Shown piece by piece: positions 1-64,000 of a DNA stretch of 64,000 nt; within the stretch, counting starts at the first letter, position 1, and each line of letters begins with the position of its first letter. Both the position numbers and the translations under genes were made by a program. The notes below the pieces were generated by a model that was not told the DNA's origin, searched no databases, and was given only the letters and a program-made list of their open reading frames with translations. This stretch comes from Micromonospora sp. WMMA1363 (GTDB taxonomy: Bacteria > Actinomycetota > Actinomycetes > Mycobacteriales > Micromonosporaceae), in assembly GCF_030345795.1 (NCBI RefSeq), contig NZ_JAUALB010000001.1:2782001-2846000 (forward strand), written 5' to 3'.

Positions 1-267
1 GGGCCGGCCATCTTCCACGGGCTGCGCAGCCTCCGGGCCGGCGACCGGGTCGAGGTGGCCCGTTCCGACGGCACGGTGGCCGTCTTCGAGGTCAACTCGG
101 TGGAACGGTTCGACAAGCAGCGGTTCCCGGCCGACCAGGTCTTCGGTGACTTCAGCCGCCCCAACCTGCGGCTGGTCACCTGCGGAGGCCGCTGGGTCGG
201 TGGCGAGACCGGTTACGCCGACAACGTGGTGGTGTTCGCGTCCCTGGTGCGGGCGCACGGCGGGTGA
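1..267 (+). CDS. Class F sortase, C-terminal part (cut by window start)
   Basis: The reading frame is open from base 1 and ends at a TGA at 265-267, giving the last 88 residues of a sortase. The catalytic Cys lies in LRLVTCGG, the TLxTC-type motif of sortases, and a downstream Arg is probably the R of GETGYADNVVV-preceding GGRWVGG or lies beyond this strand. Class F sortases are short actinobacterial transpeptidases anchored to the membrane; they cut an LPxTG-like signal and join the protein to the cell wall. The N-terminal membrane segment and catalytic His are outside the window, so class F is inferred from the length of the tail and the motif. No LPxTG substrate is visible next door. Confidence 0.8.
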   Translation, partial: GPAIFHGLRSLRAGDRVEVARSDGTVAVFEVNSVERFDKQRFPADQVFGDFSRPNLRLVTCGGRWVGGETGYADNVVVFASLVRAHGG

Positions 268-317
268 GCGAGTTGCGATCCGCGGGCACGGCCTCGCGGC
301 CGACCTTCTGGGTTGTC

Positions 318-860
318 TCAGGCGGCCTCGGGCTCGCGGAGGTCGAGCCAGTCGGCCCACCGGGGGTCGGGTGCGCGGTGGCCGAGCACGCGCCACGCGG
401 TGCCCCGCGGGGCGGTCGGTATGGCGTGCAGCCGCCAGCCCAGCTCGGCCGGGGTCTTGTCGCCTTTGGTGTGGTTGCACCGGGCGCACGCCGCCACGAC
501 GTTCTCCCAGGCGTGCCGGCCGCCTCGACTGCGGGGGAACACGTGGTCGATGGTCTCGGCCGGGCCCCGGCAGTAAGCGCACCGCCAGCCGTCCCGCGCG
601 AAGATCGCCCGCCGGGAGAGGCCGACGTGAGTACGAAACGGCACACGGACGAAGCGGGTGAGCCGGACAACCGACGGCACCGGCAACGAGTCGCGCGCGC
701 TGTGCAGGATCCCGTCGCCGTCGGCGACGCAGATCGCCTTGGCGGAGAGCACAAGGATGGCGGCACGACGGACGGATACGACACACAGTGGCTCGTACGT
801 GGCGTTGAGGACAAGCGCGCCAGAGCCCACCGTGGGTCGTATGTCAGGCATCGCGCTCAC
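318..860 (-). CDS. HNH endonuclease domain protein
   Basis: This is a 180-residue protein with a C-terminal HNH nuclease fold at about residues 85-150. Two zinc-type pairs, CAYC and CARC, bracket the HNH core: ETIDHVFPRSRGG, then WENVVAACARCNHTKGD. The N-terminal half (ALVLNATYEPLCVVSVRRA) matches the common stand-alone actinobacterial HNH proteins of about 170-180 residues, which are usually chromosomal, of unknown role and not linked to a methylase. No methyltransferase or toxin gene flanks it. It is convergent with the sortase, with about 50 bases between their stops. Target and role are unknown. Confidence 0.85.
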   Translation of the reverse strand: MSAMPDIRPTVGSGALVLNATYEPLCVVSVRRAAILVLSAKAICVADGDGILHSARDSLPVPSVVRLTRFVRVPFRTHVGLSRRAIFARDGWRCAYCRGPAETIDHVFPRSRGGRHAWENVVAACARCNHTKGDKTPAELGWRLHAIPTAPRGTAWRVLGHRAPDPRWADWLDLREPEAA

Positions 861-1644
861 CCTCCCGGTTCAGCGGCCCTACTCGCCACCGCCGGCCGGA
901 AACGGGCGCAGCTCGGCACCCCGGCCGACGTCGGCCCGGATAACCGACGTCCGTGCGCCAATCGTCCCTGATAAGACCCCGGATTGCACGTACTAATCCC
1001 TCTCGTGCTACCGGGATCGCCGGCATTCGGGCAGATCAGCGCTGCGGCGTGGGCCGCCTCTCGCATCACCTGACACCGGTTGACGGCACGTGTCGTCTTC
1101 GGTTCGGGCCGGATCCGCGCCCGATGATCACGCACCACACCGCCCGCGTCCGGGGTAACCCGACCGTCGAGGCCGTCGACACCACCGTCCGCGTCCACGA
1201 CCGCGACCAACTCCTCGCCGAGGTGCCCCGCACCACCGTCAGACCATCGCCCGGTTCGAGTCCCGCAGCCCGAGTCACCGGGACAACCCGTGCGACCACC
1301 ACCGCGATGACGGCCAGGTGGACGGCTTCAGGGCGAAGACACCTCCTCGACGATGCTCGTGTCGCAGCTGCGAGATCATCAGCATGTGCGATGGCGCGGT
1401 CAACGACCAGGATGCCGCTCCACTCCTCATTGCGCTTCCGGATACGCGGGCCGGATCGTGAGTCGGCGCACCTGTTGAACGAATCCGGCGTCCCTGCCGA
1501 AGCCATCCGCGTCCCTGCCGAAGCTATCCGCGTCCCTGCCGCCGGTGGCTCGGTTCAACCTCCGTTGCTGCCGCCACGGCCGGGACGCGCACGCATCGGA
1601 GAGTCGGCGGCGCGGCATCGACCAGCGTGCGGTACGAAGACACC
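861..1644. other. 784-bp region without a convincing gene
   Basis: Open frames run through this stretch on both strands, but none has actinomycete-like third-position GC together with a recognisable family. A plus-strand frame from 1123 contains RGNPTVEA, which resembles the enolase N-terminal signature, but nothing around it supports enolase. The region should hold the divergent promoters of the HNH gene and the MscS gene. A small triple repeat lies at 1483-1546. It may be decayed coding DNA. Confidence 0.5.
1483..1546. repeat. Three tandem copies of a 21-22 bp unit
   Basis: The unit atccgcgtccctgccgaagc occurs at about 1483-1504 (one extra G), 1505-1525 and 1526-1546 (last bases diverged). 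It lies about 100 bp upstream of the MscS start, in the gene-poor gap. The unit length is a multiple of three in two copies, and on the plus strand it would encode a repeated AIRVPAE peptide, but no gene is supported there. Confidence 0.8.
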
Positions 1645-2694
1645 GTGAACGCTGTCAGCCTGACGTCACTCCTCCTGCCCGCCGCCGAGCCGGATCCAGG
1701 CCCGTCGGCGAACTGCCTCGACGATCCGTTCTGCGAGACCGTGTACGAGCTGACCCGCTCGGCGTGGTTCGCGGAGGGGAGCTACTGGATCCTGCTCAAG
1801 CCCCTGCGGATCGCCCTGATCGTGTTGCTGGCCGTGCTGGCGCGGTGGCTGGTGCACCGGACGATCAGGCGGCTGGTCCGGACGACCACCGACGCCGGCG
1901 TTCCCACCATGCTGCGGCCACTGCGCGAGCGGATCCCCACCGCGGCCGCCCAGCCGGGTGAGTTCGTGCCGGAGCGGCGGCGGCAACGGGCCGAGGCGAT
2001 CGGGTCGGTGCTCCGCAGCCTCAGCACCGCGTTCATCTTCGGTATCGCGCTGCTGATGGTGCTCAAGGAGTTCAGCTTCGACCTGGCTCCGCTGCTCGCC
2101 AGCGCCGGCATCGTGGGCGTGGCGCTCGGCTTCGGCGCGCAGAGCCTGGTAAAGGATTTGATCACCGGCATGTTCATGCTGGTCGAAGACCAGTACGGCG
2201 TCGGTGACAACGTCGACCTTGGTGAGGCGACCGGCGTGGTCGAGTCGGTCGGGTTGCGGGTGACGACGGTCCGCGATCTACGGGGGGTGCTCTGGTACAT
2301 CCGCAACGGCGAGATCATCCGGGTCGGCAACAAGAGTCAGGGCTGGGCGCTGGTGGTGGTCGACCTGCCGATCGGCTTCGCCAGCACCGAGGAGGCGATG
2401 GCCGTGCTGCGGACCGCGGCCGCCTCGCTCGCGCTCGACCCGGAGCTGACGAAGGAAATCGTCGAGGCGCCCCGGGTGCTCGGCGTCGAGCAGATCACCG
2501 TCGAGGGCGCGGTGGTCCGGACCGTGGTCAAGACGACCTCGGACGCGCAGTGGTCGATCGCCCGGGAGCTACGCCGCCGGCTGGCCGAGGCGCTGGAGAA
2601 CTCGGGGATCACCGCCCAGATCGTCGCCGCCCGCTTCCACCCGGTCCTGGCACACCGGGCTTCTGGTGAGACCGAGGTCGGTGGCACCACCTGA
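1645..2694 (+). CDS. MscS family mechanosensitive ion channel
   Basis: A membrane channel of about 349 residues that opens under membrane tension to release solutes during osmotic downshock. Hydrophobic helices lie at about residues 45-70 and 125-155. They are followed by the pore-lining helix with the Gly/Ala-rich pattern LLASAGIVGVALGFGAQSLVKD, split here by description: the segment from LLASAGI to GFGAQ and then the KDLITGMF turn. The beta domain follows (DQYGVGDNVDLGEATGVVE), then the alpha/beta C-terminal domain. GTG at 1645 is preferred because the upstream in-frame GTG at 1627 adds only six residues with no family support. The next gene, an exporter, starts 220 bp downstream and is probably separate. 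Confidence 0.9.
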   Translation: MNAVSLTSLLLPAAEPDPGPSANCLDDPFCETVYELTRSAWFAEGSYWILLKPLRIALIVLLAVLARWLVHRTIRRLVRTTTDAGVPTMLRPLRERIPTAAAQPGEFVPERRRQRAEAIGSVLRSLSTAFIFGIALLMVLKEFSFDLAPLLASAGIVGVALGFGAQSLVKDLITGMFMLVEDQYGVGDNVDLGEATGVVESVGLRVTTVRDLRGVLWYIRNGEIIRVGNKSQGWALVVVDLPIGFASTEEAMAVLRTAAASLALDPELTKEIVEAPRVLGVEQITVEGAVVRTVVKTTSDAQWSIARELRRRLAEALENSGITAQIVAARFHPVLAHRASGETEVGGTT

Positions 2695-2914
2695 CGGAAC
2701 GGCGGGGGTTCCGGCCGACCAACCCCTCGGGTATCGTCCGTTCGTTCAGTCGGCGATGCGACCGTCAACCCGTTCGCCCTAGCTAGTTGTCGGACGATCG
2801 GGCAGAATCCGGAGCACGCGCTCCCGCCGGAGCGTGACCACGTCCCCGCTGATCGGTAGGTCTGACGACGGTTCCCAGGGCCCGACCACCACGAGTGGCC
2901 AGTTCGGCGGAACG

Positions 2915-4213
2915 ATGGAGGCGACGGTGCCCGACGAGCAACCTTCTCCGGAAGGGCCGGCCAGTTTCCAGGAGGTGTTCGCCCAGCGCGAGTACCGGGC
3001 CGTCTTCACGGCGAGCACGCTGGCCTGGATCGGCGACTACGTCGCGAAGGCCGCGGTCACCCTGCTGATCTACCGGGAGACCGAGTCGGTGGCGCTCTCC
3101 GCCGCCGCGTTCGCCGTCAGTTACCTGCCCTGGCTCGTCGGCGGCCCGCTGCTCGCCACGCTCGCCGAGCGGCATCCATACCGCCGGGTGATGGTGGCCT
3201 GCGACCTGGTCCGGATGACGCTGATGCTGGTCATCGCCATTCCCGACCTGGCGAGCCCGGCGATCCTGGTCCTGCTCTTCCTCGCCACCCTCGCCAATCC
3301 ACCGAGCCAGGCCGCACGGTCGGCACTCATGCCGCTGATTCTCACCGGTGACCGCCTCGTGGTCGGGCTGTCGATCAACGCCAGTGTCGGTCAGGCCGCG
3401 CAGGTCGTCGGCTACGTGGCGGGTACGGCGATCGCCGTCGTCAACCCCGCCGCCGCCCTGCTGGTGAACGCCGCGACGTTCGCCGCCTCCGCGACACTGG
3501 TGCGCCTCGGCGTGGCCGACCGCCCGCCGGCGATGCGCGCCGAGCACCGCAGTCATCTGTTGCGGGAGACCGGCGAGGGCTTCCGCACCGTCTTCGGCAG
3601 CCCGATGCTGCGCGCCATCGCGATCCTGGTGTTCAGCGCGATGCTGTTCTCCATCGTCCCGGAGGGTCTCGCCGCGGCCTGGGCCGCCGAGCACGCCGGC
3701 GACATGGACGCCGGCAGCGCCCAGGCGGCCATCATGGCCGCCAGCCCTGTCGGGTTCATCCTCGGTGGCCTGATCATCGGTCGAACGGTAGCCCCGACTC
3801 GACGGCTTGCCCTGATGCGGCCGCTGGCCGTGCTCGCCCCGCTGGTGCTGGTGCCCTCGCTGCTCAATCCGCCACCGCTGGTGGTGGCGGCGCTCGCCGC
3901 GGCGTGCGGGTTCGCCGTCGCCGGCCTGCTGCCCGTGGCGAACGGTCTGTTCGTCCGGAACCTACCCGACGGCTTCCGGGCCCGCGCGTTCGGCGTGATG
4001 GCGACCGGCATGCAGGTGATCCAGGGACTCGCCGTGCTCGTAACCGGGCTGCTGGCCGACCGGTTCTCGATCCCCCTGGTGGTGGGCGTCTGGAGCGCGG
4101 CAGGGGTGGTGCTGATGACGGTCACCGCTCTGCGCTGGCCACGGGAGTCGCCGGCCCCCACGACCGCACCGGAGCCGGCGGACCCCGGACGGCGCCGGCA
4201 CGCGGTCACCTAG
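2915..4213 (+). CDS. MFS transporter (multidrug/siderophore exporter type)
   Basis: A membrane protein of 432 residues with about ten to twelve hydrophobic helices. It begins with a cytoplasmic stretch, FQEVFAQREYRAVF, typical of the EntS/MFS_3-type exporters, and carries the loop between helices 2 and 3 as LAERHPYRRVMVACD (a relaxed G-x-x-x-D-R-x-G-R/R motif). The C-terminus is a hydrophilic Pro/Ala-rich tail. ATG at 2915 is chosen: it follows ggcgga and starts just before the conserved region, while earlier in-frame starts add a low-complexity extension. The substrate cannot be told from sequence, and no biosynthetic cluster or regulator lies beside it. Confidence 0.85.
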   Translation: MEATVPDEQPSPEGPASFQEVFAQREYRAVFTASTLAWIGDYVAKAAVTLLIYRETESVALSAAAFAVSYLPWLVGGPLLATLAERHPYRRVMVACDLVRMTLMLVIAIPDLASPAILVLLFLATLANPPSQAARSALMPLILTGDRLVVGLSINASVGQAAQVVGYVAGTAIAVVNPAAALLVNAATFAASATLVRLGVADRPPAMRAEHRSHLLRETGEGFRTVFGSPMLRAIAILVFSAMLFSIVPEGLAAAWAAEHAGDMDAGSAQAAIMAASPVGFILGGLIIGRTVAPTRRLALMRPLAVLAPLVLVPSLLNPPPLVVAALAAACGFAVAGLLPVANGLFVRNLPDGFRARAFGVMATGMQVIQGLAVLVTGLLADRFSIPLVVGVWSAAGVVLMTVTALRWPRESPAPTTAPEPADPGRRRHAVT

Positions 4214-4295
4214 TCCGGGGCGGGTCGAAATCTGGTGATCCGGCCCACAGCGGTCGGCGCCGGACCGGCTGCGGGGCACCTGGCAGGATGGAACG

Positions 4296-4724
4296 GTGAA
4301 TCCCGCAGGTGAGTCAGGCCGTCCCGGCGAGTCGATCAGCTTCTTCGAGGCGGTCGGCGGGGAGCCGACGTTCCGCAGGCTGGTGGACGAGTTCTACGCG
4401 GGCGTGGCGACCGACCCGCTGCTGCGCCCGATGTACCCGGAGGAGGACCTGGGGCCGGCGGCGGACCGGCTGACCCTCTTCCTGATGCAGTACTGGGGTG
4501 GCCCGAACACGTACTCCGCGCAGCGGGGCCATCCCCGCCTACGGATGCGGCACGCACCGTTTCGGATCGGTGCCGACGAGCGGGACGCATGGCTGCGACA
4601 CATGCGGCACGCCGTGGACCGACTGGACCTGCCGCCTGGCCTGGCCACCGCGCTCTGGGACTACCTGGAACGGGCCGCCCTGTTCATGGTGAACACGATG
4701 GAGGACCCGGCACCGCCGGCGTGA
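4296..4724 (+). CDS. glbO: Group II truncated haemoglobin
   Basis: A 142-residue 2-over-2 globin of the actinobacterial trHbO type. Visible signature residues are Phe/Tyr at B9-B10 (EFYAG), Tyr near CD1 (MYPEED), the proximal His F8 in MRHAPF, and the G8 Trp in DAWLRHM. The family binds oxygen and other gaseous ligands in the cytoplasm and is thought to act in oxygen delivery or redox protection. GTG at 4296 gives the usual length, with a short N-terminal extension before FFEAVGG. It is convergent with the YbjN gene, leaving only about 18 bp between stops. Confidence 0.93.
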
Positions 4725-4742
4725 CCCGAGCCGCGTCGGCGG

Positions 4743-5258
4743 TCAGAGCAGGGCGCCTTCGTCGTGCAGCCAGTCGACGAAGCTGGTGGCCACCGCGGCC
4801 CCGCAGTCGATCATCTCGACCAGGAGCGCGTCGTGCGCCCCGGCGCCGAACGGCACCTGTAGCTCCGCGTAGATCGGGAGCTGGCCACGCTCCGTCGGGT
4901 CGCCGATGTACGCCTTGCAGAACCGGCGGGTGTGGTTCCACTCGTTGACGACGCGATACGCCCGGTCCTCCCAGTCCGGCGGGACGGTCGCGTGCGGACG
5001 TGCCCGCATCACCAGGATCTCGTCCTCCGGGCCCTCGAGCGTCACCAGGACGGCGTGCCGCTCCCACATAGCCAGCAGGTTCCCGTCGCCGTCGGCCAGA
5101 TAGCGCACATCGAGCAGGTCGAGCGCGTCGCAGACCCGGCCCAGCGTGACCGGCTCGACGGTGGCCGGCATGTCCACGACGGGGGGACGATCGGAACCCG
5201 GGCAGTCCTCGCCCGGCTGACGGGGGGTCGGCAGTCCGACCCGGACGGTGCCCTCCAC
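4743..5258 (-). CDS. YbjN domain protein
   Basis: A protein of about 171 residues with a YbjN-type domain from about residue 30 to the end (VTLGRVCDALDLL, ...FCKAYIGDPTERGQLPIYAEL, ending DWLHDEGALL). YbjN domains occur widely in actinobacteria in type III secretion chaperone-like folds; the biochemical function is not known. Start is uncertain: an in-frame ATG at 5330 gives 195 residues, but its first 24 residues (Trp/Pro/Gly-rich) look untranslated, so GTG at 5258 is preferred. Confidence 0.75.
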   Translation of the reverse strand: MEGTVRVGLPTPRQPGEDCPGSDRPPVVDMPATVEPVTLGRVCDALDLLDVRYLADGDGNLLAMWERHAVLVTLEGPEDEILVMRARPHATVPPDWEDRAYRVVNEWNHTRRFCKAYIGDPTERGQLPIYAELQVPFGAGAHDALLVEMIDCGAAVATSFVDWLHDEGALL

Positions 5259-5461
5259 TGTGATCCCGCTACGACTGTCCGGCTCACCGCCGCCGTTGGC
5301 GGGACCGGGGCGCCATGACCACCACGGCATCGCTCGCGCACCTCACTCCCCAGCGGATCCAGCCGCATACGGTGTGTTGGATCCGAGGATGGACGGTACC
5401 CGGACAGCCGGGCGGAAGCATCCCCCCAACGGCAGCCCCAGTCCAGAAGAACGATCGGACA

Positions 5462-6166
5462 TCATCCGATCGGGTGACTAGTCATGCCTCGGACGACAAG
5501 ATCTGTTGCCGTCTGCAACCAGGTGGCTCCGTACGGACCCACCAAGCCGACCCAGCGGCCGACGGCGCGCACCTGTACCCCGCTCGGCGCCTCCCCCGCG
5601 CCCAGGAAGCCCATCCGTACCAGCCCCTGCACCAACCGCTGGGAGACCTCGACCGGCTCGCCGGGCGGATCGTCCGGGGTGACAACCACTGGAACGTGGT
5701 CGAGCAGGGCGTCACGCAGCGCCCGTTCGCCGACCGGCCGTCCCGCCACCCCGCGCGTCGAGGCGTCCCGCAGGGCCACAGCGGCGGCCTCGGCGACCCG
5801 GCGCACCTCGGCGGCCGGCAGCGTCTCCACCCGGCGGCTGGCCGCCGGCGGCAGCGGCCAGCGCCACTGGGCGTCGCGCCGGGCGGGCAGCGCGCGCCCA
5901 TCGGTCGTCAGCTCCGCCAACAGCTCGCCGGCCGCCACGGTGACGTCACCCGGGTCGGCTCCGGCCACCGTACGCACCACCAGCGCCCCCCACGGCAGGC
6001 GCGCCCAGAGAGCGGTACGGCCCGGCACGCCGGCCGGCCGGAGCCGAACCAGCGCCGCCCGGTCCAGCCGGACCAGTCTGGCCAGGAAGGCGCCTGCGTC
6101 AGCGACACCGGCCAGCCCGTGGCCGGGCCCTGCGGCGGCCCGGCCGGCGACGGGCGAACCGGTCAC
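5462..6166 (-). CDS. Hypothetical protein coupled to a thioesterase
   Basis: A 234-residue soluble protein that I do not recognise. It is Ala/Arg/Val-rich without membrane segments or obvious catalytic motifs; the C-terminal part (VSQRLVQGLVRMGFLG, then RWVGLVGPYGATWLQTA) looks the most ordered. The GTG start overlaps the stop of the upstream thioesterase by four bases (GTGA), so the two are surely co-translated, which makes a role linked to acyl-CoA or lipid handling possible but unproven. Confidence 0.7.
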   Translation of the reverse strand: MTGSPVAGRAAAGPGHGLAGVADAGAFLARLVRLDRAALVRLRPAGVPGRTALWARLPWGALVVRTVAGADPGDVTVAAGELLAELTTDGRALPARRDAQWRWPLPPAASRRVETLPAAEVRRVAEAAAVALRDASTRGVAGRPVGERALRDALLDHVPVVVTPDDPPGEPVEVSQRLVQGLVRMGFLGAGEAPSGVQVRAVGRWVGLVGPYGATWLQTATDLVVRGMTSHPIG

Positions 6167-6609
6167 ACCGAACCGCCCGGCGGCGCGTAGGTGCGGAGAA
6201 ACGTGTGCTCCTCCGGGGACAGCCGCCGGGGCAGTTGCCGGTTCAGGTCGAACGGCACCAACACCGAACGGGCCTGGCTCACCAGCCGGTCGCCGTCGTA
6301 CATCTCGTAGGCGATGGTGAAGGACGCGGCCCGGATCTCCGCCACCCACATCTCGATCCGTACCGTCGGGGCCGCCTCGGCGGTGGCCCGGCCGAGCGCG
6401 TAGTCGACCGGCCGCAGGTAGTCGATCTCATGCCGGCGGATTACCACGCCGTCGGCGAACGAGCCCACCCCCCACGCCCGGCCGCCGGCGAACATCAACG
6501 CCACCCGCGCCTCCTCATACAGCGTGAGGAAACGCGAGTTGTTGACGTGACCGTACGCGTCCAGGTCGGACCAGCGCAGGGTGCAGTGGTAGACGAACCG
6601 GTCAGCCAC
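6163..6609 (-). CDS. Acyl-CoA thioesterase (4HBT/YbgC-FadM type)
   Basis: A 148-residue single hot-dog-fold thioesterase that hydrolyses acyl-CoA thioesters in the cytoplasm. The active-site region is visible as LRWSDLDAYGHVNNSRFL, with the Asp of the D-x-x-G-H-V-N motif characteristic of YbgC-like enzymes, followed by EEARVALMF and the strand DYLRPVDYALGRA. Length is normal. It lies 12 bases downstream of ettA and overlaps the next gene by four bases, forming an ettA-thioesterase-hypothetical run on the minus strand. Confidence 0.9.
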   Translation of the reverse strand: MADRFVYHCTLRWSDLDAYGHVNNSRFLTLYEEARVALMFAGGRAWGVGSFADGVVIRRHEIDYLRPVDYALGRATAEAAPTVRIEMWVAEIRAASFTIAYEMYDGDRLVSQARSVLVPFDLNRQLPRRLSPEEHTFLRTYAPPGGSV

Positions 6610-6621
6610 GGCCCCGGCCCG

Positions 6622-8298
<1,677 letters not shown>

Positions 8299-8602
8299 GG
8301 TGCGGGCTACCTCCGTCGGTTGCGGTCGCGAGCTGGTGGCGTGGGCGCAGGCCACAACTGTCGCCCGCCGCCGGCCGGGCACCGGCCGCACGCACGCCGC
8401 CGTCAATCCTGACAGGTACGCCACGCTTCGCCCACATCGCCCCGCCCCGGCGGGTAACCACCGCCCCACTGTTGACAAGATCACGACTGCGGTTCGGCGA
8501 GCACGAGACGGGTAGGGAACTCCGGCACGGGGTACAAGACGCCGCAGCTACGCTCAGTACGCTCATCGCGGTTGACCCGTCAGCACCCGGAGGTGGCCGA
8601 AC
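8299..8602. promoter_or_regulatory. Divergent promoter region ettA / otsA
   Basis: This 304-bp gap lies between two divergent operons and must hold both promoters. On the otsA side a TACGCT-like -10 box occurs near 8550-8556, and the ribosome site cggaggtgg lies just before the otsA GTG. On the ettA side ggagg precedes the GTG. I see no clear operator palindrome and no small gene. Confidence 0.45.
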
Positions 8603-10003
8603 GTGACCGTCCGTAGCTCCTTTGTCGTAGTGGCCAACCGACTGCCCGTCGACGAGGTGAGCACACCCGAGGGACGCCAGTGGCGACGCAGCCCGGGCGG
8701 GCTGGTCACCGCGCTGCATCCCGTCCTCGCCGAACATCAGGGCACCTGGGTGGGCTGGGCCGGCGGCACCGGCGCCGCTCCCGAGCCGTTCGACCTGGAG
8801 GGCATCCGGCTGCACCCGGTGCCGCTGAGCGCGGCGGAGCTGGAACGCTACTACGAGGGGCAGTCGAACGCGACGATCTGGCCGCTCTACCACGATGCGG
8901 TCGAGACGCCGGCCTACAAGCGCCGGTGGCGCGAGGTGTACCGCCTGGTCAACGCCCGGTTCGCGGAGGCCGCGGCGGACGTCGCGGCGGAGGGCGCGAC
9001 CGTCTGGGTTCAGGACTACCAGCTCCAACTGGTCCCGGCGATGCTCCGCGAACTGCGACCCGACCTGCGTATCGGCTTCTTTCTGCACATCCCGTTCCCG
9101 CCGATCGAGCTGTTCATGCAGATGCCGTTCCGCACCGAGGTGCTGCGCGGGCTGCTCGGCGCGGATCTGGTGGGCTTCCAGCAGCGGCTGGCGGCGCAGA
9201 ACTTCGTCCGGCTGGCCCGGCACCTGCTCGGGCTCCGGTACGAGGGGCAGATGATCCAGGTCGACGGCCGCCAGGTGAAGGCGGGCGCCTTTCCCATCTC
9301 GATCGACACGAAGGAGATGGAACGGCTCGCCGCCGACCCGGCGATTCAGGCGCGGGCGAAGGAGATCCGCGCGGAGCTGGGGAACCCGAAGACGATCATC
9401 CTGGGCGTGGACCGACTCGACTACACCAAGGGCATCGAGTTGCGACTCAAGGCGTTCCGCGAGCTACTGGCTGACGGAAAGCTGACAGTACCGGACGCGG
9501 TTATGGTGCAGGTGGCGACGCCGAGCCGCGAGCGCGTGGAGCACTACCAGGCACTTCGCGTCAAGGTCGAGCGCGAGGTTGGTCGGATTAATGGCGAATT
9601 TGGCAGGGTCGGCGTCCCGGCGGTGCATTATCTGCATCAGTCGTACAGTCGCACTGAGCTGGCCGCGATGTACGCCGCCGCCGACGTGATGATGGTGACC
9701 CCGCTGCGAGACGGAATGAATCTGGTGGCCAAGGAGTACGTCGCATCGCGTGCCGACCAGGGCGGCGCGCTCGTGCTCAGTGAGTTCGCCGGCGCCGCCA
9801 CCGAGCTGCGCCAGGCGTTCCTGTGCAACCCGCACGACCCGGACGCGGTCAAGGATGCCCTGCTGCGGGCCGTGCACGTGGAGAAGCCGGAGGCCCGTCG
9901 ACGCATGCGGACAATGCAACGCCATCTGCGCGCCCACGACGTGGGGCAGTGGGCGAAGTCGTTCCTCACCGAGCTCGGCGTGCCCGATGCGGACGCCTCG
10001 TGA
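8603..10003 (+). CDS. otsA: Trehalose-6-phosphate synthase
   Basis: A 466-residue GT20 glycosyltransferase that makes trehalose-6-phosphate from a nucleotide-glucose donor and glucose-6-phosphate. Family landmarks are visible: VVANRLP at the N-terminus, [36 protein letters not shown] (binding of the donor phosphates) and [10 protein letters not shown] near the C-terminus. Length is typical. The stop overlaps the GTG of the otsB fusion gene by four bases, so synthase and phosphatase are made together. Trehalose is a compatible solute and, in mycolate-lacking actinomycetes, a spore and stress reserve. Confidence 0.96.
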
Positions 10004-12600
10004 ACGCCACCCCCCAGAGCACCCCGACCGGCGCCGGCACGGACCGGGAGCTGCACACCGCGATCGGCCGGATCGCCCGCGTCCCGCAGCTCCTCATCGC
10101 CTGTGACTACGACGGCACGCTCGCACCGATCGTGGCGGACCCGAGCAGGGCCGTGCCGTTGCCGGAATCGGTGGCCGCGGTGCGCGCGCTCGCCTCGCTG
10201 CCGCAGACCACCGTGGCGGTGGTCTCCGGCCGGGCGCTACGCGACCTGGCCGCGTTGTCCCGGCTGCCGAGCGAGGTCCACCTGGTCGGCAGCCACGGCT
10301 CCGAGTTCGACATCGGTTTCGTCGAGCGGCTCTCCCCCGAACTGATCGCCGTCCGCACCCGGCTGCGCGACGCGCTGCGCGAAGTCGCCGCCGCGCACCC
10401 GGGCATCCGACTGGAACGCAAACCGGCCAGCGTTGCCGTGCACACCCGCGGCGTCGACCCGCCGGTCGCCGCCGCCGCCATCGAGGCGGTCCGCAGCGGC
10501 CCCGCGACCTGGGACGGCGTCACCGTCACCCAGGGCAAGGAGGTCATCGAGCTGTCGGTGGTGGCCACCCACAAGGGAACCGCCGTCGATCAGTTGCGGA
10601 CCCAGCTCTCCGCCAGCGCGGTGTTGTTCATCGGTGACGACATCACCGACGAGAACGCTTTCGGTAACCTGCACGGACCGGACGTCGGCATCAAGATCGG
10701 GCCGGGCGAGACGAGGGCGCAGTACCGGGTGGCCGAGCCGATCGAGGCGGCCCGGGCCCTCGGGCTGCTGCTGGAGACCCGGCGGCACTGGCTGTTCGGG
10801 GAGCGGGCGGTGCCCATCGAGCGGCACTCGATGCTGGCCAACGGGCGTACCGTCGCCCTACTCACCCCCGAAGCCAAGATCACCTGGCTCTGTAACCCCA
10901 AACCCGACTCCGCCGCGATCTTCGCTGACCTGGTCGGCGGCAGTCCTGCCGGATACTTCAGCGTCGCGCCGGAGCGCGGCGGCATCCCGCTCGGGCAGCG
11001 GTACCGCTCGGGCACCATGACCGTCGAGACCCGCTGGTCCGGCCTGACCGTCACCGACTGGCTCGACTTCCCGACCACCGAGACCACACCGGACGGCCCG
11101 GCGATCGTCAGCGCCGACTCGACCCTGATCCGGGTCCTCAGCGGCAGCGGCCGCGCCCGCCTGGAGTTCGCCCCGCGGCCCGAGTTCGGCCAGGTCGCCG
11201 TCCAGCTGCAACCGCTCGACGACGGCCTGCTGGTGCTCGGCTCCAACGAACCGGTCGCGCTCTACTCCCCCGGGGTCGAGTGGCAGGTCACCGGTGACAG
11301 CGTGTACGAGACGGCCAAGGCCGTCGTCGACCTGTCCGCCGTCGGCGGACAGGTCGTGCTGGAGATGCGGTTCGGCACGCACAGCCTCGAGCACCACCGG
11401 CTGGCGATCAACGACCGGCAGGCCGCGGCGGAGCAGCCGTGGAAGGACTGGGTGGCCTCGCTGCGGTTGCCGAACACCGCCCGGGACCTGGTCGCCCGCA
11501 GCGCGCTCACGCTGCGCGCGCTCTGCCACGAGCCGAGCGGCTCGATCCTGGCCGCCGCGACCACCTCGCTGCCGGAGGAGCTGGGCGGCGTCCGGAACTG
11601 GGACTACCGCTACTGCTGGCTGCGGGACGCCGCGATGACCGCCCGCGCCCTGGTCGACCTCGGCTCGACCGCGGAGGCCGAGGCCCTGCTACGGTGGATC
11701 GACGGCGTCGTGGAACGCACCGGCGGACACCCGGAACGGCTGCACCCGCTCTACACCGTCGACGGCTACGAGTTGGGCGCCGAGGCCGTCATCGACACCC
11801 TGCCCGGGTACGCCGGCTCGCGGCCGGTCCGGGTCGGCAACCTCGCCAACCACCAACTCCAGCTGGACGTGTTCGGCCCGATCGCCGACCTGATCGCGGC
11901 CGTGGCGGATGCGCGCGGCTCGGTCCGCGAGGACGAGTGGCGGGTCCTGGAGAACATGGTCGAGGCGGTCCGCCGTCGCTGGCACGAGCCGGACCACGGC
12001 ATCTGGGAGGCCCGTCTCCCGCCCCGGCACCACATCTTCTCCAAGGTCATGTGCTGGATGACGGTCGACCGGGCGCTGCACGTGGTGCGCCGGCACGGCG
12101 GCGAGGACCGGCCGGAGTGGGTGGAGCTGCGGGACCGGATCGGTGCCAACGTGCTGGAGTTCGGCTGGCACGAGCACGCGGAGGCGTACAGCGTCGCGTA
12201 CGGGCACGAGGACAGCGACGCGTCCTCCCTCTGGATCGGCCTCTCCGGCCTGCTCCCCGGCGACGACCCGCGCTTCCTGTCAACCGTGCTCAAGATCGAG
12301 GCCGACCTCCGCAGCGGCCCGGTCGTCTACCGCTACCACTGGGACGACGGCCTGCCGGGGCGCGAGGGCGGCTTCCACATCTGCACCGCGTGGCTGGTCG
12401 AGGCGTACCTGCGTACCGGCCGCCGCACCGATGCGGAAGAGCTGTTCGTCCAGATGACCGACACCGCCGGACCGACCGGGCTGCTGCCCGAGCAGTACGA
12501 CCCGCTGGCCGAACGCGGGCTGGGTAACCACCCGCAGGCCTACAGCCATCTCGGCGTGATCCGCTGCGCGCTGCTGCTGGACAACATGCTCAAGCAGTGA
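10000..12600 (+). CDS. otsB: Fused trehalose-6-phosphatase (OtsB) and GH15 glycoside hydrolase
   Basis: An 866-residue two-domain protein. Residues about 20-250 are a HAD-type trehalose-phosphate phosphatase: DYDGTLAP (nucleophile Asp near residue 35), VVSGR, and [10 protein letters not shown] near 210. Residues about 265-860 are a GH15 (alpha/alpha)6 hydrolase, related to bacterial trehalases and glucoamylases: it has [12 protein letters not shown] near 541 and the C-terminal Glu motif LLPEQYDP near 828, followed by [14 protein letters not shown] at 10000 overlaps the otsA stop (GTGA). Joining a trehalose-making phosphatase to a probable trehalose-degrading domain is striking; whether the GH15 half acts on trehalose, maltose or longer glucans is inferred only from family. 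Confidence 0.92.
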
Positions 12601-12615
12601 CCGACCAGCATCGAC

Positions 12616-12641
12616 GGCGGCCGGACCCGGTTCCGGCCGCC
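12616..12641. terminator. Hairpin between convergent operons
   Basis: A 9-bp perfect stem (ggcggccgg / ccggccgcc) with an 8-base loop lies 15 bases after the otsB-fusion stop and 57 bases beyond the cobA stop. There is no T-run, as is usual in actinomycetes, so it could serve both strands. Confidence 0.55.
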
Positions 12642-12698
12642 ACCGCGGATCCGGCCGAACGAGAGGATCAGGGTCGGCGCCCGGCGGGCAGAACCCGC

Positions 12699-13946
12699 TC
12701 ACCCGTCCGGCGTGAGGGCCGACACCACGTCGCCGATGACGACGATCGCCGGGGGGCGTAGACCGGTTGCGGCCACGTCGTGCGCCACCTCGCCCAGCGT
12801 CGAGCGCAGGGCCCGCTGGGCGCCGGTCGTGCCCTCCTGCACCACCACGGCCGGGGTCGCCGCCGGCCGGCCGTGCGCGACCAGGGTGGCGGCGATCGCG
12901 GGTAGGTTTTTCAGCCCCATCAGGATCACCAGGGTGCCGCGCAACCCCGCCAGGTGCTCCCAGCGCACCAGCGAGTCGGGCGAGTCGGGCGCGACATGCC
13001 CGGACACCACGGTGAATTCGTGCGCCACCGCCCGGTGGGTCACCGGAACACCGGCCGCCGCCGGCACGGCGATCGCGCTCGTCACCCCGGGGACCACCGT
13101 GACCGGTACGCACGCCTCGGCGCAGGCCAGCAACTCCTCGCCGCCACGGCCGAAGACGTACGGGTCGCCGCCCTTCAGCCGGACGACGACCTTCCCGGCC
13201 AGCGCCCGGTCGACCAGGATGCGGTTGATCTCCTCCTGTGCCCGGGACGGGCCGTAGGGAATCTTGGAGGCGTCGACCAGTTCGACGTCCGGACGCAGTT
13301 CGTCCAGGAGCAGCCCGGGCACGAGCCGGTCGGCGACCACCACGTCCGCCTCGGTGAGCAGTCGCCACCCCTTCACGGTGATCAGCTCCGGGTCGCCCGG
13401 CCCAGCCCCGACGAGCGCCACGCGTCCGGCCCCAGGGGCGACAGCAGCGGCCCCCTCGTCGACCGTGGTCGTCCGGGTGGGGCTCGGCCGGGCGCCCAGG
13501 AGTTCACGGATGGCGTCGCGGACGGTCATCGCGCGGTGCGGGTCGCCGCCGCCGAGGACGGCCACCGTCACCGGGCCGCTCCGGGTGACCGCCGGCGTCC
13601 AGGCCGTCGCGGCCGCCCGGTCATCGGCCCGGACGCAGAAGACCCGCCGCTCGGCGGCGGCCGCGCTGACCGACGCGGCGGCCACCGGGTCATCGACCGC
13701 CACCTGGACCAGCCACGCGCCGTCGAGATCGTCCGCGGCGAACCGGCGCCGGGCCCAGTGCAGCCGGCCGGCGTCGACGTGGGACCGCAGCGCCGGGGTC
13801 AACTCCGGTGCGACCAGGAAGACGTCCGCGCCCGCGTCGAGCAGCGCCGGCACCCGGCGGGTCGCGACCGCTCCCCCGCCCACCACGACAACGCGTCGGC
13901 CGGCGAGGCGCAGACCGAGCGGGTACGGGCTGGTCCGCTCGGTCAC
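12699..13946 (-). CDS. cobA: Uroporphyrinogen-III C-methyltransferase with CysG-type N-terminal domain
   Basis: A 415-residue fusion. Residues about 1-150 form a precorrin-2 dehydrogenase-like NAD-binding domain (VVVVGGGAVATRRVPALL). Residues about 160-400 form the SAM-dependent methyltransferase, with LVGAGPGDPELITVKG, VVVRLKGGDPYVFGRGGEE and VVPGVTSAIAVPA. It methylates uroporphyrinogen III twice to precorrin-2, the branch point to sirohaem and cobalamin. GTG at 13946 overlaps the cobT stop by four bases; gene order cobC-cobT-cobA makes a cobalamin role most likely, but supply of sirohaem is equally possible. Confidence 0.93.
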   Translation of the reverse strand: MTERTSPYPLGLRLAGRRVVVVGGGAVATRRVPALLDAGADVFLVAPELTPALRSHVDAGRLHWARRRFAADDLDGAWLVQVAVDDPVAAASVSAAAAERRVFCVRADDRAAATAWTPAVTRSGPVTVAVLGGGDPHRAMTVRDAIRELLGARPSPTRTTTVDEGAAAVAPGAGRVALVGAGPGDPELITVKGWRLLTEADVVVADRLVPGLLLDELRPDVELVDASKIPYGPSRAQEEINRILVDRALAGKVVVRLKGGDPYVFGRGGEELLACAEACVPVTVVPGVTSAIAVPAAAGVPVTHRAVAHEFTVVSGHVAPDSPDSLVRWEHLAGLRGTLVILMGLKNLPAIAATLVAHGRPAATPAVVVQEGTTGAQRALRSTLGEVAHDVAATGLRPPAIVVIGDVVSALTPDG

Positions 13947-15013
13947 TTCTCGGCCACTCCCGCCGAGTCGAAGGTGGCCACCTCGTGCAACACCCGTACC
14001 GCACCGGTGACCACCGGCAACGCCAGCAGCGCCCCGGTGCCCTCGCCGAGGCGCAACCCGAGGTCGATCAGCGGGGTCAGCCCGAGGTGGCGCAGTGCCA
14101 CCGTGGCGCCCGGTTCCGCCGAACGGTGCCCGGCGACCATGGCGCCGGTGGCGTGCGGTGCGAAGGCCGCGGCGGCCAGGGCGGCGGAGACCGCGATCAC
14201 GCCGTCCAGCAGCACCGGGACGCGCCGCGCCGCGGCGCCCAGGATCAGCCCGGCCAGGGCCGCGTGCTCCAGACCTCCGACGGCGGCCAGTACGCCCAGC
14301 GGATCGGCCGGGTCGGGGCCGTGCCGGCGCAGCGCGGTCGCGACCATCTCGATCTTGTGCCGGTAGGTGGGGTCGTCGACCCCGGTGCCCCGGCCGGTCG
14401 CCTCGGTGGCGTCCACTCCCACGAAGGCCGCGATCAGGGCAGCGGCCGGTGTGGTGTTGCCGATGCCCATGTCCCCGGTGAGCAGGATGGCGGCCCCGGC
14501 GTCGACCAGTTCCCCGGCGACCCGGATCCCGGTCTCGACCGCGGCCCGGGTCTCGTCCCGGGTCAGCGCGGCGCCGAGCGTCATGTCCCGGGTGCCGCGT
14601 CGTACGTTCGCCTCGACCAGTCGCGGCGCCGGTCCGGTGCCCGCACCGGCCACCGGCGCCGTGGCGACCCCGACGTCCACCACGGTGACCGAGGCGCCGG
14701 CCTGCCGGGCGAACGCGTTGACCACCGCCCCGCCGGCCAGGAAGTTGCCGATCATCTGGGCGGTGACCTCCTGCGGCCATGGAGTCACGCCCTGGGCGTG
14801 CACGCCGTGGTCACCGGCGAAGATGGCCACGGCGGCCGGTTCGGGCAGCGGCGGCGGGCAGGTCCCGGCCAGACCGGCGAGGCGTACGGAGAGCTCCTCC
14901 AGGGCACCGAGCGAGCCGGCGGGCTTGGTGAGCCGGGCCTGCCGGTCCCGGGCGTCGGCCATCGCCCGCTCGTCGAGCCGTCCGATCGCCGCGATCGTCG
15001 TGTCCAGCATCAT
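13943..15013 (-). CDS. cobT: Nicotinate-nucleotide--dimethylbenzimidazole phosphoribosyltransferase
   Basis: A 356-residue cytosolic enzyme that makes alpha-ribazole phosphate, the lower-ligand precursor of cobalamin. Landmarks are LTKPAGSLGALEEL, VAIFAGDHGVHAQGV, GDMGIGNTTPAAAL and the C-terminal LRLGEGTGALLAL, whose Glu is the catalytic base in the family. Two ATG codons in a row (15013, 15010) are possible starts; the first overlaps the cobC stop in an ATGA and follows a ggagg. Confidence 0.95.
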   Translation of the reverse strand: MMLDTTIAAIGRLDERAMADARDRQARLTKPAGSLGALEELSVRLAGLAGTCPPPLPEPAAVAIFAGDHGVHAQGVTPWPQEVTAQMIGNFLAGGAVVNAFARQAGASVTVVDVGVATAPVAGAGTGPAPRLVEANVRRGTRDMTLGAALTRDETRAAVETGIRVAGELVDAGAAILLTGDMGIGNTTPAAALIAAFVGVDATEATGRGTGVDDPTYRHKIEMVATALRRHGPDPADPLGVLAAVGGLEHAALAGLILGAAARRVPVLLDGVIAVSAALAAAAFAPHATGAMVAGHRSAEPGATVALRHLGLTPLIDLGLRLGEGTGALLALPVVTGAVRVLHEVATFDSAGVAEK

Positions 15014-16161
15014 GCCTCCAGGATCTCCGCAAGTACCTCGGTGAAAGCGTCGGTGGTCGCCGGGTCGCGGACGGCGACCCGTAGCCAGTCCGGGCCGAGC
15101 CCGGGAAACGTGTCGCCGCGGCGTACCGCCCAGCCGCGCTCGCGCAGTGTGGCTCGCACGGCGGCGGCGCCGGGCAGGTGAAGCAGCACGAAGGCGCTGG
15201 CTGGCCGGCCGGCGACGCGTACCCCCGGCAGCGCCGTCAGGCGTGCGACCAGGTGGTCGCGGTCGGCGGCGAGGCGCGCGGCGATCTCGCGCTCAGCCTC
15301 GATCGCCTCGGGCGCGGCGCAGGCCGCGGCGGCGGCCAGCGCCGGGCTCGAGACCGCCCACAGCGGCTGCACGGCGGCGAGCCGGTCCAGCAGGGCGGCC
15401 TCGCCGAGCAGGTAGCCGACCCGCAGCCCGGCCAGCCCCCAGGTCTTGGTGAGGCTCCGGACGACCAGCAAACCCGGCAGGTCGCGTCGGCCGGCGAACG
15501 ATTCCGGCTCGCCGGGCGCCCCCGGCGCGGTGGTGGTGTCGGCGAACGCCTCGTCGATGACGAGAACCCGCCCCGGCCGAGCCAGCGTGGCCAGGTCGAC
15601 GGCGGGGTGCAGCACCGAGGTCGGGTTGGTCGGGTTGCCGACCATGACCAGGTCGGCGTCCGCGGGGATCCGGCCGGGGTCGAGCCGGAACCCCGCGCCT
15701 GGGTCGAGCAGCACATGCTCGACCTGGTGCCCCGCCGCCCGCAGGGCGACCTCCGGCTCGGTGAACTGGGGATGCACGACCACCGGGCGGCGGGCCCCGC
15801 GCAGCGCCTGCGCGATCAGCACGAAGCCCTCGGCGGCGCCGGAGGTCAGCAGCACCTCGGCCGGGGGGCGCCCGTGCCGGGCGGCGACGGCGGCCCGCGC
15901 CGGCCTCGGGTCCGGGTACGCGGCCAGGTCGTCGAGCGCCGCGGTGATCGGGGCCGCCAGCCAGTCGGGCATCGGGGCTCGGCGCACGTTGACGGCGAGG
16001 TCGACCAGGCCCGGGGTGGCCTCGGCGTCGCCGTGGTGCCGGAGGTCGGGCTCGGCAGTGGCGTGCCCGCCGGTGGCGGGGGCGCGACCGGGCGGGCCGG
16101 CGGGGGCACCGGGTCGGGTGCGGATCGCGCCGGGGCATGCCTCGATCGGCTGAGCACACAT
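15010..16161 (-). CDS. cobC: CobC-like PLP aminotransferase-fold enzyme (threonine-phosphate decarboxylase type)
   Basis: A 383-residue fold-type I PLP enzyme related to histidinol-phosphate aminotransferase. The Schiff-base lysine sits in RSLTKTWGLAGLRVGY; MVGNPTNPTSVLHP and VLVIDEAFAD are the PLP-binding motifs. In cobalamin operons this family makes (R)-1-amino-2-propanol phosphate for the nucleotide loop; its position directly before cobT supports that over histidine synthesis. ATG at 16161 is chosen; a longer frame to 16272 runs into the AT-rich promoter region. No cobalamin riboswitch signature is visible upstream. Confidence 0.85.
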   Translation of the reverse strand: MCAQPIEACPGAIRTRPGAPAGPPGRAPATGGHATAEPDLRHHGDAEATPGLVDLAVNVRRAPMPDWLAAPITAALDDLAAYPDPRPARAAVAARHGRPPAEVLLTSGAAEGFVLIAQALRGARRPVVVHPQFTEPEVALRAAGHQVEHVLLDPGAGFRLDPGRIPADADLVMVGNPTNPTSVLHPAVDLATLARPGRVLVIDEAFADTTTAPGAPGEPESFAGRRDLPGLLVVRSLTKTWGLAGLRVGYLLGEAALLDRLAAVQPLWAVSSPALAAAAACAAPEAIEAEREIAARLAADRDHLVARLTALPGVRVAGRPASAFVLLHLPGAAAVRATLRERGWAVRRGDTFPGLGPDWLRVAVRDPATTDAFTEVLAEILEA

Positions 16162-16283
16162 GAGCGCGATCCTGCCGGGAAGGAGGCGTGCGGGACAGCG
16201 AAACACGGCGTGGGCCACATCACGAGCCATCGCGTTTATGAATATTTCTCGGATATTAACGGGAATTATCATAACTTGATGAG
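16162..16283. promoter_or_regulatory. AT-rich divergent promoter region cobC / PBP
   Basis: A pocket at 16235-16282 is far richer in A and T than its surroundings. It contains the short inverted repeat aatat-N7-atatt (about 16241-16257) and a -10-like tatcat at about 16267, some 15 bases before the GTG of the PBP gene, so the PBP transcript may have a very short leader. The inverted repeat could be an operator shared by the two divergent operons. Confidence 0.45.
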
Positions 16284-18416
16284 GTGAGCAACCGACCCCT
16301 TGCCGCCGCTGCTCGTCTCGTCCCTCTCCTCCGTGCCGGACTGATCGCCGGCATCGTGGTCGCCGCCGTGGCCTATCCCGTCGCCGCCGCCACCGGCATC
16401 GGCGCCAAGGTCACCGCGCACGCGCTGGAGCACAAGACGAAGATCCTCACCACCGCTCTGCCCGCCGAGACGTCGTACTTGTACGCACCGGACGGAAAGA
16501 CCGTGCTGACGATGTTCTACGAGGAGTACCGGCAGTACACGAAGCTCGCCGACATGTCACCGAACATCCAGCAGGCGATCGTGGCAGCCGAGGACGCCCG
16601 CTTCTGGCAGCACCACGGGGTCGACCCCAAGGGCGTCGCCCGCGCCTTCGTGGCCAACGCCCGGTCCAGCGGCGTCTCCCAAGGCGCGTCGACGCTGACC
16701 ATGCAGTACGTCCGGATGGCCCTGCGGGACAGCGCGACGACACCGAAGGAGGTGCAGGAGGCGACCCAGCAGACCAGCCTCCGCAAGATCCGGGAGATGC
16801 GGATGGCCCTGGACCTCGAGGAGGAGCTGAGCAAGGAGCAGATCCTGGAGCGCTACCTCAACTCCGCGTACTTCGGACACCGCGCCTACGGCATCTACGC
16901 CGCCAGCGAGATCTTCTTCTCCAAGACCCCGAAGGACCTCACACCGGTCGAGGCCGCCACGCTCGCCGGGCTGGTGAAGTCACCGTCGCAGTACGACCCG
17001 GCCAGCTCCGACCAGCAGGACGCCACCGCGCGCCGCAACTACGTGCTGGACCGGATGACCCAGCTCGGCTACCTCTCGGCGGACGCCGCCACCGCCGCCA
17101 GGTCCGAGCCGATCCGCCTGCGGCTGAGCTACCCGTCCAACGACTGCGCCTCGGTGCCGGAGAAGTGGAACAGCTGGGGCTTCGCCTGCGACTACCTGAA
17201 GAACTGGTGGAGCGCCCAGCCCGCCTTCGGCAGCAACCGGCTGGAGCGGATGGACAAATTACGCCGGGGCGGATACCGGATCGTGCTCAGCCTCGACCCG
17301 AAGATCCAGGACGCGGCCGAGAAGAACGTCGGCGCCAAGGCGAACACCGGCAGCCCGTTCGCCAACGGCATCGTGGTCACGGAGCCCGGCACCGGGCGGG
17401 TCAAGGCCATGGCGGTGAACCGGACGTACTCGCTGAACGTGGACGACAACCCGCTCAGCTCCAACCCGGAGGCGGGGCCGAAGGTCAAGGCCAACTACCC
17501 GAACACGGTGGCACCCCTGCTCGGCGGCGGCGACCTGCCGGGCTACCAGGCCGGGTCGACGTTCAAGATGTTCCCGCTGCTCGCCGCACTCGACGCCGGA
17601 ATGCCCCTCAACACCACCTTCAACGCGCCACACCGGTACCGGTCGGAGGTCTACAACGGCTGGGCGCCGTCGAACGCCAGCGGTGCGATGTCCGGCACCC
17701 AGACGATGTGGTCCGGCTTCGGCAAGTCGGTGAACACGTACTTCGTCTGGCTGGAGGAGCAGGTCGGGGCGGACAAGGCGGTGCGCCTGGCCGAGCAGCT
17801 GGGCCTGCGCTGGCGGACCGACGTGGACCGGGAACACGCGGCCCCGGCGAAGGCGAAGACGTGGGGCGCGTTCACCCTGGGCGTCTCCGACGCCACCCCA
17901 CTGGAGATGGCCAACGCGTACGGCGCCGTGGCGGCGGAGGGCCGGTACTGCGAGGCGATCCCGGTGCAGGGCATCTACAACCGGGACGGCACCCCGGCGA
18001 TGTACCGGACCACCGCCGGGATCGAACGGGAGATCGCCAAACCGCGTTGCCGCCAGGTGGTCAGCGCCGACGCCGCCCGGGCGGCCACCGACGCCGCCCG
18101 GTGCCCCACCGGCGACACCCCGGCGAAAGGCAGCTGTGGGGGCTGGTCGACGGCGGACAGCGTCCGGGGCACGGTCGGCCGCCCCGTCGCCGGCAAGACC
18201 GGTACCACGGACAGCACCCGATCGGCCTGGTTCGTCGCATTCACCCCGGAGTTGGCGGCGGCCAGCTTCATCTCGGACCCGGACAACCCGTTCAACGCGG
18301 TCGGTGACGGCCAGTCCCAGATCCCGATCCAGGCGGTCGGGAACACCCTGAAGGAAGCCCTCAAGGGCAAGCCCAACCGCGATTTCACCCCACCGTCGGA
18401 CGCGATCGTCGGCTGA
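16284..18416 (+). CDS. Bifunctional penicillin-binding protein (class A PBP)
   Basis: A 710-residue membrane-anchored peptidoglycan polymerase. One N-terminal transmembrane helix lies at about residues 15-38. The GT51 glycosyltransferase domain (about 70-260) has the catalytic Glu in AAEDARFWQHHG, then GASTLTMQYVRM. The transpeptidase domain (about 330-680) shows the S-x-x-K motif in AGSTFKMF, S-x-N in GKSVNTYF and K-T-G in AGKTGTTD. No PASTA repeats follow; the protein ends soon after the transpeptidase domain. GTG at 16284 is directly preceded by gatgag. It polymerises and cross-links cell wall outside the membrane. Confidence 0.95.
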   Translation: MSNRPLAAAARLVPLLRAGLIAGIVVAAVAYPVAAATGIGAKVTAHALEHKTKILTTALPAETSYLYAPDGKTVLTMFYEEYRQYTKLADMSPNIQQAIVAAEDARFWQHHGVDPKGVARAFVANARSSGVSQGASTLTMQYVRMALRDSATTPKEVQEATQQTSLRKIREMRMALDLEEELSKEQILERYLNSAYFGHRAYGIYAASEIFFSKTPKDLTPVEAATLAGLVKSPSQYDPASSDQQDATARRNYVLDRMTQLGYLSADAATAARSEPIRLRLSYPSNDCASVPEKWNSWGFACDYLKNWWSAQPAFGSNRLERMDKLRRGGYRIVLSLDPKIQDAAEKNVGAKANTGSPFANGIVVTEPGTGRVKAMAVNRTYSLNVDDNPLSSNPEAGPKVKANYPNTVAPLLGGGDLPGYQAGSTFKMFPLLAALDAGMPLNTTFNAPHRYRSEVYNGWAPSNASGAMSGTQTMWSGFGKSVNTYFVWLEEQVGADKAVRLAEQLGLRWRTDVDREHAAPAKAKTWGAFTLGVSDATPLEMANAYGAVAAEGRYCEAIPVQGIYNRDGTPAMYRTTAGIEREIAKPRCRQVVSADAARAATDAARCPTGDTPAKGSCGGWSTADSVRGTVGRPVAGKTGTTDSTRSAWFVAFTPELAAASFISDPDNPFNAVGDGQSQIPIQAVGNTLKEALKGKPNRDFTPPSDAIVG

Positions 18417-18434
18417 CCCACCTCCTCCCGCCGA

Positions 18435-19847
18435 TCACGCGGGAACCCCACCGGCCCGGGCATCCGCCGGCGCCACCCGCACGGCCGCCGCGACCAGCCG
18501 GGAGGCCAGCCCCGGGTACCCGGCCCAGTGCAGCGTGAGCTGCGAGGCGTGCACCCCTCGCCAGACGAAACCCTCGGGCGCACCGCCCGCCCAACTCCAC
18601 GCCGGCCGCTGCCCAGCCCGGGGCGTGAGCACCGCCCGGTGCTCCTTGTGCCCGGTCACCGTCGCGCCGGTCGCCGCGACGACACTGTCGGCGCCGGCGG
18701 TCGCGGTGCGGTACCCCACCACCAGGCCGTCCCGTCCCCGGCCGACCGCGTCCAGCACCCCGCACATCGGCATGCCGTCCAACTCCCGGGCCAGCCACAG
18801 CAGGCCGGCGCCCTCGGCGACGACCGGACGGTCGGTGCGGGCCAGCTCGGCCACGGCGATGCAGAGTCGACGGTTGGCCGACAGCCGCTCGGCGTACGAC
18901 TCGGGCAGGCCACCCCCGATGACCAGTGCCCGGGTGCCGACCGGCAACGTCTCGTCGTGCAGCGGATCCACCGTCACCACCTCGGCACCGGCCGCCCGCA
19001 ACAGCTCCGCCGTCTCGGGGTGGCTGTAGCTGGCGCCGGCACCACCGGCGACCACGATCAGCGGTCGCTCGCCGGGCGACGGGGACGGCGGCTCCGGGAC
19101 GGCCGCCGGCTCGGTCTCCGGCGACCAGGGTGGCGCCGTCAACGGCGGGGCGGAGCGGGCGAGCGCCAGCAGCCGGTCCAGGTCGACGGTCGCGGCCACC
19201 GCCTCACCGAGCCGACGAACCGCCCGGTCGGCCTCGGCGGAGGCGGTGACCACCGGCACCGTCCCGTACCGCCGGGCCGGCAGGATCGGCGGCAGGTCCT
19301 GCCGCCGCAACGCGCCGTAGACCGGTACGCCGACGTCGTCCAACGCGTCGCGCAGCAGCTCCTCGTGCCGCTCGGAGCCGACCCGGTTGAGGATCACGCC
19401 AGCCAGCCAGAGCTGCTCGTCGTACGCCCGGAAACCGTGCACCAGGGCAGCCACCGACTGCCCCATCGCGGCCACGTCGACCACCAGCACGACCGGGCTG
19501 CGCAGCGCGGTGGCGACCGCCGCGGTCGACTCGCTCTCCGGCCGGCCGGTCAGCGAGTCGTACAGCCCCATGCTGCCCTGGACCACGGCGAGCCCAGCGC
19601 CGGCGGCCCCGTGGGCGAACAGCGGGGCGATCCGGTCCGCGCCGACCAGCCGCGGGTCCAGCGTGCGCCCTGGCCGCCCGGCGGCGAGCCCGAGGTACGC
19701 GCTGTCGACCCGATCCGGCCCGACCTTGAAGCCGGCGACCGGCAGATCCCGGTCGGCGAGCGCGGCGAGCACCCCGATCGCCAGCAGGTTCGTCCCATGC
19801 CCGGAAGACGGCGCGCTGAGCACCAGACGCGGCAGGACGGTCATCAT
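18435..19847 (-). CDS. cobB: CobB-like cobyrinate a,c-diamide synthase homologue with altered active sites
   Basis: A 470-residue protein aligned along its length with CobB/CbiA, which amidates cobyrinate side chains a and c using ATP and glutamine. Matching landmarks include FKVGPD (41-45), RPGRTLDP, SVAALVHGF, GVILNRVGSERHEELLR, VIGGGLPE and GVHAS near the end. Key residues differ: the P-loop reads APSSGHGTN (residues 12-20) with Thr19 where Lys is expected; residue 90 is Gln instead of Glu in the (E)GxMGLYD motif; and the glutaminase nucleophile is Gly346 (VAEGAGLLWL) where the family has Cys. I confirmed these codons on the minus strand (Gly346 is ggc). The start may be ATG 19847 or 19844. 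It may be non-catalytic or use another ammonia source. Confidence 0.85.
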   Translation of the reverse strand: MMTVLPRLVLSAPSSGHGTNLLAIGVLAALADRDLPVAGFKVGPDRVDSAYLGLAAGRPGRTLDPRLVGADRIAPLFAHGAAGAGLAVVQGSMGLYDSLTGRPESESTAAVATALRSPVVLVVDVAAMGQSVAALVHGFRAYDEQLWLAGVILNRVGSERHEELLRDALDDVGVPVYGALRRQDLPPILPARRYGTVPVVTASAEADRAVRRLGEAVAATVDLDRLLALARSAPPLTAPPWSPETEPAAVPEPPSPSPGERPLIVVAGGAGASYSHPETAELLRAAGAEVVTVDPLHDETLPVGTRALVIGGGLPESYAERLSANRRLCIAVAELARTDRPVVAEGAGLLWLARELDGMPMCGVLDAVGRGRDGLVVGYRTATAGADSVVAATGATVTGHKEHRAVLTPRAGQRPAWSWAGGAPEGFVWRGVHASQLTLHWAGYPGLASRLVAAAVRVAPADARAGGVPA

Positions 19848-20009
19848 CGGCTCCCTCGCGGGCGGCGGGTACGCGGGGTGGACCGACGGCGCGGTCCTGC
19901 GTGACGATAGCGGACCGGGCCGGCCGGGGAACGGCACCGGACCCGCCGGCCGCGCCGAGCCGGGGTCGCCCGGACCGGCGGCCCGGGTCATCCGGGTAAC
20001 CTCGTGGTC

Positions 20010-20822
20010 GTGTACCGGTTCCTCCTGACGCCGCGCTGGCTGGGCGCGCTCGCGCTGACCCTGGTCGTGGCTGCGGCGATGGTGCTGCTGGGCAACTGGC
20101 AGCTGGACCGGTACCACGACCGCACGGAGATCAACGAACGCATCGACGCCGGCCTGCGGATGACGCCGGTGCCGCTGCGCGACGCGGTGGCGGCCCCAGC
20201 CGGGGGCGCGGGCCGCGTGGGGCCACCGCCCGCCGACGAGGAGACCTGGACAAAGGTCACCGTGACCGGCCGGTACGACCAGTCGAACGTGGTCCTGGTC
20301 CGGGGCCGCTCGGTGGACCGGACGGTCGGCTTCGAGATACTGACCCCGCTGGTCCTCACCGACGGCACGGCCGTACTGGTCGACCGGGGCTGGATCCCGC
20401 CGGCCCCCGGCGGTGACGCGACCGCCCAACCGGTCGTGCCCCCGGCACCCGCCGGTGAGGTGACCGTGACGGGCCGGGTCCGCACCGGCGAGGGAGGCTC
20501 GGTTCCGGTCAACCGGCGCCACGGCAAGCTGGAGACCCGCCGGATCGACCTGCCGCGGCTGGCCCGCGAGCTGCCCTATCCGGTGCACGGCGGGTACGTG
20601 CTGCTCGACGAGCAGACGCCGGCGGCCGACCCGGCCTTCACCGCGATCCCGGTCGGGTACACCAACAACTGGCAGAGCTTCGGATACGTCGTCCAGTGGT
20701 GGATCTTCGCGGGGATGACCCTGTTCGGCTACGGCTTCTTCGCCCGCCGGGAGGCCCGCCGGCGGGTTGGCGGGTTGGCCGAGCGCCCCACCGACCGCGC
20801 GGCCGAGAGCGCTCCGGCCTGA
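20010..20822 (+). CDS. SURF1 family protein
   Basis: A membrane protein of 270 residues with one hydrophobic helix near the N-terminus (WLGALALTLVVAAAMVLLG, about 8-28) and another near the C-terminus (VVQWWIFAGMTLFGYGFF, about 225-245), with the SURF1 extracytoplasmic domain between them. Family marks are LGNWQLDRYHDR, ETWTKVTVTGRYD, VLVDRGWIPP and the C-terminal NNWQSFGYVVQW. SURF1 helps assemble cytochrome c oxidase, probably in haem a insertion. GTG at 20010 gives the usual V/MYRFLLTPRW start; GTG at 20004 is also possible. It is divergent from cobB. Confidence 0.92.
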   Translation: MYRFLLTPRWLGALALTLVVAAAMVLLGNWQLDRYHDRTEINERIDAGLRMTPVPLRDAVAAPAGGAGRVGPPPADEETWTKVTVTGRYDQSNVVLVRGRSVDRTVGFEILTPLVLTDGTAVLVDRGWIPPAPGGDATAQPVVPPAPAGEVTVTGRVRTGEGGSVPVNRRHGKLETRRIDLPRLARELPYPVHGGYVLLDEQTPAADPAFTAIPVGYTNNWQSFGYVVQWWIFAGMTLFGYGFFARREARRRVGGLAERPTDRAAESAPA

Positions 20823-20829
20823 CCCGCCC

Positions 20830-22422
20830 TCAGCCGGCGACGTGGCCGGCGTGGATCGCCCGGACGGCGTCGATCGTGTCCGCGTCGGCCGCCGTCTTGT
20901 CGTCCCGGTACCGCAAGACCCGGGCGAAGCGCAGCGCCATCCCACCCGGGTAGCGGGAGCTGGCTTGCACGCCGTCGAAGGCGACCTCGACCACCTGCTC
21001 GGGACGGACCCGCACCACCCAGTCACCCTTCTCCACGGCCAGGCCGAGGAAACGTTCCGTCTGCCAGCGCAGCAGCTCGTCGGTGAGCCCCTTGAACGTC
21101 TTACCGAGCATGACGAACTCCTCGGTGCGCGGGTCGCGCGCGCCCAGGTGCAGGTTCGACAGCCAGCCCTGCCGCCGGCCGCTGCCCCACTCGACCGCGA
21201 GCACCACCAGGTCCAGGGTGTGCCGTGGCTTGACCTTGACCCAGGCGGCGCCTCGACGACCGGCGTCGTACGGCGCGTCGGGGTCCTTCACCACGACACC
21301 CTCCTGCCCGGCGTCGAGCGCGGCGGCGAACGCCGCACCCGCCTGCTCCGGGCCGTCGACCTCCAGCCGACCGACCAGCAACTGCTGGTCGACCGCGGCG
21401 GCCAGCGCGGACCACCGCTCCCGGCCCGGGCGGTCGATCAGATCCGCACCGTCGAGGTGCAGCAGGTCGAAGAAGTACGGCGTGAGCACCGCCTCGCCGG
21501 TCGTCTCGGCGGCGGCGCGCACGGCCGGGGCGACCGGTGCGCCCCCGGTGGTGCTGGGTGTGGTGCGGCGGGCCGCGCGGCTTGAGGTCTGCTGGAACGG
21601 CAGCGGACGGCCGGTGGCGTCCAGGCCGATGGCCTCGCCGTCGAGCACCAGCTCGCGAGCGGGCAACGCGCGCACCGCGGCCACCACCTCCGGCACCCGG
21701 GCGGTGATGTCGTCGAGGCTGCGGGTGAAGACGGCGATGTCCTGCCCCGACCGGTGCACCTGGACACGGATACCGTCGAGCTTGACGTCGACCACCGCCG
21801 GCACGCCGGTGGCGGTGAGCGCCTCGTCGACCGACGACGCGCTCTGTGCCAGCATCGGCGCCAACGGACGCCCGACCCGCAGGCCGAACGCGGCCAGCGC
21901 CGTCGCTCCGCCGTCGAGCGCGGCCACCGCGACCACGCGCAGATCGCCGGCGAGCAGCAGCGCCCGGCGGACCGTCGGGCCTGGCACCTCCGCCGCCCGG
22001 GCCACCGCGTCGGCGAGCAGACCCGCCTGGGCGCCCTGGCGCAGCTCTCCGCCGAACAACGCGGTCAACAGGCGCTGCTCCTCGGTCGTGGCCGAGCCGT
22101 AGAGCGTGTGCAACAGTGCTCGGCGGCGCGCCTGGGCGCCCACTCCACGCACCGAGGAAATGCCGTCGACTGCCGCGTCCACCGCGGCCACCGTCAACGT
22201 CGGTGTCGCCGCCGGCGGCGGCAGGTCACGCAGACTTGCCCAGCCGACACCGGTCTGCCGCTGCCGCAGCTCACCGGCGAGATAGCCGGCACCGGCCGCC
22301 ACCTCGTCCGGGTGCAGACGCCGCAGCGCGTCGGCGAGCAGCTCCACCTTGGCCCGCCGGCTGCTGACCGCGGCGACGGCCGCGGAGGTGGCTGCCAGGT
22401 CCAGGAACCGCACGGACTCCAT
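20830..22422 (-). CDS. ligB: ATP-dependent DNA ligase (LigB type)
   Basis: A 530-residue ligase. Motif I is VDVKLDGIRVQVHR, with Lys214 as the AMP-accepting residue; motif III is near YFFDLLHLDG, motif IV in GQEGVVVKD and motif V in WVKVKPRHTLDLVV. An N-terminal DNA-binding domain (1-190) and a C-terminal OB domain complete the usual actinobacterial LigB layout. Such ligases are dispensable extras beside the NAD-dependent LigA and probably act in repair. ATG at 22422 is preferred to a long upstream open frame of low complexity. It is convergent with the SURF1 gene, with 7 bp between stops. Confidence 0.93.
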   Translation of the reverse strand: MESVRFLDLAATSAAVAAVSSRRAKVELLADALRRLHPDEVAAGAGYLAGELRQRQTGVGWASLRDLPPPAATPTLTVAAVDAAVDGISSVRGVGAQARRRALLHTLYGSATTEEQRLLTALFGGELRQGAQAGLLADAVARAAEVPGPTVRRALLLAGDLRVVAVAALDGGATALAAFGLRVGRPLAPMLAQSASSVDEALTATGVPAVVDVKLDGIRVQVHRSGQDIAVFTRSLDDITARVPEVVAAVRALPARELVLDGEAIGLDATGRPLPFQQTSSRAARRTTPSTTGGAPVAPAVRAAAETTGEAVLTPYFFDLLHLDGADLIDRPGRERWSALAAAVDQQLLVGRLEVDGPEQAGAAFAAALDAGQEGVVVKDPDAPYDAGRRGAAWVKVKPRHTLDLVVLAVEWGSGRRQGWLSNLHLGARDPRTEEFVMLGKTFKGLTDELLRWQTERFLGLAVEKGDWVVRVRPEQVVEVAFDGVQASSRYPGGMALRFARVLRYRDDKTAADADTIDAVRAIHAGHVAG

Positions 22423-22559
22423 CCTGCCAGCCGCCCCCGACGCCACCCGGCAAAACCGTGCCCGGGCTGGTCGGGCCCGCTCCGGGCCGCCGGACGCGAG
22501 GGCGCGACGGGCGGGCCGCCCCAGGGCCGGCGGGTGTCCGGCGCCGCGCGCCGCGCCGG

Positions 22560-22766
22560 TCAGGCCGAGACGGGCTCCTCGATGCGCAGGCCGCGGGCGC
22601 GCACCTCGTCGGCGACCCGGGACAGCACCGAGTCGAGCGCGACCAGAGCGGCGGAGAGCTCGCCGAGCTGCTCCCTGAGCGTGTCCTCGGGCCACGCGGA
22701 GACGTCGACGTCCCCCAGCGCGCTGACGGCGGCTTCCAGGCGGGTCATCACCTCGTTCGTACTCAT
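22560..22766 (-). CDS. Small protein resembling the N-terminus of DUF222 (13E12 repeat) proteins
   Basis: A 68-residue helical protein (EDTLREQLGELSAALVALDS, then VADEVRARGLRIEEP). The pattern of paired amphipathic helices ending in a D/E-x-R-x-R-G resembles the start of REP13E12/DUF222 HNH proteins, but it stops cleanly and no HNH part follows. The ATG at 22766 has an AT-rich upstream stretch (gttatagcctttcgtac), so it may have its own promoter. It is either a stand-alone small gene or a relic of a longer repeat protein. Confidence 0.55.
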   Translation of the reverse strand: MSTNEVMTRLEAAVSALGDVDVSAWPEDTLREQLGELSAALVALDSVLSRVADEVRARGLRIEEPVSA

Positions 22767-22939
22767 GTACGAAAGGCTATAACAGCCCCGCGCCCGACAC
22801 ACCGCAAACTCCCAGATGAACCGGGAAGTTACGGTTCCGACACCAAGCCGGACGCCGCGTCGCCGGGCCGACCGGGAGGCCAGCACGTCCCCTCGTCCGG
22901 GACCGGACAACGGCGAGACCGACCGAGGCACACCACCGC

Positions 22940-24307
22940 CTAGCCCAACCCGCGCCCCGTCCGGGCCACGTTGCGCAGCAGCAGCGCCTCGGCGAGGCAC
23001 ACCCGCGCGAACTCGCCGAGGTGCAGGCTCTCGTTCGGGCCGTGCGCCCGGGCGTGCGGATCCTCCACACCGGTCACCAAGATCGCGGCCTGCGGGAACA
23101 TCTCCTGAAAGGTGGCGATGAACGGAATGGATCCGCCGATGCCGATGTCCACCGGGTCGGTGCCGTCCCACGCGGTACGGAACGCGGAGCGGGCCGCGTC
23201 GAACATCGGTCCGGTCGCGTCGATCACGCACGGTTCACCGTCGTGCTCGAAGGTCAGCGTCACCCCGGCGCCCCACGGGGCGTGCTTCTCCAGATGGGTG
23301 CGCAGCGCCACGTACGCCCGCTTGGCGTCGTCGCCCGGCGCGAGCCGCACGCTCAGTTTGGCCTTCGCAGTCGGGACCAGAGCGTTCGGTGCCTCGCCGG
23401 TGGCCGGCGCGTCAACGCCGAGCACCGACAGGGCGGGCTTGGTCCACAGTCGGTCGGTGATCCGGCCGGTGCCGATGAACTGCACGCTCTCGGCCAGACC
23501 CGCCTCGGCGCGGAACCGATCCTCCGGGTAGTCCACGGTGGCGCCCTCCCGGCCCACCAACCCGTCGACGGTCACGTTCCCGGCGTCGTCGTGCAGCGTG
23601 GCGAGCAGCCGGACCAAAGCGGTGAGCGCGTCCGGCACCGCGCCGCCGAACATGCCGCTGTGCACGGCGTGGTCGAGCGTACGGACCTCGACGAAGCAGT
23701 TCACGATGCCGCGCAGCGACGTGGTCAGCGCCGGTACGCCGATGTCCCAGTTGCCGGAGTCGGCGATCACGATGACGTCCGAGGCGATCTCGTCCCGATG
23801 CGCCGCCAGCAACGCCTCCAGGGAGTCGGACCCGTACTCCTCCTCGCCCTCGACGAACAGCACGACACCGACCGGCAGCGCGTCGCCGAACGCGCGCAGC
23901 GCCGCCACGTGCGCCATGATGCCGGCCTTGTCGTCGGCGGCGCCGCGCCCGTAGAGGCGGCCGTCCCGCTCCACCGGCTCGAACGGGTCCGACTCCCACA
24001 GCGACAGATCACCGACCGGCTGCACGTCGTGGTGGGCGTAGAGCAGCACCGTCGGTGCGCCGGGCGGAGCGGCCTTCGTCCCGATCACCGCCGGCTGGCC
24101 GCCGGAACGCACCAGCTTCACATCGAGGCCGCAGCCGCGCAGCAGTTCGGCGACCGCCTCAGCGGAGCGCTCCACGTGCGAGTGGTCGAAGCCCTCGAAC
24201 GCGACGCCCGGGATACGGACGAGGCGTTCCAGGTCGGCGCGGACACCGGGCAGTTCCCGCTCGACGGCGGCCCGCAGGTCGGACTCGGACATGATCGTTG
24301 TGGTCAT
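22940..24307 (-). CDS. M20 family dipeptidase/metallohydrolase
   Basis: A 455-residue zinc peptidase. Metal-binding and catalytic residues are visible in LLYAHHDVQPVG, GRGAADDKAGIMAH, EGEEEYGSDS, and the C-terminal AHGPNESL. The lid/dimerisation domain is at about 190-350. Relatives hydrolyse dipeptides or acyl-amino acids in the cytoplasm. ATG at 24307 overlaps the stop of the upstream kinase in an ATGA; another in-frame ATG three codons earlier is less likely. Confidence 0.92.
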   Translation of the reverse strand: MTTTIMSESDLRAAVERELPGVRADLERLVRIPGVAFEGFDHSHVERSAEAVAELLRGCGLDVKLVRSGGQPAVIGTKAAPPGAPTVLLYAHHDVQPVGDLSLWESDPFEPVERDGRLYGRGAADDKAGIMAHVAALRAFGDALPVGVVLFVEGEEEYGSDSLEALLAAHRDEIASDVIVIADSGNWDIGVPALTTSLRGIVNCFVEVRTLDHAVHSGMFGGAVPDALTALVRLLATLHDDAGNVTVDGLVGREGATVDYPEDRFRAEAGLAESVQFIGTGRITDRLWTKPALSVLGVDAPATGEAPNALVPTAKAKLSVRLAPGDDAKRAYVALRTHLEKHAPWGAGVTLTFEHDGEPCVIDATGPMFDAARSAFRTAWDGTDPVDIGIGGSIPFIATFQEMFPQAAILVTGVEDPHARAHGPNESLHLGEFARVCLAEALLLRNVARTGRGLG

Positions 24308-24945
24308 GCCCGGCATCGTATTCCCGCGTTGCCGACCGGCGACCGGCGCAGGTAGTAGCGGGACCGGTCGTGGGGCAGCCCAGGCGCCCCGTCGACCACC
24401 AGGTCCGCCCGCGTCTGTGTGCCGTCGGCGGCGAAGTGGGCCCGCTCGCCAGCGTGCCAGCGGCGCAGGTCGGGGAGGATCCCCGGACCGTCCCGGGCGA
24501 CCGCCCGGGTGAGCCGAAGGTGCGGCGGGGCGGTGACGAACGCGGCGAGGCTGAGGTCGGGGGCGGCGGCGGCACGGGCCACGCTGACCCCCTCCACCAG
24601 GAGGACCGGCGCCACCGGCACCGGGACCGGACGGGACAGGAACGCGCGTCGCACCCAGCTGTACCGTCGGTACTCCCCCGCCCGCCCCTCCCGCAACGGC
24701 GCCAGCACACACTCCTCCAGCCGCGGCCAGAACGTGAACTGGTCGTCCCAGCCGTCGAGCAGATCGTCGGTGTGCACCACCGGTGGCCGGGAGCCACCCG
24801 GCAGCGCGGCGAGGGCGTCCGCGAGGCACGCCGCGAACCAGCTCTTACCCGCGCCGCTGGGCCCGTCGACGGCCACCAGCCGGGTCCACCCCAACCGCGC
24901 GGGGGCCGCCCACACCTGGCGCGCCAGCTGGGCGTACGCCTCCAT
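24304..24945 (-). CDS. Uridine kinase-like P-loop protein
   Basis: A 213-residue nucleoside/NTP-binding protein with Walker A VDGPSGAGKSWFA near the N-terminus (residues about 27-38), TDDLLDGWDDQF after it and LLVEGVSVARAA as the second strand motif. The layout matches the actinobacterial uridine kinase family, but the nucleoside-binding residues cannot be verified by eye. It overlaps the M20 gene by four bases and is divergent from the rhodanese gene. Start ATG 24945 is preceded by in-frame GTG codons that could extend it slightly. Confidence 0.75.
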   Translation of the reverse strand: MEAYAQLARQVWAAPARLGWTRLVAVDGPSGAGKSWFAACLADALAALPGGSRPPVVHTDDLLDGWDDQFTFWPRLEECVLAPLREGRAGEYRRYSWVRRAFLSRPVPVPVAPVLLVEGVSVARAAAAPDLSLAAFVTAPPHLRLTRAVARDGPGILPDLRRWHAGERAHFAADGTQTRADLVVDGAPGLPHDRSRYYLRRSPVGNAGIRCRA

Positions 24946-25068
24946 CACCGCCACCACCACGCGCCGACCGTAGCGGTCGGCGCCGGCGCGTCGCCCGTTC
25001 GGGCGGTCATGGCGGGCAGCCGCACTGTTCGGCCGGCACGGCGCCGGGCCGGGCGGCATGATCGGCTC

Positions 25069-25485
25069 GTGTCCCACAGCGTGATGAGTCCGGGCGTCGA
25101 CGCCCTGCTGGAACAGGCCCGCGCCGGAGTGCGCCGGCTGAACCCACACCAGGCCGTCGAGGCGGTCCGGGCCGGGGCGCTGCTGATCGACACACGCACC
25201 GACGTGCAACGCCGGGAGCAGGGGGACCTGCCGGGCGCGATCGTGATCGACCGCACCGTCCTGGAGTGGCGACTCGACCCGGCGAGCGCCTGGCGGATCG
25301 CCGAGGCCACCGGGTACGACCTGGAGGTCGTGGTGATGTGCCGGCAGGGCTACAGCTCCAGCCTGGCGGTGGCCAGCCTGCGCGCGCTCGGCCTGCACCG
25401 GGCCACCGACGTCATCGGTGGGGTGGACGGATGGCGGGAGGCGGGGCTACCGATGTCCGACCGCCCCGCCGACGTCCGCTCCTGA
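25069..25485 (+). CDS. Single-domain rhodanese-like protein
   Basis: A 138-residue cytosolic protein with one rhodanese domain; the sulfur-carrying Cys is in VVVMCRQGYSSSLA, and LLIDTRTDVQRREQGDLPGA is the usual first strand. It probably moves sulfane sulfur or senses thiols; no partner gene is next to it. GTG at 25069 begins SHSVMSPGV; an ATG five codons later is the alternative. Confidence 0.88.
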   Translation: MSHSVMSPGVDALLEQARAGVRRLNPHQAVEAVRAGALLIDTRTDVQRREQGDLPGAIVIDRTVLEWRLDPASAWRIAEATGYDLEVVVMCRQGYSSSLAVASLRALGLHRATDVIGGVDGWREAGLPMSDRPADVRS

Positions 25486-25545
25486 CCGTCGCTCACCAAC
25501 GCCGACATCCTCCTCCCACCCGCCGCGGGGTCGGGGACAGGAACC

Positions 25546-27171
25546 TCACCGCGCCGCCGGCACGGCCGGATCACCCTGGCCGGGCGCCCCCGCTGCCGCG
25601 GGAACGGGATCGAGCACCGCCTCCGACGGCCAGCCGGTGGGCGCGCCGGGCGGGAGGAACGGGAGGTCGGCCGGCGGGCCGCACTCGACCAGGCGCCACA
25701 GGGCGTCGGTGTCCAGGTGCTCCTCGACCAGGTCGCCCAGCAGGTCCAGCGAACGTTCCCGGGCGGCGGCGAACGAGGTGTCCGGGGCGACCCGGAAGCC
25801 GTCGCGTCCGGCCTGCCGGGCCGCCTCGGTCAGGAACCGGCGCCGGAAGTCGTCGGACTCGAAGGCACCGTGCCAGTGCGTCCCGTACACCGCACCGGCC
25901 ACCGCGCCCTCCCCGACGCCGTCCGCGTACGCCAGCAGCGGAGCGAGGCCGGAGTCGGCGAACGAGACGTGCCCGTGGTGGATCTCGTAGCCGTGGACCG
26001 GGACGTCCCCCCACGCCGTTCCGGCCACCTGCCGGACGGTCTTGCGCGGGTCGAAGGTGACCTCGATCGGCAGCAGGCCGAGGCCGGGTACGCTGCCCCG
26101 CCGACTCTCCACCGCGTCGTTGATCGTCCGCGCCAGCATCTGAAACCCGCCGCAGACGCCGAGTAGCGGCCTACCGGCGGCAGCGTGGGTCAGCACAGCG
26201 TCGGCGAGCCCGGTCTCCCGCAGCCAGGCGAGATCCGCCACGGTCGACTTCGAGCCGGGCAGGACGACCAGGTCGGCCGCGGCCAGCTCAGCCGGTTCCA
26301 CGGTCAGCCGGACCCGCACGCCCGGCTCGGTCGCGAGCGCCTCGACGTCGGTGGCGTTGCTGATCCGGGGCAACCGGACCACCGCGACGTCCAGCCACTG
26401 GGTGCCGCGCGGAGCGGCCGGGCGGCCCAGCACCCGCCCATACGCGAGTGAGTCCTCCGCGTCCAGCCAGAGGTCGAGTGACCAGGGCAGCACCCCGTAG
26501 GTGGGCCGCCCGGTGACCTGGCGCAGCATGTCCAGACCGGGCCGGAGCAGGCCGCGGTCACCCCGGAACTTGTTGATGACGAAGCCGGCGACCAAAGCCT
26601 GGTCAGCCGGTTCCAGCAGGGCGACCGTGCCGAACATCGAGGCGAACACCCCACCCCGGTCGATGTCGCCGACAACGACCGTGGGCAGGTTGGCGTGCCG
26701 GGCCAGCCCCATGTTGACGTAGTCGCCAGCCCGCAGGTTGATCTCCGCGGGGCTGCCCGCGCCCTCGCAGACCACCACGTCGTAAGCCGCCCGCAGCTCG
26801 GCTAGCGCCGTGTACGCGGTCTCGGCGAGCCGGGGCCGCAGCTGCCGGAAGGAGCCTGCGGTGATGGTGTCGACCGCCTCCCCGAGCAGCACCACCTGGC
26901 TTGCCAGGTCACTGCCCGGCTTGAGCAGCACGGGATTGAACCGCAGGTCCGGCGCGAGCCCGCAGGCCGCCGCCTGCATCGCCTGCGCCCGCCCGATCTC
27001 CCCACCCCGCCCGTCCGCGCCGACCACAACGGCCGAGTTGTTGGACATGTTCTGCGCCTTGAACGGCGCCACCCGCACGCCCCGCCGGTGCAGCCAGCGG
27101 CAGATGCCGGCGGTGACGACACTCTTGCCGGCGTCGGAGGTGGTGCCGGCCACCAGCAGCCCGCCGCTCAC
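25546..27171 (-). CDS. cobQ: Cobyric acid synthase
   Basis: A 541-residue glutamine amidotransferase that amidates side chains b, d, e and g of adenosylcobyrinic diamide. The synthetase domain has an intact P-loop, [11 protein letters not shown], and [13 protein letters not shown]; the glutaminase domain has its Cys in [11 protein letters not shown] and the His in THWHGAFES. In contrast to cobB in this window, all these residues are normal. GTG at 27171 overlaps the cobD stop by four bases. The C-terminus carries about 60 Pro/Ala/Gly-rich extra residues. Confidence 0.95.
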
Positions 27172-28220
27172 CGCCCACTCCCCCCGCCGGTCGCGCGGAC
27201 GGCGGCAGGCCGCCGCCGACTCCGGACGCCGAGCCCCGCCGTGATCCGGCGGACGGCGGCACCGACCAGGCGGCCGACCGTCAGCGGGTAGGCCGCCGCG
27301 ACCCCGAGCGCGGCGAGCCCGACGGCACCGGAGACCCGGGCCGCCCGGGGAAGGTGCCGGGCATCCGGACGCGGCCCGTCCCCGAGGAAGGGGCGCACCT
27401 CGGAGCGGCCGAAGTAGACGTTGTGCCCCCCGAGGCGGACACCCAGTGTCCCGGCCATGGCTGCCTCGCACTGCCCGGCGTTGGGACTGGGATGGTCGTT
27501 TCGGTCACGGTGCCAGATCCGCCAGGCCCGCTCCGGGTCGCCGTGCACGACGGGTGCGACGGCGACCGTCAGCAGCCCGGTCAACCGGGATGGTACGAGG
27601 TTGAGCAGGTCGTCGAGGCGGGCGGCGGGTGTGCCGAACCGGGCGTACCGGGGCGCGCGGTGGCCGACCATGGCGTCGAGGGTGTTCGTCGCGCGGTACC
27701 CGAGCAGACCGGGCAGCCCGGCGACCGCACCCCAGAGCAGCGGGGCGACGACCGCGTCAGAGGTGTTCTCGGCAACCGACTCGACGGTGGCGCGGGCCAG
27801 TTCGGGTTCGTCCAGCGCTGACGGGTCCCGCCCGCAGAGGTGACCGAGGCGCTGCCGGGCCGCCGGCAGGTCACCGCGGCGCAGCGCCCGGCCCATCACC
27901 GCGGACTCCTGCCGGAGCGTACGCCCGCCCAGCACCGTCCACGTGCCGGCGGCCACCAGGACGGCTCGGGTCCATGGCCGTCCCCGGGTGGCGACCGTGG
28001 CCGCCGCACCCAGCAGCACCGGCGCGCCCACCGCCACCGCCGTGTAGGCCGCACCGGCGGCCCGGTCGGGCCGGTACATCCGCCGCTCCAGGGCACCGGC
28101 CGCGCGTCCGAACCCGGCCACCGGGTGCCACCGGCGCGGGTCGCCCACCAGCGCGTCCAGCGCGTATCCCGCGACGAGACCCGCCGCCGTCGCCACCGCC
28201 GTCGCCTGCCGCACCGGCAT
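27168..28220 (-). CDS. cobD: Adenosylcobinamide-phosphate synthase
   Basis: A membrane protein of about 350 residues of the CobD/CbiB family, which joins aminopropanol (or its phosphate) to adenosylcobyric acid. Marks are [47 protein letters not shown] and [15 protein letters not shown]. Several hydrophobic helices are spread along the protein. The Arg-rich C-terminal tail is unusual but short. Starts GTG 28223 and ATG 28220 are adjacent to ggagg. Confidence 0.94.
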
Positions 28221-28635
28221 CACCTCCGGCGCGCCAGCCTAACCGAGCCCCACCCCCTCACCTCCCGCCCGCCGCCCACTCCGAACGCCCCGGCACCGCC
28301 GACCACTGTCCCTCCTGGCACACGCCGACCGCTGCCCGTCTTGCCTTGCGAGGATGAGATATGGATCGCCGACCCGGCACGCCGCTACGGCGGCCAACGC
28401 ACCGTATCCGATCTTGGTGGTGAACACGCCCGTCCTGGTGGTGACCACACCCCGGCGGCCGACGCGTGGGGTGACGGCGCCACACCACCACCCCACCCCC
28501 GTCGCACCACCGCCGGGCCCCTCCACCGCCTGGCCACGCCGACCAGCCCCGGACCGGGCCCGCCGAGACCGGTGTCGGGGCCCAGCCGGAGCCGGGCCCG
28601 CCCGGAGCAAGGACCTGATCAGACCGGCGTCGGCA
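28221..28635. other. 415-bp gap between cobD and ssb
   Basis: I see no supported gene here. It should hold the cobD-cobQ promoter, but the conserved boxes of a cobalamin riboswitch are not visible on the minus strand. A 21-bp imperfect direct repeat lies at 28412-28453. A minus-strand frame through the repeat (VVTTRTGVFTTKIGYGA) is short and unlike known families. Confidence 0.5.
28412..28453. repeat. Imperfect 21-bp direct repeat
   Basis: Two adjacent units, tcttggtggtgaacacgccc and tcctggtggtgaccacaccc, differ at four or five positions. They sit in a gene-free gap upstream of cobD. Confidence 0.6.
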
Positions 28636-29469
28636 TCAGACCGGCGTGGGCACCCTGCGGCGGGTCTGCCGGCCCCGTCCGCCGCGTCTCGGCCCGGCCT
28701 CAGCTTCCCCGACCGGCTCCGGATCGCCGATCTGCTCCAGATCGTGGGCCCGCTCCGGATCACCGACCTGGTCGGTCTGCCCGCCCGGTTCCGCGTCCGA
28801 GGCCGCGCTCGACGGCGGTTCGTCGTCGCGACCGGGTCCATCGATCGGGCCGAGACCGTCGGCCTCCGGGTCGATGTCACCGTCCCCGGGCGCAGGGTGG
28901 CGCAGCGGACCACTCAGCGGTCCCGCCGAGTCGCCGGTCACCGCACCCGCTCCGATCCGCGCGAACCCGGGCAGCTCGAAGTCCTCGTCGAGCGGTCGGT
29001 CGTCTGGCGGCGCCGGGGCAGCGACGGTCGGCACCTGCTCGGTCGGTTCGTCATGCACCCGCTGCCCCGCCTCGACGCCCCCCACGGCGCCGGTCGCGGT
29101 CGTCGGGCGGTTGCGTAGGAACCGACCCCGCCCCCGGGACAGGTCATGCCCGACCGCGACCGCCTCCAACTCGTAGAGGGTGCGATGGTTGCCGGCGTCG
29201 TCGGTCCAGTCACGGGTGTAGAGTCGCCCGCACACGATCACCGGGTCGCCGACCATCACCGAGGCGGACACGCCCTCGGCGAGCTTGCGCCAACAGTTCA
29301 CCCGGAGCCGCAGGCTGTTGCCGTCGACCCAACGGCCGCTGTCGCGATCCAGCCGACGGGCGGTCGAGGCGACCTTGAAGTTGGCCACCAGGGTCTGGCT
29401 CTGGGTGGTGCGCCGCCATTCGGGCCTGGTGAGCACGTTGCCCACGATCGTCACGTAGGTGTCGAACAT
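28636..29469 (-). CDS. ssb: Single-stranded DNA-binding protein with long acidic linker
   Basis: A 277-residue protein. Residues about 1-115 are an SSB OB-fold (FDTYVTIVGNVLTRPEWR, NFKVASTARR, VNCWRKLAEGV, VIVCGRLYTRDW). About 140 residues of Asp/Glu/Pro/Gly-rich linker follow. The end is basic (RRGGRGRQTRRRVPTPV) and lacks the DDDIPF-type acidic tip by which housekeeping SSBs recruit partners. It is therefore probably a paralogue (SsbB-like) and not the replicative SSB. The ATG at 29469 has ggaggg five bases upstream. No ribosomal protein genes flank it. Confidence 0.88.
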   Translation of the reverse strand: MFDTYVTIVGNVLTRPEWRRTTQSQTLVANFKVASTARRLDRDSGRWVDGNSLRLRVNCWRKLAEGVSASVMVGDPVIVCGRLYTRDWTDDAGNHRTLYELEAVAVGHDLSRGRGRFLRNRPTTATGAVGGVEAGQRVHDEPTEQVPTVAAPAPPDDRPLDEDFELPGFARIGAGAVTGDSAGPLSGPLRHPAPGDGDIDPEADGLGPIDGPGRDDEPPSSAASDAEPGGQTDQVGDPERAHDLEQIGDPEPVGEAEAGPRRGGRGRQTRRRVPTPV

Positions 29470-29778
29470 CGTCCCTCCAAGGGATCGGGCTTGCCTTCCG
29501 CGAGTCGACTCGGCACCGAGCCTGTCCCGCCGGGACCGCCTGCCGCGACCCCGCGCGCCGCCCTGTGGACGGCGATGCGCCCGGTGGACAACAACCTGAT
29601 CAAGGTCCCGGTGTGCTAGGACGTCCGACCCTGGAATGAGGCCGCAGGTCAGCGGCAACATCGAACACGTTCCGGACCGGAAGCCGTTGGGTATGGCTTT
29701 GACCAACGGCAGAGCAACCCGAACGAAAGGCTGAGCGATCATGACGACGACCACCACCGGCATCGGGCAGGTGCGGCG

Positions 29779-30192
29779 ATGAGCGCCGTGACCAACCCGG
29801 CCACCGTCGCCGAGTGCCTACGCGTCGGGGCGGGCTTCTCGCAGGGCGACCGGGCCTGGATCGCCGAACAGTTCGCCACGCTCGATGCCCGGCTGGCCGG
29901 TTTCCACGCCGACGCCACCGAATTGGAGGTGTCGGTGAAGGACCGCGCCGCCAAGGGCCAGAAGGTGACCCTGGAATGCTGGGTCGCCGGGCGGCAGAAG
30001 ATCGTCACCACCTCCGCCGAGGAGGACCTGCACGCCGCGCTCAACGACGTCCGGGACGACCTGCGGCGCCGCCTGAACGACGCGAAGACCCGGCAGGAAC
30101 CCCGGCACAACAAGCACCTGCGCGACACCGGGTCGCAGCAGGAGGGCCAGCAGGTCGCGGGGGACGACACCGCCGGCACCGAGACGATCTGA
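29779..30192 (+). CDS. Short HPF/RaiA-type ribosome-associated protein
   Basis: A 137-residue protein whose central part (AEQFATLDARLAGFHADATELEVSVKD to AALNDVRDDLRRRLNDAKTR) matches the S30AE/HPF fold: a beta-sheet with two helices and a basic end (EPRHNKHLR). It lacks the C-terminal dimerisation domain of long HPF. Family members bind the 30S decoding centre in resting cells. The ATG at 29779 starts about 20 bases after another ATG (29741) that opens a very short frame. A long hairpin follows the stop. Confidence 0.72.
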   Translation: MSAVTNPATVAECLRVGAGFSQGDRAWIAEQFATLDARLAGFHADATELEVSVKDRAAKGQKVTLECWVAGRQKIVTTSAEEDLHAALNDVRDDLRRRLNDAKTRQEPRHNKHLRDTGSQQEGQQVAGDDTAGTETI

Positions 30193-30199
30193 ACGCTCG

Positions 30200-30233
30200 G
30201 CCCTCCTCCGGCCGCCCCGGGACGGAGGAGGGC
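30200..30233 (+). terminator. Hairpin after the HPF-type gene
   Basis: An 11-bp perfect stem (gccctcctccg / cggaggagggc) with a 12-base loop starts eight bases after the stop codon. No T-run follows. Confidence 0.6.
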
Positions 30234-30269
30234 TACCGCCGGGTAGCTTACGGGCGTACCGTCGCTGTC

Positions 30270-31310
30270 GTGGAACCAGACGTGCTGGGGCCGCCCTACG
30301 AGCGGCAGACGATCGACCTGGGCACCGACGACGAGGGCCCGGTGGTGGCGACCCTGGTCCGTCGCCGCGCCGACCGGCCCACCGGCCGTGCCGTGCTCTA
30401 CGTGCACGGCTACGTCGACTACTTCTTCCAGACTCACCTGGCCGACTTCTTCGCCAACCGGGGCTGGGACTTCTACGCGCTGGACCTACGCAAATACGGG
30501 CGCAGCCTGCTGCCGCACCAGACCCCGAACTTCTGCCTCGACCTCGCCGAGTACTTCCCGGAGCTGGACGCCGCCGCAAAGATCATCCGTGCTGACGACG
30601 GACACGACATCGTGCTCGGCATGGGCCACTCCACCGGCGGCCTGATCATCTCGCTCTGGGCACACGCCCGGCGCAACGCCGGCCTCGTCGACGGGCTCTT
30701 TCTCAACAGCCCCTTCTTCGACCTCAATCTCCCCTGGGTGCTGCGGCGACCCGGCGCGGCGGCCATCGCGCGCCTGGCCCACAGCGCGCCCAAGCGCGTC
30801 GTCCGCCCCGGCCTCGGCACGGTGTACGGCGAGAGCATCCACGCCGACCACCGCGGGGAGTGGAGCTACGACCTGGCCTGGAAGCCACTCGCCGGATTCC
30901 CGGTGCGGGCCGGGTGGCTGGCCGCCATCCGCCGCGGCCAGCAGCAGCTACGCGGCGGGCTGGACATCCCGGTGCCGGTTCTGGTCGCCGCCTCGACGCG
31001 CAGCTTCAGGGGGCTGAGGTGGCGGGACGCGGCCTCACTCGCCGACGCCGTGCTGGACGTGGAGCACATCGTCCGCTGGGCGCCCCGGCTGGGGCGGCAC
31101 GTCACCCTGGCCCGCTTCGACAACGGGCTGCACGACCTGACCCTCTCCGGCCTGACCGTCCGCGATCAGGTCTTCGCCGAGGTGGGGCGGTGGACCGACG
31201 CGTTCCTCGGCGCCGGCCCGACGATCGTCGACGACGCGCCCACGGCTCCGGAAGCACGGGTCCCGGCCCTCCGTCCACCCACCGAGGCCGAGACCGCCGC
31301 GCAGGGGTGA
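30270..31310 (+). CDS. Alpha/beta hydrolase (serine aminopeptidase/lysophospholipase type)
   Basis: A cytosolic hydrolase of 346 residues. The nucleophile Ser is in GMGHSTGGLI; the oxyanion region is YVHGYVDYFFQTHLADFF; the catalytic His is probably in DNGLHDLTLSG near the C-terminus. The fold resembles monoacylglycerol lipase-like proteins (Hydrolase_4). GTG at 30270 follows a -10-like tagctta at about 30243, so the transcript could be short-leadered. Substrate unknown. Confidence 0.85.
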   Translation: MEPDVLGPPYERQTIDLGTDDEGPVVATLVRRRADRPTGRAVLYVHGYVDYFFQTHLADFFANRGWDFYALDLRKYGRSLLPHQTPNFCLDLAEYFPELDAAAKIIRADDGHDIVLGMGHSTGGLIISLWAHARRNAGLVDGLFLNSPFFDLNLPWVLRRPGAAAIARLAHSAPKRVVRPGLGTVYGESIHADHRGEWSYDLAWKPLAGFPVRAGWLAAIRRGQQQLRGGLDIPVPVLVAASTRSFRGLRWRDAASLADAVLDVEHIVRWAPRLGRHVTLARFDNGLHDLTLSGLTVRDQVFAEVGRWTDAFLGAGPTIVDDAPTAPEARVPALRPPTEAETAAQG

Positions 31311-31592
31311 CCCCTCGACGACGGTGCCGTCGCGGCGCGGACAGTCCACGTCGCCCGCGGGTCGGCGGCGGCCGGCCGGCGCCGAACAGCCGGCGAGACG
31401 CCGACCCGCCGCCCAAATGCGGTCGGAGGCCGCCACCGGGCACCCATCCCACTCGCCGGGGAGCACCCACCCCAAACCGGGTGGCGTGCGACAGCTACCC
31501 GTGGCAGGACTGCACCGTCGACGAAGCCGGCACCCGATCCTCCGCCGACCGGGGGCCCGGCGGTACCCTTCTCCCGCGACGATTGACCGCAC

Positions 31593-31665
31593 GCGCCCGT
31601 AGCTCAGCGGATAGAGCAGGGGACTTCTAATCCCAAGGCCGCAGGTTCGAATCCTGCCGGGCGCG
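31593..31665 (+). tRNA. tRNA-Arg (anticodon TCT)
   Basis: A full cloverleaf can be drawn. The acceptor stem is GCGCCCG pairing with CGGGCGC at 31658-31664. The D stem is GCTC/GAGC. The anticodon loop CTTCTAA (31624-31630) has TCT at positions 34-36. The T arm is GCAGG-TTCGAAT-CCTGC. The discriminator is G; CCA is not encoded. It reads AGA codons, which are rare in this genome. tRNA 3' ends are common integration sites, and the DNA just downstream is a patchwork of gene fragments. Confidence 0.96.
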
Positions 31666-32282
31666 CTCTCACGCAGCAGGCTTGACCTGCTGTTTGCTGA
31701 TTGCAACGCTCCGCCGCCGGAGCAGCCAGCGGGCGCATCGACACCACCAACGCCGAACTCGTCCGTCGCACCTACATCCGCCGGGAACGACTCAAGGACG
31801 TCGCCGCCGACCTCGGCCTGTGCGAACCGCGCCACGGGCGGCCGCACGACTACACCGACGCCGCCGGCTCCGCACTCTTGTCCCCGCCCCACCCGTGCCG
31901 GGACCCTTCCTCCACCACCCGCGCCACTGACCCGCGCACCAGGTCCCGTCCCTGCGCCGTCTCCTGAATCCAGAATCAAGCAGTGATCCGCCAGCCCGTC
32001 CACGCACACCAGGATCGGCCGCACCACCGGAGACACCCGGAACACCAACGACCACGCCGGCCCATGTACCCGCAGCACAACACCACCGCGACCCGACCCG
32101 ACCCGACCCGCACATGGTCCGGCGGCGGACAGGCGAAATGCGGTACGTCAATTTAGCGCCAGTAGCGCTAGCGACAGTTGGCCTCGTACCAGTTGGGCTG
32201 TTGCCAGCAGCTACCAACGGACAGACACCCACGATCCGGCTACGGCCCTCGCTCCGCTCACCGCGCACGGTAGGTTCATCAC
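31666..32282. other. 617 bp of decayed DNA downstream of the tRNA
   Basis: No intact gene is visible. A plus-strand frame at about 31734-31830 encodes ELVRRTYIRRERLKDVAADL, a helix-turn-helix-like piece similar to sigma region 4 or a small DNA-binding protein, with no proper continuation. A cgacc pentamer is repeated about four times near 32090-32112. The last 150 bases are less GC-rich than the surroundings. This looks like the edge of an old insertion or deletion. Confidence 0.45.
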
Positions 32283-32800
32283 GTGCTTCCGATGACCCTG
32301 CAAGAGATCACGACCGTCGTCGGCGGAACCGTCCACGACGCTACGCAGGGCGTCACCGTGACCGCACCAGTCGTAGCCGGTGCGTCGAGGCCGGCGGGAT
32401 GTACGTGGCGCTGCCCGGTGAGCGCGTCGATGGGCACGACTACGCCGCCGAGGCGATCGAGGCCGGGGCGGCGGCGGTGCTGGCCTCGCGGCCGGTTGGC
32501 GTGCCGGCGGTGGTCGTCGAGGACGTACCCACCGCCTACGGCCGCCTTGCCCGCGCAGTGGTGGACCGGCTGCCGCAGACCACCGTGATCGGGGTGACCG
32601 GCTCGGTGGGCAAGACGTCGACCAAGGACGTCCTTGCCCAGGTGCTGCCGACGTGGGGTGCCACGGTGGCCAACCGGGCGTCGAACAACAACGAGCTTGG
32701 GTTGCCGTACACGGTCACCCGCGCCACCGCCAACACCCGCTATCTGGTGTTGGAGATGGGCGCACGTGGCATCGGGCACGTGGCCTACCTGACCCGCATC
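32283..32800 (+). pseudogene. murF: murF fragment: frameshifted and cut by an IS element
   Basis: The first part (GTG at 32283, frame 3: [20 protein letters not shown]) and the next part (from about 32378, frame 2: [20 protein letters not shown]) are consecutive pieces of UDP-MurNAc-tripeptide:D-Ala-D-Ala ligase, separated by a small deletion where the DSR motif should be. The ATP-binding site follows ([16 protein letters not shown]), then [14 protein letters not shown] and [17 protein letters not shown]. Homology ends abruptly at 32800, the IS border, about 170 codons into a normally 450-plus-residue enzyme. The missing part is not found beyond the IS elements. A functional murF is expected elsewhere in the dcw cluster. 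Confidence 0.88.
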
Positions 32801-32842
32801 TGGGGTTGACCCGGTTTGACGGACAGGGTCGGTAAGTTGATC

Positions 32843-33739
32843 TCACGCTACCTTGCTCGTTGGCCTGCGGGAATAGGCCGTCGCCTCATACTCGGCCGGG
32901 CTCATGTAGTCCAGGGTGGAATGGCGGCGGCGGGTGTTGTACCACCCCTCGATCCACTCGAAGATCGCCGCACGGGCGGCGGCCCGGGTCGGCCACGCCC
33001 TCCGGTCGAGCAGTTCGGTCTTGATCGTGGCGAAGAACGACTCCGCGACGGCGTTGTCCCAGCACTGACCCCGCCCACCAACCGACAACCGCACCCCGTT
33101 GCGGTCGGCCAGCCGGGCGTACTGCGCACTCGTGTACTGGCAACCCCGGTCGCTGTGGAAGATCACCGGCCCGGTCGGGCGTCGGACGGCGATCGCGTTG
33201 GACAACGCCTGAGCGGGCAGATCGGTCCGTAGGTGGTCGGCGGTCGCCCAGCCCACAACCCGGCGTGAGGCGATGTCGATGACGGTGGCGAGGTACAGCC
33301 AGCCCTCCCACGTGTGGATGTAGGTGATGTCGCCGCACCAGCGGGTGTCGACCCGGCCGGCGGCGACGTCGAAGTCCCGGCGGATCAGGTCCGCCGACAA
33401 CGCCGCCCCCGGGTCGGGCACGGTCGTGGTGCGCCACCGCTTCGGCGTGCGGCCGCACAACCCGGCGCCCCGCATCAGCCGGGCGACCCGCTTGCCGGAG
33501 TGCCGCCGCCCCTGGGCGGCGAGTTCGGCGCGGACCCGGGGTGCGCCGTAGGTGCCGGCCGAGTCGGCGTGGATCTGCGCGATGCGGGCGGCGAGGTCTG
33601 CGTCGTCGCGTTCCCGCCGCGACGGCCCGGCACGGTGCTGGTAGTAGGCGGACCGGGAGACCTCCAGCAGCTCACAGGAACGCTTCACGTTCCCGTCGGG
33701 CCGCGCCTTCTCCGCCTCGATGAACGGGTACACGTTCAC
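32843..33739 (-). CDS. IS3-family transposase OrfB (copy A)
   Basis: The 298-residue integrase-fold catalytic protein. An N-terminal HTH_21-type region (SRSAYYQHRAGPSRRERDD) is followed by the DDE core: first Asp in CGDITYIHTWEGW, second in FHSDRGCQYTS, Glu in CWDNAVAESFFATIKTELL, ending RRRHSTLDYMSPAEYE. GTG at 33739 overlaps the orfA stop by four bases; the frame is also open upstream to 33898, so an OrfAB fusion by -1 frameshift is possible. The translation is identical to that of copy B. Confidence 0.95.
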   Translation of the reverse strand: MNVYPFIEAEKARPDGNVKRSCELLEVSRSAYYQHRAGPSRRERDDADLAARIAQIHADSAGTYGAPRVRAELAAQGRRHSGKRVARLMRGAGLCGRTPKRWRTTTVPDPGAALSADLIRRDFDVAAGRVDTRWCGDITYIHTWEGWLYLATVIDIASRRVVGWATADHLRTDLPAQALSNAIAVRRPTGPVIFHSDRGCQYTSAQYARLADRNGVRLSVGGRGQCWDNAVAESFFATIKTELLDRRAWPTRAAARAAIFEWIEGWYNTRRRHSTLDYMSPAEYEATAYSRRPTSKVA

Positions 33740-34047
33740 CGGGTCTCCCTCACGAAGAAAGCCGTGGCCCGTTTCAGGATGTCGACGTCCTCGCGGAGCC
33801 GGCGGTTCTCCCGCCGCAGCCGCGCCAGCTCGTCGCGCTCGTCGCTGGTCAACCCGTCGCTGCGGGTGCCGGCGTCGATGTCGGCCTGCCTGACCCACTC
33901 ACGGACCGCGGTCTCGGTCAGGTCGAAGTCCCTCACGACCTGCGCCACCGATCGGTCACCCCGCCGGCACACCTCGACGATCTCCGCCTTGAACTCCGGC
34001 GTGAACGCTCTGCGCGGCCGGCGTGGTTTCTTGCCCATGCCTTCCAT
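33736..34047 (-). CDS. IS3-family OrfA (copy A)
   Basis: A 103-residue DNA-binding protein with a Tnp/HTH_8-type motif (AFTPEFKAEIVEVCRRG, then SVAQVVRDFDLTETAVREW) and a leucine-zipper-like C-terminal helix (LARLRRENRRLREDVDILKRA). ATG at 34047 lies nine bases after gggagg. Confidence 0.93.
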   Translation of the reverse strand: MEGMGKKPRRPRRAFTPEFKAEIVEVCRRGDRSVAQVVRDFDLTETAVREWVRQADIDAGTRSDGLTSDERDELARLRRENRRLREDVDILKRATAFFVRETR

Positions 34048-34116
34048 GATGAACATCCTCCCGAGGAGCACACAGCCCCTCTGAGCTGGGATGTCCGTCA
34101 AACCGGGTCAGGCCCA

Positions 34117-34252
34117 GATCGATCCCCTTGCCGTCCACGGCATCCGCGACGGGGGAATCTTCCCGCAAAACAGGGCCGCCATCGGTAGCGGCCATCAGCT
34201 TTGCGACAGCCTCGTCGTCAGTAGCGCGGAAGTAGTCGTACAGAACACCCAC
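34117..34252 (-). pseudogene. 5' end of an unknown gene, cut by IS copy A
   Basis: GTG at 34252 follows ggagg at a five-base distance and opens a frame, GVLYDYFRATDDEAVAKLMA ... VADAVDGKGIDLG, that reaches the IS border at 34117 after about 45 codons. It resembles the N-terminus of a small actinobacterial family of unknown function that begins (M)GVLYDYF. The remainder is missing; the reading frame continues into the IS as nonsense. Confidence 0.75.
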
Positions 34253-34383
34253 AGAAGCCTCCCGATCCGCCGCCATGCAGCTACGTGGCGGGCGACCGAG
34301 AGAACCTACAACCCGGCTGCCAGGGGAGCGGATCTCCGCGGAGGGCCGGGTTTCGGGGCAGGGCTCCGCGGTCTTCGAAGTCG

Positions 34384-34605
34384 TCAGTCGAGTGGACGGG
34401 CTGAGGTCTCCGACAGCCACGCCGAGATGTGCTCGGCGAGCTGCCGTGCGCCCGCGTCGCGGTTCCACGGTGACTGGCTCGGCAGGCCGCCCTCCGCAGC
34501 GGCGCCCACCGCACCATCGGCTTTGTGCGGCGCAGAGCTGAGCGCGGCCGAGGTGCACCGGGCAGTCTCGTTCGCGGCACAACCAGACGCCGGCGGCCTC
34601 CTCAT
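34384..34605 (-). CDS. Small hypothetical protein coupled to the IS-broken membrane gene
   Basis: A 73-residue frame whose ATG (34605) overlaps the stop of the interrupted membrane gene in an ATGA, as operon partners do elsewhere in this window. The C-terminal part (WNRDAGARQLAEHISAWLSE) looks like a real amphipathic helix, but the N-terminal half is low-complexity. I do not recognise a family. Because its upstream partner is disrupted by IS copy B, its translation may be lost. Confidence 0.35.
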   Translation of the reverse strand: MRRPPASGCAANETARCTSAALSSAPHKADGAVGAAAEGGLPSQSPWNRDAGARQLAEHISAWLSETSARPLD

Positions 34606-34751
34606 CGGCTCGCCGGCATCGGCTCATCGGACACGATGAGGTACCCGAGAACGATCAAGAACGTGAGGCCAACCGCAACGAAGCCCACGCCAATCACCCG
34701 TCCCAGCAGACCAAAACGCGCCGCACGCTTGTCGTACTGGGCATCCGGTAG
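34602..34751 (-). pseudogene. C-terminal half of IS-interrupted small membrane protein
   Basis: Read on the minus strand from the target duplication (ctac, 34751-34748), this part encodes PDAQYDKRAARFGLLGRV followed by a hydrophobic helix (GVGFVAVGLTFLIVLGYLIV) and a short tail ending in a TGA at 34602. It joins exactly in frame with the N-terminal half at 36068-36230 once IS copy B and one 4-bp duplication are removed, giving a 102-residue protein with two transmembrane helices. Family not recognised. Confidence 0.85.
34748..34751. repeat. Target-site duplication of IS copy B, left copy
   Basis: The bases gtag directly left of the IS end recur directly right of the other end, at 36068-36071. 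A 4-bp duplication is within the range usual for IS3-family elements. Confidence 0.85.
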
Positions 34752-34820
34752 TGGGCCTGACCCGGTTTGACGGACATCCCAGCTCAGAGGGGCTGTGTGC
34801 TCCTCGGGAGGATGTTCATC

Positions 34821-35132
34821 ATGGAAGGCATGGGCAAGAAACCACGCCGGCCGCGCAGAGCGTTCACGCCGGAGTTCAAGGCGGAGATCGTCGAGGTGTG
34901 CCGGCGGGGTGACCGATCGGTGGCGCAGGTCGTGAGGGACTTCGACCTGACCGAGACCGCGGTCCGTGAGTGGGTCAGGCAGGCCGACATCGACGCCGGC
35001 ACCCGCAGCGACGGGTTGACCAGCGACGAGCGCGACGAGCTGGCGCGGCTGCGGCGGGAGAACCGCCGGCTCCGCGAGGACGTCGACATCCTGAAACGGG
35101 CCACGGCTTTCTTCGTGAGGGAGACCCGGTGA
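34821..35132 (+). CDS. IS3-family OrfA (copy B)
   Basis: Identical in translation to the copy A protein (103 residues): N-terminal HTH for binding the terminal repeats and a C-terminal zipper helix. The ATG lies nine bases after gggagg; the stop overlaps the orfB GTG. Confidence 0.93.
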   Translation: MEGMGKKPRRPRRAFTPEFKAEIVEVCRRGDRSVAQVVRDFDLTETAVREWVRQADIDAGTRSDGLTSDERDELARLRRENRRLREDVDILKRATAFFVRETR

Positions 35133-36025
35133 ACGTGTACCCGTTCATCGAGGCGGAGAAGGCGCGGCCCGACGGGAACGTGAAGCGTTCCTGTGAGCTG
35201 CTGGAGGTCTCCCGGTCCGCCTACTACCAGCACCGTGCCGGGCCGTCGCGGCGGGAACGCGACGACGCAGACCTCGCCGCCCGCATCGCGCAGATCCACG
35301 CCGACTCGGCCGGCACCTACGGCGCACCCCGGGTCCGCGCCGAACTCGCCGCCCAGGGGCGGCGGCACTCCGGCAAGCGGGTCGCCCGGCTGATGCGGGG
35401 CGCCGGGTTGTGCGGCCGCACGCCGAAGCGGTGGCGCACCACGACCGTGCCCGACCCGGGGGCGGCGTTGTCGGCGGACCTGATCCGCCGGGACTTCGAC
35501 GTCGCCGCCGGCCGGGTCGACACCCGCTGGTGCGGCGACATCACCTACATCCACACGTGGGAGGGCTGGCTGTACCTCGCCACCGTCATCGACATCGCCT
35601 CACGCCGGGTTGTGGGCTGGGCGACCGCCGACCACCTACGGACCGATCTGCCCGCTCAGGCGTTGTCCAACGCGATCGCCGTCCGACGCCCGACCGGGCC
35701 GGTGATCTTCCACAGCGACCGGGGTTGCCAGTACACGAGTGCGCAGTACGCCCGGCTGGCCGACCGCAACGGGGTGCGGTTGTCGGTTGGTGGGCGGGGT
35801 CAGTGCTGGGACAACGCCGTCGCGGAGTCGTTCTTCGCCACGATCAAGACCGAACTGCTCGACCGGAGGGCGTGGCCGACCCGGGCCGCCGCCCGTGCGG
35901 CGATCTTCGAGTGGATCGAGGGGTGGTACAACACCCGCCGCCGCCATTCCACCCTGGACTACATGAGCCCGGCCGAGTATGAGGCGACGGCCTATTCCCG
36001 CAGGCCAACGAGCAAGGTAGCGTGA
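35129..36025 (+). CDS. IS3-family transposase OrfB (copy B)
   Basis: Identical in translation to copy A (298 residues), with an intact DDE triad in CGDITYIH, FHSDRGCQYT and DNAVAESFF. Nothing in the sequence suggests inactivation, so the element could still be mobile. Confidence 0.95.
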   Translation: MNVYPFIEAEKARPDGNVKRSCELLEVSRSAYYQHRAGPSRRERDDADLAARIAQIHADSAGTYGAPRVRAELAAQGRRHSGKRVARLMRGAGLCGRTPKRWRTTTVPDPGAALSADLIRRDFDVAAGRVDTRWCGDITYIHTWEGWLYLATVIDIASRRVVGWATADHLRTDLPAQALSNAIAVRRPTGPVIFHSDRGCQYTSAQYARLADRNGVRLSVGGRGQCWDNAVAESFFATIKTELLDRRAWPTRAAARAAIFEWIEGWYNTRRRHSTLDYMSPAEYEATAYSRRPTSKVA

Positions 36026-36067
36026 GATCAACTTACCGACCCTGTCCGTCAAACCGGGTCAACCCCA

Positions 36068-36230
36068 GTAGCCAGCGCCACGGCGGAACGCGCCGTAGCA
36101 CGCTCGCGCTGGCCATCGACCGCCGTACGTGCCACTCCGTCACACCGCGAAAATTGGTGGTCAGGGCGACACCCACGAGGCCCATGGTCAGGCTCATCAG
36201 GCCAGCGGCCGTGTAACGCCATGTCTCCAT
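36068..36230 (-). pseudogene. N-terminal half of IS-interrupted small membrane protein
   Basis: ATG at 36230 follows gggaggtcag. It encodes METWRYTAAGLMSLTMGLVG and on through a first hydrophobic helix, then VTEWHVRRSMASASVLRRV and WRWL before the IS. The reading frame continues across the IS only when the element and one gtag copy are removed (see 34602-34751). Right-hand gtag is 36068-36071. Confidence 0.85.
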
Positions 36231-36335
36231 CTGACCTCCCCGGCGCGGCCACCGGATCTCATGTGGTCCGCTTCACCCGCGGCGTCGGCGGGCCGAGCGA
36301 CCGCGCCGACGCCGCTTCCCGGCAACCGGATCATG

Positions 36336-36473
36336 TCAGGATCCGCAGCCGAACTCGACGTCCGCCGTCGTCACCGTGCCGGCCGCACGACCCGGAGCCG
36401 TTTGGTACGTCCAGTACAGGTTGGTGTGGGCGATGACCTGCGCCGGCGGTGGAGCACCCTCCAGAGTGGTCAC
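36336..36473 (-). CDS. Possible 45-residue protein or gene tail
   Basis: A GTG at 36473, nine bases after gggggag, opens a 45-codon frame with sensible composition (QVIAHTNLYWTYQTAPGRAAG, ending TADVEFGCGS). Tyr/Trp/Thr-rich content argues against chance. It might be a small secreted or structural protein, or the tail of a longer gene whose upstream part is lost. No family recognised. Confidence 0.35.
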   Translation of the reverse strand: MTTLEGAPPPAQVIAHTNLYWTYQTAPGRAAGTVTTADVEFGCGS

Positions 36474-36483
36474 TGTCTCTCTC

Positions 36484-36521
36484 CCCCGGATTGCTCTCTC
36501 CCCGGATTATTCTCCCCGGAT
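36484..36521. repeat. Three ccccggat repeats in a gene-poor gap
   Basis: The octamer ccccggat occurs at 36484-36491, 36500-36507 and 36514-36521, spaced 16 and 14 bases apart. They lie directly upstream of the possible 45-residue minus-strand gene. The rest of the 36231-36680 gap shows no other gene; it should include the VOC gene promoter. Confidence 0.55.
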
Positions 36522-36680
36522 CGGCTTCGTGTGCCACGGACGCTAGACCCACCCGCCGACAGAAGTCGGCACGGCCAGGCTGTGCGGCGCTGATGGGACG
36601 CGACCCGGCGGTGCTCGGTGCGGGCTCACACCCGTTGACGGCGGCCCGGCTCGCACCTGGGCAGGCGGCATGATGGCCGG

Positions 36681-37070
36681 ATGGCACATCTGGGACTGAT
36701 CGCGCTGATGGTGCGCGAGTACGACGACGCAATCACCTTCTACACGGAGCGGCTCGGCTTCGAGTTGGTCGAGGACACGCCCCGCCCGGACGGCTCGCGT
36801 TGGGTGGTGGTCCGGCCGCGGGGCGCGCGGGAGACGGCGCTGCTACTCGCCCGCGCGTCGACCGCGGAGCAACTGGCGCGGGTCGGGGACCAGACCGGTG
36901 GGCGTGTGGGGCTGTTCCTGCACACCGAGGACTTCGCCGCCGACCGTGCCCGGATGAGTGCGGCCGGGGTGCGGTTCCGGGAGGAGCCGCGGCACGAGCC
37001 CTACGGGTCGGTCGCCGTCTTCGAGGACCTGTACGGCAACCGGTGGGACCTGATCCAGCCGCGCGGCTGA
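36681..37070 (+). CDS. VOC (glyoxalase/bleomycin resistance) family protein
   Basis: A 129-residue protein with the paired beta-alpha-beta-beta-beta modules of the vicinal oxygen chelate fold: LIALMVREYDDAITFYTERLGF, then VGLFLHTEDFAADRARMSAAGV and VAVFEDLYGNRWDLIQP with the terminal metal-ligand-like Glu/Asp region. Function (glyoxalase, dioxygenase or antibiotic binding) cannot be told. Length is typical for a single-domain member. Confidence 0.9.
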   Translation: MAHLGLIALMVREYDDAITFYTERLGFELVEDTPRPDGSRWVVVRPRGARETALLLARASTAEQLARVGDQTGGRVGLFLHTEDFAADRARMSAAGVRFREEPRHEPYGSVAVFEDLYGNRWDLIQPRG

Positions 37071-37189
37071 CGGATCGGCAACACGGCGTGCACCCAGGGT
37101 GATCGCGACGCCTTCCACGTGTTATTCTTCGGCGTCGATTTCTGCCGTGCGGGCCCGGATCGGGTCGTTTCGGAAGGACGCCTCCCCCG

Positions 37190-38395
37190 ATGCCGGCCGT
37201 ACCCGCCCCAACCGCGCCCCTCACCACGACCGAACCACTCACCACGACCGAACCACCCGGCATGCTGGGCACGCCGGGTGGTGGCGCCCTGGCCCTCATC
37301 TTCACCACCACCCCGGCATTACTCCGGCTCACCTACGGGGTGGTGGGCGCGGTGGTGGCGGTGTCGGTCCGGACACCACCGGTGGCGCCCGCGGTGCTGC
37401 TGCCCGCCGTCGCGGTACTGACGGCGTGGGCGATCTGGTACGCCTGGTACGCCCTGCGGAAGGGCGTCAGCGGTGCGCTCGTGGCAGGCGACGTTGCGCT
37501 GACCGTGGCGGCCTGCCTGGCGATCCCGGTGCTGGTCGCGCCGGAGGTGCTGCCGGGCGAGGTGAGCTGGACCGCCGTGCTGGCCAGCACCACGGTGATC
37601 AACGCGCAGGTCACCGCGCCGGCCCGCTGGTCGATTCCGGCCGGCATGCTGGTCGCCGCCGCCTACGCGACCGGCGCGCACACCGCCGGCAACGCGCGGG
37701 AGGCGGCGGCGCACGCCGCGACACTGCTTGTGCAGACCGGCTGTGCGGCGGTGTTGGCGGCGGTGATGCGTCGCCGGCTGTCGCGCGCCGACCGGGACTT
37801 CGCCGACCATCAACGACTCGCCGCAGAGAACCTGGTCGCACGCACCACCCGGGAGGCCGAGCGGCAGCAGAACCGGGACCTGCACGACACCGTCCTGGCG
37901 ACGCTCACGATGGTCGGTCTGGGCGCCGGGACGGGTTCCGCGCTGCGCGAACGGTGTGCCGCCGACCTGCGTACCCTCTCCGCGCTGGCGGACGCGCGGT
38001 CGGCGCCGGACGGCCCGGTCGCGCTGGAGGCCCGGCTGCGGGCGGTGCTCGCGCGGCTGCCGGAGCTGGCCGTCACCACGGAACTCGCGCCGTGCTCGGT
38101 GCCGGCGCCGGTGGCCGAGGCGATGGCGGAGAGCGCCCATGCGGCGCTGTCCAACGTGGCTCGCCACGCCGCCGGCGCGGCTGCCACGCTGCGCCTGGCA
38201 CCGACCGCCGGCACCATCGTGATCGAACTGGTCGACGACGGTCCCGGCTTCGACCCGGCCGCCGTCCCGGCACACCGGCACGGGCTGCGCGAGTCGGTGC
38301 GGGGCCGAATGGCGAGTGTGGGCGGACGGGTGGAGGTCCGTTCCCGTCCCGGTGCCGGCACCCGCATCCGGTTGGAGTGGTCGGATGTCCACTGA
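37190..38395 (+). CDS. Sensor histidine kinase (NarL/DesK type)
   Basis: A membrane kinase of 401 residues. After a Thr/Pro-rich N-terminus come about five to six hydrophobic helices (residues about 40-190). The dimerisation helix has the phospho-acceptor His232 in QNRDLHDTVLATLTMVG. The ATPase domain shows an N-box ALSNVARHAAG, ELVDDGPGFDP (G1) and GLRESVRGRMASVGG (G2). It overlaps the next gene by 11 bp; with the response regulator at 39548 it forms a three-gene signalling operon. The signal is unknown. Confidence 0.92.
   Translation: MPAVPAPTAPLTTTEPLTTTEPPGMLGTPGGGALALIFTTTPALLRLTYGVVGAVVAVSVRTPPVAPAVLLPAVAVLTAWAIWYAWYALRKGVSGALVAGDVALTVAACLAIPVLVAPEVLPGEVSWTAVLASTTVINAQVTAPARWSIPAGMLVAAAYATGAHTAGNAREAAAHAATLLVQTGCAAVLAAVMRRRLSRADRDFADHQRLAAENLVARTTREAERQQNRDLHDTVLATLTMVGLGAGTGSALRERCAADLRTLSALADARSAPDGPVALEARLRAVLARLPELAVTTELAPCSVPAPVAEAMAESAHAALSNVARHAAGAAATLRLAPTAGTIVIELVDDGPGFDPAAVPAHRHGLRESVRGRMASVGGRVEVRSRPGAGTRIRLEWSDVH
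37220..37255. repeat. Two tandem 18-bp units inside the kinase gene
   Basis: The unit ctcaccacgaccgaacca is present twice without change, encoding LTTTEP twice in the N-terminal tail before the first membrane helix. Such perfect copies suggest a recent slippage duplication, or that the true start is the ATG at 37262. Confidence 0.85.
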
Positions 38396-39575
38396 CCTCG
38401 CCCCGCTCCGGACGACGCCGGTGGCACCGCACACCGCGGCGACGGGCCCGCCCGGTGCGGACTACGCGGCGGCCGTGGCGCGTGCGTCGGACCAGGGTGC
38501 TCGGATCGTGGCGGTGGTCATCGCGCTGGCCTGGCACACCACGATCGGGCTGCCAGCGGTGGAGGCCGTCGGCGGCGAACTCGCCGAGCCAACGGTGGTC
38601 CTCGGCGCCTGGCTGCTCGTGGCGGTGACCGGTGTGGTGGCCGGCGTGCGGCTGCTGCGTGGCGCGCCACTGCCCGCCTGGTGGCTGGCCGGGTCGCTGC
38701 TGGCGGTCGACGCGGTGGTGTTCGCCGCGGTCCGGGCAGAGCACCTGTTCACCAACGCCAACTGGGTGTGGGGCACGCTCGGCTGGTTCTTCGTCCTGGC
38801 GCTGTGGGGCCGACGGCTGGCCGGGCTGCTGGCCGTGCTCTGCGCGCACGCGGTGATCGCACTTGTGGCTCTGTTCACGCACGGCTTGACCGCCCCCGCC
38901 GATCTCGCCCGCTACGCCATGTACGTCTACGGCGTCTCCTCGCTGCCGGTGGCGGTCTTCGCCGGCAGCACGGCCATCGCCGCGTTGGCCCGGCAGCGGG
39001 CGGCGACCGCCGCCGCCACGTACGCGTCGGTGGCCGAGCGAAGGGCGGCCGAGTGGGCCCGGCGGGAGCGACGGAAGCGGCTGGCTCTCGCCGGCGCCAC
39101 CGCCGGGGAGGTCCTCGCGGAGCTGGCCGACGGCCGGGCCGACCCGGCGGACCCGGACGTGCAGCGGAGGTGCGTCCTGGCGGCAGCGCGGCTGCGACGG
39201 CTCATCGCCGAGTCCGACGACGTGCCCGACCCGCTGTTGCACGAGCTGCGAGCCTCGGCCGACCTGGCCGAGCGGAACGGCCTACCGATCGACCTGGTGA
39301 CCATCGGCGCGCCACCGCCGCTGCCGGTGGAGACCCGCCGACAGCTGGCCGACCCGCTGACCGCGACCCTGACCGGGGCCCGGGACTGGGCGAGGTTGAC
39401 CGTGGTGGCCGAGCCGGACGAGGTGGTGGTCAGCCTGGTCACGCCGGACCGCGGGGACACCGGTCCGCCGGAACCGGCCGGCGGACCGAGGCTGGGCGAG
39501 GACAACGGTCGGGTGGAGTACCTCGACGAACGGGACGGGGAGATCAGATGGACGCAGACCCGGTGGCGGCGGTGA
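38385..39575 (+). CDS. Membrane protein with degenerate histidine-kinase architecture
   Basis: A 396-residue protein with about five hydrophobic helices (residues about 40-195), then a coiled region (VAERRAAEWARRERRKRLALAG) in the place of the dimerisation helix but with no His, and a C-terminal part (QLADPLTATLTGARDWARLTVVAEPDEVVV) that has the spacing of a HATPase domain but no N-box Asn and no DxGxG motif. It therefore looks like a pseudo-kinase partner of the kinase encoded just upstream. Start ATG 38385 lies inside the upstream gene end; its own end overlaps the response regulator by 28 bp. Confidence 0.8.
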   Translation: MSTDLAPLRTTPVAPHTAATGPPGADYAAAVARASDQGARIVAVVIALAWHTTIGLPAVEAVGGELAEPTVVLGAWLLVAVTGVVAGVRLLRGAPLPAWWLAGSLLAVDAVVFAAVRAEHLFTNANWVWGTLGWFFVLALWGRRLAGLLAVLCAHAVIALVALFTHGLTAPADLARYAMYVYGVSSLPVAVFAGSTAIAALARQRAATAAATYASVAERRAAEWARRERRKRLALAGATAGEVLAELADGRADPADPDVQRRCVLAAARLRRLIAESDDVPDPLLHELRASADLAERNGLPIDLVTIGAPPPLPVETRRQLADPLTATLTGARDWARLTVVAEPDEVVVSLVTPDRGDTGPPEPAGGPRLGEDNGRVEYLDERDGEIRWTQTRWRR

Positions 39576-40261
39576 ACCCGCAGCGGCCGGTCGGGGTGGC
39601 CATCGTCGACGACCACCCGGTGGTCATCGACGGGGTACGGGCCTGGCTCGCCACCGAGCCGCGGTTGGCGGTGGTCGCCACCGGGGACGACCCGGACGAG
39701 GTGCTACGCAAGGCGCCGCACGCCGACGTCGTCCTGCTGGACCTGCGGCTGCACGGCCGGATGGCGCTGGACAGGCTCGTCGGTTTGGGCGCGACGGGCC
39801 GGCGGGTGGTGGTCTACTCCGAGCACACCGACCCGGCGACGATGCTCGCCGCGCTCGACGCCGGGGCGGCGGCGTTCCTCGCCAAGCACGAGGGCCGAGA
39901 GCACTGTGTGGCGACCGTGCTGGCCGCCGCGAGTGACCGGCCGTACGTGCCACCGGCGTTGGCCGGGGCGATGCTCGGCGATCCCCGGCCGGACCGGCCG
40001 GCGCTGTCCGACAAGGAGCGGGAGGCGCTGCTGCTGTGGTTCCAGTCGATGTCGAAGGCGTCGGTGGCCCGGCGGATGCGGATCAGCGAACACACGGTCA
40101 AGCAGTACGTCGACCGGGCGCGGATCAAGTACACCCGGGCGGGGCGGCCGGCCGCCACGAAGGCGGCCCTGCTCGCCCGCGCGATTGAGGACGGCCTCGT
40201 CCGGCCAGAGGAGATCGGCACCTACCGGTCGGAGGCGTCGTCCAACCGGCCGACCCCCTAA
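39548..40261 (+). CDS. Response regulator, NarL/LuxR type
   Basis: A 237-residue DNA-binding regulator. The receiver domain has the acidic pair in AIVDDHPVV, the phospho-acceptor Asp in VVLLDLRLHG and Lys in FLAKHEG. The C-terminal GerE/LuxR helix-turn-helix is LSDKEREALLLWFQSMSKAS and ARRMRISEHTVKQYVDRAR. It is translationally coupled to the two sensor genes upstream. Confidence 0.93.
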   Translation: MDADPVAAVNPQRPVGVAIVDDHPVVIDGVRAWLATEPRLAVVATGDDPDEVLRKAPHADVVLLDLRLHGRMALDRLVGLGATGRRVVVYSEHTDPATMLAALDAGAAAFLAKHEGREHCVATVLAAASDRPYVPPALAGAMLGDPRPDRPALSDKEREALLLWFQSMSKASVARRMRISEHTVKQYVDRARIKYTRAGRPAATKAALLARAIEDGLVRPEEIGTYRSEASSNRPTP

Positions 40262-40269
40262 CGGGTGTC

Positions 40270-41073
40270 ATGACAGCGACGGTGGAGATCGGCGAAGCTA
40301 GCAGACCCAGGGGTGGTCCGGCAGCCCCACCGCTGTCCGCACGGGAGTTCGTGACGATGCACGATAACGCGTCCCCCTTCTTCATCGCCCCACACCGTTT
40401 CGACGCGGCGGACGACTCCGGTCCCGTGCTGGACCGGCGGCACGAGCTGGTGACCGAGCCGGGCGAGCGGGTGCTCGGGCGACACCGGTTGCACGCGGCG
40501 GGCTTCCTGCTTGGCCCGACCGAGGCGTGGCAGCGTTGGACTCTGCCGGGGACGGTCGCGGTGACCGTCACCGACCGGCGGCTCGCGTACGTCGGCACCG
40601 GTCCGCAGCTCTCGGTCGTGGGCGCGGGTACGCCACGGCATCGGCGCGGCGTCCGGCCGCCGAATCTGGTCAGCGGCCAGATCCGCTGGCAGTGGCCGTC
40701 CCGGCTGGAGGTCCTGCTGCCCTTCTCCGGCCGGCCGGGGCAGGTGCTGGTCGTCTGCGACGCACTGCGCACGATCCACCAGCCGGCACTCGCCCTCGTG
40801 AATCTCGACGGGGTGATCGACCTGGCCCGGCAGATCCGCCGGGCGGTCGCCTCGTTCCGGCTGTGCCGCCCCGAGCTGGTGGACCTGTCCCCGCCGGAAC
40901 GGGACGTACTGGCGGCACGCGCCGGCGCCGGCCCGCTCGCCGCCGAGCGACGGATCACCCTACCCGGGTCGCTGCCGGTGGAGTTCCGCTCCCGGGAGGA
41001 CTACTACCAGCCGGACCGGTCCGACCGGACGTCGCCCGGGACCGCAGCCGACGCAGCATCCGGGCGTCGGTGA
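40270..41073 (+). CDS. Hypothetical protein, possibly GRAM/PH-like
   Basis: A 267-residue soluble protein placed eight bases after the response regulator, so probably the fourth gene of that operon. The central part (EPGERVLGRHRLHAAGF, TVAVTVTDRRLAYVG, RWQWPSRLEVLLPF) looks like a single beta-rich domain of the kind seen in bacterial PH-like proteins, but I cannot assign it. Its last 119 bases overlap the end of the convergent GlxA-type gene. Confidence 0.7.
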   Translation: MTATVEIGEASRPRGGPAAPPLSAREFVTMHDNASPFFIAPHRFDAADDSGPVLDRRHELVTEPGERVLGRHRLHAAGFLLGPTEAWQRWTLPGTVAVTVTDRRLAYVGTGPQLSVVGAGTPRHRRGVRPPNLVSGQIRWQWPSRLEVLLPFSGRPGQVLVVCDALRTIHQPALALVNLDGVIDLARQIRRAVASFRLCRPELVDLSPPERDVLAARAGAGPLAAERRITLPGSLPVEFRSREDYYQPDRSDRTSPGTAADAASGRR

Positions 41074-41935
41074 ACCCGACGGCGCGGGCGGCCGACTCGA
41101 CGGTCGTCCCGTGCCCGATCAGGTGCTCGGCGCGCTCCACCCGCAGGAGCTGTTGGTAGCCGAGCGGGGTCAATCCGGTGGTCCGGCGGAACAGCCGGGT
41201 CAGGGTCCGCTCGCTCACTCCCACCTCAGCGGCGAGGTCGGCCAGCGGCAATGGCCGGTCGTACCGGGTGTCGATCAGGTCCTGCACCCGGTGCACCGCG
41301 TCACAGAGGTGCGACCGGTGCCGCATCATCGCGCTGGCCTGCTGCTCGTGGCCATTACGCCGGGCGTACACGACCAGGGCGCGGGCGATCTGGGCGGCGG
41401 TGGCAGGCCCGTGTCGGGTGGCCGTCAGGTGCAGCGCCACGTCGATGCCACTGGCGATGCCGGCCGAGGTGATCACCCGGTCGTCAACGACGTACAACAC
41501 GTCGCGGATCACCCGCGCCGCCGGGTGCCGGCGGGCCAGGTCTTCCTGCACCGCGTGGTGGGTGGTGCAGCGCCGGCCGTCGAGCAGCCCGGCACGGCCG
41601 AGGGCGTACGCCCCGGCGCACACGCTGGCCACTGTTCCGCCGGCCGCGTGATGGTCGGCCAGGCGGCGCAGGTCGTCGGGGCCGACCGGCCCCGCGGGGC
41701 CGTGCGCGCGGGACCGCCATCCGGGTACGACCACCAGATCGTCGCTGGTCAGCTCGGGCCACTCGCGCCCGGCCACCAGCGGGACACCCTGCGCGGTCGG
41801 CACCACCTCGCGGTCGGCGACGTAGTGCAGGTGGTAGTCGTACCCGAGATCGGCGGCGGTGGAGAAGACCTGGGCCGGCCCGGCGAGGTCCAGCAGATGC
41901 AGCTGCGGGACGAGCAGGAAGACGACCCTGGCCAC
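40955..41935 (-). CDS. GlxA-type transcription regulator (DJ-1/PfpI plus AraC domains)
   Basis: A protein of about 326 residues. The N-terminal part is a DJ-1/PfpI-like domain (VVFLLVPQLHLLDLAGPAQV, SVCAGAYALGRAGLLDGR); the C-terminal part holds AraC helix-turn-helices (PLADLAAEVGVSERTLTRLFRR, SAARAVGFTDARMLRR). The conserved segment that normally follows the second helix-turn-helix (F-R-R..G-x-x-P-x-x-Y-R) is replaced by a low-complexity tail in the part that overlaps the neighbouring gene, so the DNA-binding domain may be truncated. It lies 4 bp downstream of the cysteine hydrolase gene, a frequent pairing in this family. GTG 41935 or an upstream GTG near 41953 are possible starts. Confidence 0.85.
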   Translation of the reverse strand: MARVVFLLVPQLHLLDLAGPAQVFSTAADLGYDYHLHYVADREVVPTAQGVPLVAGREWPELTSDDLVVVPGWRSRAHGPAGPVGPDDLRRLADHHAAGGTVASVCAGAYALGRAGLLDGRRCTTHHAVQEDLARRHPAARVIRDVLYVVDDRVITSAGIASGIDVALHLTATRHGPATAAQIARALVVYARRNGHEQQASAMMRHRSHLCDAVHRVQDLIDTRYDRPLPLADLAAEVGVSERTLTRLFRRTTGLTPLGYQQLLRVERAEHLIGHGTTVESAARAVGFTDARMLRRLRSRATSGRTGPAGSSPPGSGTPPAATRVG

Positions 41936-41939
41936 GGCG

Positions 41940-42650
41940 TCAGCTTCGCACACCCGCCGGGGCGGGTCGCGCGCCGGCCGGGTCGGTCCCGTCCAGCGCG
42001 CCGCCGGCCCGCACCGAAACGGTGCCGGTGCCTGATTCCGGGGTGTCACCCGCCTGCGCCGGGGCGGTGCCGGTGACCTCGGCGACGGTGCGGACGGTGG
42101 CGAAGCGGCCGGCGAGCGCGTACTCCGTGCGGGCGGTCATCTCGCTGGCCGACAGGGTCCGTGAGTCGGCGAGGATCTCCGCGGGTGTGGCGGTCGCCGG
42201 CAGGTCCCGGTGCGGGGTCGGGAAGGTGACCGTCGCGTCGGTCACGAAGGTCATCTCGTACCCCAGGTCGCAGCCGACCCGAGTGGTGGTCTCCACGCAC
42301 TGCTCGGTGCGGATCCCACAGACCACGATCTCGCGGATGCCGGCCCGGGTCAGCAACTGCTGAAGGTTGGTGGTGGTGAAGGCGTTGTGGGAGGTCTTGA
42401 CCAGCGTCGGCTCGCCGGGGTCGGGGGCGAGGCCGCCGACCAGTCGCACGTGACCGCTGGCCGGGTCGAAGACGCCGCCGCTGCCGGGCTCGGCGTGCAG
42501 GACCCAGACCACCAGGTCGCCGCGCTGCCGGGCCGCGGTGACCAGCCGGTCGACCTGGCCGACGATGTCCGGCTGCGAGGCGTACGCCCAGAGGGGGTGC
42601 TGCCGGAAGGACTCTTGGACGTCGATGACAACGAGTGCGGTTTTGCTCAT
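41940..42650 (-). CDS. Isochorismatase-like cysteine hydrolase
   Basis: A 236-residue hydrolase of the nicotinamidase/isochorismatase superfamily. The catalytic triad is visible: Asp in ALVVIDVQESF, Lys in TLVKTSHNAF and Cys in IRTEQCVETTTR. About 45 low-complexity residues follow the domain. It is upstream of, and nearly touching, the GlxA-type regulator gene, which likely controls it. Substrate unknown. Confidence 0.9.
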   Translation of the reverse strand: MSKTALVVIDVQESFRQHPLWAYASQPDIVGQVDRLVTAARQRGDLVVWVLHAEPGSGGVFDPASGHVRLVGGLAPDPGEPTLVKTSHNAFTTTNLQQLLTRAGIREIVVCGIRTEQCVETTTRVGCDLGYEMTFVTDATVTFPTPHRDLPATATPAEILADSRTLSASEMTARTEYALAGRFATVRTVAEVTGTAPAQAGDTPESGTGTVSVRAGGALDGTDPAGARPAPAGVRS

Positions 42651-42894
42651 GACCGAATCCTGACGACCCGGGCGCCACCCCACGAGGCACCATCCCGCCC
42701 CGCTGCGGAACGATCCGGCCACCGCCCGCCCTCACCTCCGCGATCTTGCGTTTCTGGCCGGTATCGGCCGTCGACGCGCGGCCGTGCCGCGGGTGCCGGG
42801 CGGAAGCCGCACGGTCACGGGGTGTGTGGGGTTGGTAACCCGGCGGCCTGCGGCAGTGACCCGAAAGAGGGGTAGGCCCGAGGCGGCTGGCGGA

Positions 42895-43623
42895 TCAGGC
42901 GCGGTCCAGGGCGGCGGCTTCGGTGGGGGTGGGGGCGGTGCCGCCGAGGTGGGCGGGAAGCCACCAGGCGTCGTCCGGTCCGGCGGGGCGCTCCGGGTAC
43001 TCGCGCTGGGCCCGCTCGACCAGTGCGTTCAGCCGGACTCTCAGGTCGGCGGCCATCGCGTTGGCGTCCGGGTAGGCGGCCGGGTCCATCGGTTCGCCCA
43101 CCAGGATGGTGATCGGCGTGTGCCGCCGGGTCAGCGTGCGGGGGCGGCCCTTGGTCCACAGCCGCTGGGTGCCCCAGACGGCCACCGGCAGCACCGGCAC
43201 ACCGGCGGCGCAGGCCATCCGGGTCGCTCCGCTCTTGAACTCCTTGATGGTGAACGACCGGCTGATGGTGGCCTCCGGGAACACCCCGACCACCTCGCCG
43301 CGTTTCAGGGCACGCACCGCCGCCGCGTACGAACCGGCGCCGGCGCGCCGGTCCACCGGGATGTGCCGCATCCCGCGCATCAGCGGTCCGGAGATCTTGT
43401 GCGTGAAGACCGACTTCTTCGCCATGAACCGGACGAGGCGCTTCGACCCGCGCGCGCCCAGCCCACAGAAGATGAAGTCCAGGTAACTGACGTGGTTGCT
43501 GGCCAGCACGGCCCCGCCGGTACGCGGAACGTGGTGGGCACCCTCGATAGTGATCTTCAAGTCGAGGACCCGGAACATCGTCCTCGCGGCGGCGATCACG
43601 GGTGGATACACGAGTTCCGGCAT
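42895..43623 (-). CDS. 1-acyl-sn-glycerol-3-phosphate acyltransferase (PlsC-like)
   Basis: A 242-residue membrane-associated acyltransferase. Motif I is SNHVSYLD (H-x4-D), motif II lies around MAKKSVFTHKISGPLMRGM, and motif III is VGVFPEATISRS; PVAVWGTQRLWTKG is the fourth block. The family transfers an acyl chain to lysophospholipids or glycolipids. No other lipid genes are adjacent. Confidence 0.92.
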   Translation of the reverse strand: MPELVYPPVIAAARTMFRVLDLKITIEGAHHVPRTGGAVLASNHVSYLDFIFCGLGARGSKRLVRFMAKKSVFTHKISGPLMRGMRHIPVDRRAGAGSYAAAVRALKRGEVVGVFPEATISRSFTIKEFKSGATRMACAAGVPVLPVAVWGTQRLWTKGRPRTLTRRHTPITILVGEPMDPAAYPDANAMAADLRVRLNALVERAQREYPERPAGPDDAWWLPAHLGGTAPTPTEAAALDRA

Positions 43624-43688
43624 CCGGCAACTTTAGCCTGGGCAAGCTACGCGGCCGTAGGGGCGGAGGCCCCTGGTGCCCGGGGCAA

Positions 43689-43732
43689 GGAAGGGCCCTG
43701 GTCCGACCCCGGCGTTGACCAGGGCGCCTTCC
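43689..43732. terminator. Long hairpin between debranching enzyme and acyltransferase genes
   Basis: Arms ggaagggccctggtc (43689-43703) and gaccagggcgccttcc (43717-43732) pair over 15 bp with one bulged base. It lies just beyond the debranching-type gene stop and upstream of the acyltransferase start. No T-run. Confidence 0.6.
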
Positions 43733-43750
43733 CTGCGCCCCGTCGGCGAG

Positions 43751-45799
43751 CTAGTGCAGGTCGAGCCGGCCGCGGGCGAACGCGTCCACCCGGCCCCACC
43801 GGCCGGGGATGTCCAGCACCTCGATCCGGCCCATCCCGACCGGCAGTCGCGGCTCGACGGCCAGGTGCCCCTCGTGCGGTTCCAGGCCGAGCATCGTCCG
43901 CAGGAGCAGCAACGGCGCACCGGTGGACCAGGCCTGCGGGGAGCATGCCGTCGGGTACTCGACCGGGAACTTCGTCAACTCCCGCGGGTAGCCGCCGAAT
44001 GCCTCCGGGAGGCGGCCGTCGAAGTACCGGGCCGCGTCGAGGATGCCGTTGGCGATGGTCGCCGCCTCTTCGGCGAAGCCGTACCTGCGCAGACCCCAGG
44101 CGACGAAGGAGTTGTCGAACGGCCAGATCGTGCCGTTGTGGTAGCCGATCGGGTTGTAGCGAACCTCGCCCTCGGCCAGTGTCCGGACGCCCCACCCGGA
44201 GAAGAGCCGTGGCCCGACCAGGTGCCGGGCGATCTTCTCGGCGCGATCGTCGTCGACGATGCCGCTCCACAGCAGGTGCCCGACGTTGGAGCTGAGCACG
44301 TCGCACTGCCGGCCGTCCGGGTCCAGGGCGAGGGCGTAGTATTCGCCGTCCGCCACCCACCAGTCACGGTTGAACCGCTCCTTCAGCGCGGCCGCCTCCC
44401 GCTCCAGTTGCTCGGCGAACGCCGGGTCACCCCAGAACCGGCGCGCCAGTCGGGCGGCGCGGACCTTCGCGTCGTACGCGTACCCCTGGACCTCGCAGGT
44501 CGCGCGCGGGAACGGGGGCAACGTGCCGTCGCGGTACGAAATGGAATCCCAGGAGTCCTTCCAGCACTGATTCTCCAGACCCGTGTCTGTATTGCGGCGT
44601 TCATACCAGATATAGCCGTTGCCGGCCAGGTCGGCGTAGTTGTCGATCCACGACAGCGCAGCCCGGCACTCCGACTCCAGTTCCTTGACCAGCCCGGCGT
44701 CGCCGCTCCACCGCTCGTACTCGTCAAGCAGCACGATGAACAACGGGGTCGAGTCGACGGCACCGTAGTAGGGCGAGTGCGGCTGCTCCTCGAAGGCGGC
44801 GGTCTCGCCGTACCGCATCTCGTGCAGGATCCGGCCCGGATCCTCGTCGCGGAAGTCGTCGAACCGGGTGCCCTGGAGGGCGGCGAGGATACGCAGCGTC
44901 GTCTTCGACATATCCGGCGCGAACGGCAGCACCTGGAGGCAGGTCAGGATGCTGTCCCGGCCGAACATCGTCATGAACCACGGCAGCCCGGCCGCGGGCA
45001 GCGCGGCGCCACCCAGGGAGAGCGGCGAGAAGCGTAGCGCCGCCAGGTCGACCAGACACCGGCCGTACGTCGCGGCCAGATCCTCGTGTTCACTGTTCAG
45101 CGTGGGCGCGTCGGCGATCCACTTCTCCAGGTCGTGCTGGAGGGCAAGCCGTTCGGTGCCGTGCGCGCGCAACCCCAGCCGCAGATCCCGACCACCCGGC
45201 CCGAGCGCGTGCGTCTCCACCTCGATCTGGGTCTCCCACTGTTCGTTGGGCTCCAGGTGGATGGTGTGCGCGAAGCCGCCCTTGTCGTACCGGACCGGCA
45301 CCGACGAGGAGATGACGGTCTCCCGCCGGAAGTTGCCGCGCCGGTAGCCCAGCCGCAGCCGGTCCGGCTCGACCTCGCTGTAGAGCTCACCCTTCTTGTT
45401 GAGGATCTCGTCCTTGACCTGGAACAGATCGGCGAAGTCGGACGCCGCGTCCATGCGGATCTCCAGGTCGACCGGCTTCTCGTCGTGGTTGAGAATGGTC
45501 AGGGTCTCCCGGAAACTACCCCCCACCGCCCGTTCCCGGATGATCGACAGCTTGGCGTCGACGTAGTGCGTCGCCACACCCGGGACGAGGAAGAAGCGCG
45601 CCTCGTAGTACTGGAGGTCGTCGTACGACAGCGGGTTGAGCCGTTCGCCGTTGACGGTCAGCACCCAGGTCGACAGGAACCGGGTGTCGAGGGAGAAGAG
45701 GCCGGTCGGCTCGGTCGGCGTCGCCTCGATGTCCCCGGTGTCCTCGGAGACCACGAAGGTGTTGCCGTCGAGGATCCGGATCGTGTTGCTCTTCGACAT
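43751..45799 (-). CDS. Amylo-alpha-1,6-glucosidase / glycogen debranching-type protein
   Basis: A 682-residue protein. Residues about 12-200 form an N-terminal glycogen-debranching domain (GNTFVVSEDTGDI, GLFSLDTRFLSTWVL, LRLGYRRGNFRRETVI). Residues about 260-660 form an (alpha/alpha)6 toroid of the GH63/GH15-like clan, with PWFMTMFGRDSI, YYGAVDSTPLFIVLLDEYE, NQCWKDSWDSI and IGYHNGTIWPFDNS. Such proteins act on glucans or oligosaccharides. Its ATG overlaps the stop of the SCP2 gene in TGATG. A second GH15-type enzyme is fused to OtsB at 10 kb. Confidence 0.9.
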   Translation of the reverse strand: MSKSNTIRILDGNTFVVSEDTGDIEATPTEPTGLFSLDTRFLSTWVLTVNGERLNPLSYDDLQYYEARFFLVPGVATHYVDAKLSIIRERAVGGSFRETLTILNHDEKPVDLEIRMDAASDFADLFQVKDEILNKKGELYSEVEPDRLRLGYRRGNFRRETVISSSVPVRYDKGGFAHTIHLEPNEQWETQIEVETHALGPGGRDLRLGLRAHGTERLALQHDLEKWIADAPTLNSEHEDLAATYGRCLVDLAALRFSPLSLGGAALPAAGLPWFMTMFGRDSILTCLQVLPFAPDMSKTTLRILAALQGTRFDDFRDEDPGRILHEMRYGETAAFEEQPHSPYYGAVDSTPLFIVLLDEYERWSGDAGLVKELESECRAALSWIDNYADLAGNGYIWYERRNTDTGLENQCWKDSWDSISYRDGTLPPFPRATCEVQGYAYDAKVRAARLARRFWGDPAFAEQLEREAAALKERFNRDWWVADGEYYALALDPDGRQCDVLSSNVGHLLWSGIVDDDRAEKIARHLVGPRLFSGWGVRTLAEGEVRYNPIGYHNGTIWPFDNSFVAWGLRRYGFAEEAATIANGILDAARYFDGRLPEAFGGYPRELTKFPVEYPTACSPQAWSTGAPLLLLRTMLGLEPHEGHLAVEPRLPVGMGRIEVLDIPGRWGRVDAFARGRLDLH

Positions 45800-46170
45800 C
45801 AGCGCACCTCCGGCTGGAATACCCGGCGCGGACCACGGGAGTTGGGGTCACCGGGGAAAAGCCGCTCGACCTGGACGATCAGCCGCGGGTCACCGGCGAC
45901 GGTCATGTCCCCGCGCAGGATGGCCGCGATCCCGTGTTCCCGGCCGGCGGCGAGGTCCTCGAAGAGCGTCGGACTGGTCCCAACCACCGTGTCCGCGTCC
46001 AGGTCCTCCTGGGTCACCCGGAGTCGCCCCCGGTCGATTCTGAGCATCCAGTGGCGTGTCTGCGCGCCCTCGTGCAGGTCGAAACGCAGCGTCCCGGAGG
46101 TCTTCGCCAGCAGAGGCTCGTGCCCTCGCCGGTCGAGGTCCTCGAAGAACCGCATGGTCGCGTCCGCCAT
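45799..46170 (-). CDS. SCP2 sterol-binding domain protein
   Basis: A 123-residue lipid-carrier fold (ATMRFFEDLDRRGH, GTLRFDL, VVGTSPTLFEDLAAGR, AAILRGDMTVAGDPRLIVQ), the single-domain SCP2/UbiJ-like type. Its ATG follows ggaggag. It is directly coupled to the debranching-type glucosidase downstream (one-base overlap), suggesting a joint role that I cannot name. Confidence 0.85.
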   Translation of the reverse strand: MADATMRFFEDLDRRGHEPLLAKTSGTLRFDLHEGAQTRHWMLRIDRGRLRVTQEDLDADTVVGTSPTLFEDLAAGREHGIAAILRGDMTVAGDPRLIVQVERLFPGDPNSRGPRRVFQPEVR

Positions 46171-46419
46171 CGGGTCCACTCCTCCCGTCGTTCCGGTCCA
46201 CCCCCGACCGGCGCCGGGTTCCGCCCGGTCGGTGATTCGATCCGAGCACGGGTCCCCGTCCCCGACGCGGTCAACCTCGCCCGGATCGGGTGACCCGGCC
46301 GGCAGGTGTCGGGTCCGGGCGGTCACCCGCACAGCCGGCGTCCGCGCTCCTCCGGCTGGATGCGGGTCGCCACCGAGGTACGTGGCGCGGCCGGCCCGGC
46401 TCCGCGCCGGATACGGCGG

Positions 46420-46451
46420 ACGCCGGCCCCCGCGTCTCCGGGAGCCGGCGT
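46420..46451 (-). terminator. Hairpin after the CBS-domain gene
   Basis: Arms acgccggc and gccggcgt (46420-46427 and 46444-46451) form an 8-bp stem with a 16-base loop, 15 bases beyond the CBS gene stop. Confidence 0.5.
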
Positions 46452-46465
46452 GTGCGCGGCGGACA

Positions 46466-46882
46466 TCAGTTGTTCGGGTCGTCGGCGCTGATGTCGGCCA
46501 GCACGGACTGCGGTTCGCGCTCGACCGCCAGGTCACCCATTGACACCAAACCCACCAGCCGTCCGTCGTCGACCACGGGCAGCCGGCGTACGGCGTAGGT
46601 GCGCATCAGGTCGGCCGCGGCCACCGCGTCGTCGTACTGGCTCACGGTGATCACATCCCTGGTGGTGACCTGGTTCAACCGGGTCGCGGCGGGGTCCATG
46701 TTCTCCGCCACCGCCCGCACCGTGATGTCGCGGTCCGTCACGATACCGACCACATCGTCACCATCGGTTACGACCACATCGCCGATGGCGCTGTCCCGCA
46801 TTTCCTGGGCCGCCGCGACGAGTGTGTCGTTGCTGTCCATGGTGACCAACCGGGTCGTCATGAACTCTCCGACCGTTGTCAT
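46466..46882 (-). CDS. CBS-pair protein
   Basis: A 138-residue cytosolic protein made of two CBS motifs (TVGEFMTTRLVTMDSNDTLV, VVGIVTDRDITVRAVAE; DVITVSQYDDAVAAADLM, RLVGLVSMGDLAVER). Stand-alone CBS pairs bind adenosine nucleotides; many in actinobacteria are hypoxia- or stress-induced. The ATG follows gggaggagcacc. Nearest upstream gene on the same strand is the PPOX protein. Confidence 0.93.
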   Translation of the reverse strand: MTTVGEFMTTRLVTMDSNDTLVAAAQEMRDSAIGDVVVTDGDDVVGIVTDRDITVRAVAENMDPAATRLNQVTTRDVITVSQYDDAVAAADLMRTYAVRRLPVVDDGRLVGLVSMGDLAVEREPQSVLADISADDPNN

Positions 46883-47065
46883 GGTGCTCCTCCCTCGGTG
46901 TCGGCACCACGGTCTACCCGCCCCGCCACGGCAGGTAACACGGGCCCGGAGCACGCCCGCGGCACCGGGCCGGACCGGAACGCGGACCCGCGGCGGGAGC
47001 CACGCCGAAAGGCAGCCGGCCGGCGGCGGGAGCCACCCGTCGTCGGACGAGGCCGGCCGGGCCGC

Positions 47066-47506
47066 TCAGCCCCGCGGAGGTACGCCGTACACCCGCTCAA
47101 CATGCAGACGGAGCACCAGCCGGCGATCCGCGACCATGGCACGCCGGAAGTCGTCCCAGTCGGGGTGTTCGCCCTGCACCGCGCGGTAGAGCAGGATCAA
47201 CTCCTCGACCGTCTGGACGTCCGGGCGCTCGGCCACCGGGGTCAGCTCAGCCCGCCCCTCCGCCACCGCGTATGCCCAACCGTCCGCGCTGCTGACGTGG
47301 AAGCTGGCGCGGGCATCCCGACGCAGGTTGGTGGTCTTGGCCCGGCCGTCGGTGATCGACATGCGGATCACCCGGGCATCGCGGTCGAACGCGTACATCA
47401 CGGTGGACAGTTGCGGTCGACCGTCCCGCTTGATCGTCGCCAGCACGCCGAGCCGGCCGCCGGCGATGAGTTCGGTCAGGTTCTCGGGGATCTGGTCGTC
47501 GGCCAC
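47066..47506 (-). CDS. PPOX-class flavin/F420-dependent oxidoreductase-like protein
   Basis: A 146-residue split beta-barrel (GGRLGVLATIKRDGRPQLSTV, ASFHVSSADGWAYAVAEGRAEL, MVADRRLVLRLHVERVYG). The family binds F420 or FMN and reduces small substrates; the cofactor cannot be fixed by eye, but the Micromonosporaceae make F420. GTG at 47506 has ggagg seven bases upstream. Confidence 0.9.
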   Translation of the reverse strand: MADDQIPENLTELIAGGRLGVLATIKRDGRPQLSTVMYAFDRDARVIRMSITDGRAKTTNLRRDARASFHVSSADGWAYAVAEGRAELTPVAERPDVQTVEELILLYRAVQGEHPDWDDFRRAMVADRRLVLRLHVERVYGVPPRG

Positions 47507-47744
47507 ACGGTCCTCCGTCGTTCGTCGGATCGGGACTCCATCTCACCCCGCCGCCGACGATCGCGCCAGGTGGGACGGCGAGCCGCGAGCACAGAAGTGG
47601 CCCGACGCCCGATGTACCGGGCGGCCGGCGGAGCCGAACCCCGATGCCCGTGTCGCGTGCTGGCCGATGCGGTGAAGACGCATCCGACAGCGCCGGAACC
47701 CGGCGCCGGTGCTACCGGGTCGATCGGTGCCGACCGGAGCGGGC

Positions 47745-49067
<1,323 letters not shown>

Positions 49068-50414
49068 TCAGGGGGTCGATGTGACGATCTCGGCCAGGTC
49101 GGTGACGGTGAGCTCGTCGCGGATCAGGGCGGCGTCGCCCTCGATCACCAGGGTCAGGGACTCCGGGTGGAGGTGGGTGGCGGCGGCGGCCGAGACCTGG
49201 TCGACGTCCGCGGCGAGCAACGCCTCGCGCAGCCGGGCGTGGTAGTCGTCGGGCAGCTCGTGGACGACCAGGGTGGCCAGCGCCGCGGCGATCGCCCGTG
49301 GGGTCTGCAACTCGACCGAGAGCTGACCGGCCCGCCAGGACCGCGCGACCGCCAACTCCTCCTCGGTGACCCCGGCCTGCTGGGTACGGGTGATCTCGCC
49401 GACCGCCTCCACCAGGGCCGGCGCGGTCACCGCCGTCTGCACGTTGGAGCTGACCGCGAACCGCCCGAACCGGCGGGACGCGGCGAAGTCGGCCCGAATA
49501 CCGTAGGTGTAGCCGTGCACCTCGCGGATCAGATGGTTGAGCCGGGAGGTAAAGGCGCCACCGAGTACGGTGCCGGCGAGCGTCATCGGCACGTGGTCGG
49601 GGTGGGCGCGGTGCGGCGACGGATGTCCGAGCCGCAGCGTCGACTGCACCGAACCCGGCCGGTCGACCAGGATGATCCGGCGGCCGTCGCGCGGCGGCAC
49701 CGCGATCGGGCCGCCCCGGTCCGGCGGGCCGCCACCCGTGCCGGCGAAGGCGGCCGCCCCGAGCCGGTCCAGGTCGAGACGGTCCAGATCGCCGGCGACC
49801 ACCAGGGTGCCCGGCCGGATGAACCACTCCGAGTGGAAGACCCGGACGTCCTCGACGTCCAACGCGGCCACCGAGTCCGGGTCGCCGTACAGCGGGCGAC
49901 CCCAACGGTTCTCCACGCCGAACAGGTCGGCGCGCAGCGCCGCCTCCGCCCGCGGCCCCGGGCTCGCCCAGTCCATCCGCAGGGCCGTCGCCTCGTCGTC
50001 GCGGACCCGCCGGACGTCGTCCGGGTCCAGGCGCGGGGTCCGCACCGCCTCGGCGAGCAGCTCCACCGCGGCGGGTAGCCGGTCCACCGGGACCTGCACG
50101 CTCACCTGGAACGCGTCCCAGTCCAACCCGATCACCAGCTCGGTGCCGAGCGCCTCGATGGCCAGGGCGTACGCCGTGGCGTCGCGTTGGGCCGTCCCCT
50201 CCTCCAGGGCCTTGGCCAGCACCGCGCCGAGCCCCTCCTTGCCGCCCGGTTCACGCCCGGCGCCCGCGTCGAGCAGCAGCAGCGCGACGGCGAGGGTCTG
50301 CCCCGGCAGGTGCGCGGCGACCACCTGCCCACCCGCCACGCCACGCCGGATGACCTGGGGGAACCGGTAGGGGCGGGCGGCTCCCGGGCCGGGACGGGTG
50401 GTGGTCGGCGTCAT
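49068..50414 (-). CDS. M16-family peptidase homologue lacking the zinc motif
   Basis: A 448-residue M16-fold protein (AHLPGQTLAVALLLLDAG, GGAFTSRLNHLIREVHGYTYG) without the HXXEH zinc motif: the matching region reads LGAVLAKALEEGT. It has the conserved R-x-Y-type element near the C-terminal half. The ATG overlaps the stop of the upstream M16 gene, which does have the motif, so the two probably form an active/inactive heterodimer like mitochondrial processing peptidase. Confidence 0.9.
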   Translation of the reverse strand: MTPTTTRPGPGAARPYRFPQVIRRGVAGGQVVAAHLPGQTLAVALLLLDAGAGREPGGKEGLGAVLAKALEEGTAQRDATAYALAIEALGTELVIGLDWDAFQVSVQVPVDRLPAAVELLAEAVRTPRLDPDDVRRVRDDEATALRMDWASPGPRAEAALRADLFGVENRWGRPLYGDPDSVAALDVEDVRVFHSEWFIRPGTLVVAGDLDRLDLDRLGAAAFAGTGGGPPDRGGPIAVPPRDGRRIILVDRPGSVQSTLRLGHPSPHRAHPDHVPMTLAGTVLGGAFTSRLNHLIREVHGYTYGIRADFAASRRFGRFAVSSNVQTAVTAPALVEAVGEITRTQQAGVTEEELAVARSWRAGQLSVELQTPRAIAAALATLVVHELPDDYHARLREALLAADVDQVSAAAATHLHPESLTLVIEGDAALIRDELTVTDLAEIVTSTP

Positions 50415-51703
50415 GAGGTCTCCTCGGGCAGGTAGGTCAGGGTCACCCGGTCCGCGTCGGCGAGCACGTCGGCGGCCACGTCGGCGATCTGCTCGGCCGT
50501 AACGGCCAGCCAGGCGGGCAGCCTCTCGGCAGCCCTCGCCGGGTCGCCGAACTGGGTGGCGTACCGCCCGAGCAGGTCCGCCCGCCCATCCACAGTGGAC
50601 ATCTGTCGCCACCACGCGGTGCTCAGCAGGGCCTTCGCGCGGTCCAGCTCGGCGGCGGTGACCGGCACGGTGGCCAGCTCGTCGACCACCTCGGCCAGCC
50701 CGGCGGCCAGCTGCTCGCCGGTCACACCGGGCCGGGCGGTGGCCGTGGCGATCAAGGGCGCCGGGGCGTGCGCGAGGTCCACCCCGTACGCCCCGACCAG
50801 GTCCGGCTGGGCGAGCCGCTCGCCGTCGGCGAGCCGCTGGTAGAGGCGACTGCCCCGGCCGCTGCCGAGGACGGTGGCGAGCACGGTCACCACGTCGTAC
50901 CCGGGGCCGCCGAAGGGGTGGGTACGGTGTGCGATGTACACCCGGGGCGCCGGGACCTCGGTGACGACCCGCTCCGCCACCGCCGAGCCGGTTGCCGGGA
51001 CGTGCCGGCCATCCGGCGCGGCCGGGATCTCGGGCCGGGACGGGATCGCGCCAAAGTACTTGTCGGCGAGGGCGAACACCTCGGCGGCGGTGGCGTCACC
51101 GACCACGGTGAGCACCGCGTTGTTCGGGGCGTAGTAGGTCGTGTGGAAGGCCTGGAAGGTGGCGAGGTCGGCCGCGTTCAGGTCGGCCATCGAGCCGATC
51201 GTCGCGTGGTGGTACGGGTGGCCGGGCGGGTACAGCAACGGCAGCAGCCGCAGCCACGCGTCACCGTACGGGACGTTCTCGTAGCGCTGCCGCCGCTCGT
51301 TCTTCACCACGTCCCGCTGGTTGTCCAGGGTCTCCTCGGTGAGCGCCGGGACGAGGCCACCCATCCGGTCCGCCTCCAGCCAGAGCGCCAGTTCCAGGTG
51401 CTCGGCGGGAACGGTCTCGAAGTAGTTCGTACGGTCCGGGTTGGTGGTGGCGTTGAGTGACCCGCCGCAACCCTGCACCAGCTTCATGTGCTCGGTCTTG
51501 GCCACGTTGACCGAACCCTCGAACATCAGGTGTTCGAAGAGGTGGGCGAAGCCGGTCTGCCCCGCCGGCTCGTGGCGGGAGCCGACGTCGTACCAGAGGT
51601 TCACGGCCACGGCCGGGGCGGTGCGATCCTCGCTCACCACCACGCGGAGGCCGTTGTCCAGTCGGGTCGTCTCGATGGGCCAGGGATAACCGCTGTCGGG
51701 CAT
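50411..51703 (-). CDS. M16-family zinc peptidase
   Basis: A 430-residue active M16 peptidase: the inverted zinc motif is in FAHLFEHLMFEGS (HXXEH), with the distal Glu in the ALTEETLDNQRDVVKNERRQ helix. C-terminal half contains GSGRGSRLYQRL. Cytosolic or secreted location cannot be told; no signal peptide is visible. Confidence 0.93.
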   Translation of the reverse strand: MPDSGYPWPIETTRLDNGLRVVVSEDRTAPAVAVNLWYDVGSRHEPAGQTGFAHLFEHLMFEGSVNVAKTEHMKLVQGCGGSLNATTNPDRTNYFETVPAEHLELALWLEADRMGGLVPALTEETLDNQRDVVKNERRQRYENVPYGDAWLRLLPLLYPPGHPYHHATIGSMADLNAADLATFQAFHTTYYAPNNAVLTVVGDATAAEVFALADKYFGAIPSRPEIPAAPDGRHVPATGSAVAERVVTEVPAPRVYIAHRTHPFGGPGYDVVTVLATVLGSGRGSRLYQRLADGERLAQPDLVGAYGVDLAHAPAPLIATATARPGVTGEQLAAGLAEVVDELATVPVTAAELDRAKALLSTAWWRQMSTVDGRADLLGRYATQFGDPARAAERLPAWLAVTAEQIADVAADVLADADRVTLTYLPEETS

Positions 51704-51832
51704 GGCACGACGCTATCCGATCGCACGGGCGGAAGGTGCCGTGCGGGCCGCCGTGGCTGGCGGGGTCACGCGGCGCGCTTCGCCGGCGCGATGGTCGGTG
51801 CCGGTCGCGGGCGTCGGGGCGCACCGAACGGC

Positions 51833-52048
51833 TCAGTCCTGGGGCTCGGCGGGGGTGACGGTCTGGTCCGACGTGCGGCGCTCCAGGGCGGTGTCGGGTG
51901 CGCCGTCCCGGCTCTCCTCGCGGGTGTCCGACTCGGCGAGGATGGCCTCGGCCTGCGCCTCCGGATCCGCGCTGCCGACGGCCACCTCCTCCGGCAGCAG
52001 ACGCGCGCGGGACTCGAGCCGCTCCTGGTCGCTTCGCTCTGCGCTCAC
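51833..52048 (-). CDS. Small acidic hypothetical protein
   Basis: A 71-residue, Glu/Ala-rich, probably disordered protein (ERLESRARLLPEEVAVGS, EAQAEAILAESDTREESRD). GTG at 52048 is chosen; an upstream ATG frame is low-complexity. The pattern LLPEE....AEAILAESD is seen in small actinobacterial proteins of unknown role. Confidence 0.6.
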   Translation of the reverse strand: MSAERSDQERLESRARLLPEEVAVGSADPEAQAEAILAESDTREESRDGAPDTALERRTSDQTVTPAEPQD

Positions 52049-52088
52049 GCCGGCTGCATACCCCGCCCCTGCCGTCGCACGCGGGTCC

Positions 52089-52150
52089 GGAAGGGACCCT
52101 CTCAGCGGGCTGTCCGCGTTGACGCCTCCGCGTGGTCGAGGGTCCCTTCC
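52089..52150. terminator. Long-loop hairpin downstream of the PhoX-like gene
   Basis: Arms ggaagggaccctc (52089-52101) and gagggtcccttcc (52138-52150) pair perfectly over 13 bp around a 36-base loop. It lies immediately beyond the PhoX-like gene stop on the minus strand. The arms resemble those of the hairpin at 43689-43732. Confidence 0.65.
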
Positions 52151-52156
52151 CACCGC

Positions 52157-53311
52157 TCAGGAGCGGAACGGTCCGCGCACCTCGTACGTGATGCCGCCGG
52201 AGGACGAGCCCGAGGTGCCCCGCTGCGACGAGAAGTAGAACCGGGTGCCGTCGGGCGAGAACGCCGGACCGCAGATCTCCGACGACGACTGACCGGTGAT
52301 TCGCAGGAACGGAGCGACCACCTCGTCCGGCGTGATGATGTTGATCTCCATGTTGCCGCCGTCCTCGGCCACGAACAGATCACCGGAGCCGGCACCGGTG
52401 ATGTTGTCGACCCCGGTCAGCGGGGCGCTCCCGGAGACCAGCGAGTCGTCGTACGCCAGGTCGATGCGCTGGTCGACCGCGTCGTACGCCCACACCCGGT
52501 TGTCACCCTTGGTGGTGAACCAGCAGGTCCCGTCGGCGTACCAGCAGCCCTCACCGCCGTTGAACTTCTTCGCCCCGGAGACCTGGTAGCGGGTGTACCT
52601 CGGCGATCCGTCCGGGTCCGGCACCCGGGCCCAGGTCACCGGGCCGCTGGTCGCGCTGCCGGCGACCAGCACCTCCAGCGTGCCGGAGGAGAGGTCGCCC
52701 CAGGTGGTCGGGCGGAACCGGTAGAAGCGACCGCTGCTCTCGTCCTCGGTCATGTAGATCACCTGGCGATCCGGGTCGCACGCGGCGGCCTCGTGCTTGA
52801 ACCGCCCCAGCGCGGCCCGCCGCACCGCGGCCGTGCCGCCCTGCGGGTACGTCTCGTAGACGTACCCGCGGCTGACCTCCTCGCAGGAGAGCCAGGTCCC
52901 CCACGGCGTCGCACCGCCCGCGCAGTTCTTTCGGGTGTTCGACAGGATCCGGTACGCCGAGGCGATGCTGCCATCGGCGTTGAACCGCAGCGCCGACGCA
53001 CCGCCACCGGGATTGATCTCGGAGTTCGAGACGTAGATCCAGCCGGCACCGGCGGCGAAGCAGGCCCCGCCGTCGGGCGCGTAGTGCCAGGTGTAGGACG
53101 TGCCGGCGACGGTCTGCCGAGACCGGGCGACGATCCGGCTGGTGAAGCCGGCGGGTAGCTGGATGCCCTGGGCGTCGGCCGGCTGGAGCGGTCCGTACGG
53201 GCTGGTGCCGGGTTGGGCCGGCGCCGCGGTCGCGGCGCCGACCCAGAGGCTGCCGGAGAAGGCAGCGGCGCCGCCGACGACGCTGGCGCGCAGGAGAGTA
53301 CGACGATCCAT
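52157..53311 (-). CDS. PhoX-family (DUF839) alkaline phosphatase-like secreted protein
   Basis: A 384-residue protein with a twin-arginine-like signal (DRRTLLRASVVGGAAAFSG) and a beta-propeller of the DUF839/PhoX type: YVSNSEINPGGGASALRF, WLSCEEVSRGYVYE, RFKHEAAACDPDRQVIYMTEDES, and NITGAGSGDLFVAEDGGNME. PhoX enzymes use calcium and iron to release phosphate from esters outside the cell; a phosphate-regulation (PHO) box was not identified upstream. It might be a lactonase-like relative instead. Confidence 0.85.
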   Translation of the reverse strand: MDRRTLLRASVVGGAAAFSGSLWVGAATAAPAQPGTSPYGPLQPADAQGIQLPAGFTSRIVARSRQTVAGTSYTWHYAPDGGACFAAGAGWIYVSNSEINPGGGASALRFNADGSIASAYRILSNTRKNCAGGATPWGTWLSCEEVSRGYVYETYPQGGTAAVRRAALGRFKHEAAACDPDRQVIYMTEDESSGRFYRFRPTTWGDLSSGTLEVLVAGSATSGPVTWARVPDPDGSPRYTRYQVSGAKKFNGGEGCWYADGTCWFTTKGDNRVWAYDAVDQRIDLAYDDSLVSGSAPLTGVDNITGAGSGDLFVAEDGGNMEINIITPDEVVAPFLRITGQSSSEICGPAFSPDGTRFYFSSQRGTSGSSSGGITYEVRGPFRS

Positions 53312-53447
53312 CGGGGGAACCTCCGGGGGGCACGACGAGTGGTGAGGCCGAAACTACCGTCCGTTTCATCGATGCAGGTGAACGTGCGGCGAGGCTTTCC
53401 GGACGACGGGGTGAGCCGCCGCCGTCGGATCGGGTACGCTAGTCGGC

Positions 53448-53513
53448 GTGACGCGCTCGTATCGATGGTTTAGGCAGCCGGCTCGACCAGCCGGTGACCT
53501 CATCGTGAGCTGA
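53448..53513 (+). CDS. Aromatic leader peptide of DAHP synthase attenuator
   Basis: A 21-codon frame starting GTG at 53448 and ending TGA at 53511-53513 encodes TRSYRWFRQPARPAGDLIVS after the start. Codons for Tyr, Trp and Phe (tat 53460, tgg 53466, ttt 53469) lie within four positions. A -10-like TACGCT at 53435-53440 would start transcription at or next to the GTG, so the leader may be leaderless. It precedes an attenuator structure and DAHP synthase, the first enzyme of aromatic amino acid synthesis; stalling for any of the three amino acids would fit ribosome-mediated attenuation. Confidence 0.85.
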   Translation: MTRSYRWFRQPARPAGDLIVS

Positions 53514-53562
53514 CGTCACCGCATCGAGCCGGCCGGGCAGGAGCTTCCGTTCCTGCCCTTTT
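53478..53562 (+). promoter_or_regulatory. Transcription attenuator (alternative hairpins) upstream of DAHP synthase
   Basis: Within and after the leader codons, CCGGCT (53478-53483) can pair with AGCCGG at 53489-53494 or with AGCCGG at 53527-53532, and GGTGAC (53493-53498) can pair with GTCACC (53515-53520). The last hairpin (53535-53558) with its T-run is the terminator. Which pairings exclude one another was judged by eye only; the full antiterminator was not proven. Confidence 0.65.
53535..53562 (+). terminator. Intrinsic terminator of the aromatic attenuator
   Basis: Stem gggcagga (53535-53542) / tcctgccc (53551-53558), 8-base loop, followed directly by tttt: a rare classical T-tailed terminator in this GC-rich DNA, 65 bases before the DAHP synthase start, so it must be conditional. 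Confidence 0.85.
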
Positions 53563-53626
53563 GCGTACGAGCAGCCGGCTCGTCCCGGGCGCCGGCCCCG
53601 GGCACGGTCGGCGGAAGGATGCCACC

Positions 53627-54709
53627 GTGACGACCCCGGAGACGGACCGGGTCAGCGATCAGCGGATCGACCGCGTTGTACCGCTGACCACCCCGGCGCT
53701 GCTGCACCACGAACTGCCCCTGGACGACGAACTCTCCTCGGCCGTGCTCACCGGCCGGCGCGCGGTCGGGCGGGTGCTCGACCGCACCGACGACCGCCTG
53801 CTGGTCGTGGTCGGCCCGTGCTCGGTGCACGACCCGGCCGCCGCTCTCGACTACGCCCACCGGCTTCGCGAGGTCGCCGATCGGCTCGCCGACGACCTGC
53901 TCGTCGTGATGCGCGTCTACTTCGAGAAGCCACGCTCGACGGTGGGCTGGAAGGGGCTTATCAACGACCCCGGGCTGGACGGCTCCGGCGACGTGAACAC
54001 CGGCCTGCGCAAAGCCCGTAGGCTGCTGCTCGACGTGCTGCGGCTGGGACTCCCGGTGGGCTGCGAGTTCCTGGACCCGATCTCCCCGCAGTACATCGCG
54101 GACACGGTGGCGTGGGGCGCGATCGGCGCCCGCACGGTGGAGAGCCAGGTGCACCGGCAGCTCGCCTCCGGCCTGTCCATGCCGATCGGCATGAAGAACC
54201 GCCCCGACGGCAGCGTCTCGACGGCGGTGGACGCCATCCGCGCGGCCGGCGTGCCGCATGTCTTCCCCGGCATCGACGTCTCCGGCACCCCGGCGATCAT
54301 GCACACTCGGGGCAACGCGGACGGCCACCTGGTGTTGCGCGGCGGCGGCGGCCGGCCGAACTACGACGCGGAGTCGGTGGCGGGAGCTCTGGAGCTGCTG
54401 CGAGCGGCCGGCCTGCCCGAGCGGCTGGTCATCGATGCCAGCCACGCCAACAGCGGCAAGGACCACCGCAACCAGCCGCTGGTGGCCGCCGACGTGGCCG
54501 CCCAGCTTGTGGCCGGGCAGCGGGGCATCGTCGGGGTGATGCTGGAGAGCTTCCTCCTGCCGGGCCGGCAGGACCTGGACCCGACCCGCGAGCTCACCTA
54601 CGGCCAGTCGATCACCGACGCCTGCATCGGCTGGGACCTGACCGACCAGGTCCTGACCGACCTGGCCGCGGCCGTCCGCACCCGCCGCCCCACCCCCGCC
54701 CTGCCCTGA
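53627..54709 (+). CDS. aroG: 3-deoxy-7-phosphoheptulonate synthase, class I
   Basis: A 360-residue AroF/G/H-type DAHP synthase condensing phosphoenolpyruvate and erythrose-4-phosphate. Landmarks: VVVGPCSVHDPAAALDYA, RVYFEKPRSTVGWKG, GARTVESQVHRQLASGLS, VIDASHANSGKDHRNQ and the C-terminal YGQSITDACIGWD. Class I enzymes are usually feedback inhibited by one aromatic amino acid. GTG at 53627 follows aaggatgcc. Expression is probably governed by the leader peptide upstream. Confidence 0.95.
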   Translation: MTTPETDRVSDQRIDRVVPLTTPALLHHELPLDDELSSAVLTGRRAVGRVLDRTDDRLLVVVGPCSVHDPAAALDYAHRLREVADRLADDLLVVMRVYFEKPRSTVGWKGLINDPGLDGSGDVNTGLRKARRLLLDVLRLGLPVGCEFLDPISPQYIADTVAWGAIGARTVESQVHRQLASGLSMPIGMKNRPDGSVSTAVDAIRAAGVPHVFPGIDVSGTPAIMHTRGNADGHLVLRGGGGRPNYDAESVAGALELLRAAGLPERLVIDASHANSGKDHRNQPLVAADVAAQLVAGQRGIVGVMLESFLLPGRQDLDPTRELTYGQSITDACIGWDLTDQVLTDLAAAVRTRRPTPALP

Positions 54710-54727
54710 CTCCTCGACCCTCGGCCG

Positions 54728-54774
54728 GTTGGTCGGGAGGTTCCCGTGCCGGGCACGGGAACCTCCCGACCAAC
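54728..54774. terminator. Perfect 22-bp-stem hairpin after DAHP synthase
   Basis: Left arm 54728-54749 (starts gttggtcggg) and right arm 54753-54774 are exact reverse complements with a three-base loop, 18 bases after the stop codon. No T-run. It is the longest perfect hairpin in the window and likely a terminator. Confidence 0.75.
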
Positions 54775-54824
54775 GAGGTCGGCCGGGTGCGTTTGGCGGG
54801 GCGGCGGTCGGGTAGGCGACGGAC

Positions 54825-55061
54825 GTGACCGACAACCCACCCGTGACCGAGGCGCCCGGGACCGAGTCGTCCCTCCGGCGCCTCGACGACCTGCTCGAGG
54901 ACCTCTACCGCGGCCAGGAACGGATCAGTCAGAGCGACATCTATCGCCGGGCCGTCGCCGCGGAGATGCCGGCGGAGCTGCTCACCCGGATCGCCGCGCT
55001 GCCCGAGGGCGAGTACTCCGTCGACGAGGCGGCCGACGTGCTCGGCGGTTCGCTCACCTGA
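54825..55061 (+). CDS. Small conserved-looking hypothetical protein
   Basis: A 78-residue acidic helical protein (SLRRLDDLLEDLYRGQERIS, then YRRAVAAEMPAELLTRI and GEYSVDEAADVLG). It resembles small actinobacterial proteins of the DUF2795/DUF6-like helix kind, but no firm family can be given. GTG at 54825. It precedes another small gene by about 70 bases. Confidence 0.65.
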   Translation: MTDNPPVTEAPGTESSLRRLDDLLEDLYRGQERISQSDIYRRAVAAEMPAELLTRIAALPEGEYSVDEAADVLGGSLT

Positions 55062-55129
55062 CGTCGCGGGCCGCTTTCGCCCGACCGATCGCACCGGACC
55101 CCCACACGCTCGGCGCGAAGGAGAGCGAC

Positions 55130-55336
55130 ATGCCCCAGCACGAGAAGCAGCCCGGGGAACACCACGAAAAGCTCGCGGCGCTCGGCCAGCCGCCGGGCGA
55201 CCGGGACACGCTGCCGGAACCGGACTTCGCCAACGAGCACGACCGCACGGCCGTCGACCGGGACGTCATCACCGGCGAGGACGTGGACGTGCGGGAGACG
55301 GAGGCTCCACGCGGCTGGTCCGGCGAGGAGAGCTGA
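55130..55336 (+). CDS. Small hydrophilic hypothetical protein
   Basis: A 68-residue, charged, probably unstructured protein (HEKQPGEHHEKLAALGQPP, ..DRDVITGEDVDVRETEAP). The ATG follows aaggag at a good distance. It is unlike known enzymes; stress-related small hydrophilic proteins look similar. Confidence 0.65.
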   Translation: MPQHEKQPGEHHEKLAALGQPPGDRDTLPEPDFANEHDRTAVDRDVITGEDVDVRETEAPRGWSGEES

Positions 55337-55406
55337 CCGGCGTGCGGACGGGTCGGCGCCCGGCCCCGTCCGCACGCCGGGGGTCTGGTTCGCCCACGAG
55401 CCGGGG

Positions 55407-55444
55407 ATCGTTCGAGCTGGGGACCGCATCGTTCGAGCTGGGGA
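55407..55444. repeat. 17-bp direct repeat containing a gttcga half-site
   Basis: The sequence atcgttcgagctgggga is present at 55407-55423 and 55428-55444. Each copy contains gttcga, half of the actinobacterial SOS-box consensus, but not the full palindrome. Confidence 0.7.
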
Positions 55445-55486
55445 TCCTGGCGGGGGACGCTACCGGCGGCCGGGCCCGGCCACGGC

Positions 55487-56017
55487 TCAGTGCTCGCCAC
55501 CGCCCTCGGCGACACGCTGCGCCACCGCGTACGCCATCTGGAGGAAGTCCGACGCCGTCACGGCGGTGAGCGCGGTGGCGACGAGGCGGGTCAGCCGTGG
55601 CACCAGCACCAGCCCGCCGGTGAGCCCGGTGGCCACCCAGACGGCCAGGCAGAACGGGCAGCTCACCAGTTCCCCGATCGCGTGCCGGGTGGAACTGCCC
55701 GAGTCGCGGACCGCCTCCATCACCTCGCCGCTGCCGATCGGCTGTGTGTACCGGGTGAACGGCGCCCGCAGCGGACTCGTCACGGCGTCCTTGGCGAGCA
55801 ACCGGCTGAGCTTGTGCGTGGCGACGCAGAGCAGCATCACGTCGGCGAGGGCCGGCCGCCGCGGCACCGGCCGGCCGGTGACCTTCACCAACGCGGCGAG
55901 ACTCGCGGTCACACCGGCGTACGTGCCCATGGCCACGAGGTAGCCGCCGAGCGGTCGGTATTCATGCGGCGCGTACGAACGGCGCAGACGCGCCACCTTC
56001 TCCTTCAGGTGGGTCAC
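55487..56017 (-). CDS. DUF1360 family membrane protein
   Basis: A 176-residue protein with hydrophobic helices at about 22-45 and 130-155 and a conserved ALADVMLLCVATHKLSRLLAKD core. A Cys pair occurs in ELVSCPFCLAVW. DUF1360 proteins are related to sporulation protein YjcA/CotX-like genes of unknown biochemical role. GTG at 56017 with gaggga upstream is chosen over an upstream start of low-complexity coding. Confidence 0.85.
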   Translation of the reverse strand: MTHLKEKVARLRRSYAPHEYRPLGGYLVAMGTYAGVTASLAALVKVTGRPVPRRPALADVMLLCVATHKLSRLLAKDAVTSPLRAPFTRYTQPIGSGEVMEAVRDSGSSTRHAIGELVSCPFCLAVWVATGLTGGLVLVPRLTRLVATALTAVTASDFLQMAYAVAQRVAEGGGEH

Positions 56018-56085
56018 CCGGTCTCCCTCTTCCTGTTTCTCCCGGTGCCGGCCAGCCGACACGGCCAGCCACACCCCTGCGCGGC

Positions 56086-56403
56086 TCACCCGGCCTGGAG
56101 GTTGTCGGCCACCTCGCGGGCGAGGCTGTCCAGGGCGGTGTCGACAAGGTGATCGGCGCCGCCGCCGGTCAGGTCGAGCCGGATTCGGGCGCCGCCGGCG
56201 TCAGCCGGGTCAACCCGCAGCTCAGCAGCCCACTCCCCGGCGGCCCGCCAGCGAGCGGCCAGTTCCTCGGCGCTGACGTGCTCCGCCGGCGCACCGTCGA
56301 CGCGCAACGGCTCCGGCAGCCACGCCGACGCCCGGTTCGGGTCGGTGGCCGTGTTGAAAACCACCTCCGGCGGCGCCGACACCCCCCGCTCGGCGGAGGC
56401 CAT
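56086..56403 (-). CDS. SRPBCC-like (START/polyketide cyclase fold) small protein
   Basis: A 105-residue protein with the short START-like pattern [18 protein letters not shown], ... [19 protein letters not shown], ending in a helix. Shorter than the usual 140 residues, so a minimal or partly degenerate member. Its ATG (56403) overlaps the stop of the upstream gene in TGATG (or GTG 56406 in GTGA). Confidence 0.7.
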
Positions 56404-56726
56404 CACGAGCCCCGCAGCCGGCTCGGGTCGACCTCACGGCCGGGGTGTCGGGCCAGGTACTCCGTCTCCAGATCGGCCGTCCGGCGCAGGTGGTTGGCGA
56501 GCGCCGAGTCGGTGGCGTGCCGCAGGGTGTCCAACCGGGTGCGGTGCAGGCTGTGCATCTCGCGGATCAGGTCCTCGTCACCGAGCTCGGCGGGGTCGAT
56601 GCCGAGCAGCTCGCCGTCGGTGTCCGCGTCGCCGGAAGCCATGTCGTGCAGGTGGTCTCCGTCCCACTCCGGCATTCGCTGCTCCGGGCTCGGGAACTCG
56701 TCCCGCCGTACGGATCCGGTCATCAT
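56403..56726 (-). CDS. Small actinobacterial protein (DUF6158-like)
   Basis: A 107-residue protein with a helical C-terminal half: [22 protein letters not shown] and [20 protein letters not shown]. This pattern is common next to SRPBCC genes in Micromonosporaceae; DUF6158 is my best match from memory. Two ATGs in a row (56726, 56723). The stop overlaps the SRPBCC start. Confidence 0.65.
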
Positions 56727-56846
56727 CGCCCCCCTGGTCTGTTCTGGGCCGGCGTCTGGACGGATGCCCACACGGGGTCTCGGCAAACCCTCCCGCGACT
56801 ACGACACCGCGTCGGAGACCGCCGTTGTCCCGGTACCCTCGACGTC

Positions 56847-57278
56847 ATGAAGCGGCTCTGGACCCCGGCGTGGATCGTGCGCCACGTGGCCATGGTCGCG
56901 CTCGTCGCGGCCTTCCTCGGGCTGGGCTGGTGGCAGCTGAGCCGCGCCGCCGGCGGGAACGCGATCAGCTGGGGCTACGCGGTGGAGTGGCCGGTCTTCG
57001 CCGGCTTCGTGGTCTTCCTGTGGTGGCGGGAGGTCCGACACGCGCTGCGCGGTGCCGCCGGGGAGCCCGACGGCCCAACGGCCACCGCCGCCGACCCGCG
57101 GTTGGCCGAGGAGTCGCCGGTCGCCGCTGGCCGTCCGGTGCTACGCCGGCCCGTCCGGGTCGCCCGCCCGGCGGCTCCGGCGCCCGACGGCGAGGACGCG
57201 GACCTCGCCGCCTACAACCGTTACCTACGGTGGCTGAACGACAATCCGGGCGCCCGGCCCGGCGACTACCCCGGCTGA
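56847..57278 (+). CDS. Small membrane protein (two helices, cytoplasmic tail)
   Basis: A 143-residue protein with two hydrophobic helices ([18 protein letters not shown], about 11-30; [14 protein letters not shown], about 46-60), a Pro/Ala linker and a conserved-looking end ([25 protein letters not shown]). It resembles a small actinobacterial family sometimes annotated as transcriptional regulator; no enzyme motif. A -10-like taccct lies 12 bp before the ATG. It is followed closely by a DUF3817 gene. Confidence 0.8.
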
Positions 57279-57303
57279 GGCCGGGTCGAAAGGACGGACG
57301 ACG

Positions 57304-57642
57304 GTGGGCGCAGCCCTGACCCGGTACCGCGTGATCGCCTGGATCGTCGGCGTGGCGCTGATCCTGCTCGTGGTGATCGGCATGCCGCTGAAGTACGGCT
57401 TCGACAACCCGGTGCTGGTGGAGACGGTGGGTCAGGCCCACGGCTTCCTCTACATGGTCTACCTGGTGGCCACCTTCGATCTGGCCCGCCGCGCGGGCTG
57501 GCCGTTGAAGCGGATGGTCCTGGTGATGCTGGCCGGCACCGTGCCGTTCGTTTCGTTCTTCGCCGAGCGGCGGGTGAGCGGCTGGGTGACCGCGTGGCCC
57601 GGGGTGGCCCCGAAGCCGGTCGCCGACGCCCCCAGCCGCTGA
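57304..57642 (+). CDS. DUF3817 family membrane protein
   Basis: A 112-residue membrane protein with about three helices (YRVIAWIVGVALILLVVIGM, AHGFLYMVYLVATFDLA, RMVLVMLAGTVPFVSFF). Family marks are GQAHGFLYMVY and the C-terminal FFAERRV. It sits 25 bp after the preceding gene, a conserved pair in actinobacteria. GTG start follows aaagg. Confidence 0.9.
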   Translation: MGAALTRYRVIAWIVGVALILLVVIGMPLKYGFDNPVLVETVGQAHGFLYMVYLVATFDLARRAGWPLKRMVLVMLAGTVPFVSFFAERRVSGWVTAWPGVAPKPVADAPSR

Positions 57643-57646
57643 CCGT

Positions 57647-58171
57647 TCAGCGCCCCGGCCGCCAGGGGGCGGCCGGGGCGAGCGGATCCTCCCAGCCGCC
57701 GTGCCGGCGCATCTCCAGCGCCCGACGCAGGGCGCGGGTGACCTGACCGAACTGCCGTTCGTCGTCGCTGGCGAAGAGCAACTCGTCGGTGCCCCGGAGC
57801 CGGCCCCACAGCTCGTACGCGGGGGGCCGCCACCGGTCGCCGGCGACGGCCAGCAACACCGGCAGCAGGAACACCGCCCCGATCGTCAGGTAGGCCCCGG
57901 CGGTGAGCCGGTGCAGCCCGCCGGTGAAGCCCAGCAGCAGCCCGACGCCGCTGATCATTCCCCCGGTGACCAGGACGGCCCGGACGGCGACTCGGTCGTG
58001 GGGGCCACGGGTGGTGTGCAGGTGGGTGAGTTCGGCCACGGGCCAGCTGCTGTGGCCGATGGTGAGACGGTCGACGGTGACGACGATCCCGGGCCGGGCG
58101 TAGAGCAACGTGGTGTGCGACCCGGCGCCGTGCGGTGACGACGTCGGCGGTGTGGTGGGGTGCGGATCCAC
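57647..58171 (-). CDS. DUF6232-type membrane protein
   Basis: A 174-residue protein with a short N-terminal beta-like domain (GIVVTVDRLTIGHSSWPVAEL), two membrane helices (about 64-110) and a C-terminal charged segment (ELLFASDDERQFGQVTRAL). DUF6232 is a small family of unknown role. GTG at 58171. It converges with the DUF3817 gene (4 bp between). Confidence 0.75.
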   Translation of the reverse strand: MDPHPTTPPTSSPHGAGSHTTLLYARPGIVVTVDRLTIGHSSWPVAELTHLHTTRGPHDRVAVRAVLVTGGMISGVGLLLGFTGGLHRLTAGAYLTIGAVFLLPVLLAVAGDRWRPPAYELWGRLRGTDELLFASDDERQFGQVTRALRRALEMRRHGGWEDPLAPAAPWRPGR

Positions 58172-58646
58172 GGCGGACCTCCCGCGGCTCGGCGCCGGGT
58201 CGGCTGACGCCCGCCGCGGGCGGTATTGCCTGTCGGCGGGACTCCGGCTCCGCGCCTATTGTGTGACCCGCCCGCCAGCGGCCAGGCGGGTTCGCGGGGG
58301 TCGGCCGGGGCGGTCCGACGACGCTGCCGCCGGATAGACACCGCCAAGTCCGGCTTATCCGGGCATCGCGCGCCAGCCGCCGGCGACATCCGCCCAGAAC
58401 GACGAACTTTGCATATCCGGCCAAGCAGGCAGGTTGTGCTCACGGGTCACCACTGACCGTCAGGACACTCACGTTCACATGCTGCTGCCCAACAACAATC
58501 GCCCCTACTTCCACTGCGGGCCACTCCCGCCCCGGGTTAGGTTGTCCCTGCCAGCCCGTCGACCGCCGCCCATCCGGACGGCGCGGGCCCGGTGCCGCCG
58601 GAGCCTCAGCGCACCCGGCGGCCGGTGGGAGAGGAGCCGATCGCTC
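58172..58646. other. 475-bp leader/promoter region of the NlpC/P60 gene
   Basis: No gene is supported. A promoter-like ttaggtt near 58540 and the ribosome site gagaggag at 58629-58636 lie before the TTG start; several GC-rich inverted repeats are present (for example around 58560-58580). I looked for a c-di-AMP (ydaO) or other riboswitch because related genes carry one, and did not find its conserved bases. Confidence 0.5.
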
Positions 58647-59618
58647 TTGTCGTCCATCCGGAACACGCTGCGCGCCCTCGCGGTCGCGGCGGTGTCGGCC
58701 GCACTGGTCGCACCGGCCGTGCCCGCCCGGGCCGAACCATCCCCCGCCGAATTGACCCGGCGGATCGAGCGGGCCTCCGCGGAGCTGGAACGCGTCGTGG
58801 AGGCGCACAACGCGCTCGCCGAGCAGATCAAGACGAACAAGGCGACCGTGGCCCGATTACAGGCCCGGATCGGGCCGCTGGAACAGCAGGCGGAGCGAAG
58901 CCGGGCCGAGGTGAACGAAATCGCCGTGACCGCGTACAAGACCGGTGACGTCGGCACCGCCGCCGCGCTGCTGCGGCCGGGCGACGCCACCTCGCGGCTG
59001 GACCGGCTCGCCACGGTCGACCAACTGGCCCGCGATCGACAGCAACGGATCGCCGCGTTCACCGACGACCAGCGTCGCCTGAACACTGAGAAGACCCAGC
59101 TGAACGGCACGCTGAAACGGCAGGCCGCCCAGGCCCGGGAACTGGCCAACGCCCGCCAGCGGATCGAGCGTGACCTGGCCTCGCTGTACGAGCTGCGCCG
59201 GCAGGCGTACGGGCGGGCCACCGAACGCCCGGCGGCCCGCCCGGACAGCGCCCGGCAGGCGCCAGCGTTGTCGGGATCGGCCGGGGTGGCGGTCCGCTAC
59301 GCGTACGGCGCCCTGGGCAAGCCCTATCGGTGGGGCGCGGACGGTCCCGGCGGTTACGACTGTTCCGGATTGACGTCGGCGGCCTGGCGTGCGGCCGGCA
59401 AGTCGCTACCGCACAACACCCGGATGCAGTGGGGTGCGGTGGCGCACATCGGCCGCGGTGAGCTGCGTCCGGGCGATCTCGTCTTCTACCGCGGACTGGG
59501 ACATGTCGCCCTGTACGTCGGAGGAGGGAAGATCATCGACGCGCCCAGCGCCGGCCGGAACGTACTCAAGCGGGACATGACCATCATGCCGATCGCCGGC
59601 TACGGCCGGGTCCGTTGA
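58647..59618 (+). CDS. Secreted NlpC/P60 peptidoglycan hydrolase
   Basis: A 323-residue protein with a signal peptide (residues about 1-30: TLRALAVAAVSAALVAPAVPA), a long coiled coil (about 35-190, with repeating Leu/Glu/Ala pattern) and a C-terminal NlpC/P60 domain with catalytic Cys in YDCSGLTSAAW and His in GLGHVALYVGGG. It cleaves peptide stems between D-Glu and the diamino acid outside the cell, as RipA-like proteins do. The start is a rare TTG at 58647: ggagag-type ribosome site 10 bases upstream and the protein then starts with the proper signal peptide. Confidence 0.9.
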   Translation: MSSIRNTLRALAVAAVSAALVAPAVPARAEPSPAELTRRIERASAELERVVEAHNALAEQIKTNKATVARLQARIGPLEQQAERSRAEVNEIAVTAYKTGDVGTAAALLRPGDATSRLDRLATVDQLARDRQQRIAAFTDDQRRLNTEKTQLNGTLKRQAAQARELANARQRIERDLASLYELRRQAYGRATERPAARPDSARQAPALSGSAGVAVRYAYGALGKPYRWGADGPGGYDCSGLTSAAWRAAGKSLPHNTRMQWGAVAHIGRGELRPGDLVFYRGLGHVALYVGGGKIIDAPSAGRNVLKRDMTIMPIAGYGRVR

Positions 59619-59634
59619 CCCGTCCCGGTACGAC

Positions 59635-59669
59635 GAACGGCCGGCGCCCCTGTCGGACGCCGGCCGTTC
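59635..59669. terminator. Bidirectional hairpin between NlpC and sigma-factor genes
   Basis: A 12-bp perfect stem (gaacggccggcg / cgccggccgttc) with an 11-base loop in the 68-bp gap between the stops of two convergent genes. Confidence 0.7.
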
Positions 59670-59686
59670 CTCGCATTCCTACCAGC

Positions 59687-60733
59687 TCACGCCGCCTGGA
59701 GCCCCTCCGCCCGGGCCAGCTCGCGCAGTCGGCCGAGCGCCTGGATCTCGAGCTGACGGATCCGCTCCCGGGAGAGCGAGAACCGCGAGGCGACCTCGGT
59801 GAGCGAGTGCTCCCGGCCGTCCTCGAGGCCGTACCGCGCCCGCATGATGCCAGCCGACCGGTCGTCCAGGTGGTTGAGCAGGCCCTCGATGCGCTGCCGC
59901 TCCAGACCGGTGAGGACGATCTCCTCCGGCGACGGCGCGTCACTGTCGGCCACCAGGTCGCCGAGGTTCGTGTCGCCGTCGTCGCCGACCGGCGTGTCCA
60001 GGGAAACGGTGTCCTGCGACCAGCGGACCAGCTCGTTCACCCGCTCGACGGTGACGCCGAGGGCCACCGCGATCTGCTCCGGCTCCGGGTCGCTGCCCAG
60101 CTCACGGGTGAGCTGGCGGGCGACGTTACGCATCCGGTTGACGTCCTCCACCAGGTGGACGGGCAGCCGTACGGTGCGCTCCTGTTGGGCGATCGCTCGG
60201 CTGATGGCCTGGCGGATCCACCAGGTCGCGTAGGTGGAGAACTTGAAGCCCCGCTCGTAGTCGAACTTCTCGACCGCGCGCACCAAGCCGGTGTTGCCCT
60301 CCTGAATCAGGTCCAGCATGGGCATCCCGGACCGGACGTACCGCCGGGCGATCGACACCACCAGTCGCAGGTTGGCCCGGATGAACAGGTCCTTGGCCCG
60401 CTCGCCCTCGGCGACCACTCGCTCGAGCTCCGCCCGCTCGACGCCGGCCGGAACGCGGTCCTCGTCGAGCAGGTGCTCGGCGTAGAGGCCAGCCTCGATA
60501 GCCTTGGAGAGGTTCACCTCGGTGGCGGCGTCCAGCAACGGCGTCCGGGAGATCTCGTGAAGGTAGACGCCAACCAGATCGCGCTCCTCAGCGACCTCGT
60601 CGGTCCGCATGCCGATGTTCTTGTCCACGTTGCCCACGGTCCCCTCGCTCGCGCCGGTTGCCCGGTTCCTTGCCATCCCCACGTCCGTCAGCTCCCTCCC
60701 CGAGACTTCCGTTGTGCCCGTCGGTGCTGACAC
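59687..60733 (-). CDS. Primary-like (HrdB/SigB-type) sigma-70 factor
   Basis: A 348-residue sigma factor with regions 1.2 (DLVGVYLHEISRTPLLD), 2 (RLVVSIARRYVRSGM, DLIQEGNTGLVRAVEKF, YATWWIRQAISRAI), 3 and 4 (SLTEVASRFSLSRERIRQLE). It lacks the acidic region 1.1 and the long spacer of the housekeeping HrdB, so a group 2 factor is likely. GTG at 60733 is used; an in-frame ATG at 60676 (MARNRATG) is a shorter option. It directs RNA polymerase to promoters of the -35/-10 type. Confidence 0.93.
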   Translation of the reverse strand: MSAPTGTTEVSGRELTDVGMARNRATGASEGTVGNVDKNIGMRTDEVAEERDLVGVYLHEISRTPLLDAATEVNLSKAIEAGLYAEHLLDEDRVPAGVERAELERVVAEGERAKDLFIRANLRLVVSIARRYVRSGMPMLDLIQEGNTGLVRAVEKFDYERGFKFSTYATWWIRQAISRAIAQQERTVRLPVHLVEDVNRMRNVARQLTRELGSDPEPEQIAVALGVTVERVNELVRWSQDTVSLDTPVGDDGDTNLGDLVADSDAPSPEEIVLTGLERQRIEGLLNHLDDRSAGIMRARYGLEDGREHSLTEVASRFSLSRERIRQLEIQALGRLRELARAEGLQAA

Positions 60734-61514
60734 CTACACAACAGATGAGACGCGTCGGGGATTCCATGTCGTGAGTCGAAAGTGTCACGAATGCCTGATA
60801 ATCAGCTGAGAACACGGTCCATGTTTGCTGTCAGCACCCGCCTGGTGGATACCGTGTACGGGCTGGTGGATCGCCATTTCGCCGCGACACGTGATCCATG
60901 GCAGCACTGCCTGGGCCAGAGGCGCAGCGACCCGGGTCACCACCGCGCTGCGATCCTGGTCACTGCCTGATACGCACCGGTGGACCGGTCGGTTCATCCA
61001 CGCCCGTGGTAATACCCCACGCCCCGGTGAACAATCCGGAGGGCAGTGCTGTGCCCCACCCCGCGCGGGCGGGCCGGACCGGGCGGCGAGCAACGCGAGC
61101 GCACCGCGGACGCACTCCTCGGAGCGGCGACGACGGCCTGGTGGCGCCGGCACCCGACGCGATCGAAGCCAGTGTCCACCCCGATGAACACATCGACCGA
61201 CCAGAGGCACCGACCGTCGGATTCGTGCAGAACAGGACCGTGAGGCGCTTTTCGGCCGCGACGGGGCGAGTACCCCAGGACGTACGGGGCACCCGCTCGC
61301 GTCGAATCCGACCACGACGTCACCGAACGCAATCCGGGCCTCGGCCGCGCCGCCGGGTCGTCGTCCTCGGCGTTCGGGACGGCATGCCACACCCGCGTCC
61401 TGGACCACCCGCCAGGTGGACGCAGGACCAGTGCCGGGGGCCCGCCGCTCGGTGGGTGCGCCGACGCGGGTCGCCGGTGGTGGCCCTAAGACCGCTCGTC
61501 CCGCTCCACCACGG
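60734..61514. other. 781-bp region without a convincing gene
   Basis: Both strands contain long open frames, as GC-rich DNA does, but none has a recognised family. A minus-strand frame (about 61040-61260) contains VFIGVDTGFDRVGCRRHQAV, vaguely like the N-terminus of IS110-type transposases, with no continuation. It may be a decayed element. The sigma-factor promoter must lie at the left end. Confidence 0.5.
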
Positions 61515-62429
61515 TCATGCCCGCCACCGCGAGGAGCCGCCCCGGTGCGCCTGGGCCGCCTCGGCGGTCGCCTCCAGCGCCGTGCGGGCCCGGGCACGGT
61601 TGCGCGCGGCCACCCCGACGAAGAGGCAGTCGACGACGGTAAGTTGCGCGAGCCGACTGGCCATCGCGCCGGAACGGTACGTGGTTTCCCGGGCTGCGGT
61701 GGTGAGCACGAAGTCAGCGACCTCGGTGATCGGCGAGCGGGGGAAGTTGGTCAGGGCGACCGTGGCCGCGCCCCGAACCCGAGCCTGCTCCAGCACCTCG
61801 ATCACGTCGGAGGTGGCGCCCGTGTGCGAGATACCGACGGCGATGTCGCCGCGCCCGAGCAGCGCAGCCGAGGTGAGGGCGGTGTGCGGGTCCGGGAAGT
61901 AGTAGGCGATCCGGCCGATGCGGTGCAGCTTCTGCTGGAAGTCGGAGGCGACGAAGCCGCTGGCTCCGGTGCCGTAGACGTCGATCCGGCCGGCGGCCGT
62001 GATCGCGTCGACGACCCGCTCGCAGACCATGGGGTCGAGCTGCTGCGCCGTCTCCTCGACGGCACGCGCGTCGTTGAAGGCGATGGTGGCGATGATCTGC
62101 GCGAGGTCCGCGTCGGGCGGGATGTCGCCGCCGACGACACGGGCGTCCGGCGGCTCGACCCGGCGGGCGGCCTCGGCCGCGAGCCGGATTCGCAGTTGGG
62201 GATAGCCGTCCAGACCGACGGAGCGGCAGAACCGGATGACGGTCGCCTCCGAGGTCTCGGCGGCGGTGGCGAGGTCGGTGATCGTTCGGCGCGCCGCGTC
62301 GGCCGGGTCCGACACCACCAGCCGGGCGACCCGCTGCTCGGCGGGGGACAGCGACGGCAGGAGCCCACTGATGTGGACGATCAGCCCACCAGGCTCGTGA
62401 CTTGCAGAACCCTTCGGGCTTTTCGCCAC
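61515..62429 (-). CDS. MurR/RpiR family regulator (HTH plus SIS domain)
   Basis: A 304-residue regulator. The N-terminal HTH_6 has LSPAEQRVARLVVSDPADA and ATVIRFCRSVGLDGYPQL; the SIS domain is DVYGTGASGFVASDFQQKL, with DIAVGISHTGATSDVIE. The family senses phosphosugars and often controls MurNAc-6-phosphate or amino-sugar catabolism; no such genes are next to it, though a divergent peptidoglycan-amidase-like gene is. GTG at 62429. Confidence 0.93.
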   Translation of the reverse strand: MAKSPKGSASHEPGGLIVHISGLLPSLSPAEQRVARLVVSDPADAARRTITDLATAAETSEATVIRFCRSVGLDGYPQLRIRLAAEAARRVEPPDARVVGGDIPPDADLAQIIATIAFNDARAVEETAQQLDPMVCERVVDAITAAGRIDVYGTGASGFVASDFQQKLHRIGRIAYYFPDPHTALTSAALLGRGDIAVGISHTGATSDVIEVLEQARVRGAATVALTNFPRSPITEVADFVLTTAARETTYRSGAMASRLAQLTVVDCLFVGVAARNRARARTALEATAEAAQAHRGGSSRWRA

Positions 62430-62742
62430 AGGCGGAACTTACTTTCAGGAGGCCTGGGCGTCAACCGTCCCGACCGGAGTGGGAGCCCGGCCGGGTCCGG
62501 GCTCGCCGACACCGGGCGACCGTCGCCCACACCCGGGACCGCCCGCACGACCGAACCGGGGCCCGCCCGGGGCGCCACCCAGACCAACGGAGGGTCGCCC
62601 GGTTCACGGGATCCAGATTCAGCCACGTCCATGCGTCGGGGCGCGCCACGCCAGGCGGCAGGGCGGATGTCAGTTCATCCGATCGGGTGCGCATTGCCGC
62701 ATGTCGTCATGGCGTCACACGAACCACTCATACGATCTTTTC
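62430..62742. promoter_or_regulatory. Divergent region RpiR regulator / amidase-fold gene
   Basis: The 313-bp gap holds ggaacttactttca at 62434-62447, a loosely palindromic tgaaa-N-tttca-like site just before the RpiR start, of the type bound by RpiR regulators. Close to the right end, a TACGAT box at about 62731-62736 stands seven bases before the ATG of the secreted protein. Confidence 0.35.
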
Positions 62743-64000
62743 ATGAAGATGCTTCGCAAAGCTGTCAAGCACACGCTCGTCTCGTCTGTTCTCGTGGCGA
62801 CGGTCTCCGTGACGGGCATACCTGCCCACGCGAATGCGGATCCTTCTCCGCCGACCGACAAATCGTCTGGTGTCCCTGAATGCCCGCCGACACTCGAATG
62901 CGACTTCATTCCGGCCGCGTACGCCAAGACCGGTCCGGGGCCCATGGATTACGGCAACTACGACCTGGGTAACCGTCCACGCAATTTGAAGATCAAATAC
63001 ATTGTTTTCGACGACATGTACGGATCGTACGCCGAATCTATTAGAAGGTTCAGGGACCCCACGATCGAGGTGAGCAGCCACTACATGGTTCGGGCCAGCG
63101 ACGGGCACGTCACGCAAATGGTCCGGACCAAGGATGTCGCCTGGGAAGTCGGCAACTGGTACACGAACATGCACGCGATCAGCATCCAGAACGAGGGCAG
63201 CGCCACCGAAGGCGGGTTCACCGAAGCCCAGTACCGCACCTCCGCCGCCCTTGTCCGCTACCTGGCACACAGGTTCGATATCCCGCTCGACCGCGAGCAC
63301 ATCATCGGCCACGACGGCGTACCACCCCCGATCCCGGAGGACACCGCCGGCATGCAGATCGGGCCGGGACCGTACTGGAACTGGGAACGCCTCTTCAGGT
63401 TGCTGCGCGCCCCGATCGTGTCCTCACCCCGACGCGACGGCGGGCTCGTCACCATCAACCCCAGGTTCGCCACGAACAGGCCAGTCCTCACCGACTGCTC
63501 CAGCGGCACCTGCGTCAAGCTGCCGCGCCAGGGAGCCAACTTCGTCTACCTGCACACCGCGCCTTCCAGCACCGCGCCACTGCTGTCCGACCCCGCCCTA
63601 CACCCGCACGGATCCCCCGGCACGACAGAGGTCAGCGACTGGGGAGACAAAGCCGTGACCGGACAACAGTTCGCCGTCCACAAACGCGTCGGCGACTGGA
63701 TCGGAATCTGGTATGCCGGCCAAGTCGGCTGGTTCCGCGACCCGGAACGCAAACCGACCGCCGTCGCCACCTGCGGACTCGTCGTCTCGCCACGCGAAGG
63801 CCAGAACAGCATCCCCGTCTACGGCAGGCCGTTCCCCGAGAAAGCCGCCTACCGAGACACCGGCGTATACCCCCAGCCACTCGTTCCCCTGCAATACCTC
63901 ATCACCGCGGGACAGCGCTACGCGATGGACCCCACCCGCGTACCCACCGACTACTACGCCACGGCATTCGGCAGCACCGGCACCGTCGTCACGGGACGCA
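62743..64000 (+). CDS. Secreted amidase-2 (PGRP-like) protein with altered active site, cut by the window end
   Basis: A protein of more than 419 residues with a signal peptide (about 1-32: KHTLVSSVLVATVSVTGIPAHA), an amidase_2/PGRP domain (about 80-220) and further modules with SH3-like look (HTAPSSTAPLL, AVHKRVGDWIGIWYAGQVGW). Compared with family consensus, the zinc His is Asp90 (IVFDDMYG), another conserved His is Glu135 (AWEVGN), the catalytic Glu is Gln149 (SIQNEG) and the zinc Asp is Gly207 (GPGPYW); only His190 (IIGHD) remains. Codons were checked. It probably binds wall peptides without cutting. The gene continues beyond 64000. A TACGAT box seven bases before the ATG suggests a leaderless transcript. 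Codon use is less GC-rich than the neighbours. Confidence 0.8.
   Translation, partial: MKMLRKAVKHTLVSSVLVATVSVTGIPAHANADPSPPTDKSSGVPECPPTLECDFIPAAYAKTGPGPMDYGNYDLGNRPRNLKIKYIVFDDMYGSYAESIRRFRDPTIEVSSHYMVRASDGHVTQMVRTKDVAWEVGNWYTNMHAISIQNEGSATEGGFTEAQYRTSAALVRYLAHRFDIPLDREHIIGHDGVPPPIPEDTAGMQIGPGPYWNWERLFRLLRAPIVSSPRRDGGLVTINPRFATNRPVLTDCSSGTCVKLPRQGANFVYLHTAPSSTAPLLSDPALHPHGSPGTTEVSDWGDKAVTGQQFAVHKRVGDWIGIWYAGQVGWFRDPERKPTAVATCGLVVSPREGQNSIPVYGRPFPEKAAYRDTGVYPQPLVPLQYLITAGQRYAMDPTRVPTDYYATAFGSTGTVVTGR

Follow-up and report, generated by a model that had tools for sequence, protein, structure and literature searches.

Can a protein of the CobB family still amidate cobyrinate once the active-site residues of both its domains have been replaced and, if it cannot, what is it kept for? 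The question is raised by a CobB-like protein of 470 aa, labelled here CobB*, that is encoded from an ATG start on the minus strand (19847..18435) of the window, the whole stretch of 64,000 nucleotides from Micromonospora sp. WMMA1363 that was analysed. The features of the locus are collected in Table 1.

Table 1. Features of the CobB* locus, with positions in the window.
Feature	Position	Strand	Basis
cysG/cobA-type uroporphyrinogen-III methyltransferase with N-terminal CysG-type domain	12699..13946	-	profile match
cobT	13943..15013	-	profile match
cobC (Rv2231c family, NF005915); adjoins intact cobB in other families	15010..16272	-	profile match
PBP1A-family penicillin-binding protein (PBP), convergent, between CobB* and cobC	16284..18416	+	profile match
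CobB* (CobB-like, lacking glutaminase Cys, Walker Lys and Glu90), 470 aa	18435..19847	-	ORF and clade tree
QLTLHW, residues 436-441, versus canonical YLHxHW	18525..18542	-	alignment
GHKEHRAVL, residues 399-407, versus canonical GHEFHRT	18627..18653	-	alignment
Codon 346: Gly replaces glutaminase Cys	18810..18812	-	translation and alignment
Codon 90: Gln replaces Glu	19578..19580	-	translation and alignment
Retained K41-V-G-P-D45-x-x-D48 motif (canonical KVGPDYID); K41, D45, D48 in 140/140 CobB*	19704..19727	-	alignment
Degenerate P-loop SSGHGTN, residues 14-20; K19 to T, T20 to N	19788..19808	-	translation and alignment
Conserved promoter-like box CTATCGTCACGC between SURF1 and CobB*	19899..19910	-	30 upstream regions aligned
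SURF1-family gene, divergent neighbour upstream of CobB*	20004..20822	+	profile match and locus comparison
cobQ, P-loop and Cys intact	25546..27171	-	profile match and alignment
cbiB (cobD)	27168..28223	-	profile match

Altered residues in the window and an intact CobB elsewhere in the genome

At the level of profiles CobB* is an ordinary member of its family. It exceeds the Pfam gathering scores of PF01656 (45.2, cut-off 25.4) and PF07685 (37.9, cut-off 27), matches the CobB equivalog NF002204 with 345.9 bits (cut-off 254) and falls narrowly under the cut-off of TIGR00379 (257.4 versus 261.4). Its motifs read SSGHGTN (Lys19 to Thr, Thr20 to Asn), VVQGSMGLYD (Glu90 to Gln) and VAEGAGLLWL (Cys346 to Gly), so the initial annotation, which had numbered the changed residues Thr19, Gln90 and Gly346, was right about all three. 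It had also named what could undo the observation: a Lys or Cys at a neighbouring position, or a sequencing error. The alignments have no such residue nearby, and the two closest relatives (L112 and L113, 86 and 85% identical) share Thr, Gln and Gly; in the first protein search, the best 120 proteins, the window's own among them, all have Gly346 and Gln90. Sequencing error and misalignment are thus ruled out.

A further position is affected. His438 of the canonical VHASYLH motif is Thr in the window protein and is missing in 140/140 CobB* sequences; it may be the His that serves catalysis in the glutaminase dyad. In an automatic profile alignment to CobQ, the CobQ motif falls instead on His440, which 139/140 CobB* sequences keep. 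The cobQ of the window, described at the outset as normal, does retain its Cys and a GKS P-loop.

A second CobB with GKT and Cys, for which a search had been proposed, is present in the same genome (G000:C1:1068831-1070162). This canonical CobB carries GHGKTT, VIEGVMG, VAECAGL and GHEFHRT and is 53-54% identical to the window CobB*. CbiC is encoded about 6 kb away, and a gene with 31% identity to the cysG of the window directly follows. The best explanation for amidation in producers is that this separate intact CobB, near corrin-ring genes, carries it out.

Other observations on the window and its genome are recorded here in passing. The cobC gene is over the NF005915 cut-off but under that of CobD (Thr-P decarboxylase; 248.1 versus 290.55). 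By eye, two apparently identical IS3-like transposase gene pairs lie in inverted orientation (32843-34071 and 34797-36025), directly after a short MurE/MurF-like N-terminal reading frame (32399-32809). CobS of this genome is found in two overlapping pieces in different frames (G000:C1:2423936-2424648), a possible frameshift or sequencing error.

Spread, order of loss and probable ancestral locus

Both the alignments and a split based on SURF1 reveal that the change is lineage-wide, with altered residues across the relatives of Micromonospora. The named loci, which are the best 80 of 218 relatives from a genome-collection scan, come from Micromonospora (two deposited as Verrucosispora), Plantactinospora, Actinoplanes/Paractinoplanes, Nucisporomicrobium and one 'Micromonosporaceae bacterium', and all 80 have Gly346. 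With further genome stretches included, CobB* was read in 18 genus codes.

We aligned 198 unique sequences, duplicates and those below 380 aa having been removed. Their division into canonical CobB and CobB* used Cys346 and Lys401 themselves, and no sequence stood in between. The 58 canonical sequences have Cys346, Glu90 (58/58), Lys19 (57/58, the remaining one being a gap in a truncated sequence) and His438 (57/58). The other 140, all without Cys346, carry Gly (132), Ser (6) or Asn (2) at that position; Lys19 is kept in 97 of them (Thr in 42, Arg in 1) and Glu90 in 45 (Gln in 92, Lys, Ala and Gly in 1 each), while K41, D45, D48, D97, D124 and H403 are invariant in 140/140. Around D48, canonical Y-I-D-P is replaced mostly by H/Q-V/T-D-A. 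As a split independent of the two defining residues, we used adjacency to SURF1, which lies directly upstream (<700 bp) in 138/138 CobB* loci with enough flank and in 0/37 canonical loci. All 138 SURF1-adjacent CobB-like genes lack Cys346 and have Lys401; away from SURF1, 37/37 have Cys346 and 0/37 have Lys401.

Lys401 is not absolute, being Gln in one Stackebrandtia protein and replaced by a few other residues among the listed proteins. A second protein listing contributed 116 new proteins, 111 of them without Cys346; a Cryptosporangium CobB is among the five that have it. The changes are absent from the 15 non-family loci read (L023, L024, L026-L030 and L205-L212), which all have Cys, GKT and Glu. 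In the order-level sample the CobB* profile matches 129/150 genomes, 108 of them from other families. One protein labelled Nonomuraea sp. TT08I-71 (P0026) is 80% identical to the window CobB*, probably because the genome is misnamed.

In the tree, all CobB* sequences fall on one side of a branch with 100/100 support. CobB* is therefore one clade, and the window protein is the local end point of a family-wide paralogue. A deep branch (genus codes g19, g21 and g39; Stackebrandtia-, Actinorhabdospora- and Phytomonospora-type) has GKT, Glu90, Ser346 and Asn/Ser438; Asn346 is found in an Actinocatenispora-like branch, and the remaining CobB* have Gly346. GKT and Glu90 are kept in Actinoplanes and Plantactinospora. 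In Micromonospora, leaving out sp. HM5-17, which groups with Plantactinospora in the tree, Glu90 has become Gln in 58/58 named loci and 43/43 unique g1 sequences, Thr20 is replaced in 56/58 and 43/43, and Lys19 in 25/58 and 21/43, respectively. Glu90 is also lost in two other lineages, L163 (Lys) and the sister sequences L173 (Ala) and L192 (Gly). As read from these residues, the glutaminase was lost first and the ATP site later, in Micromonospora, with Glu lost elsewhere as well.

The gene order offers a view of the starting point. In family code f13, which the motifs of P0214 suggest to be Cryptosporangium-like, an intact CobB is found in the order cobB-cobC-cobT-cysG-otsB-otsA (L249, L250). 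The window matches this order, with CobB* in the place of cobB and the PBP gene between CobB* and cobC. In other families, too, an intact cobB adjoins cobC or is fused with it (L026, L028, L030, L211, L212), and in L166 and L167 cobC comes after CobB* with other reading frames, and no detected PBP gene, between them. CobB* thus looks as if it sits at the old cobB site, the intact CobB of the family lying elsewhere. A sister-group relation of CobB* to the syntenic f13 CobB was neither supported nor rejected (p-AU 0.37), so descent from an f13-type locus rests on gene order.

The neighbourhood is stable among relatives, although the counts are not independent, most loci being from few genera. 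SURF1 is divergent in 134 loci and codirectional in 4 (L159-L162, Stackebrandtia-type). The PBP gene follows CobB* in 111/132 loci, and of the CobB* loci whose downstream flank reaches 3.3 kb or more, 70/70 have cobC downstream; all 70 are among the best 80 of 218 relatives, the deep branches being outside this count. In the named loci CobB* is near cobT, cysG, cobQ and cobC, the last in 79/80 (best 80 of 218). Upstream of CobB*, a Shine-Dalgarno-like AGGAG and a TATcGTCACGC box are conserved in the 30 regions aligned. A sigma-70 consensus scan of the upstream region gave no match, including at the promoter-like box, and no cobalamin riboswitch scored over the gathering score within the window.

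Conservation and co-occurrence with the B12 pathway

The view that CobB* is not a decaying pseudogene was borne out. It is full-length in 102/121 Micromonospora genomes, and its median pairwise pN/pS among 57 named Micromonospora loci is 0.353, compared with 0.310 for canonical CobB (n=23), 0.333 for cobC, 0.284 for cobT, 0.213 for cobQ and 0.460 for SURF1, all by simple pairwise counting with no codon model. A value of 0.35 indicates purifying selection on CobB*. The divergence of the glutaminase relative to the synthetase domain is 1.15 for CobB* and 1.16 for canonical CobB over all sequences, and 1.13 and 1.83 within Micromonospora alone, so the comparison of domains depends on the set used.

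The predicted fold of CobB* is intact (pLDDT 91.7), and the best structural matches of the model are dethiobiotin synthetase and GatD, the latter for the C-terminal half; a sequence search for a solved CobB structure found none. With the fold kept, as predicted, and catalytic residues lost across a conserved clade, we infer that CobB* is a non-amidating pseudoenzyme. The suggestion of the initial annotation that the protein is no longer an amidase very probably holds for glutamine-dependent amidation.

CobB* has long Pro/Gly/Ala/Ser/Gln-rich C-terminal tails in Plantactinospora, Actinoplanes and some other genera (L088-L111, L170, L172, L148), with medians of 306 aa in 4 Plantactinospora-type and 180 aa in 18 Actinoplanes-type sequences and up to 764 aa in L170; the tail is short in Micromonospora and absent in the Stackebrandtia type.

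The distribution of the two proteins was compared in the 121 Micromonospora genomes, using CbiC to mark corrin-ring synthesis. Canonical CobB is present in 70/74 genomes with CbiC and 5/47 without it (a tally that includes two split genes), and full-length CobB* in 58/74 and 44/47, respectively, its state being judged by where the matches lie, how many there are and their best E-values. Canonical CobB follows corrin-ring synthesis; CobB* does not. A weak negative link between CobB* and CbiC (p 0.04) comes from a table that treats genomes as independent and is not to be leaned on. Both proteins occur in 61 genomes, CobB* only in 41 (39 without CbiC; the two with it, G010 and G067, are fragmented assemblies), canonical CobB without full-length CobB* in 14, some with fragments, and neither in full in 5. 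CobQ is over its cut-off in 118/121 genomes, including 46/47 without CbiC, and is thus kept although CbiC is missing in 47/121.

Six loci (G014, G058, G077, G085, G088 and G129) were fetched from the 14 genomes with canonical CobB and without full-length CobB*. In each, CobB* is absent between SURF1 and the PBP gene, which are separated by 58-130 bp as judged by matched ends. CobB* is dispensable in these six genomes. Five CobB*-less genomes (G058, G077, G088, G128 and G129) are all similarly small and could belong to a single clade. Truncated or split copies occur in some genomes, for example L216 from G065.

The family sample of 150 genomes extends the picture to deeper branches. In four of the five g19 genomes (G139, G192, G208 and G219, Stackebrandtia-type), CobB* (L159-L162) is the only CobB-like match; the profile search of this sample found no CbiC, CobS or canonical CobB in them, CobQ did not pass its cut-off (best 50-60 bits) and CobT gave only sub-cut-off matches. 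In the fifth, G175, the sole CobB-like match is weak, but CobQ is present. In G141, G159, G184 and G200, CobB* and CobQ are kept without CbiC, CobS or above-cut-off CobT, the CobB* status of G184 and G200 resting on 61-62% identity.

What CobB* may do

Taken together, our results make it reasonably probable that CobB* is a repurposed, non-amidating ligand-binding protein that is not needed for cobalamin synthesis. A CobB at the old cobB site, beside cobC-cobT, would have been turned to another use. The synthetase domain would still hold a ligand (a carboxylated tetrapyrrole, or a metal or nucleotide) through the invariant K41, D45, D48, D97 and D124, and the dead glutaminase domain may be a fixed structural or docking module. 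CobB* would then work through binding, whether as carrier, sensor or regulatory partner, and apart from cobyrinate amidation. Mutagenesis of D45, D48, E90 and D97 has reportedly been carried out in Salmonella CbiA, and the acidic residues retained in CobB* are reported to be among those important there. Counting against this explanation are the proximity to cobT, cysG, cobQ and cobC in the named loci, which suits a link to cobalamin, the dependence of the domain comparison on the set used, the ATP site outside Micromonospora, and the six loci in which CobB* is missing and its flanks have closed up.

GKT and Glu90 look intact in most CobB* outside Micromonospora, and ATP may therefore still be used by the clade taken as a whole. 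CobB* could have begun as an ATP-dependent ligase that took ammonia or another amine from elsewhere, with a different substrate, Micromonospora having secondarily lost even that. This is unlikely, though we give it some weight: Lys19, Thr20 and Glu90 are intact with the Cys gone in Actinoplanes, Plantactinospora, the Stackebrandtia type and most other genera read, and the residues around D48 are changed through the clade, as a new substrate would suggest. Against it, Glu90 is lost in two other lineages too, and in Micromonospora the ATP-site residues are replaced yet pN/pS is low, so whatever function is conserved in that genus can do without the ligase site. The 'different ATP/ammonia mechanism' of the initial annotation could apply mainly to genera with an intact ATP site.

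A place for CobB* in cobalamin assembly as a subunit without catalysis of its own, paired for instance with CobQ or canonical CobB, seems distinctly improbable. The gene order with cobC, cobT, cobQ and cbiB in the named loci speaks for it, as do the persistence of CobQ in Micromonospora genomes with and without CbiC and the joint retention of CobB* and CobQ in G141, G159, G184 and G200. A partnership with canonical CobB is rejected for the 41/121 genomes in which CobB* is intact and no canonical CobB was found, and an obligate one with CobQ is disfavoured by the four Stackebrandtia-type genomes that have CobB* without above-cut-off CobQ and without CobS. These four genomes, together with the 44/47 Micromonospora lacking CbiC that have CobB*, also weigh against the structural role in the cobalamin machinery that had been proposed initially.

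A bolder reading is a long shot: CobB* and SURF1 as a pair, with CobB* a tetrapyrrole-binding (haem-type) accessory factor in cytochrome oxidase biogenesis. It arises from the adjacency of SURF1 to CobB* (138/138 versus 0/37 for canonical CobB) and from the codirectional order at the four Stackebrandtia-type loci, which belong to genomes without the B12 genes tested. On the other side, SURF1 stays where CobB* is absent, the gene order may be plain inheritance, and SURF1 is a membrane protein facing away from the cytosol.

Slow decay of a redundant copy is very improbable. The stepwise loss of active-site residues, the absence of CobB* with flanks kept in six loci and the truncated or split copies would fit it, but most copies are full-length at a pN/pS of 0.35, invariant positions are common to 18 genus codes, and the ribosome-binding site and upstream box are conserved. 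Least credible of all is that CobB* still works as a cobyrinate a,c-diamide synthase through catalytic residues that have moved. The NF002204 score and the source names, where shown, would favour this, but the alignments place neither Lys nor Cys close to the altered sites, an intact CobB is present as well and goes with the pathway, and CobB* persists without that CobB.

Returning to CobB* itself, its interest is partly practical. Where source names are shown, CobB* is called cobyrinate (or hydrogenobyrinate) a,c-diamide synthase, and since it is without residues that this reaction requires, predictions of the B12 pathway are misleading when they include it. In the 41 Micromonospora genomes with CobB* only, 39 of them without CbiC, it is the only CobB-like protein found. 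It is widespread in the Micromonosporaceae as defined by GTDB, Stackebrandtia included, its locus preserves a readable stepwise loss of an active site, Cys first and Glu and Lys later, repeatedly, and it is a good case for asking why a dead amidotransferase is kept. The paralogue is undescribed in the titles and abstract openings of the literature searched, a body that leaves most subscription journals outside. What seems to be new is a family-wide conserved, putative pseudo-amidotransferase of the CobB family carrying, where source names are shown, the name of an active enzyme.

With CobB/CbiA (NF002204, TIGR00379, PF01656 and PF07685), CobB* shares the two-domain architecture, the retained K41, D45, D48, D97 and D124, and the gene neighbourhood of intact cobB in other families. 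It differs in that the glutaminase Cys is missing clade-wide, GHEFHRT has become GHKxH, the Walker Lys is lost in many copies and Glu90 in all Micromonospora copies read, and there is no tie to corrin-ring synthesis. The bifunctional CobBC fusion (NF053748) gives the best raw NCBIfam score for CobB* (462.8 bits), far under the cut-off of 950; it likewise has CobB near a Rv2231c-type CobC, but CobB* and CobC are separate genes, with the PBP gene between them in the window, and the fused example L030 keeps its catalytic residues, unlike CobB*. The GATase_3 domain is common to CobB*, CobQ and GatD; CobB* lacks the Cys of the Cys/His dyad that PMC5871853 gives for the CobB, CobQ and GatD glutaminases. 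Plant PDX1.2, presented in PMC6829848 as a non-catalytic vitamin-pathway paralogue that regulates vitamin B6 synthesis, would be a parallel. It is, as CobB* would be, a retained pseudoenzyme paralogue of a vitamin-biosynthesis enzyme; CobB* differs in persisting in genomes without the B12 synthesis genes looked for.
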